Shown: one piece after another, positions 1-64,000 of the stretch
How positions within the stretch are numbered: position 1 is the first letter of the stretch
Layout of the letters: every line of letters begins with the position of its first letter
From: Candidatus Tepidiaquacella proteinivora
GTDB lineage: Bacteria > Bacteroidota > Ignavibacteria > Tepidaquicellales > Tepidaquicellaceae
Assembly (NCBI GenBank): GCA_013348845.1
Contig: CP054675.1
Span: 877,501 to 941,500, forward strand
DNA: 64,000 nucleotides
Reading direction: 5' to 3'
Program-made: the position numbers and the translations under genes
The notes under the pieces: generated by a model
The model's database searches: none
The model's input: the letters and a program-made list of their open reading frames with translations, nothing else
Told to the model about the DNA's origin: nothing

Positions 1-35
1 CCCCATCCACCAGCTCCAAATACGGATAAATTCAT
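1..35 (-). CDS. gpsA: Glycerol-3-phosphate dehydrogenase [NAD(P)+], N-terminal fragment cut by the window edge
   Basis: Only eleven complete codons and part of a twelfth are visible, reading MNLSVFGAGGW(G). This matches the start of GpsA: a short beta strand leading into the GxGxxG dinucleotide-binding loop. GpsA reduces dihydroxyacetone phosphate to sn-glycerol-3-phosphate in the cytoplasm, the substrate of the PlsY enzyme encoded immediately upstream (plsY ends at 45, this ATG is at 35). The plsY-gpsA pairing is common in bacteria and is the main support for so short a fragment. Another Rossmann-fold enzyme cannot be excluded from these residues alone. Confidence 0.7.
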   Translation of the reverse strand, partial: MNLSVFGAGGW

Positions 36-44
36 AATAGATTA

Positions 45-752
45 TTAATTTTTCTTTTTATTTCTAAGTGGTGCTTTAATCTTGAAAATTCTAATCAACC
101 ACAGACTTTCAAATCTATTCTCATTACCATAAAGTAATCTTTTAATATTTTCTCTGTGATTATAAGTAATAAAAGCAGCTGTGATAATACTAAATACTAT
201 TAATGTTTTATAACCCACTATATTGACATGAAAGATATTTTCTCTTATAAACATTGTAGTTGGGAAAGCAAAGGAAGCCATTATAGAACCAAGACTAACA
301 TAGCCGGAAAGTAATAAAATAATAATAAAGCAGATTAAACTAACAACTACATCAATAGGAGAAAGGGAAATCATCATCCCTAAAGCAGTATTAATTCCTT
401 TACCTCCTTTAAAACTAACAAAGATTGAATAGGTATGACCAATAACTGCAAAAACCCCTGCAATTATTTTTAAAACAGTAATATCCTCTAAAGGAGTAAA
501 ATTATGAAATGGTAAATTACTATAAAAGAATTGAGTAACAAACAGAACAACTACAAGACCCTTACTTATATCCAAAATTTGCACAATTATACCGAGTGGT
601 ATTCCAAGCACCCTGAAAGCATTTGTTGAGCCCAAGTTTCCGCTGCCGTATAGTCTTAAATCAACATTTTTAAAAATCTTGCCAACTATATAAGCACTTG
701 GAATACTCCCTATCAAATAACTAACTATTATGAGTAAAATAAGCGACAACAT
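45..752 (-). CDS. plsY: Glycerol-3-phosphate acyltransferase PlsY
   Basis: A 235-residue polytopic inner-membrane protein of the PlsY family, which moves the acyl group from acyl-phosphate to glycerol-3-phosphate, the first step of phospholipid synthesis. The family motifs are visible: GSGNLGSTNAFRVLG near residues 37-51, HTYSIFVSFKGGKG near 106-119 containing the phosphate-binding GGKG, and a late asparagine/histidine segment (TYNHRENIKRL) near 195. Hydrophobic stretches at about 1-20, 50-75, 85-105, 130-155 and 180-195 fit the multi-helix topology. It is somewhat longer than the usual 200 residues, the excess being a basic C-terminal tail. gpsA follows ten bases downstream, so substrate supply and acylation are probably co-transcribed. 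Confidence 0.95.
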   Translation of the reverse strand: MLSLILLIIVSYLIGSIPSAYIVGKIFKNVDLRLYGSGNLGSTNAFRVLGIPLGIIVQILDISKGLVVVLFVTQFFYSNLPFHNFTPLEDITVLKIIAGVFAVIGHTYSIFVSFKGGKGINTALGMMISLSPIDVVVSLICFIIILLLSGYVSLGSIMASFAFPTTMFIRENIFHVNIVGYKTLIVFSIITAAFITYNHRENIKRLLYGNENRFESLWLIRIFKIKAPLRNKKKN

Positions 753-817
753 AAATCTTATTCTTAATAAAAAATAACTTTATTTATAAATCAAATCAAT
801 AAACAAAAGCACCTATA

Positions 818-1744
818 CTATTTACTTTTACTAACAATTAAATCCTTTTTTGTTTTCATTAAGTTTAATGCAAAATTCTTATCTACATCAAACAATTGTT
901 CTATGCCATCTACTTTAATTATATATCGTGGGCTTTCTTCATCTCCATATTTAAGAAAATTAATATTAGTAACTTTATCCCATACAACTCTAAGTGTAAA
1001 ATCAAATTTTACATCAGGACCAAGCGTTGAATCCTTGAATGATTGAGTATTGAAATCGTTCAACATATTTAATACACCCTCAAGTATAGATGTATTAATT
1101 GAATCATTCCCATGTTTGAAAGTTGAAGCAGTAGTATCTTTTTCAAGTACGAAAGAACCCTCTTTAGAAATAAATTCAAGTGATTTAATACTACCTTTTG
1201 GAATCTTTATTATACTTAAATCTCTCCAATCATTGGATGAATTCTTAACAAAATTATAATGTAATATACCATCCGCAAGATAAATTTCATTTCCGTCAAC
1301 TTTTCTTACATACACTTGTGGATGACCGGGTCCTTGTCCGCCAATGATAAAAGAACCCATCTCTTCACCTTTTTGAAACACTGTAACTTTAACTTCTGAT
1401 GTATCTGTAAATCCGAATTTTTCCTTGCGGTTTAGATTATCAGCTTGTAAACTAATTATTCTATAATTCTTTAAATCTGAAATTGCAAAATTAATATTAA
1501 TATCATTAGCTTTATAATTGACTGGTTCTGTTACTCTCCACTCATAAGTTTTTTCAAGGACAACACGTTTTCCCTTTTGTTCCAATATAAGTTTATCAAC
1601 TAATGCAGAATCAATTTTAAAGAATTGTTCTTCCAACTTATATGTAGAACTCCTATTAAATATTTCGGTATTAAGAAGAATAACAATAACCAATAAAACT
1701 AAAAATATTATTGCTAATTTATAAATTTGCTTTTTGTTTCTCAT
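818..1744 (-). CDS. DUF4340 domain-containing membrane-anchored protein
   Basis: A 308-residue protein with one N-terminal transmembrane helix (about 10-27) and a long extracytoplasmic beta-rich domain. The spacing of YEWRVTEPVNYKAN, GFTDTSEVKVTVF and PQVYVRKVDGNEIYLAD is that of the DUF4340 family. DUF4340 proteins are regularly encoded beside GldF/GldG-type ABC transporters, as here: the GldG-like gene lies 12 bases upstream and the permease and ATPase genes precede it. It probably acts as a periplasm-facing accessory of that complex. The molecular role of DUF4340 is unknown, and the substrate of this transporter cannot be read from the sequence. Confidence 0.8.
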   Translation of the reverse strand: MRNKKQIYKLAIIFLVLLVIVILLNTEIFNRSSTYKLEEQFFKIDSALVDKLILEQKGKRVVLEKTYEWRVTEPVNYKANDININFAISDLKNYRIISLQADNLNRKEKFGFTDTSEVKVTVFQKGEEMGSFIIGGQGPGHPQVYVRKVDGNEIYLADGILHYNFVKNSSNDWRDLSIIKIPKGSIKSLEFISKEGSFVLEKDTTASTFKHGNDSINTSILEGVLNMLNDFNTQSFKDSTLGPDVKFDFTLRVVWDKVTNINFLKYGDEESPRYIIKVDGIEQLFDVDKNFALNLMKTKKDLIVSKSK

Positions 1745-1756
1745 ATCACTATGTTT

Positions 1757-3409
1757 TTAATTTTCCTGCATTTTTTTTCTTCTTGCTTTTTTTCTATTCC
1801 AGATATATAATCCTAAAAGTAAAACGACTATTGGGGGAAATATTAAATCAAAATATTTAATAAATGTTTTCTTTGCTGGAGATAACTCTGCTTCGTTGAT
1901 TGGGGTCTCTGATGTCATCTTACTTCTGATTTCAGACAGCCCAACATCATCTGCCAAATAATCAACTAGATTTAAAAAGAAATTAATATTTTCCGGACCA
2001 GGCCTTTTTTCTTCATTTGCAAAATCCGCATCGGTAACGACAATCATTCTAACATCTCTATCACATTGATTCTTTTGTTGTATATTTGGTGGAGTTGAGT
2101 TTGGTGTTGTATCCTTTGGTACTTCTTTACCGTCGTAATAACTTTTGAATTTTCCGATATATTCTGCTGCAAGAACAAAATCTCCTTGATTAAATATTGA
2201 ATCTGCTTTACTTCTTGTAAGATTCTGAAACTGCTCAATATTCAGAATAAAAAATCCTGTTGCTACACCAGCCTTTTGCGATGACTTTAAGATAGGTATT
2301 GCTTTTATTCCTATAGTCTCTGCCGCTTTTAAATCAAGCGTACTTGCGAACTGCAACGTCACATATTCAATATTTTTGAATGCATTAATATCTTTATTTA
2401 TATTCGTAACAACGGGGAAGAAAGGATAACTCATTGGTAATGGTATACCGATCGATGTCTGAACAGATACTTGAGCACATTGTAAATCACGAAGTAAATC
2501 ATTGTTAATTTTTATCCCATAATTTAACAACATAGAATCTAACCCTAATTCAAATACATTGCCTAAAGTCATCTGTTGCTGATAATTAGGATATATCTTA
2601 TCAATTAACCATAATACATTTCCACCTCTCATAATATATTGGTCAATTAAATATCTCTGCCAATCAGGAATTTCTCTTTTTGGACCAAAAACAACTAATA
2701 CATATACATCTTCAGAAATAGGTGTATTGCTTGATAAATTAATATTAACCACATCATAATATCTGTTCATTGCATTGCTAATAGTGTTCATTTTAGAATA
2801 TTCATATTCATCATGGCCAGTTAAAAATCCTATTTTCTTCTTTTTCTCTGTTGCTAATTTTTTTATTATACTTGTAAGTTCATATTCCAAGTCAGCAACA
2901 GTAGGAACAACTTGTCCGGTAACTGTATTTCTTGTGAGTTGTATAGTTTCAGTTTTACCTTGATAAAGAACCACTAATCCCATTAATACATTCCTGATTT
3001 CCTGTTTCGCTTTACTACCAACAGGAAAAGGTTGTATTCCAAATTTTTGGGCTTCTTTAAATACTTCATTATTCTGGTCATCATCACTTGGAGAAATAAA
3101 TACATAATTAATTTTACCATTAGAATATGAACGGTAATCGCTCAAAAAATCCTTTACATCCTGTTTAATTGTATTAAATGGATAAGGTAAATCATTACTG
3201 AAATATGCTCGTATTTCAAAATTGTCCTCTAATTGCTTCACTATCTCCTTACTTGCATCTGAAAGAGTATAAGTTTTATTCTTTGTTAAATCTAATCTCG
3301 TAAAAATTCTTAGCGATATAAAATTTATCGCAACTATTATTGCTATTATAAGAAATATTTTATAAAGAAATTCTTTTTTGATATCTTTCTTTACATTTGA
3401 GTTTTCCAT
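1757..3409 (-). CDS. GldG-like auxiliary protein of an ABC exporter
   Basis: A 550-residue protein with a transmembrane helix near residues 14-34, a long periplasmic region resembling the ABC_transp_aux/GldG family (LTKNKTYTLSDASKEIVKQL, then KKIGFLTGHDEYEYSKM), and a C-terminal transmembrane helix near 520-540 followed by a basic tail. VVTDADFANEEKRPGPENINFFLNLVDYL near 455-485 is the typical GldG C-terminal block. In Bacteroidetes GldG works with GldA and GldF and is needed for gliding. Homologous clusters are widespread in non-gliding FCB bacteria, so motility is not implied. The order ATPase-permease-GldG-DUF4340 with gaps under 30 bases indicates one transcript. Confidence 0.85.
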   Translation of the reverse strand: MENSNVKKDIKKEFLYKIFLIIAIIVAINFISLRIFTRLDLTKNKTYTLSDASKEIVKQLEDNFEIRAYFSNDLPYPFNTIKQDVKDFLSDYRSYSNGKINYVFISPSDDDQNNEVFKEAQKFGIQPFPVGSKAKQEIRNVLMGLVVLYQGKTETIQLTRNTVTGQVVPTVADLEYELTSIIKKLATEKKKKIGFLTGHDEYEYSKMNTISNAMNRYYDVVNINLSSNTPISEDVYVLVVFGPKREIPDWQRYLIDQYIMRGGNVLWLIDKIYPNYQQQMTLGNVFELGLDSMLLNYGIKINNDLLRDLQCAQVSVQTSIGIPLPMSYPFFPVVTNINKDINAFKNIEYVTLQFASTLDLKAAETIGIKAIPILKSSQKAGVATGFFILNIEQFQNLTRSKADSIFNQGDFVLAAEYIGKFKSYYDGKEVPKDTTPNSTPPNIQQKNQCDRDVRMIVVTDADFANEEKRPGPENINFFLNLVDYLADDVGLSEIRSKMTSETPINEAELSPAKKTFIKYFDLIFPPIVVLLLGLYIWNRKKARRKKMQEN

Positions 3410-3436
3410 TTTTAACTCTCTCTTTTTAATTATAAA

Positions 3437-4144
3437 TTACCATTTTCTTTTTTCGAGTGGGATTCTCGCTAACAGAAGAAAAATTAAAATTGCGCTAACA
3501 AAATAAATTATACTTCTTGTGTCTATAACTCCTCTGGACATATTCATATAATGATAATCAGTACTTAAATATTCTAAAAATGATGTGAGAAATACGGGGA
3601 AAAATATCAGAACCTTATTCAGAATAAATAAGGCAAAAATAATTAAGAAACTTATTATAAATGCAATTATTTGATTTTCTGTAAGTGATGAAGCAAAAAT
3701 TCCACAACTAATATAGACAGCGCATACGAAAAGCAATCCAATATATGAACTTATAATAATACCAATATCAACAGAACCCAGAAAAAGAAGACTAATCAGA
3801 TATATTAACGTAGGAGCAATTGCAAGAGCGGTAAAAGCTAAAGTGGCAAAAAATTTACCCGCTATTATTTGCATTTCAGTAACGGGTTTTGTTAATAACA
3901 TTTCAATTGTACCTGACCTTTTTTCTTCCGAAAAAGTCCTCATTGTAATTGCAGGAATAAAAAACAGCAGAATAAAAGATATAATTTCAAACGCACCTCT
4001 CATAGATACAATACCTACCTCAAACAAACTACTTGTGAAAAACCACCCTGTAATTCCTAAAAATACAAAAATTACAATATAAGCAATTGGTGAATAAAAA
4101 AGTGCTTTAAATTCCTTTTTAAATATTGCTAAGGTTACATTCAT
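3437..4144 (-). CDS. ABC-2 type transporter permease (GldF-like)
   Basis: A 235-residue inner-membrane permease with about six transmembrane helices. The cytoplasmic loop FSEEKRSGTIEMLLTKPVTEMQIIAGKF near 70-97 is diagnostic of ABC-2/GldF permeases (the RSGTIE-LLL-P-V motif). It starts 13 bases after the ATPase gene stop and is followed by the GldG-like partner, so the three should form one exporter complex. Its length matches GldF. The substrate is unknown, and the family also includes NosY-like permeases, but the presence of a GldG partner favours the Gld type. Confidence 0.87.
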   Translation of the reverse strand: MNVTLAIFKKEFKALFYSPIAYIVIFVFLGITGWFFTSSLFEVGIVSMRGAFEIISFILLFFIPAITMRTFSEEKRSGTIEMLLTKPVTEMQIIAGKFFATLAFTALAIAPTLIYLISLLFLGSVDIGIIISSYIGLLFVCAVYISCGIFASSLTENQIIAFIISFLIIFALFILNKVLIFFPVFLTSFLEYLSTDYHYMNMSRGVIDTRSIIYFVSAILIFLLLARIPLEKRKW

Positions 4145-4156
4145 ATTTGATATATT

Positions 4157-5101
4157 TTAATTCGTTAATTTTCTGAAAATATCTTCAAGTGAGGCTTCAA
4201 CTTGTTTCATTTCAATCATTTCAAGCCCCAGTTTTATAACTCTTTTAAATACTTCTTCTCTTGCATCAATTGATTTGGAAGATTTAATCTCAATTTCCCA
4301 TAAATTCGCTTGTTTATCTTCTCTAACTGAAACACTTTCAACACCATTAATTGATTTGAACTCAGATGTGAGATTTTCAGTTGAGACTTTTTTATTATAC
4401 CTTAATGATAGTTTAATAACATTTTGCCCTTGAATTTCTTTTTGTAAATCTTCAGGCTTTGCATCTGCTTTGATTTCTCCCTTATGAATAATAATTATCC
4501 TATCGCATACTGCTTGTACCTCTTGTAAAATATGAGTGGATAGTACAAGGGTCTTTTTTCGCCCTAATTCTTTAATAAGTTTTCTTATTTCTAATATCTG
4601 ATTAGGGTCAAGTCCTGAAGTTGGTTCATCGAGTAACAATATTTCAGGATCATGAATCATTGCCTGTGCAAGACCTACTCTTTGTCTGAATCCTTTTGAC
4701 AGTTCTCGTATATCTTTATGCTTAACTTCTTTCAAGCCACAAACATTAACCATTTTATCAACAGCATTTTTTATTCTGTCCTCAGAAATCATCTGCAATC
4801 TTGCATTATACACGAGAAAATCAACAACATTCATATCATTATACAACGGATTTTGCTCAGAAAGATATCCGATTTTTCTTCTTACTTTAAGAGGGTCAAT
4901 AGCGGCGTTAATACCATCAACAAAAATATTACCTGAAGTTGGTGAAAGGAATGTTGTAATCATTCTTAGAGTTGTAGTTTTTCCTGCTCCGTTTGGGCCA
5001 AGAAATCCTACAATTTCGCCTGAGGAAATTTCAAATGAAATGTTGTTTACGGCAAGTTGATCTCCATAATACTTAGTAAGATTTTCTAACTTTATTGACA
5101 T
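4157..5101 (-). CDS. ABC transporter ATP-binding protein (GldA-like)
   Basis: A 314-residue ABC ATPase. The Walker A motif GPNGAGKTT is near 34-42, the Q-loop (SEQNPLYNDM) near 82, the signature ELSKGFRQRVGLAQAM near 133-148 (LSKGF, a variant of LSGGQ common in this subfamily), Walker B ILLLDEPTSGLDP near 154-166, and the H-loop STHIL near 188. Residues beyond 220 form an extra C-terminal domain typical of drug/gliding-type exporters. It energises the permease encoded next. The gene is preceded 50 bases upstream by rfbB on the same strand, so it may begin its own transcript or continue the rfbB one. Confidence 0.9.
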   Translation of the reverse strand: MSIKLENLTKYYGDQLAVNNISFEISSGEIVGFLGPNGAGKTTTLRMITTFLSPTSGNIFVDGINAAIDPLKVRRKIGYLSEQNPLYNDMNVVDFLVYNARLQMISEDRIKNAVDKMVNVCGLKEVKHKDIRELSKGFRQRVGLAQAMIHDPEILLLDEPTSGLDPNQILEIRKLIKELGRKKTLVLSTHILQEVQAVCDRIIIIHKGEIKADAKPEDLQKEIQGQNVIKLSLRYNKKVSTENLTSEFKSINGVESVSVREDKQANLWEIEIKSSKSIDAREEVFKRVIKLGLEMIEMKQVEASLEDIFRKLTN

Positions 5102-5151
5102 AGGTAAATTTATTTAATGAATTTCAAAAATAATTTTATTTAAAAAATTTT

Positions 5152-6177
5152 TCAAACTATTTTTTGGGAATAATTCAGCTCATAATATTTTAAATATTCA
5201 CCACTCATTACCTTTTTCCACCAATTCTGGTTTTCTATATACCATTTAATAGTCTTATCTATTCCATCTTCAAATTTATGCTTTGGCTCCCAGTTGAGCT
5301 CATTTTTTATTTTGGTAGAATCAATGGCATATCTTCTGTCATGTCCTGGTCTGTCTTTTACAAATAAAATTAAATCTTCAGATTTACTAAGTTTGTTTAA
5401 AATTAACCTCACTATATCAATATTATGCCATTCATTATTCCCACCTATATTATAAATTTCTCCGAACTTCCCAAATTCCAAAACTTTACAAATAGCTGAA
5501 CAATGGTCTTCCACATATAACCAATCGCGTATATTCATTCCATCACCATAAACTGGTAATTTTTCATTATTCAGTGCTTTAGCAATCATTAAAGGGATTA
5601 ACTTTTCAGGAAACTGATAAGGACCATAATTGTTAGAACAACGGGTTATTAATACCGGCAATTTATGAGTTCTGAAATAAGCAATACATAACAAATCTGC
5701 ACTTGCTTTACTTGCAGAATAAGGGCTGCTTGGGTCTAACGGAGTTTTTTCAGTAAATTTTATTTCCTTTTGATCTTCCGGTAATGACCCATAAACTTCA
5801 TCTGTAGATACCTGTAAGAATTTTTCAATGCTGAATTTCTTTACAGCATCAAGAAGAACCTGAGTCCCTAATATATTCGTTATTATGAATTCACGAGCAC
5901 CAAGAATACTTCTATCGACATGAGATTCTGCAGCAAAATTTACAATAGCATCTACCTTATATTTCTTTATACATTCTTCAACCTGATTTTCGTTACATAT
6001 ATCACCTTTAATAAAAGTATATCTTTTATCAGTTTCTATATCGGAAAGATTTTCAAGATTCCCTGCATAAGTAAGTTTATCAAAATTAATAATATTATAA
6101 TCGAAGTTTTTTAAAACATATTTAATAAAATTACTCCCGATAAAACCCGCACCACCAGTTACTAAAATATTTCTCAT
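5152..6177 (-). CDS. rfbB: dTDP-glucose 4,6-dehydratase
   Basis: A 341-residue extended SDR enzyme converting dTDP-glucose to dTDP-4-keto-6-deoxyglucose in nucleotide-sugar synthesis for surface polysaccharide (rhamnose and other deoxysugars). It has the NAD-binding motif GGAGFIGSNF at 8-17, NFAAESHVDRSI near 80-91, the catalytic STDEVYG near 125-131, and the catalytic Tyr/Lys in PYSASKASAD near 153-162. NIRDWLYVEDHC and NIGGNNEWHN are further RfbB signatures. No other rml/rfb genes are nearby; it follows an outer-membrane protein gene by 9 bases, so the two are probably co-transcribed. Confidence 0.96.
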   Translation of the reverse strand: MRNILVTGGAGFIGSNFIKYVLKNFDYNIINFDKLTYAGNLENLSDIETDKRYTFIKGDICNENQVEECIKKYKVDAIVNFAAESHVDRSILGAREFIITNILGTQVLLDAVKKFSIEKFLQVSTDEVYGSLPEDQKEIKFTEKTPLDPSSPYSASKASADLLCIAYFRTHKLPVLITRCSNNYGPYQFPEKLIPLMIAKALNNEKLPVYGDGMNIRDWLYVEDHCSAICKVLEFGKFGEIYNIGGNNEWHNIDIVRLILNKLSKSEDLILFVKDRPGHDRRYAIDSTKIKNELNWEPKHKFEDGIDKTIKWYIENQNWWKKVMSGEYLKYYELNYSQKIV

Positions 6178-6186
6178 AAATATATT

Positions 6187-6915
6187 TTACTTTACAAATA
6201 GTCCTGCCTGAATTCCTAATGTGAAACTAAATCCATCTGCTTTAATTCCTGAAGGGATGTTATTCACTTCAAGAACATTATTAAGTTTCCATTTTCCAGA
6301 TACCGAAAAGCAATAACCTGCACTGACTTTCAAATATAAAAACTTCAACATATCGTAGCCAATACTTATTTGTGGTTGAAGAGTCAAAATTTTCTTAGTA
6401 TAATCGTTGATTAAAATCTGATTCGAAAGCAAAGAATCATTTACAAAGGGAGTAATATTCCAATTTTTATAATCCTTCGGATACTTAGCAATATTTAACC
6501 CCAAGGTACCATAGCCAATCAGACCACCAAATGAAACATCAAATTTCTTAGAAATTTTTTCAAAATATTCAAGACTAATTGCAGCACCAGAGTAAGAGAA
6601 TTTAGCTGTTTTGATTGTATTTTGAAATTCAGCTGATGTTTCAGAAGAAAAACCATATCCAATACCGCCCAATCTAAACTTCGAAAGACCTGGTATAATT
6701 AAAAATCCACCACCCCCTACATTAAGGAAACCAGATTTTGACATTTCAGGAATTCCAAGTTTGTTTAATTCTTTATTTAAATCTTCCATTGAAGGGACAT
6801 ACCATCCAATGATCGGACCACCTGAAATTGAAAATTTTGTAAAATCCTGCCCAAAAGAAGATTTAACACAGAAAACATATAACATTATAATAACAAACAA
6901 TATCCTGATTTTCAT
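6187..6915 (-). CDS. Predicted outer-membrane beta-barrel protein, function unknown
   Basis: A secreted protein of about 242 residues with a signal peptide (MKIRILFVIIMLYVFCVKSSFGQ). The body is glycine- and aromatic-rich, with alternating strands such as FRLGGIGYGFSS, KFDVSFGGLIGYGTLGLN and LYLKVSAGYCFSVSG, as in small outer-membrane barrels. I chose the ATG at 6915 because it starts exactly at the signal peptide; an in-frame ATG at 6942 would add nine residues. I do not recognise a specific family. It abuts rfbB on the same strand, which hints at an envelope role but no more. The 512 bp upstream contain no gene. Confidence 0.6.
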   Translation of the reverse strand: MKIRILFVIIMLYVFCVKSSFGQDFTKFSISGGPIIGWYVPSMEDLNKELNKLGIPEMSKSGFLNVGGGGFLIIPGLSKFRLGGIGYGFSSETSAEFQNTIKTAKFSYSGAAISLEYFEKISKKFDVSFGGLIGYGTLGLNIAKYPKDYKNWNITPFVNDSLLSNQILINDYTKKILTLQPQISIGYDMLKFLYLKVSAGYCFSVSGKWKLNNVLEVNNIPSGIKADGFSFTLGIQAGLFVK

Positions 6916-6942
6916 ATGAATGTTAAATTTTAAATTAATCAT

Positions 6943-7454
6943 TAAAATTAAATATTTTAAATTTATAATAAAAGTAAAATTGTTATACTATGAAGAATAC
7001 TTTATTAAAATACCGAGGTTTAAACAATTTGCTATGATTTGAACACAAATCATTTTTTATTAGGGGAATGAATTTTTCTATCATTTTAAATATTCTTTTT
7101 TAACCTCCAAAAATTATTTATAATATAGTAAATTCGAATTGAATAAATTTTCGAGTATTAAAACTTTATATACTTCATCTGTTGGGGATTATAAAATCTA
7201 TGATATTTATTGTATCTTCAATGCTATATAACATCGTTTGATTATTCATAAATTATATATCAAAACTCTAATTTTAATTACTTTTTAATGAAAAATAATT
7301 CTGAATGATGAAAATAAATTCACATAAAGATAAAAATTATAATTATTCATAATTATATAACTCTGAATTATAAATTTATATAAATGATATTATATATTCT
7401 TTAAAAAGAAATTATGATAAATTATTACTTCACCAAAAAATTTTACTGTATAAA
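6943..7454. other. Long AT-rich intergenic region with no gene seen
   Basis: These 512 bases separate the start of the outer-membrane protein gene from the 3' end of the TonB receptor gene. They are extremely AT-rich. The longest ATG-started reading frames I tried by eye are about 10-15 codons. A short direct repeat of ATAATTAT lies near 7340-7357. I see no hairpin with a U-tract, no tRNA and no convincing promoter box. It presumably carries the promoter for the 6915 gene. Confidence 0.5.
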
Positions 7455-9737
7455 CTAAAACATTGCATTAATTCCTATTGAAGGTAATATTCCAATACTT
7501 TGATTAGTCTTTATTTTTTGATTATACTTATCCCATTCATACCTTGTAATATTTTTTCTTCCTGTAATATTCTGTATATCTATATAAGTAACTAAAGACC
7601 ATTTACTAAAATTCCATCTTTTATCAAGCCTTAAATCAAGTGAATAATAATTTGGTAATCTTTCAGAATTGTATAGTGTAATATCCTGAGTCCCATCTAT
7701 TGGATTAATAGGAGTGTAAGGCCTACCTCCGATAAATCTAAATTTTGAGGATAATTCCCAGCCATTTCCAATAATATAACCACCATTTACTATAATTAAA
7801 TATCTATTGTCATAATCACCACTTCTTTCTACACCATCTAATGATTTATATTTTACTTCAAATAATGAAATGCTGATATTTCCATAAAATCTATCAATTA
7901 AAGTTTTCTGTAAAAATATTTCTATACCCCTTGCATATCCTTTTCCTTCTGATATCAATGGTTCGATACCAAAATTACTTCTCGACTCAAAATCTCCTCC
8001 AGAATTCAATAAAATGAAATATGGCCTTATTGTACTCACAGGATAATTATCATAATTTTTATGATATACTTCAACAGAAAATTTTAAATCATCACTCGGT
8101 AGAAATTCAATTCCAGCAATATAATGTTCCGCCTTTATATTTGTTAGATTTCTATTTTGCTGATTTGAAACTAACCAAATGTAGGATGGTGATTGATAAA
8201 ATATACCATAACTACCATTTAAAAATACATTATTAAAAATTGAATAAGATGCGGAAAATCGGGGGGATAAATAAAACTTTTTATTGATAAAATCAAAATA
8301 ATCTAATCGTAATCCGGTATTTAAAGTTAATTTATTAAATAACTTATTAGTGATATTTACATAAGCAAATGTTTTTCTCGCTGTATTATCTTGCAAAAAA
8401 TTAATTTCAGGAATTATCACAGGATTTGGATCGACTATATACAATGTATCAGTTGCCGAATATACTTCATTATTAAAATTAATAAATTTTACACCACTAC
8501 CAAGAGAAAGCTGTGTAGTCCTATCAAAAATAAAAAATAATTCTGACTTAAATTCAGTTTCACCTTCTTTGGAAAGATTTCTAAAAACTTCCTTAAAATT
8601 AGCATCTCTACCGGAAAAATTATAATTCCTATAATTCCTTGAAAGCGTGAAAATTGCGTAAAAATAATTAGAGAAAATTGTTCTCAACTCAAATGAGTTA
8701 AAATATCCCCATTGGTTATTCTTTAAAATTTTTTCATTATTCTGTCTTTTTTCTTCAGTATCATTGTTAAATCTAACCTTATCAATATTACCAAAGCTAT
8801 TAATAGTAAGGATATTATTTTGATTTATATCGTAAACCCCTTTAAATTGAAAAGATGTATATTCAGGAACAAATCCAAAACCTGTTGCATTAAAAACTAA
8901 GTCAAGATAACTCCGTTTAACAGAAAATAAAAAAGAACCTTTTTTCTCAGAACCAATTGGACCTTCCAAAATTGCACCAAAACCAGTTGCACTTAAATTT
9001 AAATTACCAGACAATCTCGTTCGGTTTCCCTCGCGTAATTTTAATTCAAGAACAGAAGATAACCTATCACCAAACCTTGCTGAAAAACCCCCTGTCATAA
9101 AATTAACTTCTTTAATAAAGTCCAAATTGATTATACTTACTGGTCCACCAGTAGCACCTTGAGTACCAAAATGATTTATATTTTGTGCTGGTGCATTATC
9201 TATTAAAAATAAATTTTCAGAAGGAGAACCTCCTCTTACAATTAAATCATTTCTCCCATCATTAATAAATGATACACCCGGTAATGATTGAACTACTCTT
9301 CCAACATCTTCAAATCCACCGGGAAACCTTCTTATTTCTTCATTATCAAACTTCTTAAAAGATACACTAATATCCACAGGTTTAATAAATGAACCCGCTT
9401 CTACTGTAATTTCTTCTGTCTGAATAATTTGCAGCTCTGCAACATAATCCATCGGTTTTCCTGTGTTAATAACAATATCATTAATAATTAAAGTTGTATA
9501 ACCGAAAGCAGAAAATTTTACGGAATAAATACCCACCTCTACCTCATTAAATAAAAAATATCCCTTTTCATCACTTCCGGTTTTAAGGTTAGTATTTACA
9601 ATCTCGATTACAGCATCTGATATTGGCAATTTCGAAAATTTATCCAATACCCGCCCTGTAAATATTCCGGTGTTCTGAGCAAAAATATTTGTTACAAATA
9701 TTACATAAAGTAAAATTAAATTTCTGATAAATTTCAT
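7455..9737 (-). CDS. TonB-dependent outer-membrane receptor with carboxypeptidase-regulatory N-terminal domain
   Basis: A 760-residue receptor. A signal peptide (1-20, ending IFAQ) is followed by a carboxypeptidase-regulatory-like domain at about 24-110 (TGRVLDKFSKLPISDAVIEI ... GYFLFNEVEVGIYSVKFSAFGY), a plug domain at about 120-235 with the signature NDLIVRGGSPSENLFLIDN, and a long beta-barrel closing with a terminal phenylalanine (GINAMF). It would import a scarce nutrient across the outer membrane using TonB energy. No SusD, siderophore or cobalamin gene is adjacent, so the ligand is unknown. It shares domain layout with the receptor at 32654-35182 but is shorter and clearly diverged. A possible promoter (TTG-N21-TGTTTTTG) lies upstream. 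Confidence 0.92.
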   Translation of the reverse strand: MKFIRNLILLYVIFVTNIFAQNTGIFTGRVLDKFSKLPISDAVIEIVNTNLKTGSDEKGYFLFNEVEVGIYSVKFSAFGYTTLIINDIVINTGKPMDYVAELQIIQTEEITVEAGSFIKPVDISVSFKKFDNEEIRRFPGGFEDVGRVVQSLPGVSFINDGRNDLIVRGGSPSENLFLIDNAPAQNINHFGTQGATGGPVSIINLDFIKEVNFMTGGFSARFGDRLSSVLELKLREGNRTRLSGNLNLSATGFGAILEGPIGSEKKGSFLFSVKRSYLDLVFNATGFGFVPEYTSFQFKGVYDINQNNILTINSFGNIDKVRFNNDTEEKRQNNEKILKNNQWGYFNSFELRTIFSNYFYAIFTLSRNYRNYNFSGRDANFKEVFRNLSKEGETEFKSELFFIFDRTTQLSLGSGVKFINFNNEVYSATDTLYIVDPNPVIIPEINFLQDNTARKTFAYVNITNKLFNKLTLNTGLRLDYFDFINKKFYLSPRFSASYSIFNNVFLNGSYGIFYQSPSYIWLVSNQQNRNLTNIKAEHYIAGIEFLPSDDLKFSVEVYHKNYDNYPVSTIRPYFILLNSGGDFESRSNFGIEPLISEGKGYARGIEIFLQKTLIDRFYGNISISLFEVKYKSLDGVERSGDYDNRYLIIVNGGYIIGNGWELSSKFRFIGGRPYTPINPIDGTQDITLYNSERLPNYYSLDLRLDKRWNFSKWSLVTYIDIQNITGRKNITRYEWDKYNQKIKTNQSIGILPSIGINAMF

Positions 9738-9861
9738 ATACTCATTTCAACTTATTTATATCAAAAACATATATTAAATAATATCAGTTCCAATATAATA
9801 ATTACATATATCAAGGAAGGTAGTATGTAGAAGTGGGATTAATTTATTACCAATAAAACTA

Positions 9862-11679
9862 TCAGATAGAATTTGAGAACTTCCGTAAATCAAATATAAG
9901 TTCTCTGCATATTTCTCTTAAATTTTCATCAATCTTATAAACAGGAATTATCTTCCCCGCATTGACAATTGCAATATCCAGCCCGGATTCCACAGCAAAA
10001 TGTAAAAAAACAGAATTTAAAATTACTCTCAATTGTTCATTCAATCCATAAGAACAATTACTGATACCAAGTATTGTCTTCGCATCCGGAATTATTCTCT
10101 TTATTGTTTTTATTGCTTCAAAAGTATTTATTGCACTTTTTCTTAATTCTTCAGTTCCGGTACCCAATGGAAATGTTAACATATCAAATATCAAATCATC
10201 ATCCCTCAATCCAAATTCATTAACTGCAAAATCTCTTATTCGCTTTGCAATAGAAACTTTTTTTTCTGTTGTATATGCCTGGCCTTCTTCATCGATAGAA
10301 AGTATCACAACAAAAGCTCCATATTCTTTTGCAAGTGATAAAATTTTGCCTGCTTTCTCAATACCATCTTCTAAATTTACGGAATTAATTATAGCTCTTC
10401 CACCATAATTTCTTAATGCAACTTCTATTACTAACGGATCTGTCGAATCTATCATTAAAGGCGCACTGATTGATGTATTAAATCTTTTTATAACCTCATA
10501 CATATCTTTAGCCTCATTCCTACCAGTAAAAGTAACAGAAACATCGATAATATGAGCTCCTTCATCTATTTGTTTCTTTGCTAAATTAATCATAGAATCA
10601 TAATCATTTTTCTGTAATAGTTCTCTAAATTGTTTCGAGCCATTAGCATTACACCTTTCACCAACTAAAACAGGCGGAATATCAATTTTTAGAGGTACAA
10701 CAGATAATAATGATGAAACAGAAGGAATATATTTTATTTCTCTCTGTTTAGGAATATAATTATTACTTACTTCTGCTAGTGTTTTAATATGAGATGGCTT
10801 CGTTCCGCAACATCCTCCGATAATATTAACACCAAGTTCTGAAATATAATAGGTCATCCATTTTTTAAATTCATCCTCAGATAACTTATAACATATTTTA
10901 CCATCAATAATTTCCGGAATACCTGCATTTGGCATGCAAAAGATAAATTTCTTTGAATTTTCACATAGATATCTTAAACTTTCTTCCATCTCTTTAGGAC
11001 CAACGGCGCAATTAATCCCAAAAATTTCAACAATATCATAAGGTTCAATTGCATTGTAAACTGTAGAAATATCTGAACCAAGCATCATTGTACCTGTTGA
11101 TTCTATTGTAACAGAAACGATTACAGGTAATTTGATTTTTCTTTCTTTAAATATTTTTTGTACAGCAGAAAGTGCAGACTTAATTTGTAATATATCCTGA
11201 CAGGTCTCTATACAAATAATATCTATACCGCCATCTATTAATCCGCTAATCTGCCTGTAATAAGCCATCTCCATATTATCAAAAGTAATGTGTCTCAAAC
11301 TTGGTAATTTAGAAGTAGGTCCAACTGAACCTGCCACGAAGCGGGGTCTTTCAACGGTAGAAAAATCTAAAGTGCATTCCTTTGCGATTTTTGCAGATAA
11401 AAAAGAAAGTTCATAATCTAATTCCGGAATGTTATAATCGGCAAGTGTTATGCAAGAAGAACCAAATGAATTTGTTTCTATTACATCAGCGCCAGCTTGA
11501 AGAAAAGAATAATGTATTTTTTTTACAACATCGGGTTTTGATTTACACAGATACTCATTACATCCTTCAAACTGCTTTCCGCCAAAATCATCTTGTGAAA
11601 GATTGTAATTCTGAATGTTAGTACCAGTTGCACCATCAAATAAGATTATCCGTTCCCTTAATAATTTTAAAAATTCCAT
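9862..11679 (-). CDS. metH: Methionine synthase catalytic half: homocysteine-binding plus methyltetrahydrofolate-binding domains only
   Basis: A 605-residue protein matching the first half of cobalamin-dependent methionine synthase. Residues 1-310 form the homocysteine S-methyltransferase barrel with zinc ligands Cys224 (GINCAVGP) and Cys290/Cys291 (GGCCGT). Residues 335-600 form the pterin-binding barrel (GERCNANGSKQF, later GISNCSYGLNEQLR and LDIAIVNAGK). Full MetH is about 1150-1230 residues and continues with the B12-binding and AdoMet-activation domains. Here the frame ends cleanly at the domain boundary, and only 124 bases separate it from the next gene. The cobalamin part must be encoded elsewhere, or the enzyme uses another corrinoid partner. 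Neighbours give no hint. Confidence 0.88.
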   Translation of the reverse strand: MEFLKLLRERIILFDGATGTNIQNYNLSQDDFGGKQFEGCNEYLCKSKPDVVKKIHYSFLQAGADVIETNSFGSSCITLADYNIPELDYELSFLSAKIAKECTLDFSTVERPRFVAGSVGPTSKLPSLRHITFDNMEMAYYRQISGLIDGGIDIICIETCQDILQIKSALSAVQKIFKERKIKLPVIVSVTIESTGTMMLGSDISTVYNAIEPYDIVEIFGINCAVGPKEMEESLRYLCENSKKFIFCMPNAGIPEIIDGKICYKLSEDEFKKWMTYYISELGVNIIGGCCGTKPSHIKTLAEVSNNYIPKQREIKYIPSVSSLLSVVPLKIDIPPVLVGERCNANGSKQFRELLQKNDYDSMINLAKKQIDEGAHIIDVSVTFTGRNEAKDMYEVIKRFNTSISAPLMIDSTDPLVIEVALRNYGGRAIINSVNLEDGIEKAGKILSLAKEYGAFVVILSIDEEGQAYTTEKKVSIAKRIRDFAVNEFGLRDDDLIFDMLTFPLGTGTEELRKSAINTFEAIKTIKRIIPDAKTILGISNCSYGLNEQLRVILNSVFLHFAVESGLDIAIVNAGKIIPVYKIDENLREICRELIFDLRKFSNSI

Positions 11680-11795
11680 AAATCAATTATTATCAAATTA
11701 AAAATAATTTATATACTATTAAAGTTACTAATTATAACAAAAATTGAATTTTTATTTATCTGAATAATAATTATGTTTAAACGAAAATAAACTAA

Positions 11796-12410
11796 ATGAG
11801 TTTTAATAAACTGATAATTCCCTTTTTATTAATTTCAACATTTTTTATTTCAATGTTTATTTTCTCTTGTGAAACCCCTACAAAATTACACTCCTGGATA
11901 GATTCAACCTACAATGGTGGTTATATTAACAATATATTAGTAATGGCAATTGTGAAAGATTTAGAATACAGAACAGCCTATGAAAATGAGGTTGTTAATC
12001 AATTAAGCGAAAGAGATATTCACTCTGTACAATCACTAAAAATATTATCCCCTACTAAAACATATTCTGAGGAAGACTTTGATACAATACTAACTCAAAA
12101 TAAATTAGAATCAATAATTTTTATAAAATATCTTGGTACAGAAGTAGAAAAAGTCGATAATAAAGGTAAAACTTTTTATAAATACTATAAAAAAACTTTA
12201 AAATCCACTTTCAGAAGTGGATATTATGAAATACACAGAACAGTAATTGTTGAAATTTCATTATTTACAGCAAATAATGGTAAAATAATTTGGTCTGCAA
12301 CAGCAAAAACGACAAATGCCATTGATGTAAATGACTTAGCAAATTCTCTTGCAAAAGAAATAATAAAAAATTTAGAGGAAAAAAAACTAATAAAACCTAA
12401 AATAAAATAA
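11796..12410 (+). CDS. Lipoprotein of unknown function, possibly DUF4136-like
   Basis: A 204-residue protein with a lipoprotein signal sequence (hydrophobic 8-25, lipobox FIFSC with Cys at about 27). The mature part starts NILVMAIVKDLEYRTAYENEVVNQL, then has a KTYSEEDF segment, a strand ESIIFIKYLG, and a C-terminal GKIIWSATAKTT followed by a helix ending in lysines. This pattern (periplasmic mixed alpha/beta domain sensing a xxIIWSA strand) resembles DUF4136-type lipoproteins, but I am not certain of the family. It stands alone on the plus strand, divergent from the metH fragment and convergent with tRNA-Cys. A possible promoter, TTG (11744-11746)-N21-TAATTATG (11768-11775), lies upstream. 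Confidence 0.65.
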   Translation: MSFNKLIIPFLLISTFFISMFIFSCETPTKLHSWIDSTYNGGYINNILVMAIVKDLEYRTAYENEVVNQLSERDIHSVQSLKILSPTKTYSEEDFDTILTQNKLESIIFIKYLGTEVEKVDNKGKTFYKYYKKTLKSTFRSGYYEIHRTVIVEISLFTANNGKIIWSATAKTTNAIDVNDLANSLAKEIIKNLEEKKLIKPKIK

Positions 12411-12435
12411 AACTTTACCCACTGAAAACAAATAG

Positions 12436-12508
12436 AGGCGTCGATCGGATTCGAACCGATGAATAACAGTTTTGCAGACTGCTCCCTTAGCCACTTGGGT
12501 ACGACGCC
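12436..12508 (-). tRNA. tRNA-Cys(GCA)
   Basis: A full cloverleaf folds on the minus strand: acceptor GGCGTCG pairs with CGACGCC, the anticodon loop is CTGCAAA inside a GCAGT/ACTGT stem, giving anticodon GCA, and the T-arm contains GGTTCGAATCC. The discriminator is U and CCA is not encoded. It lies 47 bases downstream of tRNA-Gly on the same strand. Confidence 0.95.
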
Positions 12509-12555
12509 ATTAGTATAAAACAAATAACAATTAAAGAACGACTATAAAAAATTTG

Positions 12556-12628
<73 letters not shown>

Positions 12629-12668
12629 ATTTAAAACAAATATAAATCTATGATAAATTTTTTTCAAG

Positions 12669-13454
12669 TCAAGTTGATTTTTTCAAATCTCTATGTACAT
12701 GCATACTTGAAGCCTGAGCTTTAGGGAATATCAATATCTCTGCAATTAAGACATTGTCATCTCTTGTTAATATATACTCTATTGCATCTGCAACATCATC
12801 TGCATATAATGGTATTAAACCTTCATAAACTGCTTTTGCTCTCTTTCTATCACCGTGAAAACGAACTATGCTAAATTCAGTCTCAGCCAATCCGGGATCA
12901 ACAGTAGATACTTTGATGTTAGTACCGAGCAAATCAATTCTAAATGCCTTTGTCAATGCATCCACAGCGTGTTTAGTAGCACAATATACATTTCCTCCCG
13001 GATACACCTCTCTTCCGGCAATAGACCCGATATTTACAATATGACCACCATTATTTTTAATCATCAGAGGTATCACTGCACGGGAAACATAGAGTAATCC
13101 TTTTACATTAGTATCAATCATTTCTTCCCAATCTGAAAGCAAACCATTCTGAATTTTATCCAAACCTCTTGATAATCCAGCATTATTAATTAGAAAATCG
13201 ATTTTTTTCCACTTCGGTGGTAATTCTGAAATGGCTTTTTCAACTTTCTTTTGATTTCTCACATCAAGTTTAATCAGATAAACATCAATTGAATATTTTC
13301 TTTTAATTTTTTCGGAAATTTTTTTTAATCTTTCAAGCCTTCTTGCAATCAAAATAAGATTACAACCCTGAGAAGCTAATCTATAAGCGGTTGCTTCCCC
13401 AAAACCACTCGAAGCACCTGTAATCAAAGCTATTTTACTTTTTATACTTTTCAT
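12669..13454 (-). CDS. Short-chain dehydrogenase/reductase, YdfG-like
   Basis: A 261-residue classical SDR. The cofactor motif TGASSGFGEA is at 13-22, followed by an arginine pair (ARRLERL) near 37 that suggests NADP preference. NNAG is near 91, the catalytic Ser in NIGSIAGREVYPG near 142, and the catalytic YCATK near 154-158. PGLAETEFSIVRFHGD is typical of the YdfG/NADP-dependent 3-hydroxy acid dehydrogenase group, which oxidises L-allo-threonine, serine or 3-hydroxypropionate. The exact substrate cannot be fixed from sequence. The gene diverges from pyk; only 57 bases separate the two starts. Confidence 0.88.
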   Translation of the reverse strand: MKSIKSKIALITGASSGFGEATAYRLASQGCNLILIARRLERLKKISEKIKRKYSIDVYLIKLDVRNQKKVEKAISELPPKWKKIDFLINNAGLSRGLDKIQNGLLSDWEEMIDTNVKGLLYVSRAVIPLMIKNNGGHIVNIGSIAGREVYPGGNVYCATKHAVDALTKAFRIDLLGTNIKVSTVDPGLAETEFSIVRFHGDRKRAKAVYEGLIPLYADDVADAIEYILTRDDNVLIAEILIFPKAQASSMHVHRDLKKST

Positions 13455-13511
13455 TTTTTATTATTTTACTTATTAAAATGAAAATTATTAAACAATCTTA
13501 AAAGTCAAAAA

Positions 13512-14921
13512 ATGTCAAATAAAACTAAAATTGTTTGCACATTAGGACCTGCCTCAGGGAAAAAAGAAATCATTAAGCAATTAATTCTGGAAGGCTCAAA
13601 TGCTTTCAGATTAAATTTCTCACACGGAGAATATGCTCAACATAGATATTATATAGATATGATAAGAGAAACTGAAAAAGAAATTGGAAAAAATGTATCA
13701 GTTATACAGGACTTACAGGGACCAAGAATCAGAGTGGGAAAACTTAAAAACAAAGAAATAATTCTTAAAGAAAATGATGAAATAATAATAACATCAGAAA
13801 ATATCTATGGAGATAATAAAAAAATAACAACCACATATAAAAATTTTTGCAAGGATGTTAAGATAAACCAAAGAATTCTTTTGGATGATGGTTTATTAAT
13901 GTTAATTGCAAAAGAAAAAATAAAAAAAGGAAGTTCAATAGAGTTAAAATGTGAAATTATAAAGGGTGGACCATTAAAAGAAAATAAAGGTATAAACCTT
14001 CCGGATACTAAAATATCACTACCGGCAATTACTCAGAAAGATTTAAAAGATATAGATTTTGGAATAAAACTTCCTATAGATATGATTGCTTTAAGTTTTG
14101 TAAGAAGCGCAAAAGATATTGCTACTTTGAAAAAGCTATTAAAGAAGAAAGGGGTAAATATACCAGTCATTGCAAAAATTGAAAGGCCAGAAGCAATCAA
14201 GGAAATAGATAAAATTATAAAAATTTCAGACGCAATTATGATTGCAAGAGGAGATCTTGGCGTAGAATTATCCCCGGAGGAAGTACCTGTTTTGCAAAAA
14301 TTAATTATTAGCAAATGTAATGAAAATTTAAGACCTGTTATTACTGCAACTCAAATGCTCGAAAGTATGGTTGAAAAAAGAATACCAACCCGTGCAGAAG
14401 TATCTGATGTCGCTAATGCTATCCTGGATGGTACTGACTGCGTAATGCTTTCAGCTGAAACTTCAATTGGAATAGATCCTGTAAATGCAGTCAGAATGAT
14501 GTCTAAAGTAATTGAAAAAACTGAGATGATGATAAAACCTAAATTCAAAGATAACCGAAAAAACACTCTTGAAACTCTATGTAAAACAGCAACTGAAATT
14601 GCACAATTACTTAATATCGATACAATCATCACGATATCTAAAAAGGGAAAATCTCCATTATATTTATCAAGCCACAGAACTTTAGCAAATATCTTTGTAT
14701 TAACAACTAATCCGACGATACAAAAAATTAATAATATTGTTTGGGGGGTAAACCCTTATATATATGATGGGAAATTTAATGTCTCTGAAATTTTAAGTTT
14801 TATTGAAAAAGTAACAAAAAAAATAAATAAATATTTGCGTAAAAAAGCAATTTTAATTTATAATAATTCAGAAAACAGTAAAGATTCCGCAGATACAATT
14901 TCTATAATAGACCTGAAATAA
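13512..14921 (+). CDS. pyk: Pyruvate kinase
   Basis: A 469-residue pyruvate kinase, forming pyruvate and ATP from phosphoenolpyruvate and ADP. The N-terminus KIVCTLGPAS and the NFSHGE loop are present, the B domain spans about 68-165, and the active-site block IAKIERPEAI ... IMIARGDLGVELSPEEVP is near 215-260. ATQMLESM and AEVSDVANAILDG follow. The C-terminal regulatory domain is short, as in the basic 470-residue enzymes, with no PEP-utiliser extension. It is a single-gene unit facing away from the SDR gene and ending 23 bases before a convergent small lipoprotein gene. Confidence 0.97.
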   Translation: MSNKTKIVCTLGPASGKKEIIKQLILEGSNAFRLNFSHGEYAQHRYYIDMIRETEKEIGKNVSVIQDLQGPRIRVGKLKNKEIILKENDEIIITSENIYGDNKKITTTYKNFCKDVKINQRILLDDGLLMLIAKEKIKKGSSIELKCEIIKGGPLKENKGINLPDTKISLPAITQKDLKDIDFGIKLPIDMIALSFVRSAKDIATLKKLLKKKGVNIPVIAKIERPEAIKEIDKIIKISDAIMIARGDLGVELSPEEVPVLQKLIISKCNENLRPVITATQMLESMVEKRIPTRAEVSDVANAILDGTDCVMLSAETSIGIDPVNAVRMMSKVIEKTEMMIKPKFKDNRKNTLETLCKTATEIAQLLNIDTIITISKKGKSPLYLSSHRTLANIFVLTTNPTIQKINNIVWGVNPYIYDGKFNVSEILSFIEKVTKKINKYLRKKAILIYNNSENSKDSADTISIIDLK

Positions 14922-14943
14922 ATATCTTAGTATTTTCTAATTA

Positions 14944-15231
14944 TTATTTAAAATCTAAGTTCTTTCCGATTTCTTCAGCCTTCTTTTCATAATCAGAAAC
15001 AGTATAGCCATATTTTTCACATACTTTTTCGAGAACATCCTGATAAACTTTTAAATAATCATCAGGATTAGTAATAGATTTATTAAAATCACCTTTCATA
15101 ACCTCACTTATAACCTCTTGGGTTATTTTAGAAAAATCCTCATCGCTCATTTTCTTTTCTCCACAACTAATAAAGAATGTGAAAGAAAATAATAAAACTC
15201 CTAAAAAGATAATAAATTGGTAATTCTTCAT
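14944..15231 (-). CDS. Small lipoprotein, function unknown
   Basis: A 95-residue protein with a lipoprotein signal (hydrophobic 4-21, FFISC with Cys at about 23) and a charged, helical mature part of about 70 residues (MSDEDFSKITQEVISEVMKGDF ... YEKKAEEIGKNL). No family is recognised. Reading frame, lipobox and codon use look genuine. It lies between the ends of pyk and the PAS kinase gene region; the kinase gene downstream is on the same strand but starts 1.6 kb upstream in transcription order, so this gene is the last of a possible kinase-lipoprotein transcript. Confidence 0.65.
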   Translation of the reverse strand: MKNYQFIIFLGVLLFSFTFFISCGEKKMSDEDFSKITQEVISEVMKGDFNKSITNPDDYLKVYQDVLEKVCEKYGYTVSDYEKKAEEIGKNLDFK

Positions 15232-15322
15232 AAATTTGATTTTATTTAATAATTTGTAAAATTCACTTTTTTCTTAAAAAAGTCAATTCATTCAGAAAAA
15301 AAATTATATTAAAATTAAATGC

Positions 15323-16855
15323 TTATTGAAATTTTGGTAAACTTAAAATAACCTTTGTACCTTCTCCCTCTTTACTTTCAATTCTTAAATCCCCTTTATT
15401 TAATTCTGCTAATTCTTTTGATATCAGTAAACCTATACCAGTACCAGATTCATTAGCAGTTCCCCTTGTAGAAATATATGTATCTTTAATAAAAAGTTTA
15501 TTCATAATTTCCTCTTTTATGCCTATACCAAAATCTATAAATAATATTTTATTATACTCGCTTTCGGTTTTAAAATCAATTATAATCTCACCACCTCTTT
15601 TCGAAAACTTGATAGAATTACTTAACAGATTTCTTAAAATTACCTTAAGCATGTTTTTATCAGCATAAACAAAAGCATCATCAGGCATCAAATTTTTTAT
15701 TTTGAGATTTTTACTTGTTATATTAAAATTAAAAGGATTTATTATATCCGTTAATAAACTTTTTATTGATATTTTCTCAGTCTCAATTTTTCTTTGTTTA
15801 ATGTTTAATTTTGACCATTCAAGTATATTATCAAGAAGTGCAGCCTGACTTTGTGATATAGACATTATACATTTTGCAATACTCAGAATTTGGGGTTTAG
15901 TTAATGTATCAATATCATTATACAAGGAATTCGAAAAGTTTGATAAAATATGTGTAAAATTCCTTAAATCATGTGCTAAAATGGAAATAAATTTATCTTT
16001 ACTTCTATTTGCTTCCTCTAACTGTTTAGAATAGTTTTCGATTTTATTCATATCCATAATTTTTTCTGTAACATCAAATATTACTCCATCAATATAAACC
16101 GGTGAATTATTCTTATCAAATACAGGTCTGCCTCTTTCGGAAAGATATTTTATATTTCCATTTTTATCTTTTATTTTATACCTTACAATAAAAGGACATC
16201 TATTTTTAATTGCTTCATTAATAATTCCTTCCGCTGTCTCTATTTCATCAGGTGACATTAAAGTAAAAAGCGGAGATATATTTCTATTTTTAGATAAAGT
16301 ATCTATATCATAGCCTGTAATTTCTTCAGCATATTTATTATAAAAATTTATTTTATTTTCTTCCTTCAAATTAATTCTATATACTATTGCTGGAATGTTT
16401 TCAGCAAGAGATTTATAAGATTCTTCACTTTCCTGTAACTTATCCTCAATCTTTTTTCTGAATGATATATCTCTTGCAACAGCAATTATTACATCTTTAT
16501 CAAAATATTTTCCTTTATTTAAAATTACTTCCTTAGGGAAAATCTCGCCGTTTTTCCGTCTCCCCCACCATTCAAATATCTGAAGTTCCCCTTCTGCTGC
16601 CTTTTTTAGATGTTCTGCAGTTTCGTTCATATCATTCATACCTGGTGCAGATAAAAACTCAGGGGTATTTCCGATAAATTCAGAGCGTTCATACCCATAC
16701 ATCTTGACTGCTCCTTCATTAACATCAATAAATTTACCATCAAGATCGTGAATATAAATAGCATCAGTTATTGAATTATAAAAACACTTGAAACTTTCTA
16801 TTATCTCCTCATAACTTTTATTTCCAATAATAAATTTAAAATTATCAGAATTCAT
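15323..16855 (-). CDS. Cytoplasmic PAS-PAS sensor histidine kinase
   Basis: A 510-residue kinase with no transmembrane helix or signal peptide. PAS1 covers about 18-140, PAS2 about 145-265 and is followed by a helical linker. The dimerisation/phospho-acceptor helix has His295 in FISILAHDLRNF. The ATP-binding domain covers about 390-510 with N-box LRNLLSNSIKFS, G1 DFGIGI and G2 ESGTGIGL. HDLRN with an N instead of the usual HELRTP is a common variant in the Bacteroidetes kinases of this type. No response regulator is adjacent, so it is an orphan kinase. It is transcribed away from groES. Confidence 0.9.
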   Translation of the reverse strand: MNSDNFKFIIGNKSYEEIIESFKCFYNSITDAIYIHDLDGKFIDVNEGAVKMYGYERSEFIGNTPEFLSAPGMNDMNETAEHLKKAAEGELQIFEWWGRRKNGEIFPKEVILNKGKYFDKDVIIAVARDISFRKKIEDKLQESEESYKSLAENIPAIVYRINLKEENKINFYNKYAEEITGYDIDTLSKNRNISPLFTLMSPDEIETAEGIINEAIKNRCPFIVRYKIKDKNGNIKYLSERGRPVFDKNNSPVYIDGVIFDVTEKIMDMNKIENYSKQLEEANRSKDKFISILAHDLRNFTHILSNFSNSLYNDIDTLTKPQILSIAKCIMSISQSQAALLDNILEWSKLNIKQRKIETEKISIKSLLTDIINPFNFNITSKNLKIKNLMPDDAFVYADKNMLKVILRNLLSNSIKFSKRGGEIIIDFKTESEYNKILFIDFGIGIKEEIMNKLFIKDTYISTRGTANESGTGIGLLISKELAELNKGDLRIESKEGEGTKVILSLPKFQ

Positions 16856-17020
16856 AAAACAAATAAAGAATATTTTAATTCTCTAATAATATACAACTTT
16901 AGCTTTAATATAAGTAAAAATTTCCAAAATTAAAATAATATTTTCTTAAAGTTATAACTAAGTTAACAGATTACTAACCTCACTAAAATAAAAGTTGAGA
17001 TAAATATATAAAAAATTAGT

Positions 17021-17052
17021 ATTGATTTTTATAAAAAAATATATTATTTTAG
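17021..17052 (+). promoter_or_regulatory. groESL promoter, Bacteroidetes-type
   Basis: ATTG at 17021-17024 and TATTTTAG at 17045-17052 are separated by exactly 20 bases, matching the TTG-N20-TAnnTTTG pattern seen upstream of efp and purN in this window with one mismatch. The -7 box overlaps the left arm of the CIRCE operator, so the start point would fall inside the operator. Confidence 0.55.
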
Positions 17053-17075
17053 CACTACTCAATTGAGAGTGCTAA
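17049..17075 (+). promoter_or_regulatory. CIRCE operator (HrcA binding site) upstream of groES
   Basis: The inverted repeat TTAGCACTA-N9-GAGTGCTAA matches the CIRCE consensus (TTAGCACTC-N9-GAGTGCTAA) with one mismatch in the left arm. It lies 53 bases before the groES start. HrcA binds CIRCE and represses chaperonin transcription until heat or misfolding titrates it. The hrcA gene itself is not in this window. Confidence 0.95.
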
Positions 17076-17128
17076 TAAAACTTAAAAATAAGTTAAATAT
17101 TTACAAATAATTAAAAAAGAGGTGCATT

Positions 17129-17413
17129 ATGAACTTAAAACCATTAGCAGACAGAATCCTCGTAAAGCCATCACCGGCTGAGGAAAAGACTAAATCAGGA
17201 ATAATTATTCCTGACACTGCAAAGGAAAAACCAATGCAGGGTGAAGTTATTGCTGTTGGAAAAGGAAGAGTTACCGAAGATGGTAAACTCATTCCAATGG
17301 AATTAAAAGTAGGAGATAAAGTTCTTTATGGTAAGTACTCGGGAACTGAGGTTACTATAGATGGAGAAGAATATCTTATAATGAGAGAATCCGATGTTTA
17401 TGCAATTATTTAA
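17129..17413 (+). CDS. groES: Co-chaperonin GroES
   Basis: A 94-residue GroES. It begins [35 protein letters not shown], with the mobile loop that docks on GroEL at about 17-33, then [12 protein letters not shown] and the closing [18 protein letters not shown]-type end (here IDGEEYL). It forms the heptameric lid of the GroEL chamber. An AGAGGTG ribosome-binding site lies six bases before the ATG. groEL follows after 28 bases in the same operon, under the CIRCE/HrcA site upstream. Confidence 0.98.
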
Positions 17414-17438
17414 TTAAAAAATTTAAAAAGGAGAATAA

Positions 17439-19076
<1,638 letters not shown>

Positions 19077-19101
19077 TAGTAAAGGGAAGATTAATTAATA
19101 T

Positions 19102-19136
19102 AAAAACGGCAGGAATCTCCTGCCGTTTTTTTTATA
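19102..19136 (+). terminator. Intrinsic terminator after groEL, probably bidirectional
   Basis: A 13-bp perfect stem, AAAAACGGCAGGA with TCCTGCCGTTTTT and a three-base loop, is followed by a run of eight T. On the minus strand the same stem also ends in five T, so it can serve the TIGR02757 gene that would be read toward it from the other side. Confidence 0.95.
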
Positions 19137-19150
19137 TTAGCTAATGATTT

Positions 19151-19933
19151 TTAATTTATACTTTTCCTTGCATTCTGTATATCTAAATGACATAGTGAAA
19201 AATCATATTTTACCGGATCAACCGGATCAAATAATTTAAGTTTTTCTGTAAGATTTAAAGCAAACTTCATATCACAGGATTTTCTTTCCACAAGTCTCAA
19301 ATTGATTGCTTGTCTATAGACATGTATATCTACTGGTATAATTAATTTAGATCTTGAAACTTCCTTACCCCATATTCCCAAATCTATTTTATCCTTTCTA
19401 ACCATCCACCTTAAAAATAAATTAAGTCTTTTACATGTTGAATTATTTTCAGGTATTGGTATTAAATATCGAAAAGAATCATTTTTCTTAGAAAAATTAT
19501 TTAATTTTTTTGAAAAATCATTTAATGCATAAAATATAGTATCGCAGTCTGAATTATATCCAGAGATGAATAAATTTTTTAAATTTCCATATTTCACAAT
19601 TACTTTATGTAAAACTGAAATTAACTCGATAAAATCATCATTGTTATTAAATCTATAGTTGAAACCTATACAATACTTCTTATCCCTTAATTTATCGAAA
19701 TTTGAAATGAACCCGTAAATCTGTTTATTCAATATCTTCAGAAATTTTTTTATATGAGAAATTATTTGTTCAACCCTTCCATAAGAATAGCAAGATGCAA
19801 TAAATCCCAATAATTCAATATCTTCATTACTTTTCATCTCGTGTAATAACCAGATAGGGTCAATATCAGAATTCTTATAATTGTATTTTAGATAAAGTAA
19901 ATCGAGTAAATTCTTTAAATTCTCTTTATCCAT
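19151..19933 (-). CDS. TIGR02757 family protein (DUF2400)
   Basis: About 260 residues. The C-terminal block CKRLNLFLRWMVRKDKIDLGIW and PVDIHVYRQAINLRL is the signature of TIGR02757/DUF2400 proteins, common in Bacteroidetes and Chlorobi and of unproven function; the fold is reminiscent of helix-hairpin-helix base-excision glycosylases. I chose the ATG at 19933 (MDKENLKN): the longer frame would start on TTG at 19960 and overlap miaA by 35 bases, whereas this one overlaps the miaA stop by 8, as in coupled genes. It lies directly downstream of miaA on the same strand. Confidence 0.85.
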   Translation of the reverse strand: MDKENLKNLLDLLYLKYNYKNSDIDPIWLLHEMKSNEDIELLGFIASCYSYGRVEQIISHIKKFLKILNKQIYGFISNFDKLRDKKYCIGFNYRFNNNDDFIELISVLHKVIVKYGNLKNLFISGYNSDCDTIFYALNDFSKKLNNFSKKNDSFRYLIPIPENNSTCKRLNLFLRWMVRKDKIDLGIWGKEVSRSKLIIPVDIHVYRQAINLRLVERKSCDMKFALNLTEKLKLFDPVDPVKYDFSLCHLDIQNARKSIN

Positions 19934-20870
19934 AGAGAAATTTTTCCCATTCTTTTTCAATGAAATTTAAAACATCTAAATCTGAAGTGTCTTCATTTAT
20001 ATTAATCCATTTTATTCTATCATCCTTTCTAAACCATGTCATTTGTCTCTTCGCATATCTCCTTGTATTTTGCTTAATCTCTTCAATCATCTCTTCATAA
20101 GTAAATTGTTTCTCTAAATATTGAAAAACTTCCTTAATACCAACTGTATTGAGTGAATTAAATTCTCTGTAGTTATATCCCCTTTTATGTAGTTCTGCAA
20201 TCTCATCAACCAGACCTTTTTTAATCATCTCATCTACTCTGAAATTGATTTTTTCATACAAAAATTTTCTATCTACATTTAAACCTATTTGCAGAGATTC
20301 AAAATTAATCTCAGGTTTATTCTTCTGTAATTTAGATATACTCTCCCCAGTCTGATAATAAACTTCAAGTGCTCTTATAACTCTGCGAAAATAATATGGT
20401 TTCAATTTTAAAGCAGTTTCAGGGTCAACTTTATATAACTCATTATAAATGTATTCTTTCCCTTTTTCCTTTAAAGTATGATTTAATTTTTCTCTGATTT
20501 GAATATCAACAGAATCAATTTCGAACAAACCATCTATTAAAGATTTTATATACAAACCACTACCCCCAACAACAATTGGCATCTTTCCCCTGTTAATGAT
20601 ATCATTAATTCTCTCTCGCCCGATTATCCCAAATTTTCCGGCATTAAATTCCTCTTCTAATTCAATTTCCTCTACGAAATGATGCTTTATTAATTCTCTC
20701 TGGTTTTCATCTGCAATTGCAGTCGCAATTCTTATATGCTTATAGACTTGTCTTGAATCAGCAGAAATTATTTCAGCATTATATTTTTTAGCAACTTCTA
20801 ATGAATATTTTGTTTTGCCGGAAGCTGTCGGACCAACTATTACAAGTATTTTACTTTTAACGGATTCCAA
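19926..20870 (-). CDS. miaA: tRNA dimethylallyltransferase MiaA
   Basis: A 314-residue MiaA, which transfers a dimethylallyl group to A37 of tRNAs reading codons that start with U. The P-loop GPTASGKTKYS is at 13-23, ISADSRQVYKHI follows near 34, then GGSGLYIKSLIDGLFE near 100 and RRYAKRQMTWFRKD near 275. The start is TTG: no in-frame ATG lies between the upstream stop and the P-loop, and MESVKSKILVIVGPT leaves no room for a later start. A tight hairpin separates it from the large T9SS gene upstream. Confidence 0.96.
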   Translation of the reverse strand: MESVKSKILVIVGPTASGKTKYSLEVAKKYNAEIISADSRQVYKHIRIATAIADENQRELIKHHFVEEIELEEEFNAGKFGIIGRERINDIINRGKMPIVVGGSGLYIKSLIDGLFEIDSVDIQIREKLNHTLKEKGKEYIYNELYKVDPETALKLKPYYFRRVIRALEVYYQTGESISKLQKNKPEINFESLQIGLNVDRKFLYEKINFRVDEMIKKGLVDEIAELHKRGYNYREFNSLNTVGIKEVFQYLEKQFTYEEMIEEIKQNTRRYAKRQMTWFRKDDRIKWININEDTSDLDVLNFIEKEWEKFLYG

Positions 20871-20890
20871 GATAAAATTTAATGTATATT

Positions 20891-20924
20891 AATAAGCATA
20901 CAGGATAAACCCTGTATGCTTATT
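20891..20924 (-). terminator. Perfect 14-bp hairpin, probable terminator of the T9SS cargo gene
   Basis: AATAAGCATACAGG pairs perfectly with CCTGTATGCTTATT around a six-base loop, 29 bases beyond the stop of the minus-strand gene ending at 20953. The downstream minus-strand sequence is AT-rich (AATATACATTAAATTTTATC) but lacks a clean U-run, so termination is likely rather than certain. It also sits just before the miaA start codon. Confidence 0.6.
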
Positions 20925-20952
20925 AGAAGAAAATTCTTATAGAAAAAATTAA

Positions 20953-23937
20953 TTATTTTATATAAACCATTCTTTTTACTGAAGTAAAATCAGGTGTCTC
21001 AAGTCGATATAAGTAAATTCCAGAAGTTAATTCATCAGCGTTGAACTTTACTTCATAAAATCCCGGTTTTAAATTCTCATTAACTAAAGTTGCAACTTCT
21101 CTACCTATTAAATCGAAAACCTTCAAGACTACTGGTACTTCACTTGCATTATTAACAGAAGGGATACTAAATTTAATTGTTGTCGTAGGATTAAAAGGAT
21201 TTGGATAATTCTGATATAAATTATATTCTGACGGAGTTATCGAACTAATATTTTTTACACCGATCGGAGTTCCCTGACCACCAGAAAACATAATTATTCT
21301 CCCATCTCTACATCCTGCTAAAAATTCAGTTGTACTATTACCATCAATACTGTTAACTGCTTCGACTCTGTCAGCTCTATAAGTGGTTGTTGAACCGAAA
21401 GTATATTCGAATAAAGTATTACCATTTGTACCATTCATTACAATAACTTTTCCGGGTGCTTGCATTGAAACAGCAATATCCCTTTTACCATCACCATTAA
21501 CATCAGAAAGAAAAGTAGCATCTCGTATATATGAAGCTGCAGGATTTACAGACCACAAAGCATTATGATTCTTTGTATCAACTCTATAAATTGTTTGTGG
21601 ACCAGACATTGTAAAATCAATATAACCATTGGAATCAAGGTCATCTAAAAGAACTATTGTTCCATTATTTCCACTTCCAAAGCTGGTTTGCCAATGCATT
21701 TGACCATTATTACTTGATACACAGAAAACTGTACTTTGAAATCCAAAGAACCCAATCACCTCTTTAACAGTATCAGCATTTATTGTAGGTATTTCTCTCA
21801 TAGACCAAATTTTACCAGTTGTTGTATAAGACCATATTTCCGAACCGGTATTATTGAAACCCTTAACAGCATAAGCACCACTGTTACTGCCATTTCCTAT
21901 AGCACCTCCAAATTGTGTGCAAACAACATCCCCAGTAAAATCAGATGGTTGTGTTACATAGAAAATTTCAGCACCAGTTAAGCCATTCAAACAAATCAAA
22001 GCATGTCTTCCCCCACTCCCTGTTCCTGTTCCACTTGCAGAAACCAATACATCTTTAACTCCATCTCCATTGTAATCTTTATCTACTCTAACAGCTTCAA
22101 TATCACCAAGACTATAATTAATAGAATCTCCATACAACCAGATTAACTTACCGGTTCTTCCGGATATTGTGTAAACCATTTCATTTCCACCTCCACAACC
22201 AAAAACAACATCCTGTATTCCATCACCATCTACATCATCCCGAATCTGCATACCATCTTCCCAAACAACCGCTCCTGTATTATTGTTATTATATCCGGTA
22301 TTAAATATCCAGAGTATATCTGCTGTTACAGAAGAATTTCCATTATAACAAGTTGTTAAATAATTACCTGAGCAAACCACAATATCATTAACTCCATCAT
22401 TATTAACATCCTGAATTTGTTTCATACTTACGGGCTGATAGTCATTATAACTTGTATATGGATTTGTAGGACAGTTACCCTGCCAGAATATAGTGCCAAG
22501 ATTATTGACTGGTATAATACCTTCTCCGGTTAAATATAACTTTGCTACCGGTAAATTTACAGCATTCGAAATTATTGTTAGTGAATCTGTAAAAGTTGTT
22601 GCAGAATTAGGATTAAACCAGACTCTAAAGGTTTTCGTCTTTTGTGTATCAATAGTTACCGGAAATGGAAGTAGTGTTGTATCAAGTCTGAATCTTGGAG
22701 TTGATGCCTGCATTGATGTAATTACTAAAGGTGAATTTCCTGTATTTGTAATATTAAATTGGTATCCACATAAAGAATTCACTCGTCTCTGATTATAATT
22801 ATAACTTGTACTGGATAAAACAATATAGCTTCCATTATTTATTCCCTTTCCCCTTAATGTTACTATCTTAGTTGGAGTCAATACATCGTTACTTTGAATT
22901 TGAAGTTCTCCATATACCGAATCTGCAACAAGAGGAGTGAAAGACATTATATAATTTTTAGATTGGTTCGGATTAATAGTATCCGGCACATTATTAGGGG
23001 TAATTCCAAATCTCGGGTTTGTAATATTTTTTGCAGTAATTATTAATTTAGCATTACCAAGATTTGATATTGTCAAATTTTGTGTAGCAGTAGTACCAAT
23101 AATAATGTTACCAAAATTAATTGAATTTGGAGAAGTACTTATTAACGGATTACCTTGACTTGATATTTCATACTTATATAACTGTCTGTAAGCAGAGGCA
23201 GAACTCCCAGGTCTGTATGCAATTAAATATAAATTCTGACCGTCCCAGTATAAACCTCTTGGGTCACAATCATTATCAGGATCCGGAGCCGGGAAGGAGA
23301 ATAATGTATCACCTGCAATCTTTCTGTAAGCATAGATTCTTTCCTGCTCACTTTGCATATTATCATTAACATAAAAAATTGTATCTCCCTTTACAGCAAT
23401 TCCCTGAACTTGCCTGCCTCTAAGTGGTATAGTATCAACAATAAGTTTAGATGTAAGATTAACTTTATATGCATAAGCATTAGGATATGTTGCGAAGTCC
23501 GGATAATAAACAGCAAACCACAGATTGTTCCCATCCAGTGCTATTCCACCAATACCTTGCGCATAAGTTCCCGTATAAATACTATCAACTGTCAGACCAG
23601 CAGAATTAATTTTATAAATTCTTGCGCCTGCAGAACGGTAATCCTCTGCAATCCAGAAACCTGATCCATCCCATGCATTACCATGATTAAATTTAAAAGG
23701 AGTCATAAGACTATCTACAATAATTCCCGTCTTGGTTACCTTAAATAAATAAGCGAAAGGATAATTAACACCGTCAAAATCAGAACCAATCCACAGTGTA
23801 TCATTTCTTTGGGTTATTCCCCAGAAATAATTATATGGATTATGATACGGGAACGGATAAACCGCTACTAAAGTTTGGGCGTTAAGGGAATCAGAAAATA
23901 ACAGTGTTAATAATAATAATTTTAATAAGGTTTTCAT
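20953..23937 (-). CDS. Large T9SS-secreted protein with ASPM/SPD-2/Hydin and FG-GAP-type repeats
   Basis: About 994 residues from the ATG at 23937, which starts exactly at a signal peptide (MKTLLKLLLLTLLFSDSLNAQ); the longer frame would begin on TTG. Residues 20-260 resemble a beta-propeller-like T9SS N-terminal region. About 270-370 and 375-480 are two choice-of-anchor D/ASPM-SPD-2-Hydin beta-sandwiches (SPNSINFGNIIIGTTATQNLTISNLG). About 495-885 hold VCBS/FG-GAP repeats with calcium-type DxNxDG loops (DVNNDGVND, DVDGDGIQD, DYNGDGVKD, DVNGDGKRD). The end YPNPFNPTTTIKFSIP ... SGIYLYRLETPDF is a type A T9SS sorting domain. It should be exported and surface-attached or released; function unknown. 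Confidence 0.9.
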   Translation of the reverse strand: MKTLLKLLLLTLLFSDSLNAQTLVAVYPFPYHNPYNYFWGITQRNDTLWIGSDFDGVNYPFAYLFKVTKTGIIVDSLMTPFKFNHGNAWDGSGFWIAEDYRSAGARIYKINSAGLTVDSIYTGTYAQGIGGIALDGNNLWFAVYYPDFATYPNAYAYKVNLTSKLIVDTIPLRGRQVQGIAVKGDTIFYVNDNMQSEQERIYAYRKIAGDTLFSFPAPDPDNDCDPRGLYWDGQNLYLIAYRPGSSASAYRQLYKYEISSQGNPLISTSPNSINFGNIIIGTTATQNLTISNLGNAKLIITAKNITNPRFGITPNNVPDTINPNQSKNYIMSFTPLVADSVYGELQIQSNDVLTPTKIVTLRGKGINNGSYIVLSSTSYNYNQRRVNSLCGYQFNITNTGNSPLVITSMQASTPRFRLDTTLLPFPVTIDTQKTKTFRVWFNPNSATTFTDSLTIISNAVNLPVAKLYLTGEGIIPVNNLGTIFWQGNCPTNPYTSYNDYQPVSMKQIQDVNNDGVNDIVVCSGNYLTTCYNGNSSVTADILWIFNTGYNNNNTGAVVWEDGMQIRDDVDGDGIQDVVFGCGGGNEMVYTISGRTGKLIWLYGDSINYSLGDIEAVRVDKDYNGDGVKDVLVSASGTGTGSGGRHALICLNGLTGAEIFYVTQPSDFTGDVVCTQFGGAIGNGSNSGAYAVKGFNNTGSEIWSYTTTGKIWSMREIPTINADTVKEVIGFFGFQSTVFCVSSNNGQMHWQTSFGSGNNGTIVLLDDLDSNGYIDFTMSGPQTIYRVDTKNHNALWSVNPAASYIRDATFLSDVNGDGKRDIAVSMQAPGKVIVMNGTNGNTLFEYTFGSTTTYRADRVEAVNSIDGNSTTEFLAGCRDGRIIMFSGGQGTPIGVKNISSITPSEYNLYQNYPNPFNPTTTIKFSIPSVNNASEVPVVLKVFDLIGREVATLVNENLKPGFYEVKFNADELTSGIYLYRLETPDFTSVKRMVYIK

Positions 23938-24011
23938 ATTTTTACAATAAATTTTTAGAAATAACAATAAAATATTAATATAATATAATAATTTAAAATT
24001 AAAAAATCATT

Positions 24012-24818
24012 TTATACTCTTATCTTTTCTGAATAATCTTTACAAGATTTAAGAAGTGATGATAAATATTCCTTTCTTGAAACAAATGGATTTGTCGGAT
24101 ATAAAATTGCTCTGCTCACATTTACTAAAAACAATTCATTTTTTATACTTTCAATCAACATTTTCAAATCACCACCTTGAGCCCCAATCCCTGGTATAAG
24201 AAGTGGTATATGACAATGATTTTTTGAAAAAACCTCGATATATTTAATATGAGACGCCCCAAAAACAAATCCAAGATTCTTATAATAAGAATTTATAAAT
24301 TTTTCTATTACTTCTTCAAATAATTTTTTTTCATTCTTTAATTCAAGCAATTGAAAATCATAAGCACCTTTATTTGAGGTTATCGCAAGAATATAAGTAA
24401 GTTTATCACTCCTGTTCAGAAATGGTTCTATTGATTCTACCCCCATATATGGCGATACAGTAATAGCATCAAATCCTAATTTATCAAAATATGTTTTTGC
24501 ATACGCTTCGGTTGTATTAGGAATGTCACATCTTTTACCATCACAAATTGTAATTGCTTTATCAGAAATTAATCGTAAGCTATTTTCTAAAGCTTTAAAT
24601 CCTGCCTCACCAAAATATTCGAAGAAAGCAATATTAAACTTAAATGCCGTCGCATAATCGAGCGTATTTTCAATAACATTTTCACAAAATTTTTCAATGG
24701 GATTGCTGTATTCATTGAAGAAAAATTCGGGAATTTTCGTTACGTCCGGATCGATACCAATAGTTAAATGAGTATTTTTCTTTTTAATGATTGTTCTTAA
24801 TTTATCTATATACTTCAT
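24012..24818 (-). CDS. pyrF: Orotidine 5'-phosphate decarboxylase (type 2)
   Basis: A 268-residue PyrF, making UMP from OMP. GIDPDVTKIP near 22 and AFKFNIAFFEYFG near 60-72 are typical of the longer type 2 family, and CDGKRCDIPNTTEAYAKTYF near 93-112 carries the catalytic Lys-Asp network. LLIPGIGAQGGDL near 205 is the phosphate-binding loop. It starts ten bases after the rodA stop, so it is the last gene of the purN-to-rodA transcript. Confidence 0.95.
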   Translation of the reverse strand: MKYIDKLRTIIKKKNTHLTIGIDPDVTKIPEFFFNEYSNPIEKFCENVIENTLDYATAFKFNIAFFEYFGEAGFKALENSLRLISDKAITICDGKRCDIPNTTEAYAKTYFDKLGFDAITVSPYMGVESIEPFLNRSDKLTYILAITSNKGAYDFQLLELKNEKKLFEEVIEKFINSYYKNLGFVFGASHIKYIEVFSKNHCHIPLLIPGIGAQGGDLKMLIESIKNELFLVNVSRAILYPTNPFVSRKEYLSSLLKSCKDYSEKIRV

Positions 24819-24828
24819 AAAAAATAAA

Positions 24829-26067
24829 TTATAAATATACTTCCCGATGCCTGTAAGTGCTCATTGCAAGACCAATAAGTAACATAAAAGATAATAAAGA
24901 CGAAACACCATAACTTACAAGTGGTAATGTTATTCCAATAACAGGAGTTATACCAATAGTCATTCCAATATTTAAAACTGTTTGTATTAGAAACAATCCT
25001 CCGGCACTTGCAGACACAAGAGAAAGATAACTATTTTTACAATTAAATGAATTATAAAAAATTTTCAAAATAAGTAGTAATAATAAAGTTATTAAAAGTA
25101 TAGCGCCAATAAATCCGAATTCTTCACCTACCATGCAAAAAATAAAGTCTGTCCATTGCTCAGGAATAAATTTCAATTGAGTTTGTGTCCCTTGTAAAAA
25201 TCCTTTACCAGTTAAACCTCCGGAACCAATTGCAACCTTAGATTGAATTATATTATAACCGCTTTTAAGCGGATCTAAGGTAGGATCAAAAAGAGCTAAA
25301 ATTCTTTGTTGTTGATATACTGCAAGTTTCGAAAAAAGAAAATGAACTGATAAACCAGCCGCAACATTAATAACTAAAACTAAAATTGAAAGAAATAGAT
25401 TTCTTTTAAAGAAAAACAAGCAAATAATTACAATTCCAAGAGCAACATAAAATAAGGTACTGCTAAAAAATGATATAATCGCTAATGCAATCGGAGAAAT
25501 AATTGCAAACAAAAGAAAAGGTGAAAGACCAGCTCCCCACAATATTGGTATTAGCATTGCTAAAATTACAAGTGAAGTTCCTGTATCATTCTGAAGTTTA
25601 ACTAATATAACAGGTATTATAACGAAAGCGAAGGTTACGAATAAAACAGGAATATCATTTATATCTCTTTTTTTATCACCGGTATTCAGATAAAAAGAAA
25701 CAGCCATAATAATAGCAACTTTTGCAAGTTCAGATGGTTGAATTCCAAAGCCTGCAATGTAAAACCAACTTTTATTCCCATTAATAGTCTTTCCAAATAA
25801 CAAAACCAATATTAAAAGCAAAATGGAAAAAGCATATAAGTAATATGAAGAAATTGCTAAATATCTTGGCGGAATAAAACTTATAGATATCATAATTATC
25901 AAACCCGCAATTGCGAATATCATTTGTTTCTTAAAATAATCAACTTCAGTAACGTTTCCAAACGTAGCACTATAAATGGAAAGTAATCCAATAAATAATA
26001 TAAGAATAGTTATAAGTAAAGTTATAAAATCAAATTTTCCGAATATTGTAAGTTTTTTCTTCATCAT
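24829..26067 (-). CDS. rodA: Rod shape-determining protein RodA (SEDS glycosyltransferase)
   Basis: A 412-residue polytopic membrane protein with about ten transmembrane helices. It polymerises lipid II glycan in the elongasome with its partner PBP2. Signatures include GFGIQPSELAKVAIIM near 105-120, GLTGKGFLQGTQTQLKFIPEQWTDFIF near 275-302 and PLVSYGVSSLLSFM near 380, all hallmarks of SEDS proteins. Its ATG overlaps the stop region of mrdA, so the cognate PBP and RodA are translationally coupled. It continues the mreBCD-mrdA-rodA order found across bacteria. Confidence 0.96.
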   Translation of the reverse strand: MMKKKLTIFGKFDFITLLITILILFIGLLSIYSATFGNVTEVDYFKKQMIFAIAGLIIMISISFIPPRYLAISSYYLYAFSILLLILVLLFGKTINGNKSWFYIAGFGIQPSELAKVAIIMAVSFYLNTGDKKRDINDIPVLFVTFAFVIIPVILVKLQNDTGTSLVILAMLIPILWGAGLSPFLLFAIISPIALAIISFFSSTLFYVALGIVIICLFFFKRNLFLSILVLVINVAAGLSVHFLFSKLAVYQQQRILALFDPTLDPLKSGYNIIQSKVAIGSGGLTGKGFLQGTQTQLKFIPEQWTDFIFCMVGEEFGFIGAILLITLLLLLILKIFYNSFNCKNSYLSLVSASAGGLFLIQTVLNIGMTIGITPVIGITLPLVSYGVSSLLSFMLLIGLAMSTYRHREVYL

Positions 26068-27857
26068 TAATCCCGAATATCAGGTTTACTTCTTAATTCA
26101 CTATAAACATCTTCAGTATTATTACTCAGGTATCTAACCATAATAGCAGCAGCAATCGGAGCAGCGAATTCTGCACCCCAGCCCTGATTTTCGCCTAAAA
26201 CACAAATAGCAATTCGTGGGTTATCATAAGGTGCAAATCCAACAAACCATGAATGGTTATTACCTTTTTTATTTTGCGCTGTTCCTGTTTTCCCTGCAAG
26301 GACATATTTAGATGACCGAACTTTTTTAGCGGTACCATTTCCATTTACTACAAGATACATTCCTCTTTTTACAGCATTAAAATATGATTTAGGTATATCT
26401 ATTTGTCTCTGCTTTATTTCAACGAGTTCTTCCTTTCCTGTTGAATGATTGGAAATTTTCCAAACGAGATGTGGTACACTATAAACACCATCCATACAAA
26501 TAGCAGCAGTATAAGCTACCATTTGAATTGGTGATACTCCTATTTCTCCCTGGCCTATTCCTAAATTAATCAGATTTCCTCTACTCCAATTTCCTTCTCC
26601 ATATACTTTATTAAAATACTCTTCTGATGGCAGAATACCGTTAGTTTCATTCGGTAAATCAATTCCTGTTTTCTTACCGAAATTAAACATAGAGCCATAT
26701 TTGTATAAATTATCAAGACCTACCATTAATCCTAATTTATAGAAAAACACATTAACAGAATATTCCAATGCAACGACTACATTAATAGAGCCGTATGCCC
26801 CGTGATCACCAAAAGTTCTACCTCCAAATGTAAAGGAGCCACCACAAGGAATTGTAGAAGAAGGTGTTATTTGCCCGGAAGCCATTGCAGCAAGAGCCAT
26901 CATCATTTTCCAGGTTGAACCGGGAGCATATCTGGTCTGTATCACTCTATTAAACATTGGATGTTCAGGATGATTAAATATTGCAGAGAAGTTTTTATCT
27001 TCTTTATCACCTGAAAATAATGATAAATCAAAATCAGGCTTCGAAACAAGACATAATACTTCCCCATTTCTTGGATCAACTGCAACTATAGCACCACGTC
27101 TTCCCCCCAAAATATTCTCGGCATATTTCTGCAATTCTGCATCAATAGTTATAAATAAATCTGAGCCACTCACAGGTTTAACATCATTTTTCCCTTCATT
27201 AAAACTTCCTAATACTCGACCGTTCACATCTACTGTCACCAGTTGAACTCCGTTTTCTCCTCTTAAATAATTTTCATAATATTTTTCTAAACCGGTAATA
27301 CCAATATAATCACCCTGCCTATAATAACCTGAAGAATCATTCTGAAGTTGTTCCGGGGGAATTTCTCCGACATATCCAAAAATGTGAGAACCTCTATAAC
27401 CTGCTGTATAAATTCTTCTTGAATCAATCTGATAATCCACTCCAGGAAATTTCTCCCTGTTCTCCTCTAAGTATGAAATTACTTCAAATCCGACATTTCT
27501 TTTTATAACTACCGGATTAAGTTTATTATTATCTTTTGAAGAATTTAGAGTTTCAATAACTTTCGATGTGTCTTCGTTAATTAACTTACATAATTTATAT
27601 AAATTAGAATAATCAAATTTCTTCGGTATTATAACAACAGAATACGATGGAATGTTATCAACAAGAATTTTACCAGATTTATCATATATTAAGCCTCGTG
27701 GTGGTCGGACAATTATTTTCCTGACAGAATTTTTCTGTGATTCTTTGCCATACTGACTTTGTTCTACTATTTGCAGTTTGTATAGCTGCATTGATAGTAT
27801 AATAAAAACTGACAAACAGATGATAAGAATCGTTAATTTTCTGTACTTAGCATCCAA
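26067..27857 (-). CDS. mrdA: Penicillin-binding protein 2 (MrdA)
   Basis: A 596-residue class B PBP. One N-terminal transmembrane helix (8-27) precedes the PBP dimerisation domain (about 55-230, RGLIYDKSGKILVDNIPSYS) and the transpeptidase domain (about 255-580). The catalytic SxxK is in APGSTWKMMM near 311-320, SVN in EYSVNVFFY near 362, and KTG in LAGKTGTAQNKKG near 513. The start is TTG at 27857, two bases after the mreD stop; the nearest ATG (27853) is out of frame. It cross-links peptidoglycan with RodA in the lateral wall. Confidence 0.95.
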   Translation of the reverse strand: MDAKYRKLTILIICLSVFIILSMQLYKLQIVEQSQYGKESQKNSVRKIIVRPPRGLIYDKSGKILVDNIPSYSVVIIPKKFDYSNLYKLCKLINEDTSKVIETLNSSKDNNKLNPVVIKRNVGFEVISYLEENREKFPGVDYQIDSRRIYTAGYRGSHIFGYVGEIPPEQLQNDSSGYYRQGDYIGITGLEKYYENYLRGENGVQLVTVDVNGRVLGSFNEGKNDVKPVSGSDLFITIDAELQKYAENILGGRRGAIVAVDPRNGEVLCLVSKPDFDLSLFSGDKEDKNFSAIFNHPEHPMFNRVIQTRYAPGSTWKMMMALAAMASGQITPSSTIPCGGSFTFGGRTFGDHGAYGSINVVVALEYSVNVFFYKLGLMVGLDNLYKYGSMFNFGKKTGIDLPNETNGILPSEEYFNKVYGEGNWSRGNLINLGIGQGEIGVSPIQMVAYTAAICMDGVYSVPHLVWKISNHSTGKEELVEIKQRQIDIPKSYFNAVKRGMYLVVNGNGTAKKVRSSKYVLAGKTGTAQNKKGNNHSWFVGFAPYDNPRIAICVLGENQGWGAEFAAPIAAAIMVRYLSNNTEDVYSELRSKPDIRD

Positions 27858-27859
27858 TT

Positions 27860-28366
27860 TTAATAAGAAAATTTAGTATGTTTTTTTCTTGGAATAATTA
27901 TAAAAATACTACTAACTATTAAAGTATATAAAGTCGTTGGCAAAATATATTTATAAATAATTTCGATAAAAGATAAAGTATAGGACCCAGATAGAAAGAA
28001 TATTTCAAAATAAATAAAATTAGAAATCAAACTTGCAATAATTATAACAAGCAGAAACAATTTTTTACTAATAACTGTATCCTGAGACTCTTGAAAGAAA
28101 CCAGCAAAAAAACCCGCCAAAACATAAGCTAAAGAATACAATCCGATAAAGTTACCTGAAACCGAATCTACAATCAACCCGGCAAAGAAACCAGCAAGCA
28201 TTCCTTCAATTTTACCTCTCTTGATAGCGAGCACAACAACACCAAATAGAACAAGGTCAGGGACTATATTTAATTCAGTTAGAGAAATCATCCACACAAA
28301 AGTTCTTTGAATTATAATGAGAATCAGTAAAATTATATAATATTTTAAATATCTGAATAAATACAA
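27860..28366 (-). CDS. mreD: Rod shape-determining protein MreD
   Basis: A 168-residue membrane protein with five to six predicted helices and PDLVLFGVVVLAIKRGKIEGMLAGFFAGLIVDS near 35-67, the conserved MreD core. It acts in the MreBCD-RodA-PBP2 complex. It starts on TTG at 28366, three bases after the mreC stop; I see no in-frame ATG upstream that would fit, and starting later would cut the first helix. The gene order mreB-mreC-mreD-mrdA-rodA makes the call firm despite the low sequence conservation of this family. Confidence 0.9.
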   Translation of the reverse strand: MYLFRYLKYYIILLILIIIQRTFVWMISLTELNIVPDLVLFGVVVLAIKRGKIEGMLAGFFAGLIVDSVSGNFIGLYSLAYVLAGFFAGFFQESQDTVISKKLFLLVIIIASLISNFIYFEIFFLSGSYTLSFIEIIYKYILPTTLYTLIVSSIFIIIPRKKHTKFSY

Positions 28367-28369
28367 ACT

Positions 28370-29197
28370 TTACTTTTTATTAAAATATTTTTCAAGCTCA
28401 AGTTTTTCTTTATCTGGTAATATTTGAAGGACGAAGACCTCTTCTAATAATTCGAAATTTACTAATGGTGTAAGTATTATTTTTTTGAATAGATTATCAA
28501 GATTTCCTGATTCAGAAACAATACCAACAGGAATACCTGATGGAAAATTCGAACTATAATCTGAAGTAACAAAAATATCACCTTCATTTACATCAGCATT
28601 CTTTCTAACATTCATCACGGTAAGATTCGAAGTACCATCAAAAGATAAAATGCCATCAACTCTTGACCTCTGATTTTTAACAGATATTTTTAAGTCTTTA
28701 TTTAATATTATTTGAACAATAGAATAACCGTTACTTGTTGAAATAACACGACCAACAAGACCATCATCAGTTATAACAGGCATTCCAACCTTAACACCTT
28801 CTGATTCTCCTACGTTTATAGTCAAAGTATTTCTTGATTGGATCAATGATTTATTAACAATTTTAGCACTAATTAAAGAATAAGGGAATACTGATTTAAA
28901 ATTTAAAAGTTTTTTCAGCCTTTGATTTTCAATTTTTATTTCCTTTAAAGCAGCGAGTTCAACCGAAAGGCGAATATTAGATTCTCTTAAAAATTTATTT
29001 TCATTTTCTATCTCAAACACATTCGGAATTACAGATAACCCTGACTGAAATGTACCAAGTGTGGTTATTGCAACTGCTCTAAAAAATCTAATCTGACTAT
29101 TATCATTAGAAAAAATCAAGAAAAGAGAAACAATAACTAAAAATGAGAGTATAATATACTCCTTTATTTGTAACAAGAATAGAGCGAATCTCTTCAT
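28370..29197 (-). CDS. mreC: Rod shape-determining protein MreC
   Basis: A 275-residue protein with a transmembrane helix at about 14-30, a coiled-coil segment at about 60-95 (EIENENKFLRESNIRLSVELAALKEIKIENQRLKKLL) and two beta domains (TINVGESEGVKVGMPVITDDGLVGRVIS and SNFPSGIPVGIVSE). This is the standard MreC layout; it scaffolds PBP2 in the periplasm. It starts 13 bases after mreB and is followed 3 bases later by mreD. Confidence 0.95.
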   Translation of the reverse strand: MKRFALFLLQIKEYIILSFLVIVSLFLIFSNDNSQIRFFRAVAITTLGTFQSGLSVIPNVFEIENENKFLRESNIRLSVELAALKEIKIENQRLKKLLNFKSVFPYSLISAKIVNKSLIQSRNTLTINVGESEGVKVGMPVITDDGLVGRVISTSNGYSIVQIILNKDLKISVKNQRSRVDGILSFDGTSNLTVMNVRKNADVNEGDIFVTSDYSSNFPSGIPVGIVSESGNLDNLFKKIILTPLVNFELLEEVFVLQILPDKEKLELEKYFNKK

Positions 29198-29209
29198 TAG
29201 AACAAGATA

Positions 29210-30226
29210 TTAGCGTTTAAGCATACATTTTTTATAATAATTCAGGTCCTCGAGAACCTTCCCTGTTCCTCTTGCAACAGCTGTCAATGGGTCATCAGCA
29301 ATATGAACTGGAACTCCCGTCTCAACTTTAATTCTTTCATCAAGTCCCTTTAATAATGCACCTCCACCAGTCAGAAAAATTCCTCTACTTAGTATATCAG
29401 ATGCGAGTTCAGGAGCGGTTTTTTCCAATGCAACTTTTACTGATTCTACCATCTGTGTTACGGGGGGATTTAAAGCTTCTCTTATTTCTATTGAGCTGAC
29501 TTCAGTTAATTTTGGGACACCAGCAACTAAATCACGCCCTTTTACTTCTATTATAACCTCTTCATCAAGTGGCATTACCGAACCAGCCTGACATTTTATA
29601 TCTTCTGCAGTTCTTTCTCCAATAAGCATATTTTGATTTGATCTGAAAAATCTTATTATAGCATCAGTACATTCATCACCTGCAATTCTGATAGAAACTA
29701 CATTTGTAATACCAGATAACGCAATTACCGCAATTTCTGTTGTTCCCCCTCCTATATCAACTATCATATTACCATAAGGTTCATGCACATCAAGTCCTAT
29801 TCCAATAGCAGCAGCCATTGGTTCAGAGATAAGATGAACCTCTTTTGCACCAGCGTGTTCTGCAGTATCACGAACAGCTCTCTTTTCTACTTCTGTGATA
29901 CCACTCGGAACACTAATTACAATTTTTCGAGCAGGAAAAATTCCAGGGGATATTTTCTTTATGAACTCTTTTATCATTCCTTCTGCCATCTCAAAATCGG
30001 CTATTACACCATCACGCATTGGTCTTATAGTATTAAGTTCCTTATGAACTTTACCCACCATTTTCCTTGCTTCTTCTCCAATTGCAACTATTTTTCTTGT
30101 ATTTACATCGTATGTTACTATCGATGGTTCATTTAGAACCACACCCTTACCTTTCATATAAATAAGGGTGTTTGCAGTACCGAGGTCAATTGCAATGTCG
30201 TTTGAAAAAAGTCCTAAGAAAGGCAT
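29210..30226 (-). CDS. mreB: Rod shape-determining protein MreB
   Basis: A 338-residue actin-fold ATPase. Phosphate-1 loop DLGTANTLIYMKGKG at about 11-25, phosphate-2 loop DIGGGTTEIAVI near 160-171, and the adenosine motif LTGGGALLKGLDERI near 290-304 are all present. It polymerises under the inner membrane and directs cell-wall insertion in rod-shaped cells. It is preceded by purH with only a 23-base gap on the same strand, so it is probably transcribed from the purN promoter. Confidence 0.97.
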   Translation of the reverse strand: MPFLGLFSNDIAIDLGTANTLIYMKGKGVVLNEPSIVTYDVNTRKIVAIGEEARKMVGKVHKELNTIRPMRDGVIADFEMAEGMIKEFIKKISPGIFPARKIVISVPSGITEVEKRAVRDTAEHAGAKEVHLISEPMAAAIGIGLDVHEPYGNMIVDIGGGTTEIAVIALSGITNVVSIRIAGDECTDAIIRFFRSNQNMLIGERTAEDIKCQAGSVMPLDEEVIIEVKGRDLVAGVPKLTEVSSIEIREALNPPVTQMVESVKVALEKTAPELASDILSRGIFLTGGGALLKGLDERIKVETGVPVHIADDPLTAVARGTGKVLEDLNYYKKCMLKR

Positions 30227-30249
30227 ATTTTATTTATTAAATTTATTAA

Positions 30250-31776
30250 TCAATGTTTAAAATGTCTTATTCCTGTAAATAACATAACCATATTATTTTC
30301 ATTTGCTGCCTGAATCACTTCTTTATCTCTGACTGACCCTCCTGGTTGAATTATACACTTAACACCAACTTTTGCAAGTTCTATAATTGAGTCAGCAAAA
30401 GGGAAAAACGCATCAGATGCAACAATGGAATCTTTTAAATCAAGTTTAAACTGTTTTGCTTTTTGTATAGCTATATTAGTTGAATCTATTCGTGATGGCT
30501 GTCCGCCACCAATTCCAAGAGTCTTTTTATCCTTTACGAAAACAACAGCATTAGACTTTGTGTGTTTTACTACCTTAAATGCAAATTCACAATCAGTTAT
30601 CATTTCTGAATTGGGTTGTTTTTCTGTTACTACATTTAATTTATCTTTATCAAAAATTACATTGTCCTTTTCCTGATACAAAAAACCACCACTAACTTTT
30701 CTTAATTCAAAGTTATCCAAACAACAAAATTTATATTTTATCAATCTTCTATTTTTCTTTTTTCTTAACAATTCTAATGCATCTTCATCAAAATCCGGCG
30801 CAATTAAAATCTCAGTAAACAATTTATCAACTTCAAATGAAGTTTTAAAGTCTAATTTTCTGTTAAATATTACTATTCCTCCAAAAGGAGAAATTGTATC
30901 GGTCGCAAATGCACTTTGATATGCATTAAATAAATCATCAGATTCTGCTACACCACAAGGATTTCCGTGTTTAACAATAGCACAGACTGGTTTACTATCC
31001 TTAAATTCACTAATTATTGAATAAGCAGAATCTATATCTAAAATATTATTGTAAGATATTTCCTTTCCGTGAATTACTTCGAATATTTTATCAAAATCCT
31101 TTTTAATTAAATATCCCTTTTGATGAGGATTCTCACCATATCTTAATTTTATATATTCTCCTAATGAAATAAAATCGGGTGTTTTCTCTTCTGAATACAA
31201 CGATTTGAAATATTCTGATATTGCAATATCATAATCAGCTATATATTTAAATGCTTTATAAGCAAGCTCTTTATTAAATTCCAAACCTATTTTACCACCT
31301 GTTTTTATAAATTCATTTATATAATCATCGTACTGAGAATTATTCACTAAAACAGAAACATTACTGAAATTTTTTGCTGCTGCCCGAATTAAACTCACAC
31401 CACCTATATCGATTTGTTCTATTGCTTCCTCAATCTCAACACCTGCTTTTGAAATTGTTTCGATAAAAGGATATAATGAAACTACTACAAGTTCGAATGT
31501 ATTAATTTTATTTTTTTCAATATCTTCTAAATGCTCTTTTTTATTTCTGTCAGCAAGAATACCTGCAAATATACGGGGGTGAAGTGTTTTTACTCTTCCT
31601 TCAAGTACTTCCGGAAAACCTGTATATTCCGATATAGATTTTACTTTTAATCCCTTTGAAGTAAGATAATTATAAGTACCTCCAGTTGAAAAAATCTCAA
31701 AATTATTTTCTGAAAGAAATTTTGCTAATTCAAAAATCCCTTCTTTATTATATACACTAATTATTGCTTTTTTCAT
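30250..31776 (-). CDS. purH: Bifunctional AICAR transformylase/IMP cyclohydrolase PurH
   Basis: A 508-residue PurH, catalysing the last two steps to IMP. The N-terminal MGS-like cyclohydrolase domain (about 1-130) has FSTGGTYNYLTSKG and KTLHPRIFAGILADR. The C-terminal transformylase domain has RYGENPHQKGYL near 213, IVKHGNPCGVAES near 264, FGGIVIFNR and the closing SDAFFPFADSIIE and FTGIRHFKH. Its start overlaps the purN stop by 20 bases, so the two formyl-transfer purine genes are coupled. Confidence 0.97.
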   Translation of the reverse strand: MKKAIISVYNKEGIFELAKFLSENNFEIFSTGGTYNYLTSKGLKVKSISEYTGFPEVLEGRVKTLHPRIFAGILADRNKKEHLEDIEKNKINTFELVVVSLYPFIETISKAGVEIEEAIEQIDIGGVSLIRAAAKNFSNVSVLVNNSQYDDYINEFIKTGGKIGLEFNKELAYKAFKYIADYDIAISEYFKSLYSEEKTPDFISLGEYIKLRYGENPHQKGYLIKKDFDKIFEVIHGKEISYNNILDIDSAYSIISEFKDSKPVCAIVKHGNPCGVAESDDLFNAYQSAFATDTISPFGGIVIFNRKLDFKTSFEVDKLFTEILIAPDFDEDALELLRKKKNRRLIKYKFCCLDNFELRKVSGGFLYQEKDNVIFDKDKLNVVTEKQPNSEMITDCEFAFKVVKHTKSNAVVFVKDKKTLGIGGGQPSRIDSTNIAIQKAKQFKLDLKDSIVASDAFFPFADSIIELAKVGVKCIIQPGGSVRDKEVIQAANENNMVMLFTGIRHFKH

Positions 31777-32374
31777 ATGAAATAATTTTTTCTAAAGATG
31801 CTATAACCAAAGGGTAATATTTATGTTCATATTTTAAAACCCTTTTCTGTAAAGAAATCTCATTGTCATTCTCTTTTATCTCAACACATTTCTGAAATAT
31901 AATTTTACCTTTGTCATATTCTTTATTAACATAATGAATTGTAATTCCTGTTACTTTCACTCCTGCTTCTAAGACTGCACGATGAACATTTATACCATAC
32001 ATTCCTTTTCCACAAAATGATGGAAGCAATGCAGGGTGAATATTTATAATCCTGTTTTCATACCGTTCTACAACATATTCAGGTAATAATTTCATATACC
32101 CTGCTAATACTATTAAATCGATTTTAAATTTCTCAAGGACATTTAAAAAAACCTGTGAATATTCTTTCTCGTCTAAATCAGGATATACCTTCCTACTTAT
32201 ATGCACAACATTTACAGAATTTTTTTTTGCAATTTCAACAGCTCCACAATGTGAATTATTTGTTATGAGTAGCGGGATATTTGACTTAATAATTCCATTT
32301 CTCTTCGCTTTCAAAATGGCTTTAAAATTAGAACCTCCACCAGAAGCAAAAACTGATATATTCAAATTATTCAT
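31757..32374 (-). CDS. purN: Phosphoribosylglycinamide formyltransferase PurN
   Basis: A 205-residue GART using 10-formyl-tetrahydrofolate. SGGGSNFKAILKA is near 11-23, LAGYMKLLP near 92, and the active-site NIHPALLPSFCGKGMYG near 110-126 with GVKVTGITIHYVNKEYDKGKII near 138-160 (catalytic Asp in YDKG). It is the first gene of the operon purN-purH-mreBCD-mrdA-rodA-pyrF. A strong promoter sits 8-39 bases upstream of the ATG, so the message is nearly leaderless. Confidence 0.96.
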   Translation of the reverse strand: MNNLNISVFASGGGSNFKAILKAKRNGIIKSNIPLLITNNSHCGAVEIAKKNSVNVVHISRKVYPDLDEKEYSQVFLNVLEKFKIDLIVLAGYMKLLPEYVVERYENRIINIHPALLPSFCGKGMYGINVHRAVLEAGVKVTGITIHYVNKEYDKGKIIFQKCVEIKENDNEISLQKRVLKYEHKYYPLVIASLEKIISYEKSNN

Positions 32375-32381
32375 TATTTTA

Positions 32382-32413
32382 CAAAAATAGTTATTTGCTT
32401 TTGTAAATTCAAT
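32382..32413 (-). promoter_or_regulatory. Promoter of the purN-to-pyrF operon, Bacteroidetes-type
   Basis: On the minus strand ATTG (32413-32410), a 20-base spacer and TATTTTTG (32389-32382) match TTG-N20-TAnnTTTG with no mismatch in the -7 box. The -7 box ends seven bases before the purN ATG, so transcription should start at or next to the start codon. Confidence 0.65.
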
Positions 32414-32653
32414 TTTATTGATTAGATATTTGTTTTTATTTTATTTATTACACTTATAAATAAAACCTTCAATAATTTATTATTATTTCAAATGCGATAT
32501 AATTTCGAAGTTAATTGTATATATTGCCACTATTATAAATTTAAAAAATATTCCTTTGATAACCTGATCTCCAAGCATTATTGTTAATAATCAAAAAGTT
32601 GAATAATAGAAATTATATAATTATTCTTTATTCGAATTTCATAAAATATAATT

Positions 32654-35182
32654 CTAAAATCTCGCACTAACCCCCAGCGTCGGTAAGATTGGGATCATAC
32701 CTACTACTTTCCTTTCTATTGTTAAATCATTTTTAAGGTTATAATCATAATTTAAGACATTTTTTCTATTATAGACATTCATAATATCTATATAAAATGA
32801 CCACTCTGCATTCCAGAATGAAGTATATGCTGTTGCTCTTAAATCCAATCTATGGTAATCAGGTTTTCGTTGACTAAGTCTGTTATTCTCATCGCCATAA
32901 TCGAGATTGAAGATTATTTGATTTGTAAAAGGATTGACAACTATACTATCATTTACAATTCTCGGATATATACCAACAGGTGGTGTAAATGGGAAATTAG
33001 TAGCATAAGTCCATCTTACTCCAATTTCCAGCCAGTTTAATACTCTATAATTAAGTACAACATTAATTGAATGAGTCTGATCAAATCTAAATGGTTTCTC
33101 AATTCCATTTCTTATTCTATTTGATTTAGAAAATGAGTAATTAATCCACCCATATAATTTTGTATCAGAGCCGATATATTTTCTTTCTAACATTATTTCG
33201 AATCCATAAGCATTACCTTTACCCTGGTTTACAGGAATAGTTGTAACTGAATCATAAGGAACTTTTTCAGAACTTCTTGTCCAGTTATTCGGATTCTTAA
33301 TATAATTGGGGTCTTTATTTGATGGATCATTAATTTCATAAATATATTTATAAGCAGTTTCTCTTTTTTGAGTAATTAAATCTTCAAACTTCTTATAGTA
33401 TGCTTCTATTTTCAAATGCCATTGATTTGTAATCCACCTATCTAATCCAAAAATTAAATGATATGCTTTTTCTGCTTTTAAATTTCTACCAACATCATCA
33501 CTTAATTCATAAAAAGACTGCCCGTCCACAAGTTTTTCATAACCTGGTGATTGATAAAACATTCCCAATGCCATTCTCAATGTAGTCAAACTATTTATCG
33601 CATATCCAAAATTAATTCTTGGAGAAAAATAAACTTTTCTCAAATAAGAATAGTAATCAATTCTTACAGAAGGTTGATAATAAAACTTATCTATGTTTGA
33701 CTTGAAAACAAAATATCCATTTGCTCTATAATTCTCCTTACCCTCAATATTGAAATCTTCTAATAAGGCTGATGCATTCGGGAATTGTTTAAGATATGCT
33801 TTAAATTGTTCATCAAGTAAAAGTGTATATTTTAGGTCATTTCGGATAATATCAAATCCACCGCCAAATTCAATAATAAAGTTTTTATCTATATAACTTG
33901 AACGATTCGAAAGTGAATATTTATTAAATGAATATTTAGAATCAAAATTAAATCCAAGTAATGCTCCTATTGCTTTTAAAGAATCCCTTTGTTCAGGAGA
34001 GAACTGCTCTCTGTCAAGTAACGGGTCTAAAATATCCCCTTCAAATTCATTATCTCCACTATTCTTATATAAAGACAAGGTGGTTTTTGAAATAAAATAT
34101 GCGTTTGGTATGTAATGCCAGCCAAGTGAAATAACATTATTATATGTAACATCATCAACTTTAACACTATCCGGTTCTTTTCTTTTTTCGCCTGAAATTA
34201 TATCCACACCATCTCTTGAAAAAATTCCATTAAAAATAAATTTGTGTTTACTAAAAGGTCCAATTGCAAGTTTAAATTGAATATCTTCAAAAGATGGGAA
34301 TGCTGATTCATCAGTAATAAGCCCGGCTTTCTTTGCAAATGGTCCAAGTATTAAATCGTAATATGTCCTTCTTGAAGAAATTATCCAGGAACCCGGTATA
34401 TTCAGTGGATTTCTGCCCTGCAAAATTAAATTTGCACTTGCAATATTTACATTTGTTTTCACACCTATTACTTTATCTCTATCACCTTCTTTATTTGTTA
34501 CATCGAGAACAGCAGAAAGCCTGTCACCATATTTTGCAGGGAATCCTCCGGTAATTAAAGAAATATCACTAACAGTTTCAGGATTAAACATACTCACTAA
34601 ACCATATAATCTATAAGGATTAAATATTTCTACATCGTCCATAATCATTAAATTTTGGTCAGGTCCGGAACCCCGTATTACAAGTTGAGATGTAAAATCG
34701 TTAGGTGAAGAAACACCCGGTAATGCTCTTAAAGACCTTAACACATCTTCTACACTACCAGGTAATATTTTAACATTTTGTGGATTAACAAAAAATAAAC
34801 TCGTTCTTAAATCGCTCTGACTTTGTTTTTTTAAATCTTCAACAGTAATAATCTCAGTTGTATATTTTACTTCTTCTAATCTAATATTATAAGTAATATA
34901 AGTTTTATTTATAAGTAATTCTGCTTCAAATTGCAAATATCCCTCAGAATTAACTTTAACTTTATATTCCCCTCGTGGCAGGATTAATTCATAATATCCA
35001 TTAGAATTAGTTACTGTATAATAAACCTTATTTGACAGATTATCAACAAATGATATTTTCGCTTGTGATATCAACTCGTTGACAGAAGATGTCACTATAC
35101 CAGAAATAAATACACTGTCTTCCTGAGAAAATGCATTTCCAAATGATAATATTAATATAATTAAAATAATTAAATGCTTCAT
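32654..35182 (-). CDS. TonB-dependent outer-membrane receptor with carboxypeptidase-regulatory N-terminal domain
   Basis: An 842-residue receptor. Signal peptide 1-19 (FGNAFSQ), carboxypeptidase-regulatory-like domain at about 25-108 (SGIVTSSVNELISQAKISFVD ... GYYELILPRGEYKVKVNSEGY), plug at about 125-235 (SQLVIRGSGPDQNLMIMDDVEIFNPYRLYG) and a barrel ending in a terminal phenylalanine (GVSARF). The ligand is unknown; no SusD or nutrient-specific genes flank it. Five bases before the ATG on the minus strand is a perfect TATTTTTG -7 box (35195-35188), with TTT rather than TTG 20 bases further up, so this message too may be leaderless. Confidence 0.92.
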   Translation of the reverse strand: MKHLIILIILILSFGNAFSQEDSVFISGIVTSSVNELISQAKISFVDNLSNKVYYTVTNSNGYYELILPRGEYKVKVNSEGYLQFEAELLINKTYITYNIRLEEVKYTTEIITVEDLKKQSQSDLRTSLFFVNPQNVKILPGSVEDVLRSLRALPGVSSPNDFTSQLVIRGSGPDQNLMIMDDVEIFNPYRLYGLVSMFNPETVSDISLITGGFPAKYGDRLSAVLDVTNKEGDRDKVIGVKTNVNIASANLILQGRNPLNIPGSWIISSRRTYYDLILGPFAKKAGLITDESAFPSFEDIQFKLAIGPFSKHKFIFNGIFSRDGVDIISGEKRKEPDSVKVDDVTYNNVISLGWHYIPNAYFISKTTLSLYKNSGDNEFEGDILDPLLDREQFSPEQRDSLKAIGALLGFNFDSKYSFNKYSLSNRSSYIDKNFIIEFGGGFDIIRNDLKYTLLLDEQFKAYLKQFPNASALLEDFNIEGKENYRANGYFVFKSNIDKFYYQPSVRIDYYSYLRKVYFSPRINFGYAINSLTTLRMALGMFYQSPGYEKLVDGQSFYELSDDVGRNLKAEKAYHLIFGLDRWITNQWHLKIEAYYKKFEDLITQKRETAYKYIYEINDPSNKDPNYIKNPNNWTRSSEKVPYDSVTTIPVNQGKGNAYGFEIMLERKYIGSDTKLYGWINYSFSKSNRIRNGIEKPFRFDQTHSINVVLNYRVLNWLEIGVRWTYATNFPFTPPVGIYPRIVNDSIVVNPFTNQIIFNLDYGDENNRLSQRKPDYHRLDLRATAYTSFWNAEWSFYIDIMNVYNRKNVLNYDYNLKNDLTIERKVVGMIPILPTLGVSARF

Positions 35183-35340
35183 TTATTCAAAAATAACATA
35201 AAATTATAAACTCTAAAATCTTAAACCTTATAAAGGAAATAAAAGTTTATTGGAATTCTTTTCGTAAAAAACCTGATTTTTCCCCTTTTATAGGAAGAGA
35301 AAATTCTTTAATAATTATATAAAATAATAAAACCCAAATC

Positions 35341-35697
35341 TTAATTAATAACCTTCTTTACAGTCTCTACCAGTTCTTTATTTGTAAAAGGTTTCTGAAC
35401 AACTTCATTTACTCCGAAAAGACCTGTAGTTCTTTCAATGTCCTTTTTATCGAAGGCAGAAATTAGAATAACCGGCTTTGAAATATTATTTTTCTTCATT
35501 AATTCAAGTAAATCAAGCGCAGTCATTTCCCCAAGATTATAATCCATAAGTATTATATCCACTTCTCCTGAGAGAATTTTTTCCAATCCTTTTGCACCAT
35601 CATCAGCAAAAATTACATCAAAACCCTCTGTATTGAGTAACTTTGCTAACAAGAGCCGTATTATTCTGTCGTCATCTATTATTAAAACTTTTTTCAT
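35341..35697 (-). CDS. Single-domain response regulator (CheY-like)
   Basis: A 118-residue stand-alone receiver. Acidic DDD is at 8-10, the phospho-acceptor is Asp52 in ILMDYNLG, Ser/Thr is in LISAF near 78, and Lys is in VVQKPF near 101. It has no output domain, so it must act by protein contact or as a phosphorelay intermediate. It lies 59 bases downstream of a 34-residue membrane protein gene that itself follows a sigma-54 promoter; no other promoter is obvious, so I infer sigma-54-dependent expression of both. The five-PAS hybrid kinase encoded upstream is the nearest phosphodonor candidate. Confidence 0.92.
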   Translation of the reverse strand: MKKVLIIDDDRIIRLLLAKLLNTEGFDVIFADDGAKGLEKILSGEVDIILMDYNLGEMTALDLLELMKKNNISKPVILISAFDKKDIERTTGLFGVNEVVQKPFTNKELVETVKKVIN

Positions 35698-35715
35698 ACC
35701 ACAATTTTTATCTTC

Positions 35716-35735
35716 GGGGAAGGTTTACCCTCCCC
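35716..35735 (-). other. Short GC-rich hairpin between small ORF and receiver gene
   Basis: GGGGAAGG and CCCTCCCC flank TTTA, giving an eight-base stem with one mismatch. It is strikingly GC-rich for this genome and sits 19 bases before the receiver start. There is no U-run after it, so a terminator is unlikely; it could set the level of translation or stability between the two genes. Confidence 0.5.
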
Positions 35736-35756
35736 CATTGGAGTAATGAAAATATT

Positions 35757-35861
35757 TTACGATAAAACAAATCCAGCAATGAGAAAGAGTAAGGTAATAA
35801 CGAAAATGATGATAAGGCCTTTATCAGCCTTCTTCGTATTATCTTGTGTTATTGTAGCCAT
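35757..35861 (-). CDS. Small single-pass membrane protein (34 residues), unrecognised
   Basis: The frame reads MATITQDNTKKADKG followed by a 19-residue hydrophobic helix (LIIIFVITLLFLIAGFVLS) and stop. It has a charged, soluble N-terminus of about 15 residues and one transmembrane segment that runs to the C-terminus, like a tail-anchored micropeptide. A perfect sigma-54 promoter lies upstream with a predicted start about 32 bases before the ATG. The 5' flank ends TAAGGT-ATG, so AAGG is nearly adjacent to the start codon and not ideally spaced. It is followed by a receiver gene. I recognise no family. Genuineness rests on the promoter, codon composition and the clean topology. Confidence 0.6.
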   Translation of the reverse strand: MATITQDNTKKADKGLIIIFVITLLFLIAGFVLS

Positions 35862-35904
35862 ACCTTATTTATTTTAAAGTTTTAAAATTTTCATATAAAT
35901 TTTA

Positions 35905-35920
35905 GCAATTTATGTGCCAA
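35905..35920 (-). promoter_or_regulatory. Sigma-54 (-24/-12) promoter
   Basis: On the minus strand TTGGCAC, a five-base spacer and TTGC followed by TA match the sigma-54 consensus TGGCAC-N5-TTGC exactly, with GG and GC twelve bases apart. The predicted start is near 35893, 32 bases before the small membrane-protein ATG. I scanned the window by eye for TGGCAC/TGCCA combinations and found no equally good intergenic match. Confidence 0.8.
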
Positions 35921-35985
35921 GAAATATTATAACTATATGAAAATATTTAACTTTTTTCTACTGCTTCTGTATTAAATTGAGAAAT

Positions 35986-36003
35986 CAGGTTTCATTATGA
36001 AAC
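35986..36003. promoter_or_regulatory. Palindromic candidate enhancer site for an NtrC-type activator
   Basis: GTTTCAT-T-ATGAAAC is a perfect 7+7 palindrome centred near 35996, about 103 bp upstream of the predicted sigma-54 start, the usual distance for enhancer-binding proteins. Additional TTTCA/TGAAA half sites flank it (GAGAAATC before, AATTTCAC after). The 15-mer CAGGTTTCATTATGA shares 13 of 15 bases with a site upstream of the second receiver gene. Confidence 0.5.
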
Positions 36004-36054
36004 ATAAATTTCACATTTTAGAAGATAAATTTTTAAGATGATAAAATGAGTTAA

Positions 36055-39000
36055 TTATCTTTTATTCCCTGATAATAAATCATAAATTTCCTTTTCTACC
36101 CTTCCTTTGTAAAGGGTTTGGAGATATAACTATCACATCCACCTGAAATAAATTCTTCCATATCCCCTTTCATTGCAAATGCGGTTAAAGCAATAATAGG
36201 GATATCTTTATATTCAGGAATTTTCCTGATTTCAGTAACAACATCCATACCAGATAAACCTTTTCCTAAATTTATATCCATTAATACTAATGAATACAGA
36301 TTCTTTTTTATTTTTTCGAACGCTTCTTCCGCATTTTTTGCAACATCTATTTCGTAATTTGGTCTTAAATAATAATCGACTAAAAGAATACAGTCATCTT
36401 CATCTTCTACAAGTAATATTTTTAGTTTAGGAACATCTATTCTATACCGATCAAACGGTATTTCAAGTTTCTTTTCACTATTTATCTCTTTTACTTTAGA
36501 ACGAATTTTTGGAATTCTGACTATAAAATTCGATCCAACTCCTAATTTACTCTCTACATTTATATCTCCACCTAATAAATTTAAATATTTTCTACATAAT
36601 GTCAAACCAAGACCAGTTCCCTCAAAACTTCTACCATAGCCCTCACTTACCTGTCGGAATTCATTAAAAATTATATCGAAATATTTTTCTTCTATTCCAA
36701 TTCCAGTATCAATTACTTCAATTTTAATAAATACTCCACTTTCAATAACCTCTTCGGTTAACTTTACTGTAACCTTTCCTTTCTCAGTATAAGTTATTCC
36801 ATTACTTATAAGATTATTTAAAATATTTACAATAATATCGGGATCTGTTAAACAAGGCAGGGATTTTAGTTCTGAGTCGTATAATAATAAGAGATTTTTC
36901 TTTCTCGCTTCGGGTTGGAATAATTTTATGGTTTCATTAATTAATGATACAATATCAACATTTTTATAATTAACTGTTTTTGATTTTGCTTCAAGTAATG
37001 ATAAATCAAGAATTTGATTCAATGTATTTAAAAGTCTAATACCACTCTTATATATCACTTCTGCCATATCTTTGACAGATTTTAAATTATTCTGTTCCTG
37101 TATGAGTTCAGCGAAACCAAGTATTCCTTGTAGGGGTGTTCTCAATTCATGACTCATATTAGCAAGGAAACTGGATTTTATACGGCTCATTTCTTCTGCT
37201 TTCTCTCTTGCTGAAATTATCTCTTGCTCATATCTTTTAATGTCAGAAATATCCATTATCATACCAGTTATAACATCTCCTAACATGAAACTATTTAATA
37301 GAACAAAAATTTTCCTACCCTTTTTAGTTATAACACTTAATTCATAATTTAATATTTTCCCATTTTTTCTTATTTCATTAATAAGTTTAATTCTTTCATC
37401 TTCATTTTCATAAAAAGATTTTACATTAACTTTATATGCATCTTCTATAGAATCCAATTCAAAAATTTCACAAAAGGCTTTGTTTGCGTATAGTATATTT
37501 CCATCAATATCTGTTGTATAAATTCCGGTAAGAGAATTCTCTACTAAATTTCTATATTTTGCCTCCGATTTTTCTAACTCTTCTTCAGTTCTTTTTCTTT
37601 CTGTTATATCCCTTGCTATTCCTTCTAACGCGATAAGCTTTCCGTTTTTATCATAAATAGGAACATTCTTCTGTTCGGTATAAATAATTTTTCCATCTTT
37701 CCGAATCCAGCGAAGCACAATAGGTTTATTAAATTCATCTTTATTTTGAAAATAATTCTGTAATATATGTCTATCATCAGGATGAACAATTTTAATTCCT
37801 AATTCCGGATCTGAATAATGTTCCTCCGGAGTATAACCTGTAATTTTAGTAGCAGCAGATGAAACAAATCTGAAACCTGGTTTTGGGTAAAATTCATATC
37901 TGTAAATTATATCCTCAGTATTATCTACTAATCTTCTGAATTTCTCCTCACTTTCTCTTAAAGATTCTTTTGCCTTAATAATTTCTGTAATATCATAAAT
38001 CGAAATTACACTTTCTTTTGTATTGGGAATCATTTTCACATTTAAGACACAATTTCTTCTTTCACCTTTTTTATTAAATAGCACTGCTTCATATCTGGAG
38101 GGAACTTTTTCAGGTGATATTCGCCTCATTTTATGATAATTCAACATCATTTCAATACTTTCTTCTGAAACATAATCTGTCCACTTAGTTCCGATTATCT
38201 CCTCAGGTTTATATCCGGTTACTGAATATGCTTCGTTATTTGCTAAAACAATGGTATTATCTTCTTCTACAATAATAGTTAAAGAACCAGTATTTTCAAA
38301 AATCGTTTTATATCGCTCTTCACTCTTAATTAATTCTGCTTCGATTTTTTTCCTTTTCGAAATATCTCTTACAACAGAATAGAAGTATTGTTTATTTTTA
38401 ATATTAATTTTAAATAACAAAACCTCACACGGGAAATTTGTTCCATCTGACTTTTTATGTATCCATTCAAAGAAGTTATAACCATCTTTAAGTGCTTTTT
38501 TAATCATCATTTTTGCCTTATTCTCAGATGATAGACCATCAGGTTGTATATCTGGTGAAACTTCCCAGGGTTGCTTTCCTATAATATCTGTTTTATTTTT
38601 ATAACCAAAAATTCTTAAAGTAGCATTATTACAGTCCTGAAAGCCTTCGGTTGTTAATAATAATATTGAATCAAAAGATTCCTCAAATAATTTTCTGAAA
38701 GTTTCTTCACTTTCTTTTAATAATTCTTCTGTTTTTCTCTTTTCAGTTAAATCATTAAAAAATGCTAAAATGAATTTCCCTTCCTCAGTTACAACTAAAT
38801 TATATGACAATTCAATAACTAATCGTTTCCCGTTTGATAAAGTCAATATTCTTTCCGATTTTTGATGCGATAACCCCTTTTTAATAAAATTTCTGTAATA
38901 ATTTAATGCTTCTTTTCTATTTTCAGGTGAGTAAAGGGTTTCAAATGATTTCCCTATTATATCTTCTTTTTTAACCCCGAGAAAATTACAGTATTCATCA

Positions 39001-39086
39001 TTTACGATTAAAATTTTACCATCAAAATCAGTAACTCTTAATGGAAAATTACATAGATTTAAAGTTTTTTCATAAATATTTTCCAT
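36055..39086 (-). CDS. Five-PAS hybrid sensor histidine kinase with frameshifted receiver tail
   Basis: The uninterrupted frame (36096-39086) gives 996 residues with no membrane segment: five PAS domains (about 5-118, 125-248, 253-372, 380-500, 508-620), phospho-acceptor His646 in ANMSHELRTPLQG, an ATP-binding domain (about 750-870, with GTGLGLTL) and a C-terminal receiver with Asp937 in LMDINLGKG and Lys990 in SKPF. The frame stops at TAG (36096) immediately after KPFTKEG, before the last receiver helix. In the -1 frame the sequence continues VEKEIYDLLSGNKR to a stop at 36055-36057, exactly the missing helix. I give the full span; one G is probably missing from a G-run at 36099-36101. Confidence 0.88.
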
Positions 39087-39408
39087 TTCTATATTCTTTC
39101 CATTAATTAATTCCTACTTGCAAAGGACTAAAGATAAATCATAAAAAATCAAAAACTTAATCAGAATGTTAATATAGTATTCCAGAAACACTAAGTCAAT
39201 ACAATAACATTATAGCATTAAAAAAACAAGAAAATAATGGAAAAAATTTAAAATAAAGAGTTAAGTTTTATAGATATATATTAAATATATAGTTGAAAAA
39301 ATTTCGGAGCTAATAAATCTTAAAACTTATTTTTTAAAATATGCATAAAATTATGAAATAATTTATTACTTGTTAAAAAAAAATATATATTATAAATTAA
39401 TTATGTAT
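39087..39408. other. Intergenic region upstream of tRNA-His and of the hybrid kinase
   Basis: This 322-base AT-rich stretch separates the hybrid kinase start from tRNA-His. It contains no reading frame I would trust. Immediately before the tRNA, TTG (39370-39372), a 20-base spacer and TAAATTAA (39393-39400) fit the TTG-N20-TAnnTT pattern loosely and could be the tRNA promoter. I see no sigma-54 box here. Confidence 0.4.
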
Positions 39409-39482
39409 GGCGGGTATAGCTCAGCAGGTAGAGCGTCAGATTGTGGCTCTGAATGTCGTGGGTTCGAGCCCCACTACTCGCC
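39409..39482 (+). tRNA. tRNA-His(GTG)
   Basis: A full cloverleaf on the plus strand. Acceptor GCGGGTA pairs with TACTCGC, D-arm AGCTCAGCAGGTAGAGC, anticodon stem TCAGA/TCTGA enclosing TTGTGGC (anticodon GTG), T-arm GTGGGTTCGAGCCCCAC. An extra G at 39409 can pair with C at 39482, the G-1:C73 pair that identifies tRNA-His. CCA is not encoded. Confidence 0.95.
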
Positions 39483-39551
39483 CAAAGGAAAGAAAAACTT
39501 GTCAAATTATTTTATTCTTAAAATCCTTGTGGGGCTAAAGAGTATGAATAA

Positions 39552-39788
39552 TTATTTTCTTTTACCTACCCTTAAAATTGTTATCTCTTCTTTGTAAACA
39601 GTAAATATTACTCTAAACAGTCCAACCTTCATACGACGCAACCCTTTGTAATTCCCTTTCAATTCCGGATAATAAAATGGGTCGAGAATAAGTTTATTTT
39701 CTATTTTGTCTAATATCTCTTTAACTTTTTCTTCCTGAAAATTTTTTAAATCCTCAACTACCTCACTATGAAATGATATTTTAAACAT
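39552..39788 (-). CDS. RelE/ParE-family toxin
   Basis: A 78-residue protein with the RelE/ParE fold pattern: ISFHSEVVEDLKNFQEEKVKEILDKIENKL (two helices), LKGNYKGLRRMKVGLFRVIFTVYKEEITILRVGKR (the C-terminal sheet with the basic RVIF and KR residues of ribosome-dependent RNases). It overlaps the upstream antitoxin gene by 8 bases, the usual coupling of type II modules. It lies 69 bases beyond tRNA-His, on the opposite strand. Members of this family either cleave mRNA or inhibit gyrase; the sequence alone does not decide. Confidence 0.85.
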   Translation of the reverse strand: MFKISFHSEVVEDLKNFQEEKVKEILDKIENKLILDPFYYPELKGNYKGLRRMKVGLFRVIFTVYKEEITILRVGKRK

Positions 39789-40002
39789 TGAATCTTTTTT
39801 TAAATTCTCTTACTGATATTTTTTCGTTAGTAATATTCTTTCTTCTTCGGGTTGCATACTCAAAGTCTTTATAGTCCTCAATATAATTAGAAATTGCTTT
39901 CTTTAAATGATAAATAATAGGAAGTCCGGTTTCCCTTGATATTTTATCTAATCCTTCAAAAAATTTCCTTGGAATTCGATTTATTAAACCAGGTTTAAAC
40001 AT
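39781..40002 (-). CDS. Antitoxin of the RelE/ParE module (ribbon-helix-helix-like)
   Basis: A 73-residue basic protein, MFKPGLINRIPRKFFEGLDKISRETGLPIIYHLKKAISNYIEDYKDF, that resembles a ribbon-helix-helix/CopG-type DNA-binding head (strand, then two helices) followed by a basic tail (ATRRRKNITNEKISVREFKKRFNV) that would wrap the toxin. It precedes and overlaps the toxin gene. Such antitoxins autoregulate their operon. The promoter is not obvious; a short CATATATG palindrome lies near 40058-40065. Confidence 0.75.
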   Translation of the reverse strand: MFKPGLINRIPRKFFEGLDKISRETGLPIIYHLKKAISNYIEDYKDFEYATRRRKNITNEKISVREFKKRFNV

Positions 40003-40221
40003 ATTTTTTTATTTAATTAATTTCATATAGAACTTATTGCAACAGAGCATTCAGCCCATATATGTAATTTAATAATTAATTCAACAAATAAAAATAATAA
40101 AGTAAAAATATTTTTAAAACAAAAAAACATTAATGGCAAAAATATATTAAAATTACACTATTAACAATATAAGAAAATTTCAAAAAATTTTAGTACAAAT
40201 TTCGTAAAGGAATAATGCTTT

Positions 40222-40261
40222 TTTTAAAAAAATCGCTACGAAAAATCCTCTTTCCGTAGCG
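40222..40261 (-). terminator. Intrinsic terminator after the second receiver gene
   Basis: On the minus strand CGCTACG pairs with CGTAGCG, with an inner GAAA/TTTT extension, and is followed by ATTTTTTT. It lies 24 bases past the receiver stop and closes a single-gene transcript. Confidence 0.8.
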
Positions 40262-40285
40262 GGGAGAAAAATGAGACTTTAGATA

Positions 40286-40642
40286 TTAATTTGAAGACAA
40301 TGTATTTGAAACAAATTTATTCAGCTTAAAGATATCAATCGGCTTTTTCATCACAGCTATAACTTTATCATGAAATTTACTATTTATTTCATAAGCAGTA
40401 ATAAAGATAATAGGTTTTTTTATCTTTTTCCCATTCAACACATAAAATAATTCCTCACCTCCAAGTTTTGGCATTTTCAAATCACAAATTATCAAATCGG
40501 GTGAAATTCTTTTCATAATTTCCAATGCATCAACACCATCTTTGGCAACACAAACTTTATACCCTTCATCCTCAAAATATGATTTTAACGACTCTCTCGA
40601 TGATTTATCGTCATCAACAATTAAAATTTTATTCTTTTTCAT
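40286..40642 (-). CDS. Single-domain response regulator (CheY-like)
   Basis: A 118-residue receiver: acidic DDD at 9-11, phospho-acceptor Asp in LIICDLKMP near 54, threonine in IFITAYE near 82, and Lys in VMKKPID near 101. There is no output domain. A sigma-54-like site (GG-N10-GC with TTTTTGCTA) sits just upstream and an intrinsic terminator follows, so it is a single-gene unit. It resembles the receiver at 35341-35697 in size and context but is not a close duplicate. The sigma-54 activator NtrC-type gene ends 112 bases upstream. Confidence 0.9.
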   Translation of the reverse strand: MKKNKILIVDDDKSSRESLKSYFEDEGYKVCVAKDGVDALEIMKRISPDLIICDLKMPKLGGEELFYVLNGKKIKKPIIFITAYEINSKFHDKVIAVMKKPIDIFKLNKFVSNTLSSN

Positions 40643-40655
40643 ACGCTAAACGGTA

Positions 40656-40670
40656 GCAAAAATCATACCT
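40656..40670 (-). promoter_or_regulatory. Sigma-54-like promoter (weaker match)
   Basis: On the minus strand GG (40669-40668) and GC (40657-40656) are twelve bases apart and the -12 element reads TTTTTGCTA, all as in sigma-54 promoters. The -24 element is AGGTATG rather than TGGCACG. The predicted start is near 40644, two bases before the receiver ATG, so the message would be leaderless. Moderate confidence only. Confidence 0.45.
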
Positions 40671-40722
40671 TAAAAATTAATACTTTAATTATTTATAAAA
40701 TATTAAAATTTAAGATTTTATC

Positions 40723-40737
40723 TCAAAATGAAACCAG
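40723..40737 (-). promoter_or_regulatory. Shared motif, candidate activator site
   Basis: On the minus strand this reads CTGGTTTCATTTTGA, 13 of 15 identical to the motif at 35986-36000 upstream of the other receiver. It is centred about 86 bp upstream of the predicted start at 40644, the usual position of an NtrC-type enhancer. Here the second half of the palindrome is degraded. Confidence 0.45.
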
Positions 40738-40753
40738 TAGTCTTGTTTTGAAA

Positions 40754-42109
40754 TTAAGATTCCCTTTTAAACTTATAACAATCTATTTTTCTATATAGTG
40801 TAGCTTTGCTAATTCCCAGTATATCACATACTTTTTTAATATTCCAATTCTCTTTTTCAAGAATAGCCTTTATATGTGCCTTTTCAAGTTCTTCTATTGT
40901 TATATTTGAGCCAATTTTTAATTCTTTTGATTCTTTTAAAGGTTCTGTTTTCAGTAATAAATTTTCTTTCTCCAATACATCTCCTTTAGAAAGTACAATC
41001 CCTTGCATAAGTACATTTTCAAGTTCCCTTACATTCCCCTTCCAGTCGTGGTTTTTCAACATATCCATAACATCACGAGGCACTTTTCTGACATTTTTAT
41101 GCAAAATAAAATTAATTTTCTTTAATAAGTGCTTCACAAGAACTTCAATATCCTCTTTACGCTCTCTCAATGGTGGTGAATAAATTGTAAACACATTTAA
41201 CCTATAAAACAGGTCTTCCCTGAATTTTCCTTCCTGAACGAGTTTATATAAATCTTTATTTGTAGATGCAATAACACGAGCCTTCATCTGGATGCTATTT
41301 TCTCCTCCGACTCTTTCAAAAACAAATTCTTGCAGAACTCTTAATAATTTTGCTTGCAAATTTAAAGACATTTCAGAAATTTCATCAAGAAATACTGTTC
41401 CTTCACCAGCTAATTCAAATTTTCCTCTTTTATCTTTAATAGCGTCAGTAAAAGCGCCTTTAACATGGCCAAACAATTCACTCTCAAGTAAATTTTCTGG
41501 TAAAGCTGTACAATTGATTGCAACGAATGGATAATTTCTTGTTATTCCGGAATTATGAATAATTTTAGCTATTAGTTCCTTACCAGTCCCGCTTTCACCC
41601 TGGATTAATACAGTCACTCTTGTAGATGATGCTTGTCCGATTTTTTTGTAAATTTCTCTAATACTATTAGATTTACCGACTAAAGTATTGAAAAGTTCAT
41701 ATTCAGTATCATCTTTGGGGGTTAAAGATTCAAGCTTCTGACTTAATTCTTTATTTTCAAGTGCTCTTATGATAGTGTGTTTCAATCTAACAGTGTCTAT
41801 AGGTTTAACTATATAATCGTAAGCCCCTCTCTGCATTGCTGATATTGTTGAATTCATATCTTCAATGGCTGTTACCATAATAACTTGAATTAGTTCATCA
41901 TGCTCTCTTATCCTTTTTAATACATCAAGACCATTAATATCAGGCATATTAATGTCACAAAGCACAAGATCAGGATTTAATCTCCTTGTCATATCTAATC
42001 CTTTAGTTCCGGATTCCGCTTCGTATGTTTCAAAGCCCTCTTCTTTTAAAAGTAAACTCAATGAAACTCTTGCTGACTCATCATCGTCAATTATCAGAAT
42101 TTTTTTCAT
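40754..42109 (-). CDS. NtrC-family sigma-54-dependent response regulator
   Basis: A 451-residue transcription activator. Receiver 1-120 with Asp52 in LVLCDINMP and Lys102; AAA+ domain about 140-375 with Walker A GESGTGKE (171-178), sigma-54-contact loop GAFTDA at 219-224 (D replaces the usual second G), Walker B VFLDEIS near 239, and GERVGGE-type sensor segments; C-terminal Fis-type helix-turn-helix KKVCDILGISKATLYRKI. It hydrolyses ATP to open sigma-54 promoters after phosphorylation. It overlaps the upstream kinase gene by 23 bases, so it is that kinase's partner. It is the only sigma-54 activator in the window. Confidence 0.95.
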   Translation of the reverse strand: MKKILIIDDDESARVSLSLLLKEEGFETYEAESGTKGLDMTRRLNPDLVLCDINMPDINGLDVLKRIREHDELIQVIMVTAIEDMNSTISAMQRGAYDYIVKPIDTVRLKHTIIRALENKELSQKLESLTPKDDTEYELFNTLVGKSNSIREIYKKIGQASSTRVTVLIQGESGTGKELIAKIIHNSGITRNYPFVAINCTALPENLLESELFGHVKGAFTDAIKDKRGKFELAGEGTVFLDEISEMSLNLQAKLLRVLQEFVFERVGGENSIQMKARVIASTNKDLYKLVQEGKFREDLFYRLNVFTIYSPPLRERKEDIEVLVKHLLKKINFILHKNVRKVPRDVMDMLKNHDWKGNVRELENVLMQGIVLSKGDVLEKENLLLKTEPLKESKELKIGSNITIEELEKAHIKAILEKENWNIKKVCDILGISKATLYRKIDCYKFKRES

Positions 42110-43292
42110 TTTTATTTTTTTTATTTAATGGAAGGGTTATAAGAAAAATTGTTTCCCCCGGCTTTGAAGTAACCAATTCAAGTTTACCATCATGATGTTC
42201 AATAATTTTCTGAGAAAGTGCTAATCCAATTCCTGTTCCGGATTCTTTTGTAGTATAAAAGGGTTCAAAAATTTTTTCCGGATGCTCCACACCATACCCA
42301 TTATCTTTAAAATATATATTAATTTTGTTTCTTATTTTTTCGGTTTTAATTTCAATTACTCCTTTATCCGGCATTGCTTCAAATGCATTATAAATTAGAT
42401 TAAGAAAAACTTGTTTTAACTTTTCCATATCAGCACTTACTATGATATCATCTGAAAAATTTCGTATGACCACACCTTTGCTATTAATATCAGGATTAAT
42501 CTGTTGTATTATTTGTTCAATAAAATTCTTAATATTAAAATCACTTTTATAAAGTACAATATTCTTAGAAAACTGTAATACTTCCCTGACCAGATTTTCT
42601 AACCGATTTATTTCTGTTTGAATTATCTGAATTCTTTTTTTATTAATTTCAGTCAACCCTTCAACACAGGAAAGCACATCAGTATTAATTTTTATTGAAT
42701 TTAACGGATTTCTGATTTCATGAGCAAGTATTGCCGCCATTTTCCCTATTGTTGCCAGTCTTTCCGCTTTTTTCAGTTCCTCTTCTGCAAGTTTTCTCTG
42801 CTTAATTTCTTTTTGCAATCGTACATTTTTCTTAACTAATTCTGCTGTTCGTTGTTTAACTTTCTCTTCAAGTTCGTCATTTGCTTTTTTTAATGTTTCA
42901 AGTATTTCCTTATTATGTAAAAATTGTTTCTGTAATGTTATTTCGATAGTTGTAACTAAAATCTTTTCATTAACAGGTTTAATTAAATAACCAAAAGGTC
43001 CTGTTATTTTTGCTCTCTTTATCGTTTCTTCTGAAGAATCCGCTGTTAAATATATTATTGGAATATTATATTTATCTTTTATCTTGTGAGCAATCTCAAT
43101 CCCATCTAATTCACCTTCTAAAGTTATATCCATTAAAATAATATCAGGGGTATTTTTATTAATTGATTCTATAACCTCATTGGATTTCATAACAATATCA
43201 GTAATAACAAATCCCCTATTTGTTAACATCTTACTTATTATTTTTGCAGTTAATAAATCATCTTCAACAATTAATATTTTTTCCCTGCTCAT
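42087..43292 (-). CDS. Hybrid receiver-histidine kinase (partner of the NtrC-type regulator)
   Basis: A 401-residue soluble protein. An N-terminal receiver (1-120, Asp55 in ILMDITLEG, Lys in LIKPVN) is followed by a coiled coil (about 125-185) and the kinase core: His191 in ILAHEIRNPLNSI, N-box LNLIYNAFEAM, G1 DNGYGVE and G2 ESGTGIGLALS. The lack of sensor and membrane domains implies that input arrives by phosphorylation or protein contact at the receiver. Its 3' end overlaps the NtrC-type gene. A phosphorelay from one of the nearby single-domain receivers or PAS kinase to this protein and on to the activator is plausible. Confidence 0.92.
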   Translation of the reverse strand: MSREKILIVEDDLLTAKIISKMLTNRGFVITDIVMKSNEVIESINKNTPDIILMDITLEGELDGIEIAHKIKDKYNIPIIYLTADSSEETIKRAKITGPFGYLIKPVNEKILVTTIEITLQKQFLHNKEILETLKKANDELEEKVKQRTAELVKKNVRLQKEIKQRKLAEEELKKAERLATIGKMAAILAHEIRNPLNSIKINTDVLSCVEGLTEINKKRIQIIQTEINRLENLVREVLQFSKNIVLYKSDFNIKNFIEQIIQQINPDINSKGVVIRNFSDDIIVSADMEKLKQVFLNLIYNAFEAMPDKGVIEIKTEKIRNKINIYFKDNGYGVEHPEKIFEPFYTTKESGTGIGLALSQKIIEHHDGKLELVTSKPGETIFLITLPLNKKNKNEKNSDN

Positions 43293-43423
43293 TTATTTTT
43301 ATGAAAATTGTATAAATTTAAAATTATAATTACAAAATATAAAGTCTTTTTATAATACTATGTTTTTTTAATATTTTTCAATTAAATTATGCTTAGAAAT
43401 TCGAAACCGGATAAAGCAGATTT

Positions 43424-43468
43424 TTCAAAAAAAATACTTCATTTTGTTTTTAACAAAATGAAGTATTT
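43424..43468 (-). terminator. Intrinsic terminator after the S46 peptidase gene
   Basis: On the minus strand a 17-bp perfect stem, AAATACTTCATTTTGTT with its complement and a three-base loop, is followed by eight T. It lies 36 bases past the peptidase stop. Confidence 0.93.
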
Positions 43469-43504
43469 ATAAACTAAACAGACTATATAACAAGTAAGAA
43501 AATT

Positions 43505-45217
43505 TTAATCTATAATTTTACCATTCATTATTTCTTTATATATTCTATCCAAATTATACACAATACGAAGACATTCTAATATCGCCCTTGAATCCACAGC
43601 AATCATTCTGTTGGATTCTGTTGTGAAAATAAAATCACTTGATAAACTTTCAATATTACCGTCAAAAGCTACACCTACTAATTCACCGTCCTGATTAATT
43701 ACAGGACTACCAGAATTACCGCCAACTATGTCACAAGTACCAATAAAATTTACAGGTGTTTCTAATTTTAACCCTGGAGGTGGATTAATCCATTTTTTAG
43801 GTAAAGACCAGGGGTATTTTTTACTGAATGAATAATATCTGTCATAAATTCCATAAAATGTAGTAAATATTGGTGCTATTGTACCATTATACTCATAGGA
43901 AGCAACAACTCCATCAGAAATTCTCAAGGTAAATGTAGCGTCCGGAGGAATTTCCCTGCCATAGACTTCAAATAATGCTCTTCCAAGTAAAGTATTTTTT
44001 GCCTCTAATTTTTTAGAAAAACTATCAAAACCATCAAGTTTTTTCTTCTTTTGTTCTGCAATAAGGGAATTAATCTCGTCCCAAACATTTCCATATTTTG
44101 CTTTTAAATTTGAATTAGCTAATACTTTACTTTTGAATTCATTCTCGAAACTCTTTTTCCTCGCCATTAAATATGGATTATGAAGATTTTTTATTGTATT
44201 TTCGAAAACTTTTAAGGAGTTCATATAACTAAAATATTCATTCTCAATTTCTTCTTTATCTTCACCAGGATTTTTTAATTTATCCTCAAAAATAGAAATT
44301 TGCATTTTAATCCACATTACATAGTAAGGATATAAGACATCTCTTAAGAATTCCAATTCAGCTACGGTTTTTAATCTTGATGTGCTTGCGGGATAACCTA
44401 CAACAAAAATTACTGCCCCGGAATCAACTCCATTTTCACACCACTTCAAGTAATGGTCAGTCTTTAATGGCTTTCCGTTTTCATATACTCTAAACAAACA
44501 GAAATCCAGATTATATCTTGGATAAGTAAAGTTATCGTAATCACCACCAAAATAACCTATTTGTGTCTCTGGTGCACAGACCAGTCTAACATCGTCATAT
44601 CTTTTATAAGCATAGATATGATACAAACCTCCATTATAAAGAGTTACAAGTTCACAATCTAAATTTAATTCTTCATTATATTTTTCAATAAGTTCATCTT
44701 TCTTTTTCTCTTTTAATTTAATTTTTTCTTCATCAGTTTTCCCCTTGTCCATAGCATCTTTTATCTCCTTTGTAACATCAATTATTTGAATCAACTGTGA
44801 GACAAATAAATCAGGTACTTTTCTTTCATCAGCAAGTGTATATGCAAAAAATCCATCTTCGTTTAAATTTTCACCTTTTTGTGTAACCTTAGTTACATTT
44901 TCTCTTCCGCAATGATGATTTGTAAGCACCAGACCATCTTCAGATATAAAAGATGCTGAACAATAATCAGCAAACTTAAGAGAAGACATCCTGATATGGT
45001 CATACCAATCCTTAGTAGGAGAAAAATTATAAGCTTTTTGGAAATATTCATTCGGAGGTGCATCGAAAGTCCACATTTTACCATTATCAAATCTGCCTGC
45101 TTTAACAGTATCAAGATTTATCCCCGAATAAATATTCTGGGAATAACCAGAGTTAAAAATTAAAATAAATAATACCGCAAAAAGAGCAAACTTTTTAAGT
45201 AAATTTTTTTCTCTCAT
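43505..45217 (-). CDS. S46-family dipeptidyl-peptidase, short form
   Basis: A 570-residue secreted peptidase with a signal peptide (1-26, ending GYSQ). The S46 triad regions are intact: His in NHHCG near 101-102, Asp in IGYFGGDYDNFTYPRY near 226, and Ser502 in GGNSGSPVIN. The residue corresponding to DPP7 Gly673/DPP11 Arg673 is Gly520 (FDGN), which suggests a hydrophobic rather than acidic P1 preference. Typical S46 enzymes have about 700-720 residues; here the inserted helical domain is shorter. It would release dipeptides from peptides in the periplasm. It is single-gene and ends in a strong terminator. Confidence 0.9.
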   Translation of the reverse strand: MREKNLLKKFALFAVLFILIFNSGYSQNIYSGINLDTVKAGRFDNGKMWTFDAPPNEYFQKAYNFSPTKDWYDHIRMSSLKFADYCSASFISEDGLVLTNHHCGRENVTKVTQKGENLNEDGFFAYTLADERKVPDLFVSQLIQIIDVTKEIKDAMDKGKTDEEKIKLKEKKKDELIEKYNEELNLDCELVTLYNGGLYHIYAYKRYDDVRLVCAPETQIGYFGGDYDNFTYPRYNLDFCLFRVYENGKPLKTDHYLKWCENGVDSGAVIFVVGYPASTSRLKTVAELEFLRDVLYPYYVMWIKMQISIFEDKLKNPGEDKEEIENEYFSYMNSLKVFENTIKNLHNPYLMARKKSFENEFKSKVLANSNLKAKYGNVWDEINSLIAEQKKKKLDGFDSFSKKLEAKNTLLGRALFEVYGREIPPDATFTLRISDGVVASYEYNGTIAPIFTTFYGIYDRYYSFSKKYPWSLPKKWINPPPGLKLETPVNFIGTCDIVGGNSGSPVINQDGELVGVAFDGNIESLSSDFIFTTESNRMIAVDSRAILECLRIVYNLDRIYKEIMNGKIID

Positions 45218-45243
45218 ATTAATTTCTTTAATTTATTATTTAT

Positions 45244-45275
45244 GTAAAATAACTTTTTTAATAATTGATTACAAT
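45244..45275 (-). promoter_or_regulatory. Candidate promoter of the S46 peptidase gene
   Basis: On the minus strand ATTG (45275-45272), a 20-base spacer and TATTTTAC (45251-45244) follow the same pattern as the groES promoter, with two mismatches from TAnnTTTG. The predicted start is about 20 bases before the ATG. Confidence 0.4.
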
Positions 45276-45478
45276 TATTATAATATTCATAAATTCAATA
45301 AACGATTTATTATAATTTAACAACAGTTAGTATTTTCTATTCTGAAAGATTGGGATCTAATAATAAATAGTCTAAAAAAATAAAGAAAATTATAAAAAAT
45401 CAATTAATCAAAATCAAAAAAGTTCCCGATATTCCTTGAAAAAGAGCAATTTAATAAGTAGTTTAAGAACAGAAGTTT

Positions 45479-46189
45479 ATGCCAAGAAAAAGAAATGATA
45501 TAAAGAGAAAAAGGACAGGGTACATAGAAGAGGAAAAGAAGGTAAATTCTTTCACTCAAAATGATGAGTCAGATTACTTAGAAAATTATGACTTACTTAT
45601 TGATGATGCGACTACATTAAGTGAAGAAGAACAAAAGAAATTAAAGGAAGAATTCGATAAGGAAGCGATTCCACATATGTCCCTATTAAGAAGTTTTGCT
45701 TACAAAATGACAGGAGATGAATTTGAAGCAGAAGACCTTGTCCAGGAAACATATATGCGAGCGTTTAGGTTTTTTCATAAATTTGAAAAAGGAACGAATT
45801 GTAAAGCCTGGTTGTTTCGAATAATGAAAAATCTTTTTATCAACAATTATAGAAAATACCAAAAATCGCCCGCAAAAGTGGATTATGACGAAATTGAGAA
45901 TTTTTATGAAACTATTAAATCTGAACGAACCGATTCAAGTGATTTACAGGAAAAGGTATATTCAAATTTGCTTGATGACGAAGTTATACAAGCGCTAAAT
46001 AGTTTACAGGATGATTTTAAAACAGTTATTATACTTTGTGATATAGAAGGTCTAAGTTACGAAGAAATTGCAGATTTTGTAAATTGTCCGGTAGGAACAG
46101 TTAGAAGCAGATTACATAGAGGAAGAAAATTATTGCAAGAGAAACTTAACGAATATGCCAGGAAAAAAGGTTATACAATAGAGACATAA
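45479..46189 (+). CDS. RNA polymerase ECF-type sigma factor
   Basis: A 236-residue sigma-70 family factor. A charged N-terminal extension (1-55, rich in Lys/Glu) precedes region 2 (FAYKMTGDEFEAEDLVQETYMRAFRFFHKFEKGTNCKAWLFRIMKNLFINNYRK, about 75-130) and region 4 (LQDDFKTVIILCDIEGLSYEEIADFVNCPVGTVRSRLHRGRKLL, about 185-228). There is no region 3, as in ECF factors; no anti-sigma gene is adjacent. It heads a plus-strand operon with two TlpA-like lipoproteins, dxr, rseP and ubiE. A weak TTG (45436)-N20-TAGTTTAA (45459-45466) site lies just upstream. Confidence 0.9.
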   Translation: MPRKRNDIKRKRTGYIEEEKKVNSFTQNDESDYLENYDLLIDDATTLSEEEQKKLKEEFDKEAIPHMSLLRSFAYKMTGDEFEAEDLVQETYMRAFRFFHKFEKGTNCKAWLFRIMKNLFINNYRKYQKSPAKVDYDEIENFYETIKSERTDSSDLQEKVYSNLLDDEVIQALNSLQDDFKTVIILCDIEGLSYEEIADFVNCPVGTVRSRLHRGRKLLQEKLNEYARKKGYTIET

Positions 46190-46190
46190 A

Positions 46191-46736
46191 ATGAAAAAAT
46201 TATACATTATAATATTTTTTTTGATTCCTATACTATTAAATTTTGAATGTCAGACACCAAAAAATGGCAATGTGAAATTCAGCTACATTGAATCTATGTC
46301 TAATGAAATTACACCAACATATATTCCGGATTTTACTTATGAAATAAATGGATATACTAAATATTATTCAGAATTTGCCGGAAAAGTTATACTTATCAAT
46401 TTTGGGAATACAAGAACATCAGACTCCTACAAAGAAATTCAGGATTTAAAGAAATTATATTCAGATTACAGAGATAAAGGTTTGGAAGTCATAGGAGTTG
46501 TCGTATCAGAAAGTGATCCGGAAGAAATTCCTGATTTCATAATAAAGAATAATATTAATTATCTAATTCTATACGCAAATGAAAATCACACTAAAGGTTT
46601 TGAATATGCAATATCAAGTAAATTATTTCCCCTGCCAATGTCTCTGATTGTTGACAGAGGTGGAAAAATAAGAGAACTTATTCCAGGTAAAAGAACCTAT
46701 TTAGAATTTAAAAATTTAATTGAAAAATATTTATAA
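46191..46736 (+). CDS. TlpA-like thioredoxin-fold lipoprotein lacking the CxxC
   Basis: A 181-residue exported protein whose signal sequence ends in LLNFEC (Cys at about 20, an atypical lipobox). The fold is TlpA/ResA-like: AGKVILINFGNTRTSDSYKEIQDL, where the family has FWATWCGPC; both active-site cysteines are replaced (T-S-D-S). The later cis-proline loop is kept (LPMSLIVDRGG). Without cysteines it cannot do disulfide exchange. It starts one base after the sigma factor stop and precedes a complete paralogue, so it is a diverged tandem duplicate. It could be a structural or binding partner. Confidence 0.8.
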   Translation: MKKLYIIIFFLIPILLNFECQTPKNGNVKFSYIESMSNEITPTYIPDFTYEINGYTKYYSEFAGKVILINFGNTRTSDSYKEIQDLKKLYSDYRDKGLEVIGVVVSESDPEEIPDFIIKNNINYLILYANENHTKGFEYAISSKLFPLPMSLIVDRGGKIRELIPGKRTYLEFKNLIEKYL

Positions 46737-46750
46737 AATAAATTAATCTT

Positions 46751-47347
46751 ATGAAAAAATTAACTTTAATACTCTCGCTTCTGATTATCTCTCTATTAAT
46801 CTTTTCCTGTAATAAAACTGAGGATGAGAATAAAGAAATTAGTAAAGAGAAAACAACTAAAACAGAAGAAAAAAAAGAAGAACCTAAGTTATATTATTCA
46901 ATAACTTCTGTTGAATCTACTTCAGAAAATGTACTCCCTAATTTTAGCTGGGATGAAAATGGTAAAACTGTCAGTATAAATGACTACAAAGGGAAAGTTC
47001 TACTTATTAATTTGTGGGCTACCTGGTGCGGACCATGTAAGAAAGAAATTCCGGATTTGATGCAAATTTCTAATGATTTGAAAGATAAAGAATTTCAAAT
47101 GATTGGTGTCAGTGTACTTGAAAGAGACGAGAAGAGTCTTGATAACTATCTTAAAACAAATCCAATTACATATAAAATCCTTTATGGTAAAGATGATTTT
47201 GTAAAAGGAATAGAAAAATCAATAAAGAAAAAAGTTGAAGCAATTCCTATGACTTTAATAGTTGATAAGAAATTCAAAATTGTAGAGGTAATTGTTGGAA
47301 CGAGAACGAAAGAAGATTTTATGAAATTAATTAATAAATATTTGTAA
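46751..47347 (+). CDS. TlpA-family thiol-disulfide oxidoreductase lipoprotein
   Basis: A 198-residue lipoprotein: signal 1-18, lipobox LLIFSC with Cys at about 20, then a charged linker rich in Lys/Glu (30-50). The thioredoxin-like domain has the intact active site LWATWCGPCKKEIPDL near 90-105 and the cis-proline loop AIPMTLIVDKK near 170. It probably keeps cytochrome or other periplasmic cysteines reduced. It follows its CxxC-less paralogue by 14 bases and precedes dxr by 5. Confidence 0.9.
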   Translation: MKKLTLILSLLIISLLIFSCNKTEDENKEISKEKTTKTEEKKEEPKLYYSITSVESTSENVLPNFSWDENGKTVSINDYKGKVLLINLWATWCGPCKKEIPDLMQISNDLKDKEFQMIGVSVLERDEKSLDNYLKTNPITYKILYGKDDFVKGIEKSIKKKVEAIPMTLIVDKKFKIVEVIVGTRTKEDFMKLINKYL

Positions 47348-47352
47348 AATAA

Positions 47353-48513
47353 TTGGATAAAATTAGTCTCGGAATATTAGGCTCAACTGGCTCAATTGGT
47401 CAAAATACATTAGAAGTTATTAGAAACTTAAAGCGGAACAATATTATAGTTAATATTAAATTTTTGACTACATACGGTAATATTGAATTAATAAGAGAAC
47501 AAGCAATAGAGTTTCAGCCTGACTTTATCCATATTGCAAATCCAGAAAAGTATAAAGAATTTTTAAGTTACTCAATACCTGAAAAGACAAAAGTATTAAC
47601 AGGACAAGGAGAATTATTGGAGCTCGTAAAAAATGAAGACTATGAGAAATTAATTGTTGCTGTCGTTGGATTTAATGGATTAGCGCCAACAATCGAAGCA
47701 ATAAAATGCGGAAAAAAAATTGCCTCTGCGAATAAGGAAATACTTGTTGTTGCCGGAAAGATAATTAATAATTTATTAAAAGAAAATAAAACGGAATTAA
47801 TTCCGATAGATAGTGAACATTCTGCAATTTTCCAATGTATCATAGGTGAAGAAGGAAATGAAATATCTAAAATTATTTTAACTGCATCTGGCGGTCCATT
47901 TCGTACTAAAACCATTGCAGAAATAAAAGAAGCATCTATTAAAGATGCTCTTGAGCATCCGAACTGGAATATGGGTAGTAAAATTACAATTGATTCAGCA
48001 ACTATGATGAATAAAGGATTGGAAGTCATAGAAGCAAAATGGATTTTTAACTTAGAATTAGATAAGATTGAAGTCTTAATCCATCCTCAATCTATTATAC
48101 ATTCTCTTGTTGAATTTAGCGATGGTTCTGTAAAAGCACAACTTGGTATTCCGAATATGAAAATTCCCATACAGTATGCAATAACATTTCCCGAAAGAGT
48201 GAGATCTGATTTTCCAAGAATTGATTTTTTAGTTAACAATAAACTCACATTCGAAAAACCTGACATGGAAAAATTTGAATGCCTGAATCTTGCATACAAT
48301 TCAATAAGAGAAGGTGGTACTTATCCTGTTGTTTTAAATGCAGCGAATGAAGTAGCAGTTGACCTGTTTCTTAAGAATAAGATAAAATTTCTTGATATAT
48401 CAAAATTGATTAAAAAAGCATTAGATAATCATAAACCAATTATGAATTACGAAATTGCAGATATATATGAAATAGATAGAAAAACGAGAGAACAAATTTA
48501 TAATTTAATTTAA
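47353..48513 (+). CDS. dxr: 1-deoxy-D-xylulose 5-phosphate reductoisomerase
   Basis: A 386-residue DXR, the second enzyme of the MEP isoprenoid pathway, using NADPH and a divalent metal. GSTGSIGQNTLEV is near 10-22, SANKEILVV near 120, the metal-binding PIDSEHSAIFQC near 146-157, and MNKGLEVIEAKWIF near 219 with the metal-binding glutamates. The start is TTG (47353-47355), 5 bases after the TlpA gene. The gene order dxr-rseP is common and reflects ancestral linkage. Confidence 0.96.
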   Translation: MDKISLGILGSTGSIGQNTLEVIRNLKRNNIIVNIKFLTTYGNIELIREQAIEFQPDFIHIANPEKYKEFLSYSIPEKTKVLTGQGELLELVKNEDYEKLIVAVVGFNGLAPTIEAIKCGKKIASANKEILVVAGKIINNLLKENKTELIPIDSEHSAIFQCIIGEEGNEISKIILTASGGPFRTKTIAEIKEASIKDALEHPNWNMGSKITIDSATMMNKGLEVIEAKWIFNLELDKIEVLIHPQSIIHSLVEFSDGSVKAQLGIPNMKIPIQYAITFPERVRSDFPRIDFLVNNKLTFEKPDMEKFECLNLAYNSIREGGTYPVVLNAANEVAVDLFLKNKIKFLDISKLIKKALDNHKPIMNYEIADIYEIDRKTREQIYNLI

Positions 48514-48527
48514 CATAACTTAGATTA

Positions 48528-49901
48528 ATGGAAATTCTAACAACTATATTTTACTTTTTAATTGTAATCGGAATACTTGTATTTATTCATGAATTTGGGC
48601 ATTTCATAGCGGCAAGAATTTTTAAAATCAGAGCGGAAATTTTTGCTTTCGGAATGGGACCAAGATTATTCGGGTTTAATAAAGTCAACGGTTTTACTTT
48701 CGGAAAATTAAAAGAAGATATCAATTTAGAAAATCATACGGATTATAGGGTATGTGCATTTCCAATCGGAGGCTTTGTAAAAGTTGCAGGGATGATTGAT
48801 GAAAGTATGGACAGTGATTTCGTAGGTAAACCACCGGAGAAATGGGAATACCGTTCAAGACCTGTTTGGCAAAGAATGATTGTTATTTTAGCAGGTGTTT
48901 TTATGAATATTTTACTCGCTTTTGTTATTTTCTATTTTACGAATTTATTTAAAGAAGTGACCATATATGACACTAACAAAATTGGCTATATACCTGCAAA
49001 TTCAATAGGGAATGAAATTGGCCTCAGAGATGATGATATAATCAGAAAGATAAACGGAAAAGAAGTTTCAAATTGGTCAGAAATAAGTTCAAGCCTATAT
49101 GGAATAGATAATATAGGAAAAGATATAACGCTTGAGATTCAAAGAGGGACAAATGACACTTTGATATTCATTCCTAAAGGGAAAATAGGATTAACAAGTG
49201 AACGTCCACTTGAATTCTATCCAGATTATTTAACTTGTAAAATAGTTGAAGTTATATACGGCAAGCCAGCAGAGAAAATTGGTTTAAGACCAAATGATGT
49301 AATAGTTTCTTATGCAAGAGAAAAAGTAAGAAATTCAAGAAACCTTACTGAACTAATTCGGACAAATACAGGTAAAGAATCACAAATTCAATGGGAAAGA
49401 GACGGGATTTTAATGAGTGCAAATATATCTCCGGATATTGACTCAACAATAGGGGTTAAAATAGAAGATGTATATAATGGACCGAAAAAAATTATTACAT
49501 ACAACATTCTTTCAGCATTTACGAAATCATTCAGAGATTTATATTACCTTGGTTTTGATTTATTCTTTAAATCAATTACTAAAATAATTAAAGGGGATAT
49601 ACCATTCAGAAGCGCAATTGGTGGTCCGATTAAAATTGCAAAGATTTCAGCACAATCTGCAGAAGGTGGATTTGTTACATTTATATATTTTGTTTCATTA
49701 TTATCACTCACTTTAGCAATAATTAATGTTTTACCTTTTCCTGCTCTTGACGGTGGTCACTTCATTATACTTTTAATCGAAGCAATCATAAGAAAACCAA
49801 TTTCATATAAAGTCCAAATCATAATTCAAAGGATAGGTTTAATAATATTAATTGCCTTTATGTTATTTGTTATATATAACGATATCATTTCTTTGAAATA
49901 G
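48528..49901 (+). CDS. rseP: Site-2 intramembrane metalloprotease RseP
   Basis: A 457-residue membrane protease. The zinc site HEFGH is at 21-25, the third zinc ligand region is NVLPFPALDGGHF near 405, and two PDZ-like domains lie between them (about 155-215 and 235-305, GKPAEKIGLRPNDVI). Four transmembrane helices are visible. An insertion between the HEFGH helix and the conserved VCAFPIGGFVKVAGM (about 50-85) is slightly long. RseP cuts anti-sigma factors or signal peptides within the membrane. Its co-transcription with an ECF sigma gene is suggestive, but no anti-sigma factor is visible. Confidence 0.95.
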   Translation: MEILTTIFYFLIVIGILVFIHEFGHFIAARIFKIRAEIFAFGMGPRLFGFNKVNGFTFGKLKEDINLENHTDYRVCAFPIGGFVKVAGMIDESMDSDFVGKPPEKWEYRSRPVWQRMIVILAGVFMNILLAFVIFYFTNLFKEVTIYDTNKIGYIPANSIGNEIGLRDDDIIRKINGKEVSNWSEISSSLYGIDNIGKDITLEIQRGTNDTLIFIPKGKIGLTSERPLEFYPDYLTCKIVEVIYGKPAEKIGLRPNDVIVSYAREKVRNSRNLTELIRTNTGKESQIQWERDGILMSANISPDIDSTIGVKIEDVYNGPKKIITYNILSAFTKSFRDLYYLGFDLFFKSITKIIKGDIPFRSAIGGPIKIAKISAQSAEGGFVTFIYFVSLLSLTLAIINVLPFPALDGGHFIILLIEAIIRKPISYKVQIIIQRIGLIILIAFMLFVIYNDIISLK

Positions 49902-49918
49902 AATTTATTTAAAATTAT

Positions 49919-50617
49919 ATGGATAATACTATTCAAAGAATGTTTTCTTCTATTTCAAAGCGTTATGATTTTATGAACAGTATTATGACTTTTGGGCTAC
50001 ATAAATACTGGAGAAATAAAAGCGTTAAATTATCGGGGGTAAAGAATGGTGATAAAATACTTGATTTAGGAACCGGAACTGGTGATTTTGCAATTGCATT
50101 TAAAAAGAAAGTCGGTGATAAAGGAAAAGTTGTTGCTGTTGATTTCAGTTCTGAAATGCTTGATATATTCAAGAAAAAAATTAAAAAAAGAAAATTAGTA
50201 ATTGAAATAATGGATAAAGATGTTATGACACTGGATTTCGAAGCAAACACTTTTGATTTTGTAACTATGGCATTTGGTTTGAGAAATTTTCCTGAACCGT
50301 TTTTATTAATTAAAAATGTTTCATCATTCTTAAAATCATCGGGTAAAATTATAATACTTGAAACGGGACAACCTAAATATCCACTAAAAATATTTTATTT
50401 GATATACACAAAAATACTTATTCCTTTAATAGGAAAAATTTTTACAGGGAATAAATCTGCATATAATTATTTAATTAATACCGCCCATAACTTCCCTTAT
50501 GGTGATGACTTGGCAAAAAAAATAAAAAGCATCGAAAACATTGGAAATATATATATGAAAAGATTTTTTGGGGGTGCAGTCTATCTTTATATATGTTCGG
50601 TAAATAAAGTCTCCTGA
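49919..50617 (+). CDS. ubiE: Demethylmenaquinone methyltransferase (UbiE/MenG)
   Basis: A 232-residue SAM methyltransferase, methylating demethylmenaquinone to menaquinone. SKRYDFMNSIMTFGLHKYWRNKSV near 13-36 and the SAM-binding LDLGTGTGDFA near 48-58 are UbiE signatures, with FGLRNFPEP near 120. Menaquinone is the expected quinone here. It is the last gene of the plus-strand operon and runs convergently into iorB with 14 bases between. Confidence 0.95.
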   Translation: MDNTIQRMFSSISKRYDFMNSIMTFGLHKYWRNKSVKLSGVKNGDKILDLGTGTGDFAIAFKKKVGDKGKVVAVDFSSEMLDIFKKKIKKRKLVIEIMDKDVMTLDFEANTFDFVTMAFGLRNFPEPFLLIKNVSSFLKSSGKIIILETGQPKYPLKIFYLIYTKILIPLIGKIFTGNKSAYNYLINTAHNFPYGDDLAKKIKSIENIGNIYMKRFFGGAVYLYICSVNKVS

Positions 50618-50631
50618 TTTATCTAATAAAA

Positions 50632-51213
50632 TTATTTCATTGCTAATGTATATTCTCTACCTGCATCTAAAGCTTTCAAATTTGCATCTATAACACTTTC
50701 CCCTTTTGTTAAGAATAATTTTCTGATAGCATTTTTTAATTTTTCATATTCTATATCAAGATATGGACTTGCTGCTCCAAGTATTACAATATTTGCTGAT
50801 TTAGGAGATTTTAATTTTTTAGCAACTTCATCAGCATCAACATAAATCCGATTTGGAAGTTTTTCAATCTCTGAAATAATTTCATTTAAATCTGGGTAAT
50901 TAGGTATATTAATATAAGGTTTTGTATTGGTTATTAACCAACCATCATCAGAAAGGAAAGGTAAATACCTAAGTGACTCCATAGGTTCAACAGAAATAAT
51001 CATATCGGCTCTTCCGTAAGGAATAAGGTCTGATGCTATTTCTTTTGAGGATAATCTTAAATGTGATTGCACATCTCCACCCCTTTGACTCATACCATGT
51101 ACTTCGGATTGTTTTAAAAATAATCCTGAATCCAAAGCAGCTAACCCAATTGTTGCAGCAATAGTTAAAATTCCCTGACCGCCTACACCAGCAAGTATTA
51201 TATCTTTTTTCAT
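50632..51213 (-). CDS. iorB: Indolepyruvate ferredoxin oxidoreductase, subunit beta
   Basis: About 193 residues of the gamma-domain subunit: ILAGVGGQGILTIA at 6-19, then QSEVHGMSQRGGDVQSHLRLS near 44 and the fold typical of 2-oxoacid:ferredoxin oxidoreductase gamma subunits. I use the ATG at 51213, 2 bases after the iorA stop; the longer frame starts on TTG at 51243 inside iorA. With IorA it oxidatively decarboxylates aromatic 2-oxoacids to acyl-CoA. Confidence 0.92.
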   Translation of the reverse strand: MKKDIILAGVGGQGILTIAATIGLAALDSGLFLKQSEVHGMSQRGGDVQSHLRLSSKEIASDLIPYGRADMIISVEPMESLRYLPFLSDDGWLITNTKPYINIPNYPDLNEIISEIEKLPNRIYVDADEVAKKLKSPKSANIVILGAASPYLDIEYEKLKNAIRKLFLTKGESVIDANLKALDAGREYTLAMK

Positions 51214-51214
51214 A

Positions 51215-52810
51215 TTATTTTTTTTCTTTAGATTTTTTTCCAATTATTTGAATGCATTCCCTTCTTGGAATAATAACAGAAACGCCTTTGTATTCCAATT
51301 CTTCTTTTATAATCCTGAAATTTTCTTCTCTATGTGACTTTAAAGGATTTATAACCCTGATATGTTCTTCCCGAACTCCAATACCTCTGCAAATATCTTC
51401 CAATTTACCAGAACCAGAAGATTTTTGCCCACCAGTCATAGCAGTTGTATCATTATCAAGTATAAAAACAGTTATAGGTGAATTATCATTTACAGCATCC
51501 AATAAACCTGTGATTCCAGAATGAGTAAAAGTAGAATCCCCTATTACAGCCACAGCAGGAAACAATCCTGCATCTGCAGCACCTTTTGCCATTGTAATCG
51601 ATGCTCCCATATCTACACAACTATTTATAGACTCATAAGGCGGAAGCGCAGCAAGAGTATAACAACCAATATCGGAAAATACCCTGCTTTCTGAAAATTC
51701 TTTTAATACATCATTCAGAACTACAACTGAATCAATATGCGGACAACCAGCACATAAGGATGGAGGCCTTGGAGCAACAATATCCGGAATTTTTTTTGTT
51801 TCCTTTATTTCCATACCAAGTGCTTTGGCAACTAACACAGGATTTAATTCACCATCTCTTGGTAATGTGCCATCAAGTCTTCCTTTGATTTTTTTACCTA
51901 AATTGAGTAATCCTTTTAACATCTCCTCTAATAACGGATATCCTTCTTCAAGAACGAGTATTTCTTCAAATTCATCATACAATTTTTTGACTAACTTTTC
52001 AGGTACCGGATATTGAGAGATTTTAAGTAATGGGTATGGTATCTCACTATCTGTAAAATTTTCTAACAAGTAATTATTTGCTATCCCACAGGCAATAATA
52101 CCAAGTGAATTATCCTTTCCTTTAATATATTTATTATAACCTGAATTTTCAGATTCCAAAAGAAAATTTTTCTGGTTATTTATTAAATCCTTATATTGTT
52201 TCCTCGCAATTGATGGTAATAAAACAAATTGTCTTAAATTCTCTGGGAGAGTGATTTTATTTTGATTTCGTGGTTCTTTCCTTTCTACTCCAGATCTTGA
52301 ATGTGCAAGGCGGGTAGTAATCCTTAGCATTACAGGAATTTTATATTTTTCAGAAATATCAAATCCATAATGCACCATATCATACGCTTCCTGCTGATTC
52401 GCAGGTTCTAAAACAGGAATAAGAGCGAATTTACCATAGAATCTTGAATCTTGTTCATTCTGGGAAGAATGCATTGAGGGATCATCAGCTGCGACAATTA
52501 TCAATCCACCATTTGCTCCTGTAATAGCAGAATTTATAAAAGGGTCAGCGGCTACATTCAATCCAACATGTTTCATACACACCATCGCCCTTTTTCCAGC
52601 ATAAGACATTCCAAGAGCTGCTTCCATTGCTGTTTTTTCATTAGCAGACCAATTACAAAACACATTATTACCTTTTGATTGTTTTGAGCGTTGGACATAT
52701 TCCATAATTTCTGTAGATGGCGTACCAGGGTAAGCATAAATCCCCGACAATCCGGCATCTAATGCTCCCTGCGCAATTGCTTCATCTCCTAAAAGTAATA
52801 ATTTTTGCAT
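51215..52810 (-). CDS. iorA: Indolepyruvate ferredoxin oxidoreductase, subunit alpha, without ferredoxin tail
   Basis: A 531-residue TPP-dependent subunit. The N-terminal pyrimidine-binding part has AQGALDAGLSGIYAYPGTPSTEIM, the middle has domain II, and the C-terminal TPP-binding part has LCAGCPHIDSV near 353, AVIGDSTFTHSG near 420 and LDNDTTAMTGGQ near 450. IorA proteins commonly continue with a two-cluster 4Fe-4S ferredoxin domain to about 600-640 residues. Here the frame ends after PRRECIQIIGKKSKEKK, with no CxxCxxC motif, and iorB begins immediately. Electrons must reach a separate ferredoxin. Confidence 0.9.
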   Translation of the reverse strand: MQKLLLLGDEAIAQGALDAGLSGIYAYPGTPSTEIMEYVQRSKQSKGNNVFCNWSANEKTAMEAALGMSYAGKRAMVCMKHVGLNVAADPFINSAITGANGGLIIVAADDPSMHSSQNEQDSRFYGKFALIPVLEPANQQEAYDMVHYGFDISEKYKIPVMLRITTRLAHSRSGVERKEPRNQNKITLPENLRQFVLLPSIARKQYKDLINNQKNFLLESENSGYNKYIKGKDNSLGIIACGIANNYLLENFTDSEIPYPLLKISQYPVPEKLVKKLYDEFEEILVLEEGYPLLEEMLKGLLNLGKKIKGRLDGTLPRDGELNPVLVAKALGMEIKETKKIPDIVAPRPPSLCAGCPHIDSVVVLNDVLKEFSESRVFSDIGCYTLAALPPYESINSCVDMGASITMAKGAADAGLFPAVAVIGDSTFTHSGITGLLDAVNDNSPITVFILDNDTTAMTGGQKSSGSGKLEDICRGIGVREEHIRVINPLKSHREENFRIIKEELEYKGVSVIIPRRECIQIIGKKSKEKK

Positions 52811-52875
52811 AATAATAATTTAAGGATTATTATAAAAATAAACAGAGGATTCGCGGAAAATATAAAACGAATATC

Positions 52876-53883
<1,008 letters not shown>

Positions 53884-53897
53884 TTAAATTTTTTAAT

Positions 53898-53930
53898 TTT
53901 TGCTTAATTTTTATTAAAAATTAAGCAAAA
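53898..53930. other. AT-rich 15-bp hairpin in the gap-efp divergent region
   Basis: TTTTGCTTAATTTTT pairs perfectly with AAAAATTAAGCAAAA around a three-base loop, 33 bases upstream of the gap ATG. It is upstream of gap and of efp, so it is not a terminator of either; it could be a gap leader structure or a binding site. Confidence 0.5.
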
Positions 53931-53975
53931 TTCACTCAAAAATCAATTAAATTAATTAGAAATTAACAAGTTTTA

Positions 53976-54006
53976 TTGATTTTCATTACTTAAATAATTA
54001 TCTTTG
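53976..54006 (+). promoter_or_regulatory. efp operon promoter, Bacteroidetes-type
   Basis: TTG at 53976-53978 and TATCTTTG at 53999-54006 are separated by 20 bases and the -7 box matches TAnnTTTG exactly. The predicted start near 54012 leaves a 25-base leader before the efp ATG. Confidence 0.65.
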
Positions 54007-54036
54007 TAATTTATAATTATTTAACGATATTATAAA

Positions 54037-54600
54037 ATGGCAACAACATCTGATTTAAGAGTAGGTACAATTATTAAATTTAATGGTGAATTACATAGTA
54101 TTGTCTATTTAGAACATAGAACTCCGGGTAATTTAAGAGCATTCTATCAAGTAAAAATGCGGAATCTTATAAACGGAAAAATGATTGAGCATAGATTCCG
54201 TTCCGGGGAAGAAGTACAAATTGAACGATTAGAACAAAAAAATTATCAATTTCTATATAAAGATGGAGAAAATTATTACTTTATGGATACGGAAACTTAT
54301 GACCAAATATATTTGACTGAAGAGAAACTCGGAGAACAGAGCCACTTTTTAAAAGAGGGACAGGCAGTTCAGATTAATTTTCACGAGGGCAATCCTATAT
54401 CGGTAGATATGCCACCCCATGTTGAATTAAAAGTAATATCAGCACCACCCGGTATAAGAGGCAATACGGCCAGTAATACAACTAAACCGGTAACACTTGA
54501 AACAGGTGCAGTAATAAATACTCCACTATTCATAGAAGAAGGAGATATAATAAAAGTAGATACCCGCACATGGGAATACCTTGAAAGAGTAAAAAAATAG
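54037..54600 (+). CDS. efp: Elongation factor P
   Basis: A 187-residue EF-P, which relieves ribosome stalling at polyproline. The loop that carries the modified residue in other bacteria reads [13 protein letters not shown], with Asn32 in place of Lys34 of E. coli and Arg34 nearby. This PGNLRAF form is, from memory, that of Chlorobi and related FCB bacteria; it lacks the lysine for EpmA-type modification. The three-barrel layout and the closing RVKK are standard. efp heads an operon with accB and accC. Confidence 0.95.
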
Positions 54601-54619
54601 ATATAATAAAAATAAAAAA

Positions 54620-55108
54620 ATGAAAACAGACTTAAACTACATCAAAAAATTAATTAAAATGCTTGATGAAAGCGGACTTGCTGAAATCGAAATTGAAGAA
54701 GAAGGAAGTAAATTAAGATTATCTAAACCGCGACCTAAAATCACACAAGCATTTCAGCAAATCACACCACAAATAATTGAACAACAATCACAGGCAGCAA
54801 AGCCACAAGAGCAAGAGACAAAACCTGCGGTTGAAGCGGAACCAAAAGAAGAATTTAAATCAGATAAAATCGTAGAAGTGCGCTCACCAATGGTAGGGAC
54901 TTTTTATAAAGCCCCTTCTCCAGATGCAGAGCCATATGTTACCGTTGGTTCCAAAGTTAAAAAAGGCACTGTACTTTGTATAATAGAAGCAATGAAGCTA
55001 ATGAATGAAATTGAATCAGAAGTATCTGGTACAGTAGTTAAAGTATTAGTTGAGAATGCACAACCTGTAGAATACGACCAGCCATTATTTTTAATTGAAA
55101 AAGATTAA
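54620..55108 (+). CDS. accB: Biotin carboxyl carrier protein of acetyl-CoA carboxylase
   Basis: A 162-residue BCCP. An N-terminal helix (1-35), a Pro/Gln/Glu-rich linker (about 38-85) and a biotinyl domain (about 85-162) with the biotin-attachment motif [10 protein letters not shown] (Lys modified) are clear. It carries the carboxybiotin between AccC and the carboxyltransferase in malonyl-CoA synthesis. It starts 19 bases after efp and is followed by accC, the classic efp-accB-accC order. Confidence 0.97.
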
Positions 55109-55154
55109 AAGTAATTAATTTCTAACATAGGTATATCTCATCAATAAATAAATA

Positions 55155-56501
55155 ATGATAAAAAAAATATTAATTGCTAACAGAGGGGAAATTGCTCTAA
55201 GAATAATAAGGACTTGTAAGGAATTAGGAATCCAAACAGTAGCAGTGTATTCAAGTGCTGATGTAAATTCCCTTCATGTAAGATTTGCAGATGAAGCAGT
55301 TTGTATCGGACCACCGGAAGTATCAGAAAGCTATTTAAATATACCAAGAATAATTGCTGCAGCAGAGATAACAGATTCTGATGCGATTCATCCCGGCTAT
55401 GGCTTTTTAGCTGAAAATGCCGAATTTGCTGAAATTTGCAATGAATCCAATATTATATTTATAGGTCCAGCACCCAAAATGATAACTGCAATGGGTGATA
55501 AATTAAAAGCAAGAATAAATATGAATAAAATAGGAGTCCCAATAGTCCCGGGTACTCTGGAACCTGTAAAGGATTTAGATGATGCAAAGAAAGTAGCGAA
55601 AGAAATAGGTTACCCAATCTTTCTTAAAGCAGCAGGAGGGGGAGGCGGTAAAGGAATGAGAGCAATATATACAGAAGAACAGTTAGAAAGTCAGTTTTAC
55701 TCAGTAATGAAAGAAGCGAAAAATGCTTTTGGTAATGATAATCTATATATAGAAAAATTTTTTGAAAAACCAAGACATATAGAAGTACAGATAATTGGTG
55801 ATAAATATGGTAATCTTATGCACGCCGGTGAAAGAGATTGTTCTATTCAAAGAAAACATCAAAAACTAATAGAAGAAACCCCATCACCATTTATTAATGA
55901 AGAAGTAAGAGAAAAAATAACTGAAGCAGCCCTGAAAGTTGCAAAGTCAATTAATTACTATAGTACAGGTACCGTAGAATTTCTTGTTGATGAAAACAGA
56001 AATTTCTATTTTCTTGAAATGAACACAAGAATACAGGTAGAACATCCAATAACAGAAGCAATAACAGGACTTGATTTCATCAGGGAACAAATCAGAATAG
56101 CAAATGATGAAAAGTTGCAAAAGAAAAAACTTAAATTTGAAGGTCATTCAATAGAATGCAGAATAAATGCAGAAAATCCGCAGAAAAATTTTATGCCATC
56201 AACCGGTTTAATCACAACCTTTCATGCTCCCGGCGGATATAGAGTAAGATTAGATTCGCATTGTTATTCCGGTTATACAATACCAAAACATTATGATTCT
56301 TTAATCGGAAAATTAATTGTACAGGGTGAAAACAGAGACATCGCAATAAGAAGAATGCTGAGGGCTTTAGAAGAATTTATAATAGAAGGTATTCATACTA
56401 CAATTCCATTTCATATAAAAATATTAAAAGATAAGCGATTTTTAGAAAATAATTACGATACAAATTATATTGATAAGGATTTCGATTTTAATTCACAATA
56501 G
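55155..56501 (+). CDS. accC: Biotin carboxylase subunit of acetyl-CoA carboxylase
   Basis: A 448-residue AccC. NRGEIALRIIRTCKELG near 8-24, glycine-rich KAAGGGGGKGMR near 159-170 (ATP-grasp), CSIQRKHQK near 231, and the catalytic EMNTRIQVEHPITE near 285-298. It carboxylates the biotin on AccB. accA and accD are not in the window. It is 46 bases downstream of accB. Confidence 0.97.
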   Translation: MIKKILIANRGEIALRIIRTCKELGIQTVAVYSSADVNSLHVRFADEAVCIGPPEVSESYLNIPRIIAAAEITDSDAIHPGYGFLAENAEFAEICNESNIIFIGPAPKMITAMGDKLKARINMNKIGVPIVPGTLEPVKDLDDAKKVAKEIGYPIFLKAAGGGGGKGMRAIYTEEQLESQFYSVMKEAKNAFGNDNLYIEKFFEKPRHIEVQIIGDKYGNLMHAGERDCSIQRKHQKLIEETPSPFINEEVREKITEAALKVAKSINYYSTGTVEFLVDENRNFYFLEMNTRIQVEHPITEAITGLDFIREQIRIANDEKLQKKKLKFEGHSIECRINAENPQKNFMPSTGLITTFHAPGGYRVRLDSHCYSGYTIPKHYDSLIGKLIVQGENRDIAIRRMLRALEEFIIEGIHTTIPFHIKILKDKRFLENNYDTNYIDKDFDFNSQ

Positions 56502-56518
56502 TTAAAACAGAAAATAAA

Positions 56519-57316
56519 ATGTCTAAAACACTATATGCTTTAATACTTGGTGCTTCAAGCGGATTTGGTAAAGCAATTAGTTCTGCCCTTGCCAAAGACG
56601 GTGTAAATATAATAGGTGTTCATCTTGACAGAGCATCGGCATTAAAATCAGTAGAAGAACATATTGAAAATTTAAGGGGGTTTGGTGTAGAGGTATATTT
56701 CTACAATGCAAATGCTGCTGACTCCCATAAAAGACAAATGATAATGGATGACATTGAAAAAATATTTAAGACAAAATCAAATCCGTGCATTAAAGTTTTA
56801 GTCCATTCATTAGCATTTGGGACATTGCGTAATTTTATTGAAGATAATATGGAAAATGCGATTAATCAGAAACAACTCGAAATGACAATTGATGTTATGG
56901 CGAATTCACTTGTATATTGGACACAAGACATAATCGCAAGGAAACTTATGATTTCTGGAGGAAAAATTTTTGCGATGACCTCTTCAGGAAGCAGTAAAGT
57001 TATTCACTATTATGGTGCAGTATCAGCAGCGAAAGCATGCCTGGAATCCCACATCAGACAACTTGCCTTTGAATTAGGTAGTAAAGGTATTGCAGTAAAT
57101 GCAATACTTGCAGGGGTAACGGATACACCCGCTTTAAATAAAATTCCAAATGCTGAAATTATTAAACAAAACGCATTAAGAAGAAATCCACAAGGAAGAT
57201 TAACAACCCCGGAAGATATTGCGAATTTTATTCTGGATAATTATAAACGGGATTCTCACTGGATGACAGGTAGCATAATACATATTGATGGAGGAGAAAG
57301 TATAACTGAATTATAA
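56519..57316 (+). CDS. SDR-family enoyl-ACP reductase-like protein (FabL-like)
   Basis: A 265-residue SDR. The cofactor motif GASSGFGKA is at 10-18, the NNAG equivalent is replaced by VHSLAFGTL near 98, and the active site is YYGAVSAAKACLE near 162: Tyr and Lys are seven apart (YxxxxxxK), the spacing of FabI/FabL enoyl-ACP reductases rather than the YxxxK of ordinary SDRs. The end MTGSIIHIDGGESI is also typical. It follows accC by 17 bases, so an elongation-cycle enoyl reductase is a reasonable reading; a different lipid or PHB-related reductase remains possible. Confidence 0.75.
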   Translation: MSKTLYALILGASSGFGKAISSALAKDGVNIIGVHLDRASALKSVEEHIENLRGFGVEVYFYNANAADSHKRQMIMDDIEKIFKTKSNPCIKVLVHSLAFGTLRNFIEDNMENAINQKQLEMTIDVMANSLVYWTQDIIARKLMISGGKIFAMTSSGSSKVIHYYGAVSAAKACLESHIRQLAFELGSKGIAVNAILAGVTDTPALNKIPNAEIIKQNALRRNPQGRLTTPEDIANFILDNYKRDSHWMTGSIIHIDGGESITEL

Positions 57317-57339
57317 TTTTTAAAAAATAAAAAATATAT

Positions 57340-57633
57340 ATGCCTACCTATGAGTATAAATGCAATAATTGTGGATATATCTTTGAAGCATTTCAATCAA
57401 TAAAGGAAAACCCTTTAAAAATATGTCCGAAATGTAATAAAAATGCTTTGAATAGATTAATTAGCGGAGGTGCAGGCTTGATTTTTAAAGGTTCGGGATT
57501 TTACTTAACAGATTATAAAAAGAAATCTTCTCCTGAAACCAAAATAGCGAAAGAAATCAAACCAAAAGAAGATAAGGAAACAAAACAAACAAAAGAAAAA
57601 AATATAACAGGAAAAAAGACTAAAAATAAGTAG
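57340..57633 (+). CDS. FmdB-family zinc ribbon protein
   Basis: A 97-residue protein: MPTYEYKCNNCGYIFEAFQSIKENPLKICPKCNK carries two CxxC knuckles, and RLISGGAGLIFKGSGFYLTDYK is the conserved FmdB end. The remaining tail is Lys/Glu-rich. FmdB proteins are small putative regulators of unknown role. It ends 5 bases before the convergent lptB. Confidence 0.92.
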   Translation: MPTYEYKCNNCGYIFEAFQSIKENPLKICPKCNKNALNRLISGGAGLIFKGSGFYLTDYKKKSSPETKIAKEIKPKEDKETKQTKEKNITGKKTKNK

Positions 57634-57638
57634 TCAAT

Positions 57639-58397
57639 TTATTTCGATTTCATTTTACTCATCATATACCTGTCAAGAGTAAAAGACTCTCCTAAATAAA
57701 GTTTCTTTACTTTTTCATTATTTGCAAGTTCTTCTGCTGTCCCTTTATAAAAAATCTTACCTTCAATTAAAATATATGCTCTATCTACAATTGATAAAGT
57801 TTCGTGAACATTATGGTCAGTTATCAATACACCGATATTTCTGTTTTTCAATTCGGCAACCATTCTCATAATATCTTCAGAAGCAATTGGGTCTATACCA
57901 GCAAAAGGTTCATCAAGTAAAATAAATTTTGGTTCAGAAGCAAGGGCTCTTGCAATCTCTGTCCTTCTTCGTTCTCCACCTGATAGTGAATATCCTTTCG
58001 TATCTCTTATAGATGAGATATTGAAATCTTTTAAAAGTTTTTCACATCTTTCTTCTCTCTCTTCCTGATCCAACTTCATAAACTGTAAAACAGACATAAT
58101 ATTATCATAGACAGTCATTTTCCTGAATATAGATGGTTCTTGTGGTAAATAGCCGATTCCAAGTTTTGCTCTTTTATACATTGGAAAACCTGTAATTAAT
58201 TCTCCATCTAATTCAACATCACCATCATCAGGTTTAATCATTCCGCATATCATATAAAAAGTAGTTGTTTTCCCTGCTCCATTAGGTCCGAGAAGCCCTA
58301 CGATTTCTCCCTGCTGAACATCAAGAGAGACTTCATTAACAACCCGCCGCTTTTTATAAATTTTTACGAGATTGTATGCCTTCAGAGTGCTTTTCAT
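57639..58397 (-). CDS. lptB: LPS export ABC transporter ATP-binding protein LptB
   Basis: A 252-residue ABC ATPase: Walker A GPNGAGKTT near 35-43, Q-loop LPQEPSIFRKMTV near 84, signature YSLSGGERRRTEIARAL near 137, Walker B FILLDEPFAGIDP near 157, and H-loop TDHNVHET near 194. These match LptB (AGIDP, LSGGERRR). It powers LptFG to extract lipopolysaccharide from the inner membrane. lptF/G/C are not in the window. It follows pdxJ directly (adjacent bases). Confidence 0.95.
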   Translation of the reverse strand: MKSTLKAYNLVKIYKKRRVVNEVSLDVQQGEIVGLLGPNGAGKTTTFYMICGMIKPDDGDVELDGELITGFPMYKRAKLGIGYLPQEPSIFRKMTVYDNIMSVLQFMKLDQEEREERCEKLLKDFNISSIRDTKGYSLSGGERRRTEIARALASEPKFILLDEPFAGIDPIASEDIMRMVAELKNRNIGVLITDHNVHETLSIVDRAYILIEGKIFYKGTAEELANNEKVKKLYLGESFTLDRYMMSKMKSK

Positions 58398-59117
58398 TTA
58401 CAACCTGCTATTTAATATTTTCACCATATCTTCAACTGCTTTATGCAATCCGGTAAAAACTGCGCGCGAAATAATTGAATGCCCTATACTCACTTCCTGA
58501 ATCTCAGATATATTGAGAAATGGAATTATATTATAATAATTTAAACCATGCCCAGCAGTTACAACAAGTCCCAATTCTGCAGCCATTCTTGCGACAGTTC
58601 CGATTTTACTTAATTCATTGATTTGTTCTTTTTCTCCGACAGCATTAGCATATTTACCTGTATGAATTTCAATAATATCCGCACCAATTTCAATAGATTT
58701 ATCAATATTATCGGGTTCAGGATCTATAAAAAGACTTACAAGAATATCTTTACTATGTAATTCCTTAACAACATTCTGAAGGTAACTTTTATTTTTCCGT
58801 AAATCCAAACCACCTTCAGTTGTTAATTCCATACGATTTTCGGGAACCAAAGTAACTAAATCCGGAAGAACTTCAGAGGCAATTCTAATCATTTCTTCAG
58901 TAGCTGCCATTTCCAGATCAAATTTTGTTTTCACCACTTCTCTTAAAAGTTTTACATCTCTATCATTAATGTGCCTTCTATCTTCCCTTAAATGGCATAC
59001 AATTCCTTCCGCGCCAGCGAGTTCACATATACCGGCTGCAATGACCGGGTCAGGTTCAATTTCTCCTCTTACTTCCCTGATTGTTGCTATGTGGTCAACA
59101 TTTACTGATAATCTCAT
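58398..59117 (-). CDS. pdxJ: Pyridoxine 5'-phosphate synthase
   Basis: A 239-residue PdxJ joining 1-deoxyxylulose 5-phosphate and aminoacetone 3-phosphate into pyridoxine phosphate. LSVNVDHIATIREVRG near 3-18 and CHLREDRRHINDRDV near 41-55 carry the substrate ligands; EMAATEEM near 70, HTGKYA near 152 and GHGLNYYN near 189 follow. It is in the minus-strand envelope operon between the CPBP protease and lptB. Confidence 0.96.
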   Translation of the reverse strand: MRLSVNVDHIATIREVRGEIEPDPVIAAGICELAGAEGIVCHLREDRRHINDRDVKLLREVVKTKFDLEMAATEEMIRIASEVLPDLVTLVPENRMELTTEGGLDLRKNKSYLQNVVKELHSKDILVSLFIDPEPDNIDKSIEIGADIIEIHTGKYANAVGEKEQINELSKIGTVARMAAELGLVVTAGHGLNYYNIIPFLNISEIQEVSIGHSIISRAVFTGLHKAVEDMVKILNSRL

Positions 59118-59128
59118 AAATAAATATT

Positions 59129-59863
59129 TTAAATTATTTTAAAAAAATTTAAATTATATCTAATTACAGAAATTAAATCTAAAAATAACATAACAAGCCA
59201 GTGCAAAATCCAGGAATAAATAAAAGACTTACTCCTAATCGCTTGAATTCCCAAAATAATTCCTGCAAATATTGATGCAAATAATTCAAGTTCCGGCTTT
59301 CCCCTGTGAAGTATAAAAAAGGGAATAGTTTGAATAAGAATAGCATAATAACCAAACTTTTCAAACAGTCCGAATAATGTAAATCCCCGCCATAAAAATT
59401 CCCATCCGAACATATAGACAAGAATACATAATTCATAAATAATTAATAAAGATGGATTATCTTTAATTTTCTGTCCCCCCTGAGGATAGGCAATAGTAAA
59501 TGATTCAGACGCAGATACAATCCAGATAACAGGGATCATTACCAGAAGAAAAATCCCAATAGTAATAAGACCAAACTTTATATCCCCTAATCTAAATCCA
59601 AAATCTGATAATTTTTCTTTAAGAATGAAAATTATTATTAATGCTGGTATAATAAACATAATAGTACCATCAGCAAGTAACCAATAAATTCTTGATTCGA
59701 ATTTATCCCCGCCAAAAACTCTTATATAAAAATACGGATTAGCAAATACGAAAGAAATAAATATAATAAATGGAATACTTAGAAGAATTACAGCAGGTTT
59801 TAATTCTAAAGTTTTAACCGATTCTTTAAACTTTCGGAATTCAGACTCTAAAAAATTTTTCAA
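59129..59863 (-). CDS. CPBP-family intramembrane protease (CAAX-type), variant motif
   Basis: A 244-residue membrane protein with about seven helices and the CPBP/Abi motifs in modified form: motif 1 reads GWEFLWRGF (one Glu retained of EExxxR, Arg kept) near 153, motif 2 FFILH near 185, and motif 3 SWILHWLVMLF near 217. It may cleave prenylated or other membrane proteins; many bacterial members act in maturation or immunity. It starts on TTG (59863) with a four-base overlap (TTGA) of the YbbR gene stop, so the two are coupled. Confidence 0.8.
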   Translation of the reverse strand: MKNFLESEFRKFKESVKTLELKPAVILLSIPFIIFISFVFANPYFYIRVFGGDKFESRIYWLLADGTIMFIIPALIIIFILKEKLSDFGFRLGDIKFGLITIGIFLLVMIPVIWIVSASESFTIAYPQGGQKIKDNPSLLIIYELCILVYMFGWEFLWRGFTLFGLFEKFGYYAILIQTIPFFILHRGKPELELFASIFAGIILGIQAIRSKSFIYSWILHWLVMLFLDLISVIRYNLNFFKII

Positions 59864-60783
59864 TTTTCTGACTTATTTTTTATAATATACTGAAATTGAT
59901 TAGGCTCGTATTTAATTAAATTATAATCTACAGGGATTCTGATATCCGGAGTAATAAATCCTGTACTATCTTTTTCCAGTAATGAAAAATCTACCATAAC
60001 AGAAATATCTTCCATCTTTAATTTTGATAAATGATTAACTCCTCCTCTGAATATTAAATCAATTTTAGGTGGAATTAAAACCACTTCTTTGTTTGCAGGC
60101 AAATCTCTCACAGTAATATTAACGCCTTCAAGTTTTTTCTCCGCTAAGAGTTCAACATTATAAAAAACTGTTACTGTTTTAGGTTCTATAGCTATTAAAT
60201 TTTTTAAAGTGTCTTTTAAATTAATAACTCTTGAAAACTTCTGACTTACATTTTCAATTGTCAGAGAAACGGTAGGAATAGATTTTAATTTCATTAATAT
60301 TGAGCTTGCCCCAAAAACTTTAACCGAATCAGGTTCAATTTTTGGATTACCGACAATGACATATCCTTCCTTAGGAATAACAACCAAATTATTTTTAACT
60401 TTTACATATTTCTCTGATATATTATCAAAAACAATATCAAGAGAATCGGGATAAACATTAAGAATAGTTATGTTTTCAGGTATTCCAATTATATTTTTTA
60501 ATTCGGAAACAGGACTTATTACTACATTTCTTTTATAATTAGTTAAATCAAGATTATAAACAGGCTTATTTCCAAGAATCACAATAAGTAAATCCCACCC
60601 TTTTCCTTTTAAAGTAACATCTATAGAATTGGGTAATTCAGAAGCTAATGCCTGTTTCTGTGATAATTTTACATTTACAGGAATTGAAAAATTAATTATA
60701 AAAACATCAGATAAACTTATATATAACCACAGAGCAGTAGCAAAAATAAACGAAAATAAAACGATAATAATATTTCTTTTCAT
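59860..60783 (-). CDS. YbbR-domain membrane-anchored protein
   Basis: A 307-residue protein with one N-terminal transmembrane helix (6-22) followed by repeated beta domains of YbbR type (SIPVNVKLSQKQALASELPNSIDVTLKGKGW, then YPDSLDIVFDNISEKYVKVKNNL and PDSVKVFGASSILMKLKSIPTVSLTIENVSQ). In Firmicutes the YbbR protein CdaR regulates the c-di-AMP cyclase CdaA, but no cdaA lies here, so that role is not implied. It sits between the GWxTD gene and the CPBP protease gene with tight spacing. Confidence 0.8.
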   Translation of the reverse strand: MKRNIIIVLFSFIFATALWLYISLSDVFIINFSIPVNVKLSQKQALASELPNSIDVTLKGKGWDLLIVILGNKPVYNLDLTNYKRNVVISPVSELKNIIGIPENITILNVYPDSLDIVFDNISEKYVKVKNNLVVIPKEGYVIVGNPKIEPDSVKVFGASSILMKLKSIPTVSLTIENVSQKFSRVINLKDTLKNLIAIEPKTVTVFYNVELLAEKKLEGVNITVRDLPANKEVVLIPPKIDLIFRGGVNHLSKLKMEDISVMVDFSLLEKDSTGFITPDIRIPVDYNLIKYEPNQFQYIIKNKSEN

Positions 60784-60800
60784 CTATACAGAACTAAAAC

Positions 60801-62180
60801 TTATTTTTTCTTTAACTGATTTTTCCAATCTTCATTTCTTAGTTCACCTCTTATAGTAGAATGTATTAATTCATATATACCTGACCCGGTAAACTTGCTT
60901 TCAGCAAATACACATATTGTACCGCCTTCAATAGTTTCATAATGCCAAATCTGATAACTTCTGATATCCGCTTCATATTCGTATTTTTCCACATCATTTG
61001 GTTCACCATAAATCATATAAATTCTACCTCTATCAGTTCTCCAGCCTTCTAAAAAAGGTTCCTTGAACATCTTATTAGCATTATCAATTCTTTTAAAGTA
61101 ATTAATCTTATATTCATTTATTTGAGTATATGGGGTATTGTCTCTTTTAGCCCAGAACATATACATAAATTTTCTTTTTGCATCAAGATTAGTTAAACTT
61201 TTGTAATTCTTTGTTTCCTCATCTGTTCTAATATAGACGGCTTTTTCGAACTCATTATCTAATTGAGATTCAGTCATAGTCGCATATTCACTTTTGAGAA
61301 AATCTACATTCTCTTTTGCGGTATGATCTGTAATATTTCTTATGGTATTATATACATAAAACTTTTTTTCCGAAGATGTTAATACAAAATTATTATCATC
61401 AACTATATTTACTTTAAGAAAATATGTTCCGCTTTCAAGTGTATCGATGTTAAATTTCCCGGTTTCTATAATCATATTATGAGCGCTTTGAATAACATCG
61501 GAAACAAAATAAATTACACTGTCATTAATATTGGTAATTGATTTTTTAAGAAGAACATTTCTACCATAATACTTCAGCCCATAAATCTCAAAGTAATAAT
61601 ACAAAGAATTTAAATTATTACCGAAAAACTGGTTTGGATTGGGAATAATTTCATATCCGAATTTATTAAACATTCCATCTTTAATAACTGATTCATTAAT
61701 TGCAGTAGATAATTGAATTCCACTTATTTTAAGCTCATTTAATTTATACAATGGTACTGTTAAATCAAAGTCGAATTTATCCACTCTTGTTGTATCAGCA
61801 GCATCCCTTGCGATTATTTGTAATTTATAATCACCGGGATAGAGAAGTATCGCAGGTAATTGTGTAATTTCTTTTTGTTTCAGTTTAAATTGCGAAGAGT
61901 CAGAAATATTTACGGGAAGTTTGTAGGAATTGTTTAAATATCTTTCATCTTTTCCTTTGTCAAAAAATTCAATATTTATCAAAACATTTGCCTGATATTT
62001 ATCCCCCGTTTTTTTAAATATTAAATTGCTATGATAGAATGCAAGATAAACTTCAATTAAAGATGTAGTATCATTATTCCGGAAAATTGTATAGTCAGCA
62101 TCAAAAATAAATTTCTCCTGTGAATAGCAATTTATAAAATAAACAAAAAGTAATATTAGAGTAAAAAATAATTTTTTCAT
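60801..62180 (-). CDS. GWxTD domain-containing protein
   Basis: A 459-residue exported protein with a signal peptide (1-20, NCYSQ). The C-terminal GWxTD domain is clear: EGWRTDRGRIYMIYGEPNDVEKYEYE near 373-398, followed by YQIWHYETI and FTGSGIYELIHST. The central region is a beta-rich domain. GWxTD proteins are typical of Chlorobi/Ignavibacteria and relatives; their role is unknown. It heads the group YbbR-CPBP-pdxJ-lptB and follows the PorV-like gene and its terminator. Confidence 0.9.
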   Translation of the reverse strand: MKKLFFTLILLFVYFINCYSQEKFIFDADYTIFRNNDTTSLIEVYLAFYHSNLIFKKTGDKYQANVLINIEFFDKGKDERYLNNSYKLPVNISDSSQFKLKQKEITQLPAILLYPGDYKLQIIARDAADTTRVDKFDFDLTVPLYKLNELKISGIQLSTAINESVIKDGMFNKFGYEIIPNPNQFFGNNLNSLYYYFEIYGLKYYGRNVLLKKSITNINDSVIYFVSDVIQSAHNMIIETGKFNIDTLESGTYFLKVNIVDDNNFVLTSSEKKFYVYNTIRNITDHTAKENVDFLKSEYATMTESQLDNEFEKAVYIRTDEETKNYKSLTNLDAKRKFMYMFWAKRDNTPYTQINEYKINYFKRIDNANKMFKEPFLEGWRTDRGRIYMIYGEPNDVEKYEYEADIRSYQIWHYETIEGGTICVFAESKFTGSGIYELIHSTIRGELRNEDWKNQLKKK

Positions 62181-62230
62181 AACATTATTTATATATAATA
62201 TAATAACAAAATATTCATAAAAAATAAAAT

Positions 62231-62268
62231 AAAAAAGGTAACTTTAGAATTAATCTAAAGTTACCTTT
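62231..62268 (-). terminator. Intrinsic terminator after the PorV-like gene
   Basis: A 15-bp stem (AAAGGTAACTTTAGA with its complement, five-base loop) is followed on the minus strand by TTTTTTATTTTATTTT. It lies 20 bases past the PorV-like stop and separates it from the GWxTD transcript. Confidence 0.92.
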
Positions 62269-62287
62269 AAATATTCATAAAAGTTTA

Positions 62288-63319
62288 TCAGAATCCGAGG
62301 TATAAAGTAAAGAATTGATTTGTTGAATCAAATCCTTTTTCGTTGATGATTCTGTAAGCATAATCAAATCCAATTGTAAAGCTACCAAAAGGATATCTTA
62401 TGCCTGCACCGAAGGTTGGTCCAAATAATGATTCATCTGAATTCTTATCGGGATAAATATTGAAAGCACCTCTTGCATAAAACATATTATTGTAATTATA
62501 CTCTAAACCGAACCTATACTCATCACTCGTAAAACCTGAATTCTGAAATGAACCTAAGAGATTTAAATTCATCTTATCAGTTAATCTCAAGTTATATCCT
62601 ATTCCAATTTCCAGGTTTGTCGGAAGGTCAAAACTTTGCAAAACTACTCTTTGAGTATAAGACCGGCCTTCAATTTCATAAGTTCTGTCAAGACCAGGAC
62701 CATTGAAAGTCATTGACGGACCAAGATTCTTTAAGGCAATCCCGAACGAAAATCCTGTTGTACCTGCTATATATTGAATACCAAAGTCAAATGCAAATCC
62801 GGTTGCATTAACATTAGCAACATTTTCATTAATAACTTTAACATTAGTCCCAAATCTAATCCTATCAGTCATTTGTCTTGCTAAGCCTAAATTTGCGATA
62901 ATATAAGTTGGTTTAAATATAGCACCAGTACCTTCAGGTTGAAGCTCGGTAGTTTCCTGAATTTCTCCGATGTTCAGAGTTTTAATAGAAACTCCAATGT
63001 TACCGAGATTGCCGAGTTTAGCTCCTGCAGCAAAATATTCTACCTTCATATCTGCAAAATATGTCATATGAGAGAATTGCACCTCAGCATAATTAGAATT
63101 TAAAACCGCCAATCCAGCCGGGTTCCAGTAAATCGCTTCAACACCAGTAACATTAGAAAGATTTGAACCGGAAAGAGAAGTCCCAACTGAACCAACAGGA
63201 ATTAAAAGCTCAGGAGCAGCTGATGTCCCTAACTTCTTGCGTGGTCCACTGTAAGAAATATTTGCTGCGAAGACTAATATTAATATTATTGCAAATATTT
63301 TTATGTATTTTAATTTCAT
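62288..63319 (-). CDS. PorV/PorQ-family outer-membrane protein
   Basis: A 343-residue protein with a signal peptide (1-25, ISYSG), then an outer-membrane barrel of the PorV/PorQ (UPF0164) type: GVEAIYWNPAGLAVLNSNYAEVQFSHMTYFADMKVEYFAAGAKLG near 60-105, NLGPSMTFNGPG near 205, and C-terminal FFTLYLGF. PorV is a shuttle of the type IX secretion system that receives cargo on the outer surface. It is preceded by a T9SS cargo gene, a common pairing in FCB genomes. A GGAG-type ribosome-binding site precedes the ATG. Confidence 0.92.
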   Translation of the reverse strand: MKLKYIKIFAIILILVFAANISYSGPRKKLGTSAAPELLIPVGSVGTSLSGSNLSNVTGVEAIYWNPAGLAVLNSNYAEVQFSHMTYFADMKVEYFAAGAKLGNLGNIGVSIKTLNIGEIQETTELQPEGTGAIFKPTYIIANLGLARQMTDRIRFGTNVKVINENVANVNATGFAFDFGIQYIAGTTGFSFGIALKNLGPSMTFNGPGLDRTYEIEGRSYTQRVVLQSFDLPTNLEIGIGYNLRLTDKMNLNLLGSFQNSGFTSDEYRFGLEYNYNNMFYARGAFNIYPDKNSDESLFGPTFGAGIRYPFGSFTIGFDYAYRIINEKGFDSTNQFFTLYLGF

Positions 63320-63355
63320 TTTTCCTTTTACTCCTTATAATTTATTAATTAAAGT

Positions 63356-63380
63356 CTCCCCGGTATTATCTACCGGGGAG
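63356..63380 (-). terminator. Terminator-like hairpin between the T9SS cargo and PorV-like genes
   Basis: CTCCCCGGTA pairs with TACCGGGGAG around a five-base loop, 17 bases past the cargo gene stop. The sequence after it on the minus strand (ACTTTAATTAAT) is not a clean U-run, so attenuation or partial termination is likely rather than full. Confidence 0.55.
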
Positions 63381-63396
63381 CAAATTAATTCTATTG

Positions 63397-64000
63397 TTAG
63401 AAATTAATCCTTTCCTGAGCTGTGAATACAACTATCTTAAGCACTTTAGTACCGATACCAGGCGCATCAATAAGAGCAATATAAATACCTGATGCTACAG
63501 GAACTTTAGATTCGTTTTGCAAATTCCATTCAAGTGTACTATTAGTAGAGCCGGGCGGATCATTCTTTTCAAGTGTCTTAATCAAATCACCATTCAAAGT
63601 ATAAATCTTAATTGTGCATTTCAATGGTAGATGCCTGAATGTAACGAATTTATCACTTAAAGATCTATCAAGGGTACTGAAACCATAATAGGGATTCGGT
63701 ACGACTTTTATCTTATCCAGAGCATTTGTTTCTTTTGCATAATTGGGGTCTCCGAACTTCGGTGCAACCACATCAAATTCATAGAACAATGGTTTCGTCG
63801 GAACATTTGATGCTACATAAGGTCGTGTTACAGTATAAGGATATATATACATAGCATCACCTTCGGTAAAGTTAGCAGAAGAATTTATTCTTCTTGCTGC
63901 CCAGACATACATAACATCAATATTTGCAGTTATATATAAATTCCTTGATGTTGTTGCATAGAATGCATCCCAGGCAGGATCACCGTATGTTGAGTTGAAT
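63397..64000 (-). CDS. T9SS cargo protein, C-terminal part (cut by window edge)
   Basis: The frame is open from 63397 to the right edge. A methionine at 63912 is internal: upstream in frame the sequence continues with YGDPAWDAFYATTSRNLYIT before it. The visible 200 residues end in a type A-like sorting domain: VVPNPYYGFSTLDRS, KCTIKIYTLNGDLIKTLEKN, LEWNLQNESKVPVASGIYIALIDAPGIG. Proteins with this end are exported by the type IX system. It lies upstream of the PorV-like gene on the same strand. Confidence 0.85.
   Translation of the reverse strand, partial: FNSTYGDPAWDAFYATTSRNLYITANIDVMYVWAARRINSSANFTEGDAMYIYPYTVTRPYVASNVPTKPLFYEFDVVAPKFGDPNYAKETNALDKIKVVPNPYYGFSTLDRSLSDKFVTFRHLPLKCTIKIYTLNGDLIKTLEKNDPPGSTNSTLEWNLQNESKVPVASGIYIALIDAPGIGTKVLKIVVFTAQERINF

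Follow-up and report, generated by a model that had tools for sequence, protein, structure and literature searches.

Genes and regulatory features of the locus

The window analysed here, a stretch of DNA of 64,000 nucleotides, holds on its minus strand a very short gene followed by a stand-alone receiver, together with a predicted sigma-54 promoter, putative activator sites and the genes of an NtrC-type two-component system:

35341..35697, minus: 118-aa stand-alone receiver, RR1, predicted to follow the micropeptide as second gene of its operon (Response_reg in Pfam; L021 and L038 keep this gene order)
35757..35861, minus: 34-aa micropeptide, predicted single-helix membrane protein (purifying selection; family; predicted helix)
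35905..35920, minus: predicted sigma-54 -24/-12 promoter, TTGGCACATAAATTGC (pattern search; box conserved in relatives)
35970..35982, minus: second, half-conserved putative activator site, TCTCAATTTAATA, about 20 nt 3' of the first
35990..36002, minus: putative upstream activator palindrome, TTTCATAATGAAA, about 70 nt 5' of the box (aligned in four relatives)
36096..39086, minus: 996-aa hybrid histidine kinase with multiple PAS domains, just 5' of the micropeptide promoter (adjacent also in G002)
40286..40642, minus: stand-alone receiver RR2, 118 aa, whose clade is the usual micropeptide partner in other genera
40656..40671, minus: sigma-54-like box of the second receiver operon, AAGGTATGATTTTTGC
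40721..40733, minus: putative activator palindrome, TTTCATTTTGAGA, immediately 3' of the activator gene
40754..42109, minus: NtrC-type activator with receiver, AAA+ sigma-54 domain and Fis HTH; the micropeptide promoter is probably under its control
42087..43292, minus: soluble receiver-histidine kinase without a transmembrane segment, immediately 5' of the activator gene

The product of the frame at 35861-35757, MATITQDNTKKADKGLIIIFVITLLFLIAGFVLS, has a basic N-terminus and a peak hydropathy of 3.1 over a 19-residue span, and is modelled by AlphaFold as one helix comprising residues 3-33 (pLDDT 82), which agrees with the charged N-terminus and single hydrophobic helix described in an earlier, sequence-only reading of this DNA. 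According to the positive-inside rule, a basic flank stays on the cytosolic side, and the basic N-terminus suggests an N-in topology.

The micropeptide is under strong purifying selection. Between G000 and its nearest relative, G002, pS in this frame is 0.84, with synonymous sites saturated, and pN is 0.12; this contrast is by far the strongest found, the only other one being weak and in an antisense frame (pS 0.54, pN 0.22). The gene order in G002 is kinase, box, 34-aa frame (85% identical), receiver, and TonB-dependent receptor. In G001, a divergent copy keeps its place before the receiver and the receptor, and a second copy stands alone. Judging by these patterns, the 34-aa frame is almost certainly a real gene.

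The predicted sigma-54 promoter

The sigma-54 box upstream of the frame is TTGGCAC-ATAAA-TTGC, at 35920-35905 (-), an exact copy of TTGGCAC-N5-TTGC, as had been claimed before. Exact copies of this box are expected 0.012 times per window and 0.45 times per genome under a first-order Markov model; the 2.4 Mb genome contains two. Up to one mismatch yields 19 sites, versus 3 for the reversed control pattern; with two mismatches allowed, the 19 box matches are at chance level (20.6), so that only a near-perfect match is informative by itself. The start predicted for sigma-54, at 35893, lies 12 nt past the GC of the -12 element and 32 nt 5' of the ATG; the earlier reading had proposed a start near the same position. 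In the alignment with relatives, GGCA-N6-TTGC is retained in the G002 promoter. The genome to which the window belongs encodes rpoN as well as six high-scoring sigma-54 activator domains. The micropeptide promoter is, on these grounds, very probably of the sigma-54/activator type. Sigma-70-like promoters near the frame are disfavoured, as only weak matches (9/12) were obtained. A literature search for sigma-54 or RpoN combined with Ignavibacteria found nothing.

The other exact TTGGCAC-N5-TTGC box of the genome (L002, at G000:C1:1955560-1955575) drives expression of a 406-aa protein with two receivers, next to another sigma-54 activator, and the search for the TCTCA palindrome listed no site near it.

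A family of micropeptides in one branch of Ignavibacteria

A profile built from 21 copies retrieved 38 copies in 13 genomes, all from one taxonomic family of Ignavibacteria, and this profile search gave no convincing copy in the rest of the 294 genomes of the class, nor in 395 genomes of the phylum. The alignment is nearly ungapped from a conserved Asp, replaced by Glu or Asn in distant copies, to a Gly 17 residues further on, with the C-terminus a few residues later. Searches against Pfam and NCBIfam returned only sub-threshold matches to the micropeptides and no family covering them. By their sequences, they are an undescribed family of apparent tiny membrane proteins, restricted to one branch of Ignavibacteria.

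Since searches with the single 34-aa peptide return mostly chance matches in long frames, matches were retained only when a short frame, a box and the neighbouring genes were all present; weak class-level matches in f4, f19 and f22 were parts of long frames or of frames containing stops, and were dropped. At L230, a 34-aa hydrophobic frame, unrelated-looking and with a weak profile match (E=0.006), comes right after a relative of the activator.

Other genera of the taxonomic family hold further copies, either before receivers or alone. A strong box lies 34-109 nt 5' of the first ATG in 25 of 29 micropeptide loci (26 counting L264, whose start is uncertain), compared with a background of 0.5% per 20-nt slot. 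Several loci are tandem pairs, and in L151 (G009:C46:21571-22244) five near-identical micropeptide genes stand in tandem behind one enhancer-sigma-54 promoter.

Stand-alone receivers as recurrent partners

As the sequence-only reading had it, the short frame is followed by a single-domain response regulator: RR1, at 35697-35341, begins 59 nt after the frame and consists of a single Response_reg domain (Pfam, E=4e-22). Both genes are likely to share one transcript. The earlier reading had also proposed co-expression of the micropeptide with a receiver, and had made the small frame depend on its conservation in relatives; frame, box and receiver do recur together in several genera, which makes the predicted micropeptide-receiver co-expression a recurrent arrangement.

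The receiver is not obligatory, however. While a stand-alone receiver begins no more than 200 nt further on in 17 of the 29 loci, about 12 have no adjoining one (two of these are cut by contig ends), and some activator-linked receivers have no micropeptide. In the receiver tree, the partner belongs to the RR2 clade in other genera and is RR1, from a different clade, in this genus, where RR2 follows the activator without a micropeptide. The micropeptide is thus repeatedly paired with a receiver, though not always with the same one, and an interface for binding would need to have changed in this genus; a micropeptide needing one specific receiver was discarded for this reason.

RR2 itself comes immediately after the activator gene, with the palindrome found before the micropeptide and a sigma-54-like box in front of it (40286-40733, minus strand). 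Its predicted start falls about 2 nt 5' of the ATG, so its transcript would be nearly leaderless. Between the tRNA-His gene (39410-39483) and RR2 there is a ParE-like toxin with a candidate ribbon-helix-helix antitoxin (39552-40002, minus strand).

The putative activator, its sites and its regulon

Beyond the features described in the earlier reading, the analysis adds the enhancer palindrome, the second half-site, the activator and a regulon of exported proteins. The aligned palindrome 5' of the box is TTTCATAATGAAA in the window and TCTCATTTTGAGA in relatives. Searching 44 genomes of the order for CTCA-N3-TGARA followed at 43-73 nt by TGGYAY-N5-TTG gave about 95 matches and none for the reversed control; the pattern was built from promoters of a few genomes, which are not independent, but the large majority of the matches are. 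The distances between site and box in the 81 distinct promoters cluster at 50-52, 60-62 and 69-72 nt and are helically phased (Rayleigh p ~1e-26). This genome holds five promoters with coherent spacing: that of the micropeptide operon, that of RR2, and those of three proteins that are exported or belong to the envelope. Promoters built in this way, one to four in each genome, are also found in G172, G224 (f22), G219, G137 (f10) and G211 (f4), suggesting an older or wider activator regulon; the micropeptide is absent from those families of the class that have such sparse sites outside the micropeptide-bearing one.

The activator at 40754-42109 is a likely regulator of the micropeptide promoter. 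Its orthologues occur in 12 of the 44 genomes of the order, all 12 with the micropeptide and enhancer-sigma-54 promoters. Of the remaining 32, only G004 (77% complete) carries the micropeptide, and a lone matching site occurs in three. The co-occurrence is strong for both the micropeptide (Fisher 6e-10) and the enhancer sites (2e-8), although these statistics ignore shared ancestry, which accounts for part of it. The gene that comes next after the activator is the micropeptide in six genomes, and a palindrome lies directly 3' of the activator gene in the window and in five relatives. From this co-occurrence and adjacency, the activator may bind TCTCA-N3-TGAGA. Its relatives in other lineages (about 61% identity) adjoin efflux genes instead, making the link between activator and micropeptide specific to this clade; at L229 and L230 (61% identity) these neighbours are TolC/Cus-type efflux genes.

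With regard to the regulon, 12 of the 81 enhancer promoters are followed within 260 nt by a one-helix frame of 26-48 aa, compared with 0.4% of control windows, and 11 of these 12 frames belong to the micropeptide family. The other promoters mostly drive proteins with export signals. A type IX sorting domain was found in five of the ten targets scanned, one of them also Omp28-like, and the remaining scanned targets include PAP2 phosphatase and metallophosphoesterase proteins. Stand-alone receivers, including RR2, are targets as well. At the sequence level, there is good support for the gene, for its promoter and for its regulon.

Proposed mechanism and alternative explanations

The locus would be an operon under sigma-54 that belongs to an NtrC-type two-component system, in which the soluble receiver-kinase (42087-43292) feeds the activator. 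The latter would bind TYTCA-N3-TGARA, 50-70 bp 5' of the -24/-12 boxes, and induce stand-alone receivers, one-helix micropeptides of 30-40 aa, and exported proteins, many of which bear type IX sorting domains. The 996-aa hybrid kinase is a possible input to the relay. With its N-terminus predicted in the cytosol, the single helix of the micropeptide would place an acidic residue at the inner face of the membrane. No membrane segment is predicted in the two kinases of the window (36096-39086 and 42087-43292), so that a micropeptide made together with a receiver could recruit a soluble relay component to the membrane or exert feedback on that component. Co-expressed with the receiver, it would act back on the phosphorelay, either by modulating the receiver or kinase or by anchoring one of them at the membrane, and would thereby provide the regulon with an envelope-linked feedback.

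Taken as a whole, an NtrC-type sigma-54 circuit with feedback or tethering by the micropeptide is the best explanation, although a tentative one that falls somewhat short of even chances. The usual position of the family, before a stand-alone receiver and next to the activator, makes it probable that the micropeptide takes part in the feedback or membrane-anchoring step of the circuit; that it feeds back on, or tethers, the kinase/receiver/activator phosphorelay is the most likely role, likewise at somewhat less than even chances. A role as regulator of a membrane-linked signal, suggested by the earlier reading, is plausible. Against it counts that the adjoining kinase is soluble, the receiver optional and the partner clade changed in this genus. 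A more elaborate version, in which micropeptides recruit stand-alone receivers, and thereby the NtrC-type circuit, to the membrane, linking the type IX exoprotein output to the state of the envelope with a strength tuned by copy number (one to five in tandem), is speculative and rather unlikely.

Close behind the feedback explanation comes that of an envelope effector made together with the exported proteins, which would stabilise the membrane or help export, like PspB/PspG or a secretion accessory, the receiver being an unrelated co-regulated feedback gene. This possibility, to which a probability of about one in three is given, owes its rank to the many copies found alone, in pairs or in the five-copy array, which suit a dosage-dependent membrane component over a stoichiometric regulator, and to the exported or envelope nature of most other regulon members. 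However, a receiver follows in more than half of the loci, the activator gene adjoins the micropeptide in six genomes, and type IX secretion is far wider than a family confined to 13 genomes. Small hydrophobic toxins also resemble the micropeptide in size, hydrophobicity and tandem duplication, but a type I-like toxin under activator control is improbable, given that many copies lie between a regulated promoter and a receiver, that the Asp is conserved, and that a sigma-54 promoter and linkage to an activator would be atypical. Finally, the frame is very short and lies within the leader of the receiver, as would a translated leader or chance ORF in front of a receiver that alone matters. This explanation is the most improbable of all, and was rejected on selection and homology: the residues are under purifying selection, the homologous family occurs with and without a receiver, and micro-ORFs are enriched behind the enhancer promoters (12/81 versus 0.4%).

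Relation to known systems and significance

In a few model bacteria, two-component systems are known to be tuned by small membrane proteins, most of which act on transmembrane sensors. Among the functional precedents, which are not relatives, MgrB (47 aa) of the PhoQ/PhoP system is a small single-helix membrane protein that inhibits a transmembrane sensor (PMC8404706). The micropeptide likewise appears to be a small single-helix membrane protein from a two-component regulon; however, no sequence relation to MgrB was found (Pfam, NCBIfam), it has a predicted sigma-54/activator promoter and a gene paired with a receiver, and both kinases of the window lack a membrane segment. Prli42 of Listeria is a membrane miniprotein that tethers the stressosome to the membrane (PMC9840623), and by analogy could serve as a model for the anchoring of a soluble signalling complex. 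It differs in serving the SigB stressosome of Firmicutes, while the micropeptide, with no NCBIfam or Pfam match, would serve a sigma-54 phosphorelay in Ignavibacteria.

The phage-shock genes under PspF and sigma-54 encode small inner-membrane proteins (PspB, PspG), and the micropeptide appears to share this type of control, but no Psp family was matched, the activator is of the receiver-bearing NtrC type, and the regulon comprises exported proteins and receivers. NtrC-family regulons offer the same receiver-AAA+-Fis activator, palindromic sites in helical register and -24/-12 boxes, with the difference that the targets here comprise micropeptides and receivers along with proteins that are exported or type IX cargo. 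Neither Ignavibacteria nor type IX secretion is mentioned in a recent survey of sigma-54 regulons (PMC12316311).

Comparative genomics thus leads to a micropeptide family for which no curated model exists. In a phylum that has received little study, this family is linked to a soluble phosphorelay as well as to exported proteins that form a sigma-54 regulon. The definition of an activator, a DNA site and a gene set makes the role of the micropeptide directly testable, and the results suggest that searches downstream of enhancer-type promoters are a fruitful way of finding micropeptides.
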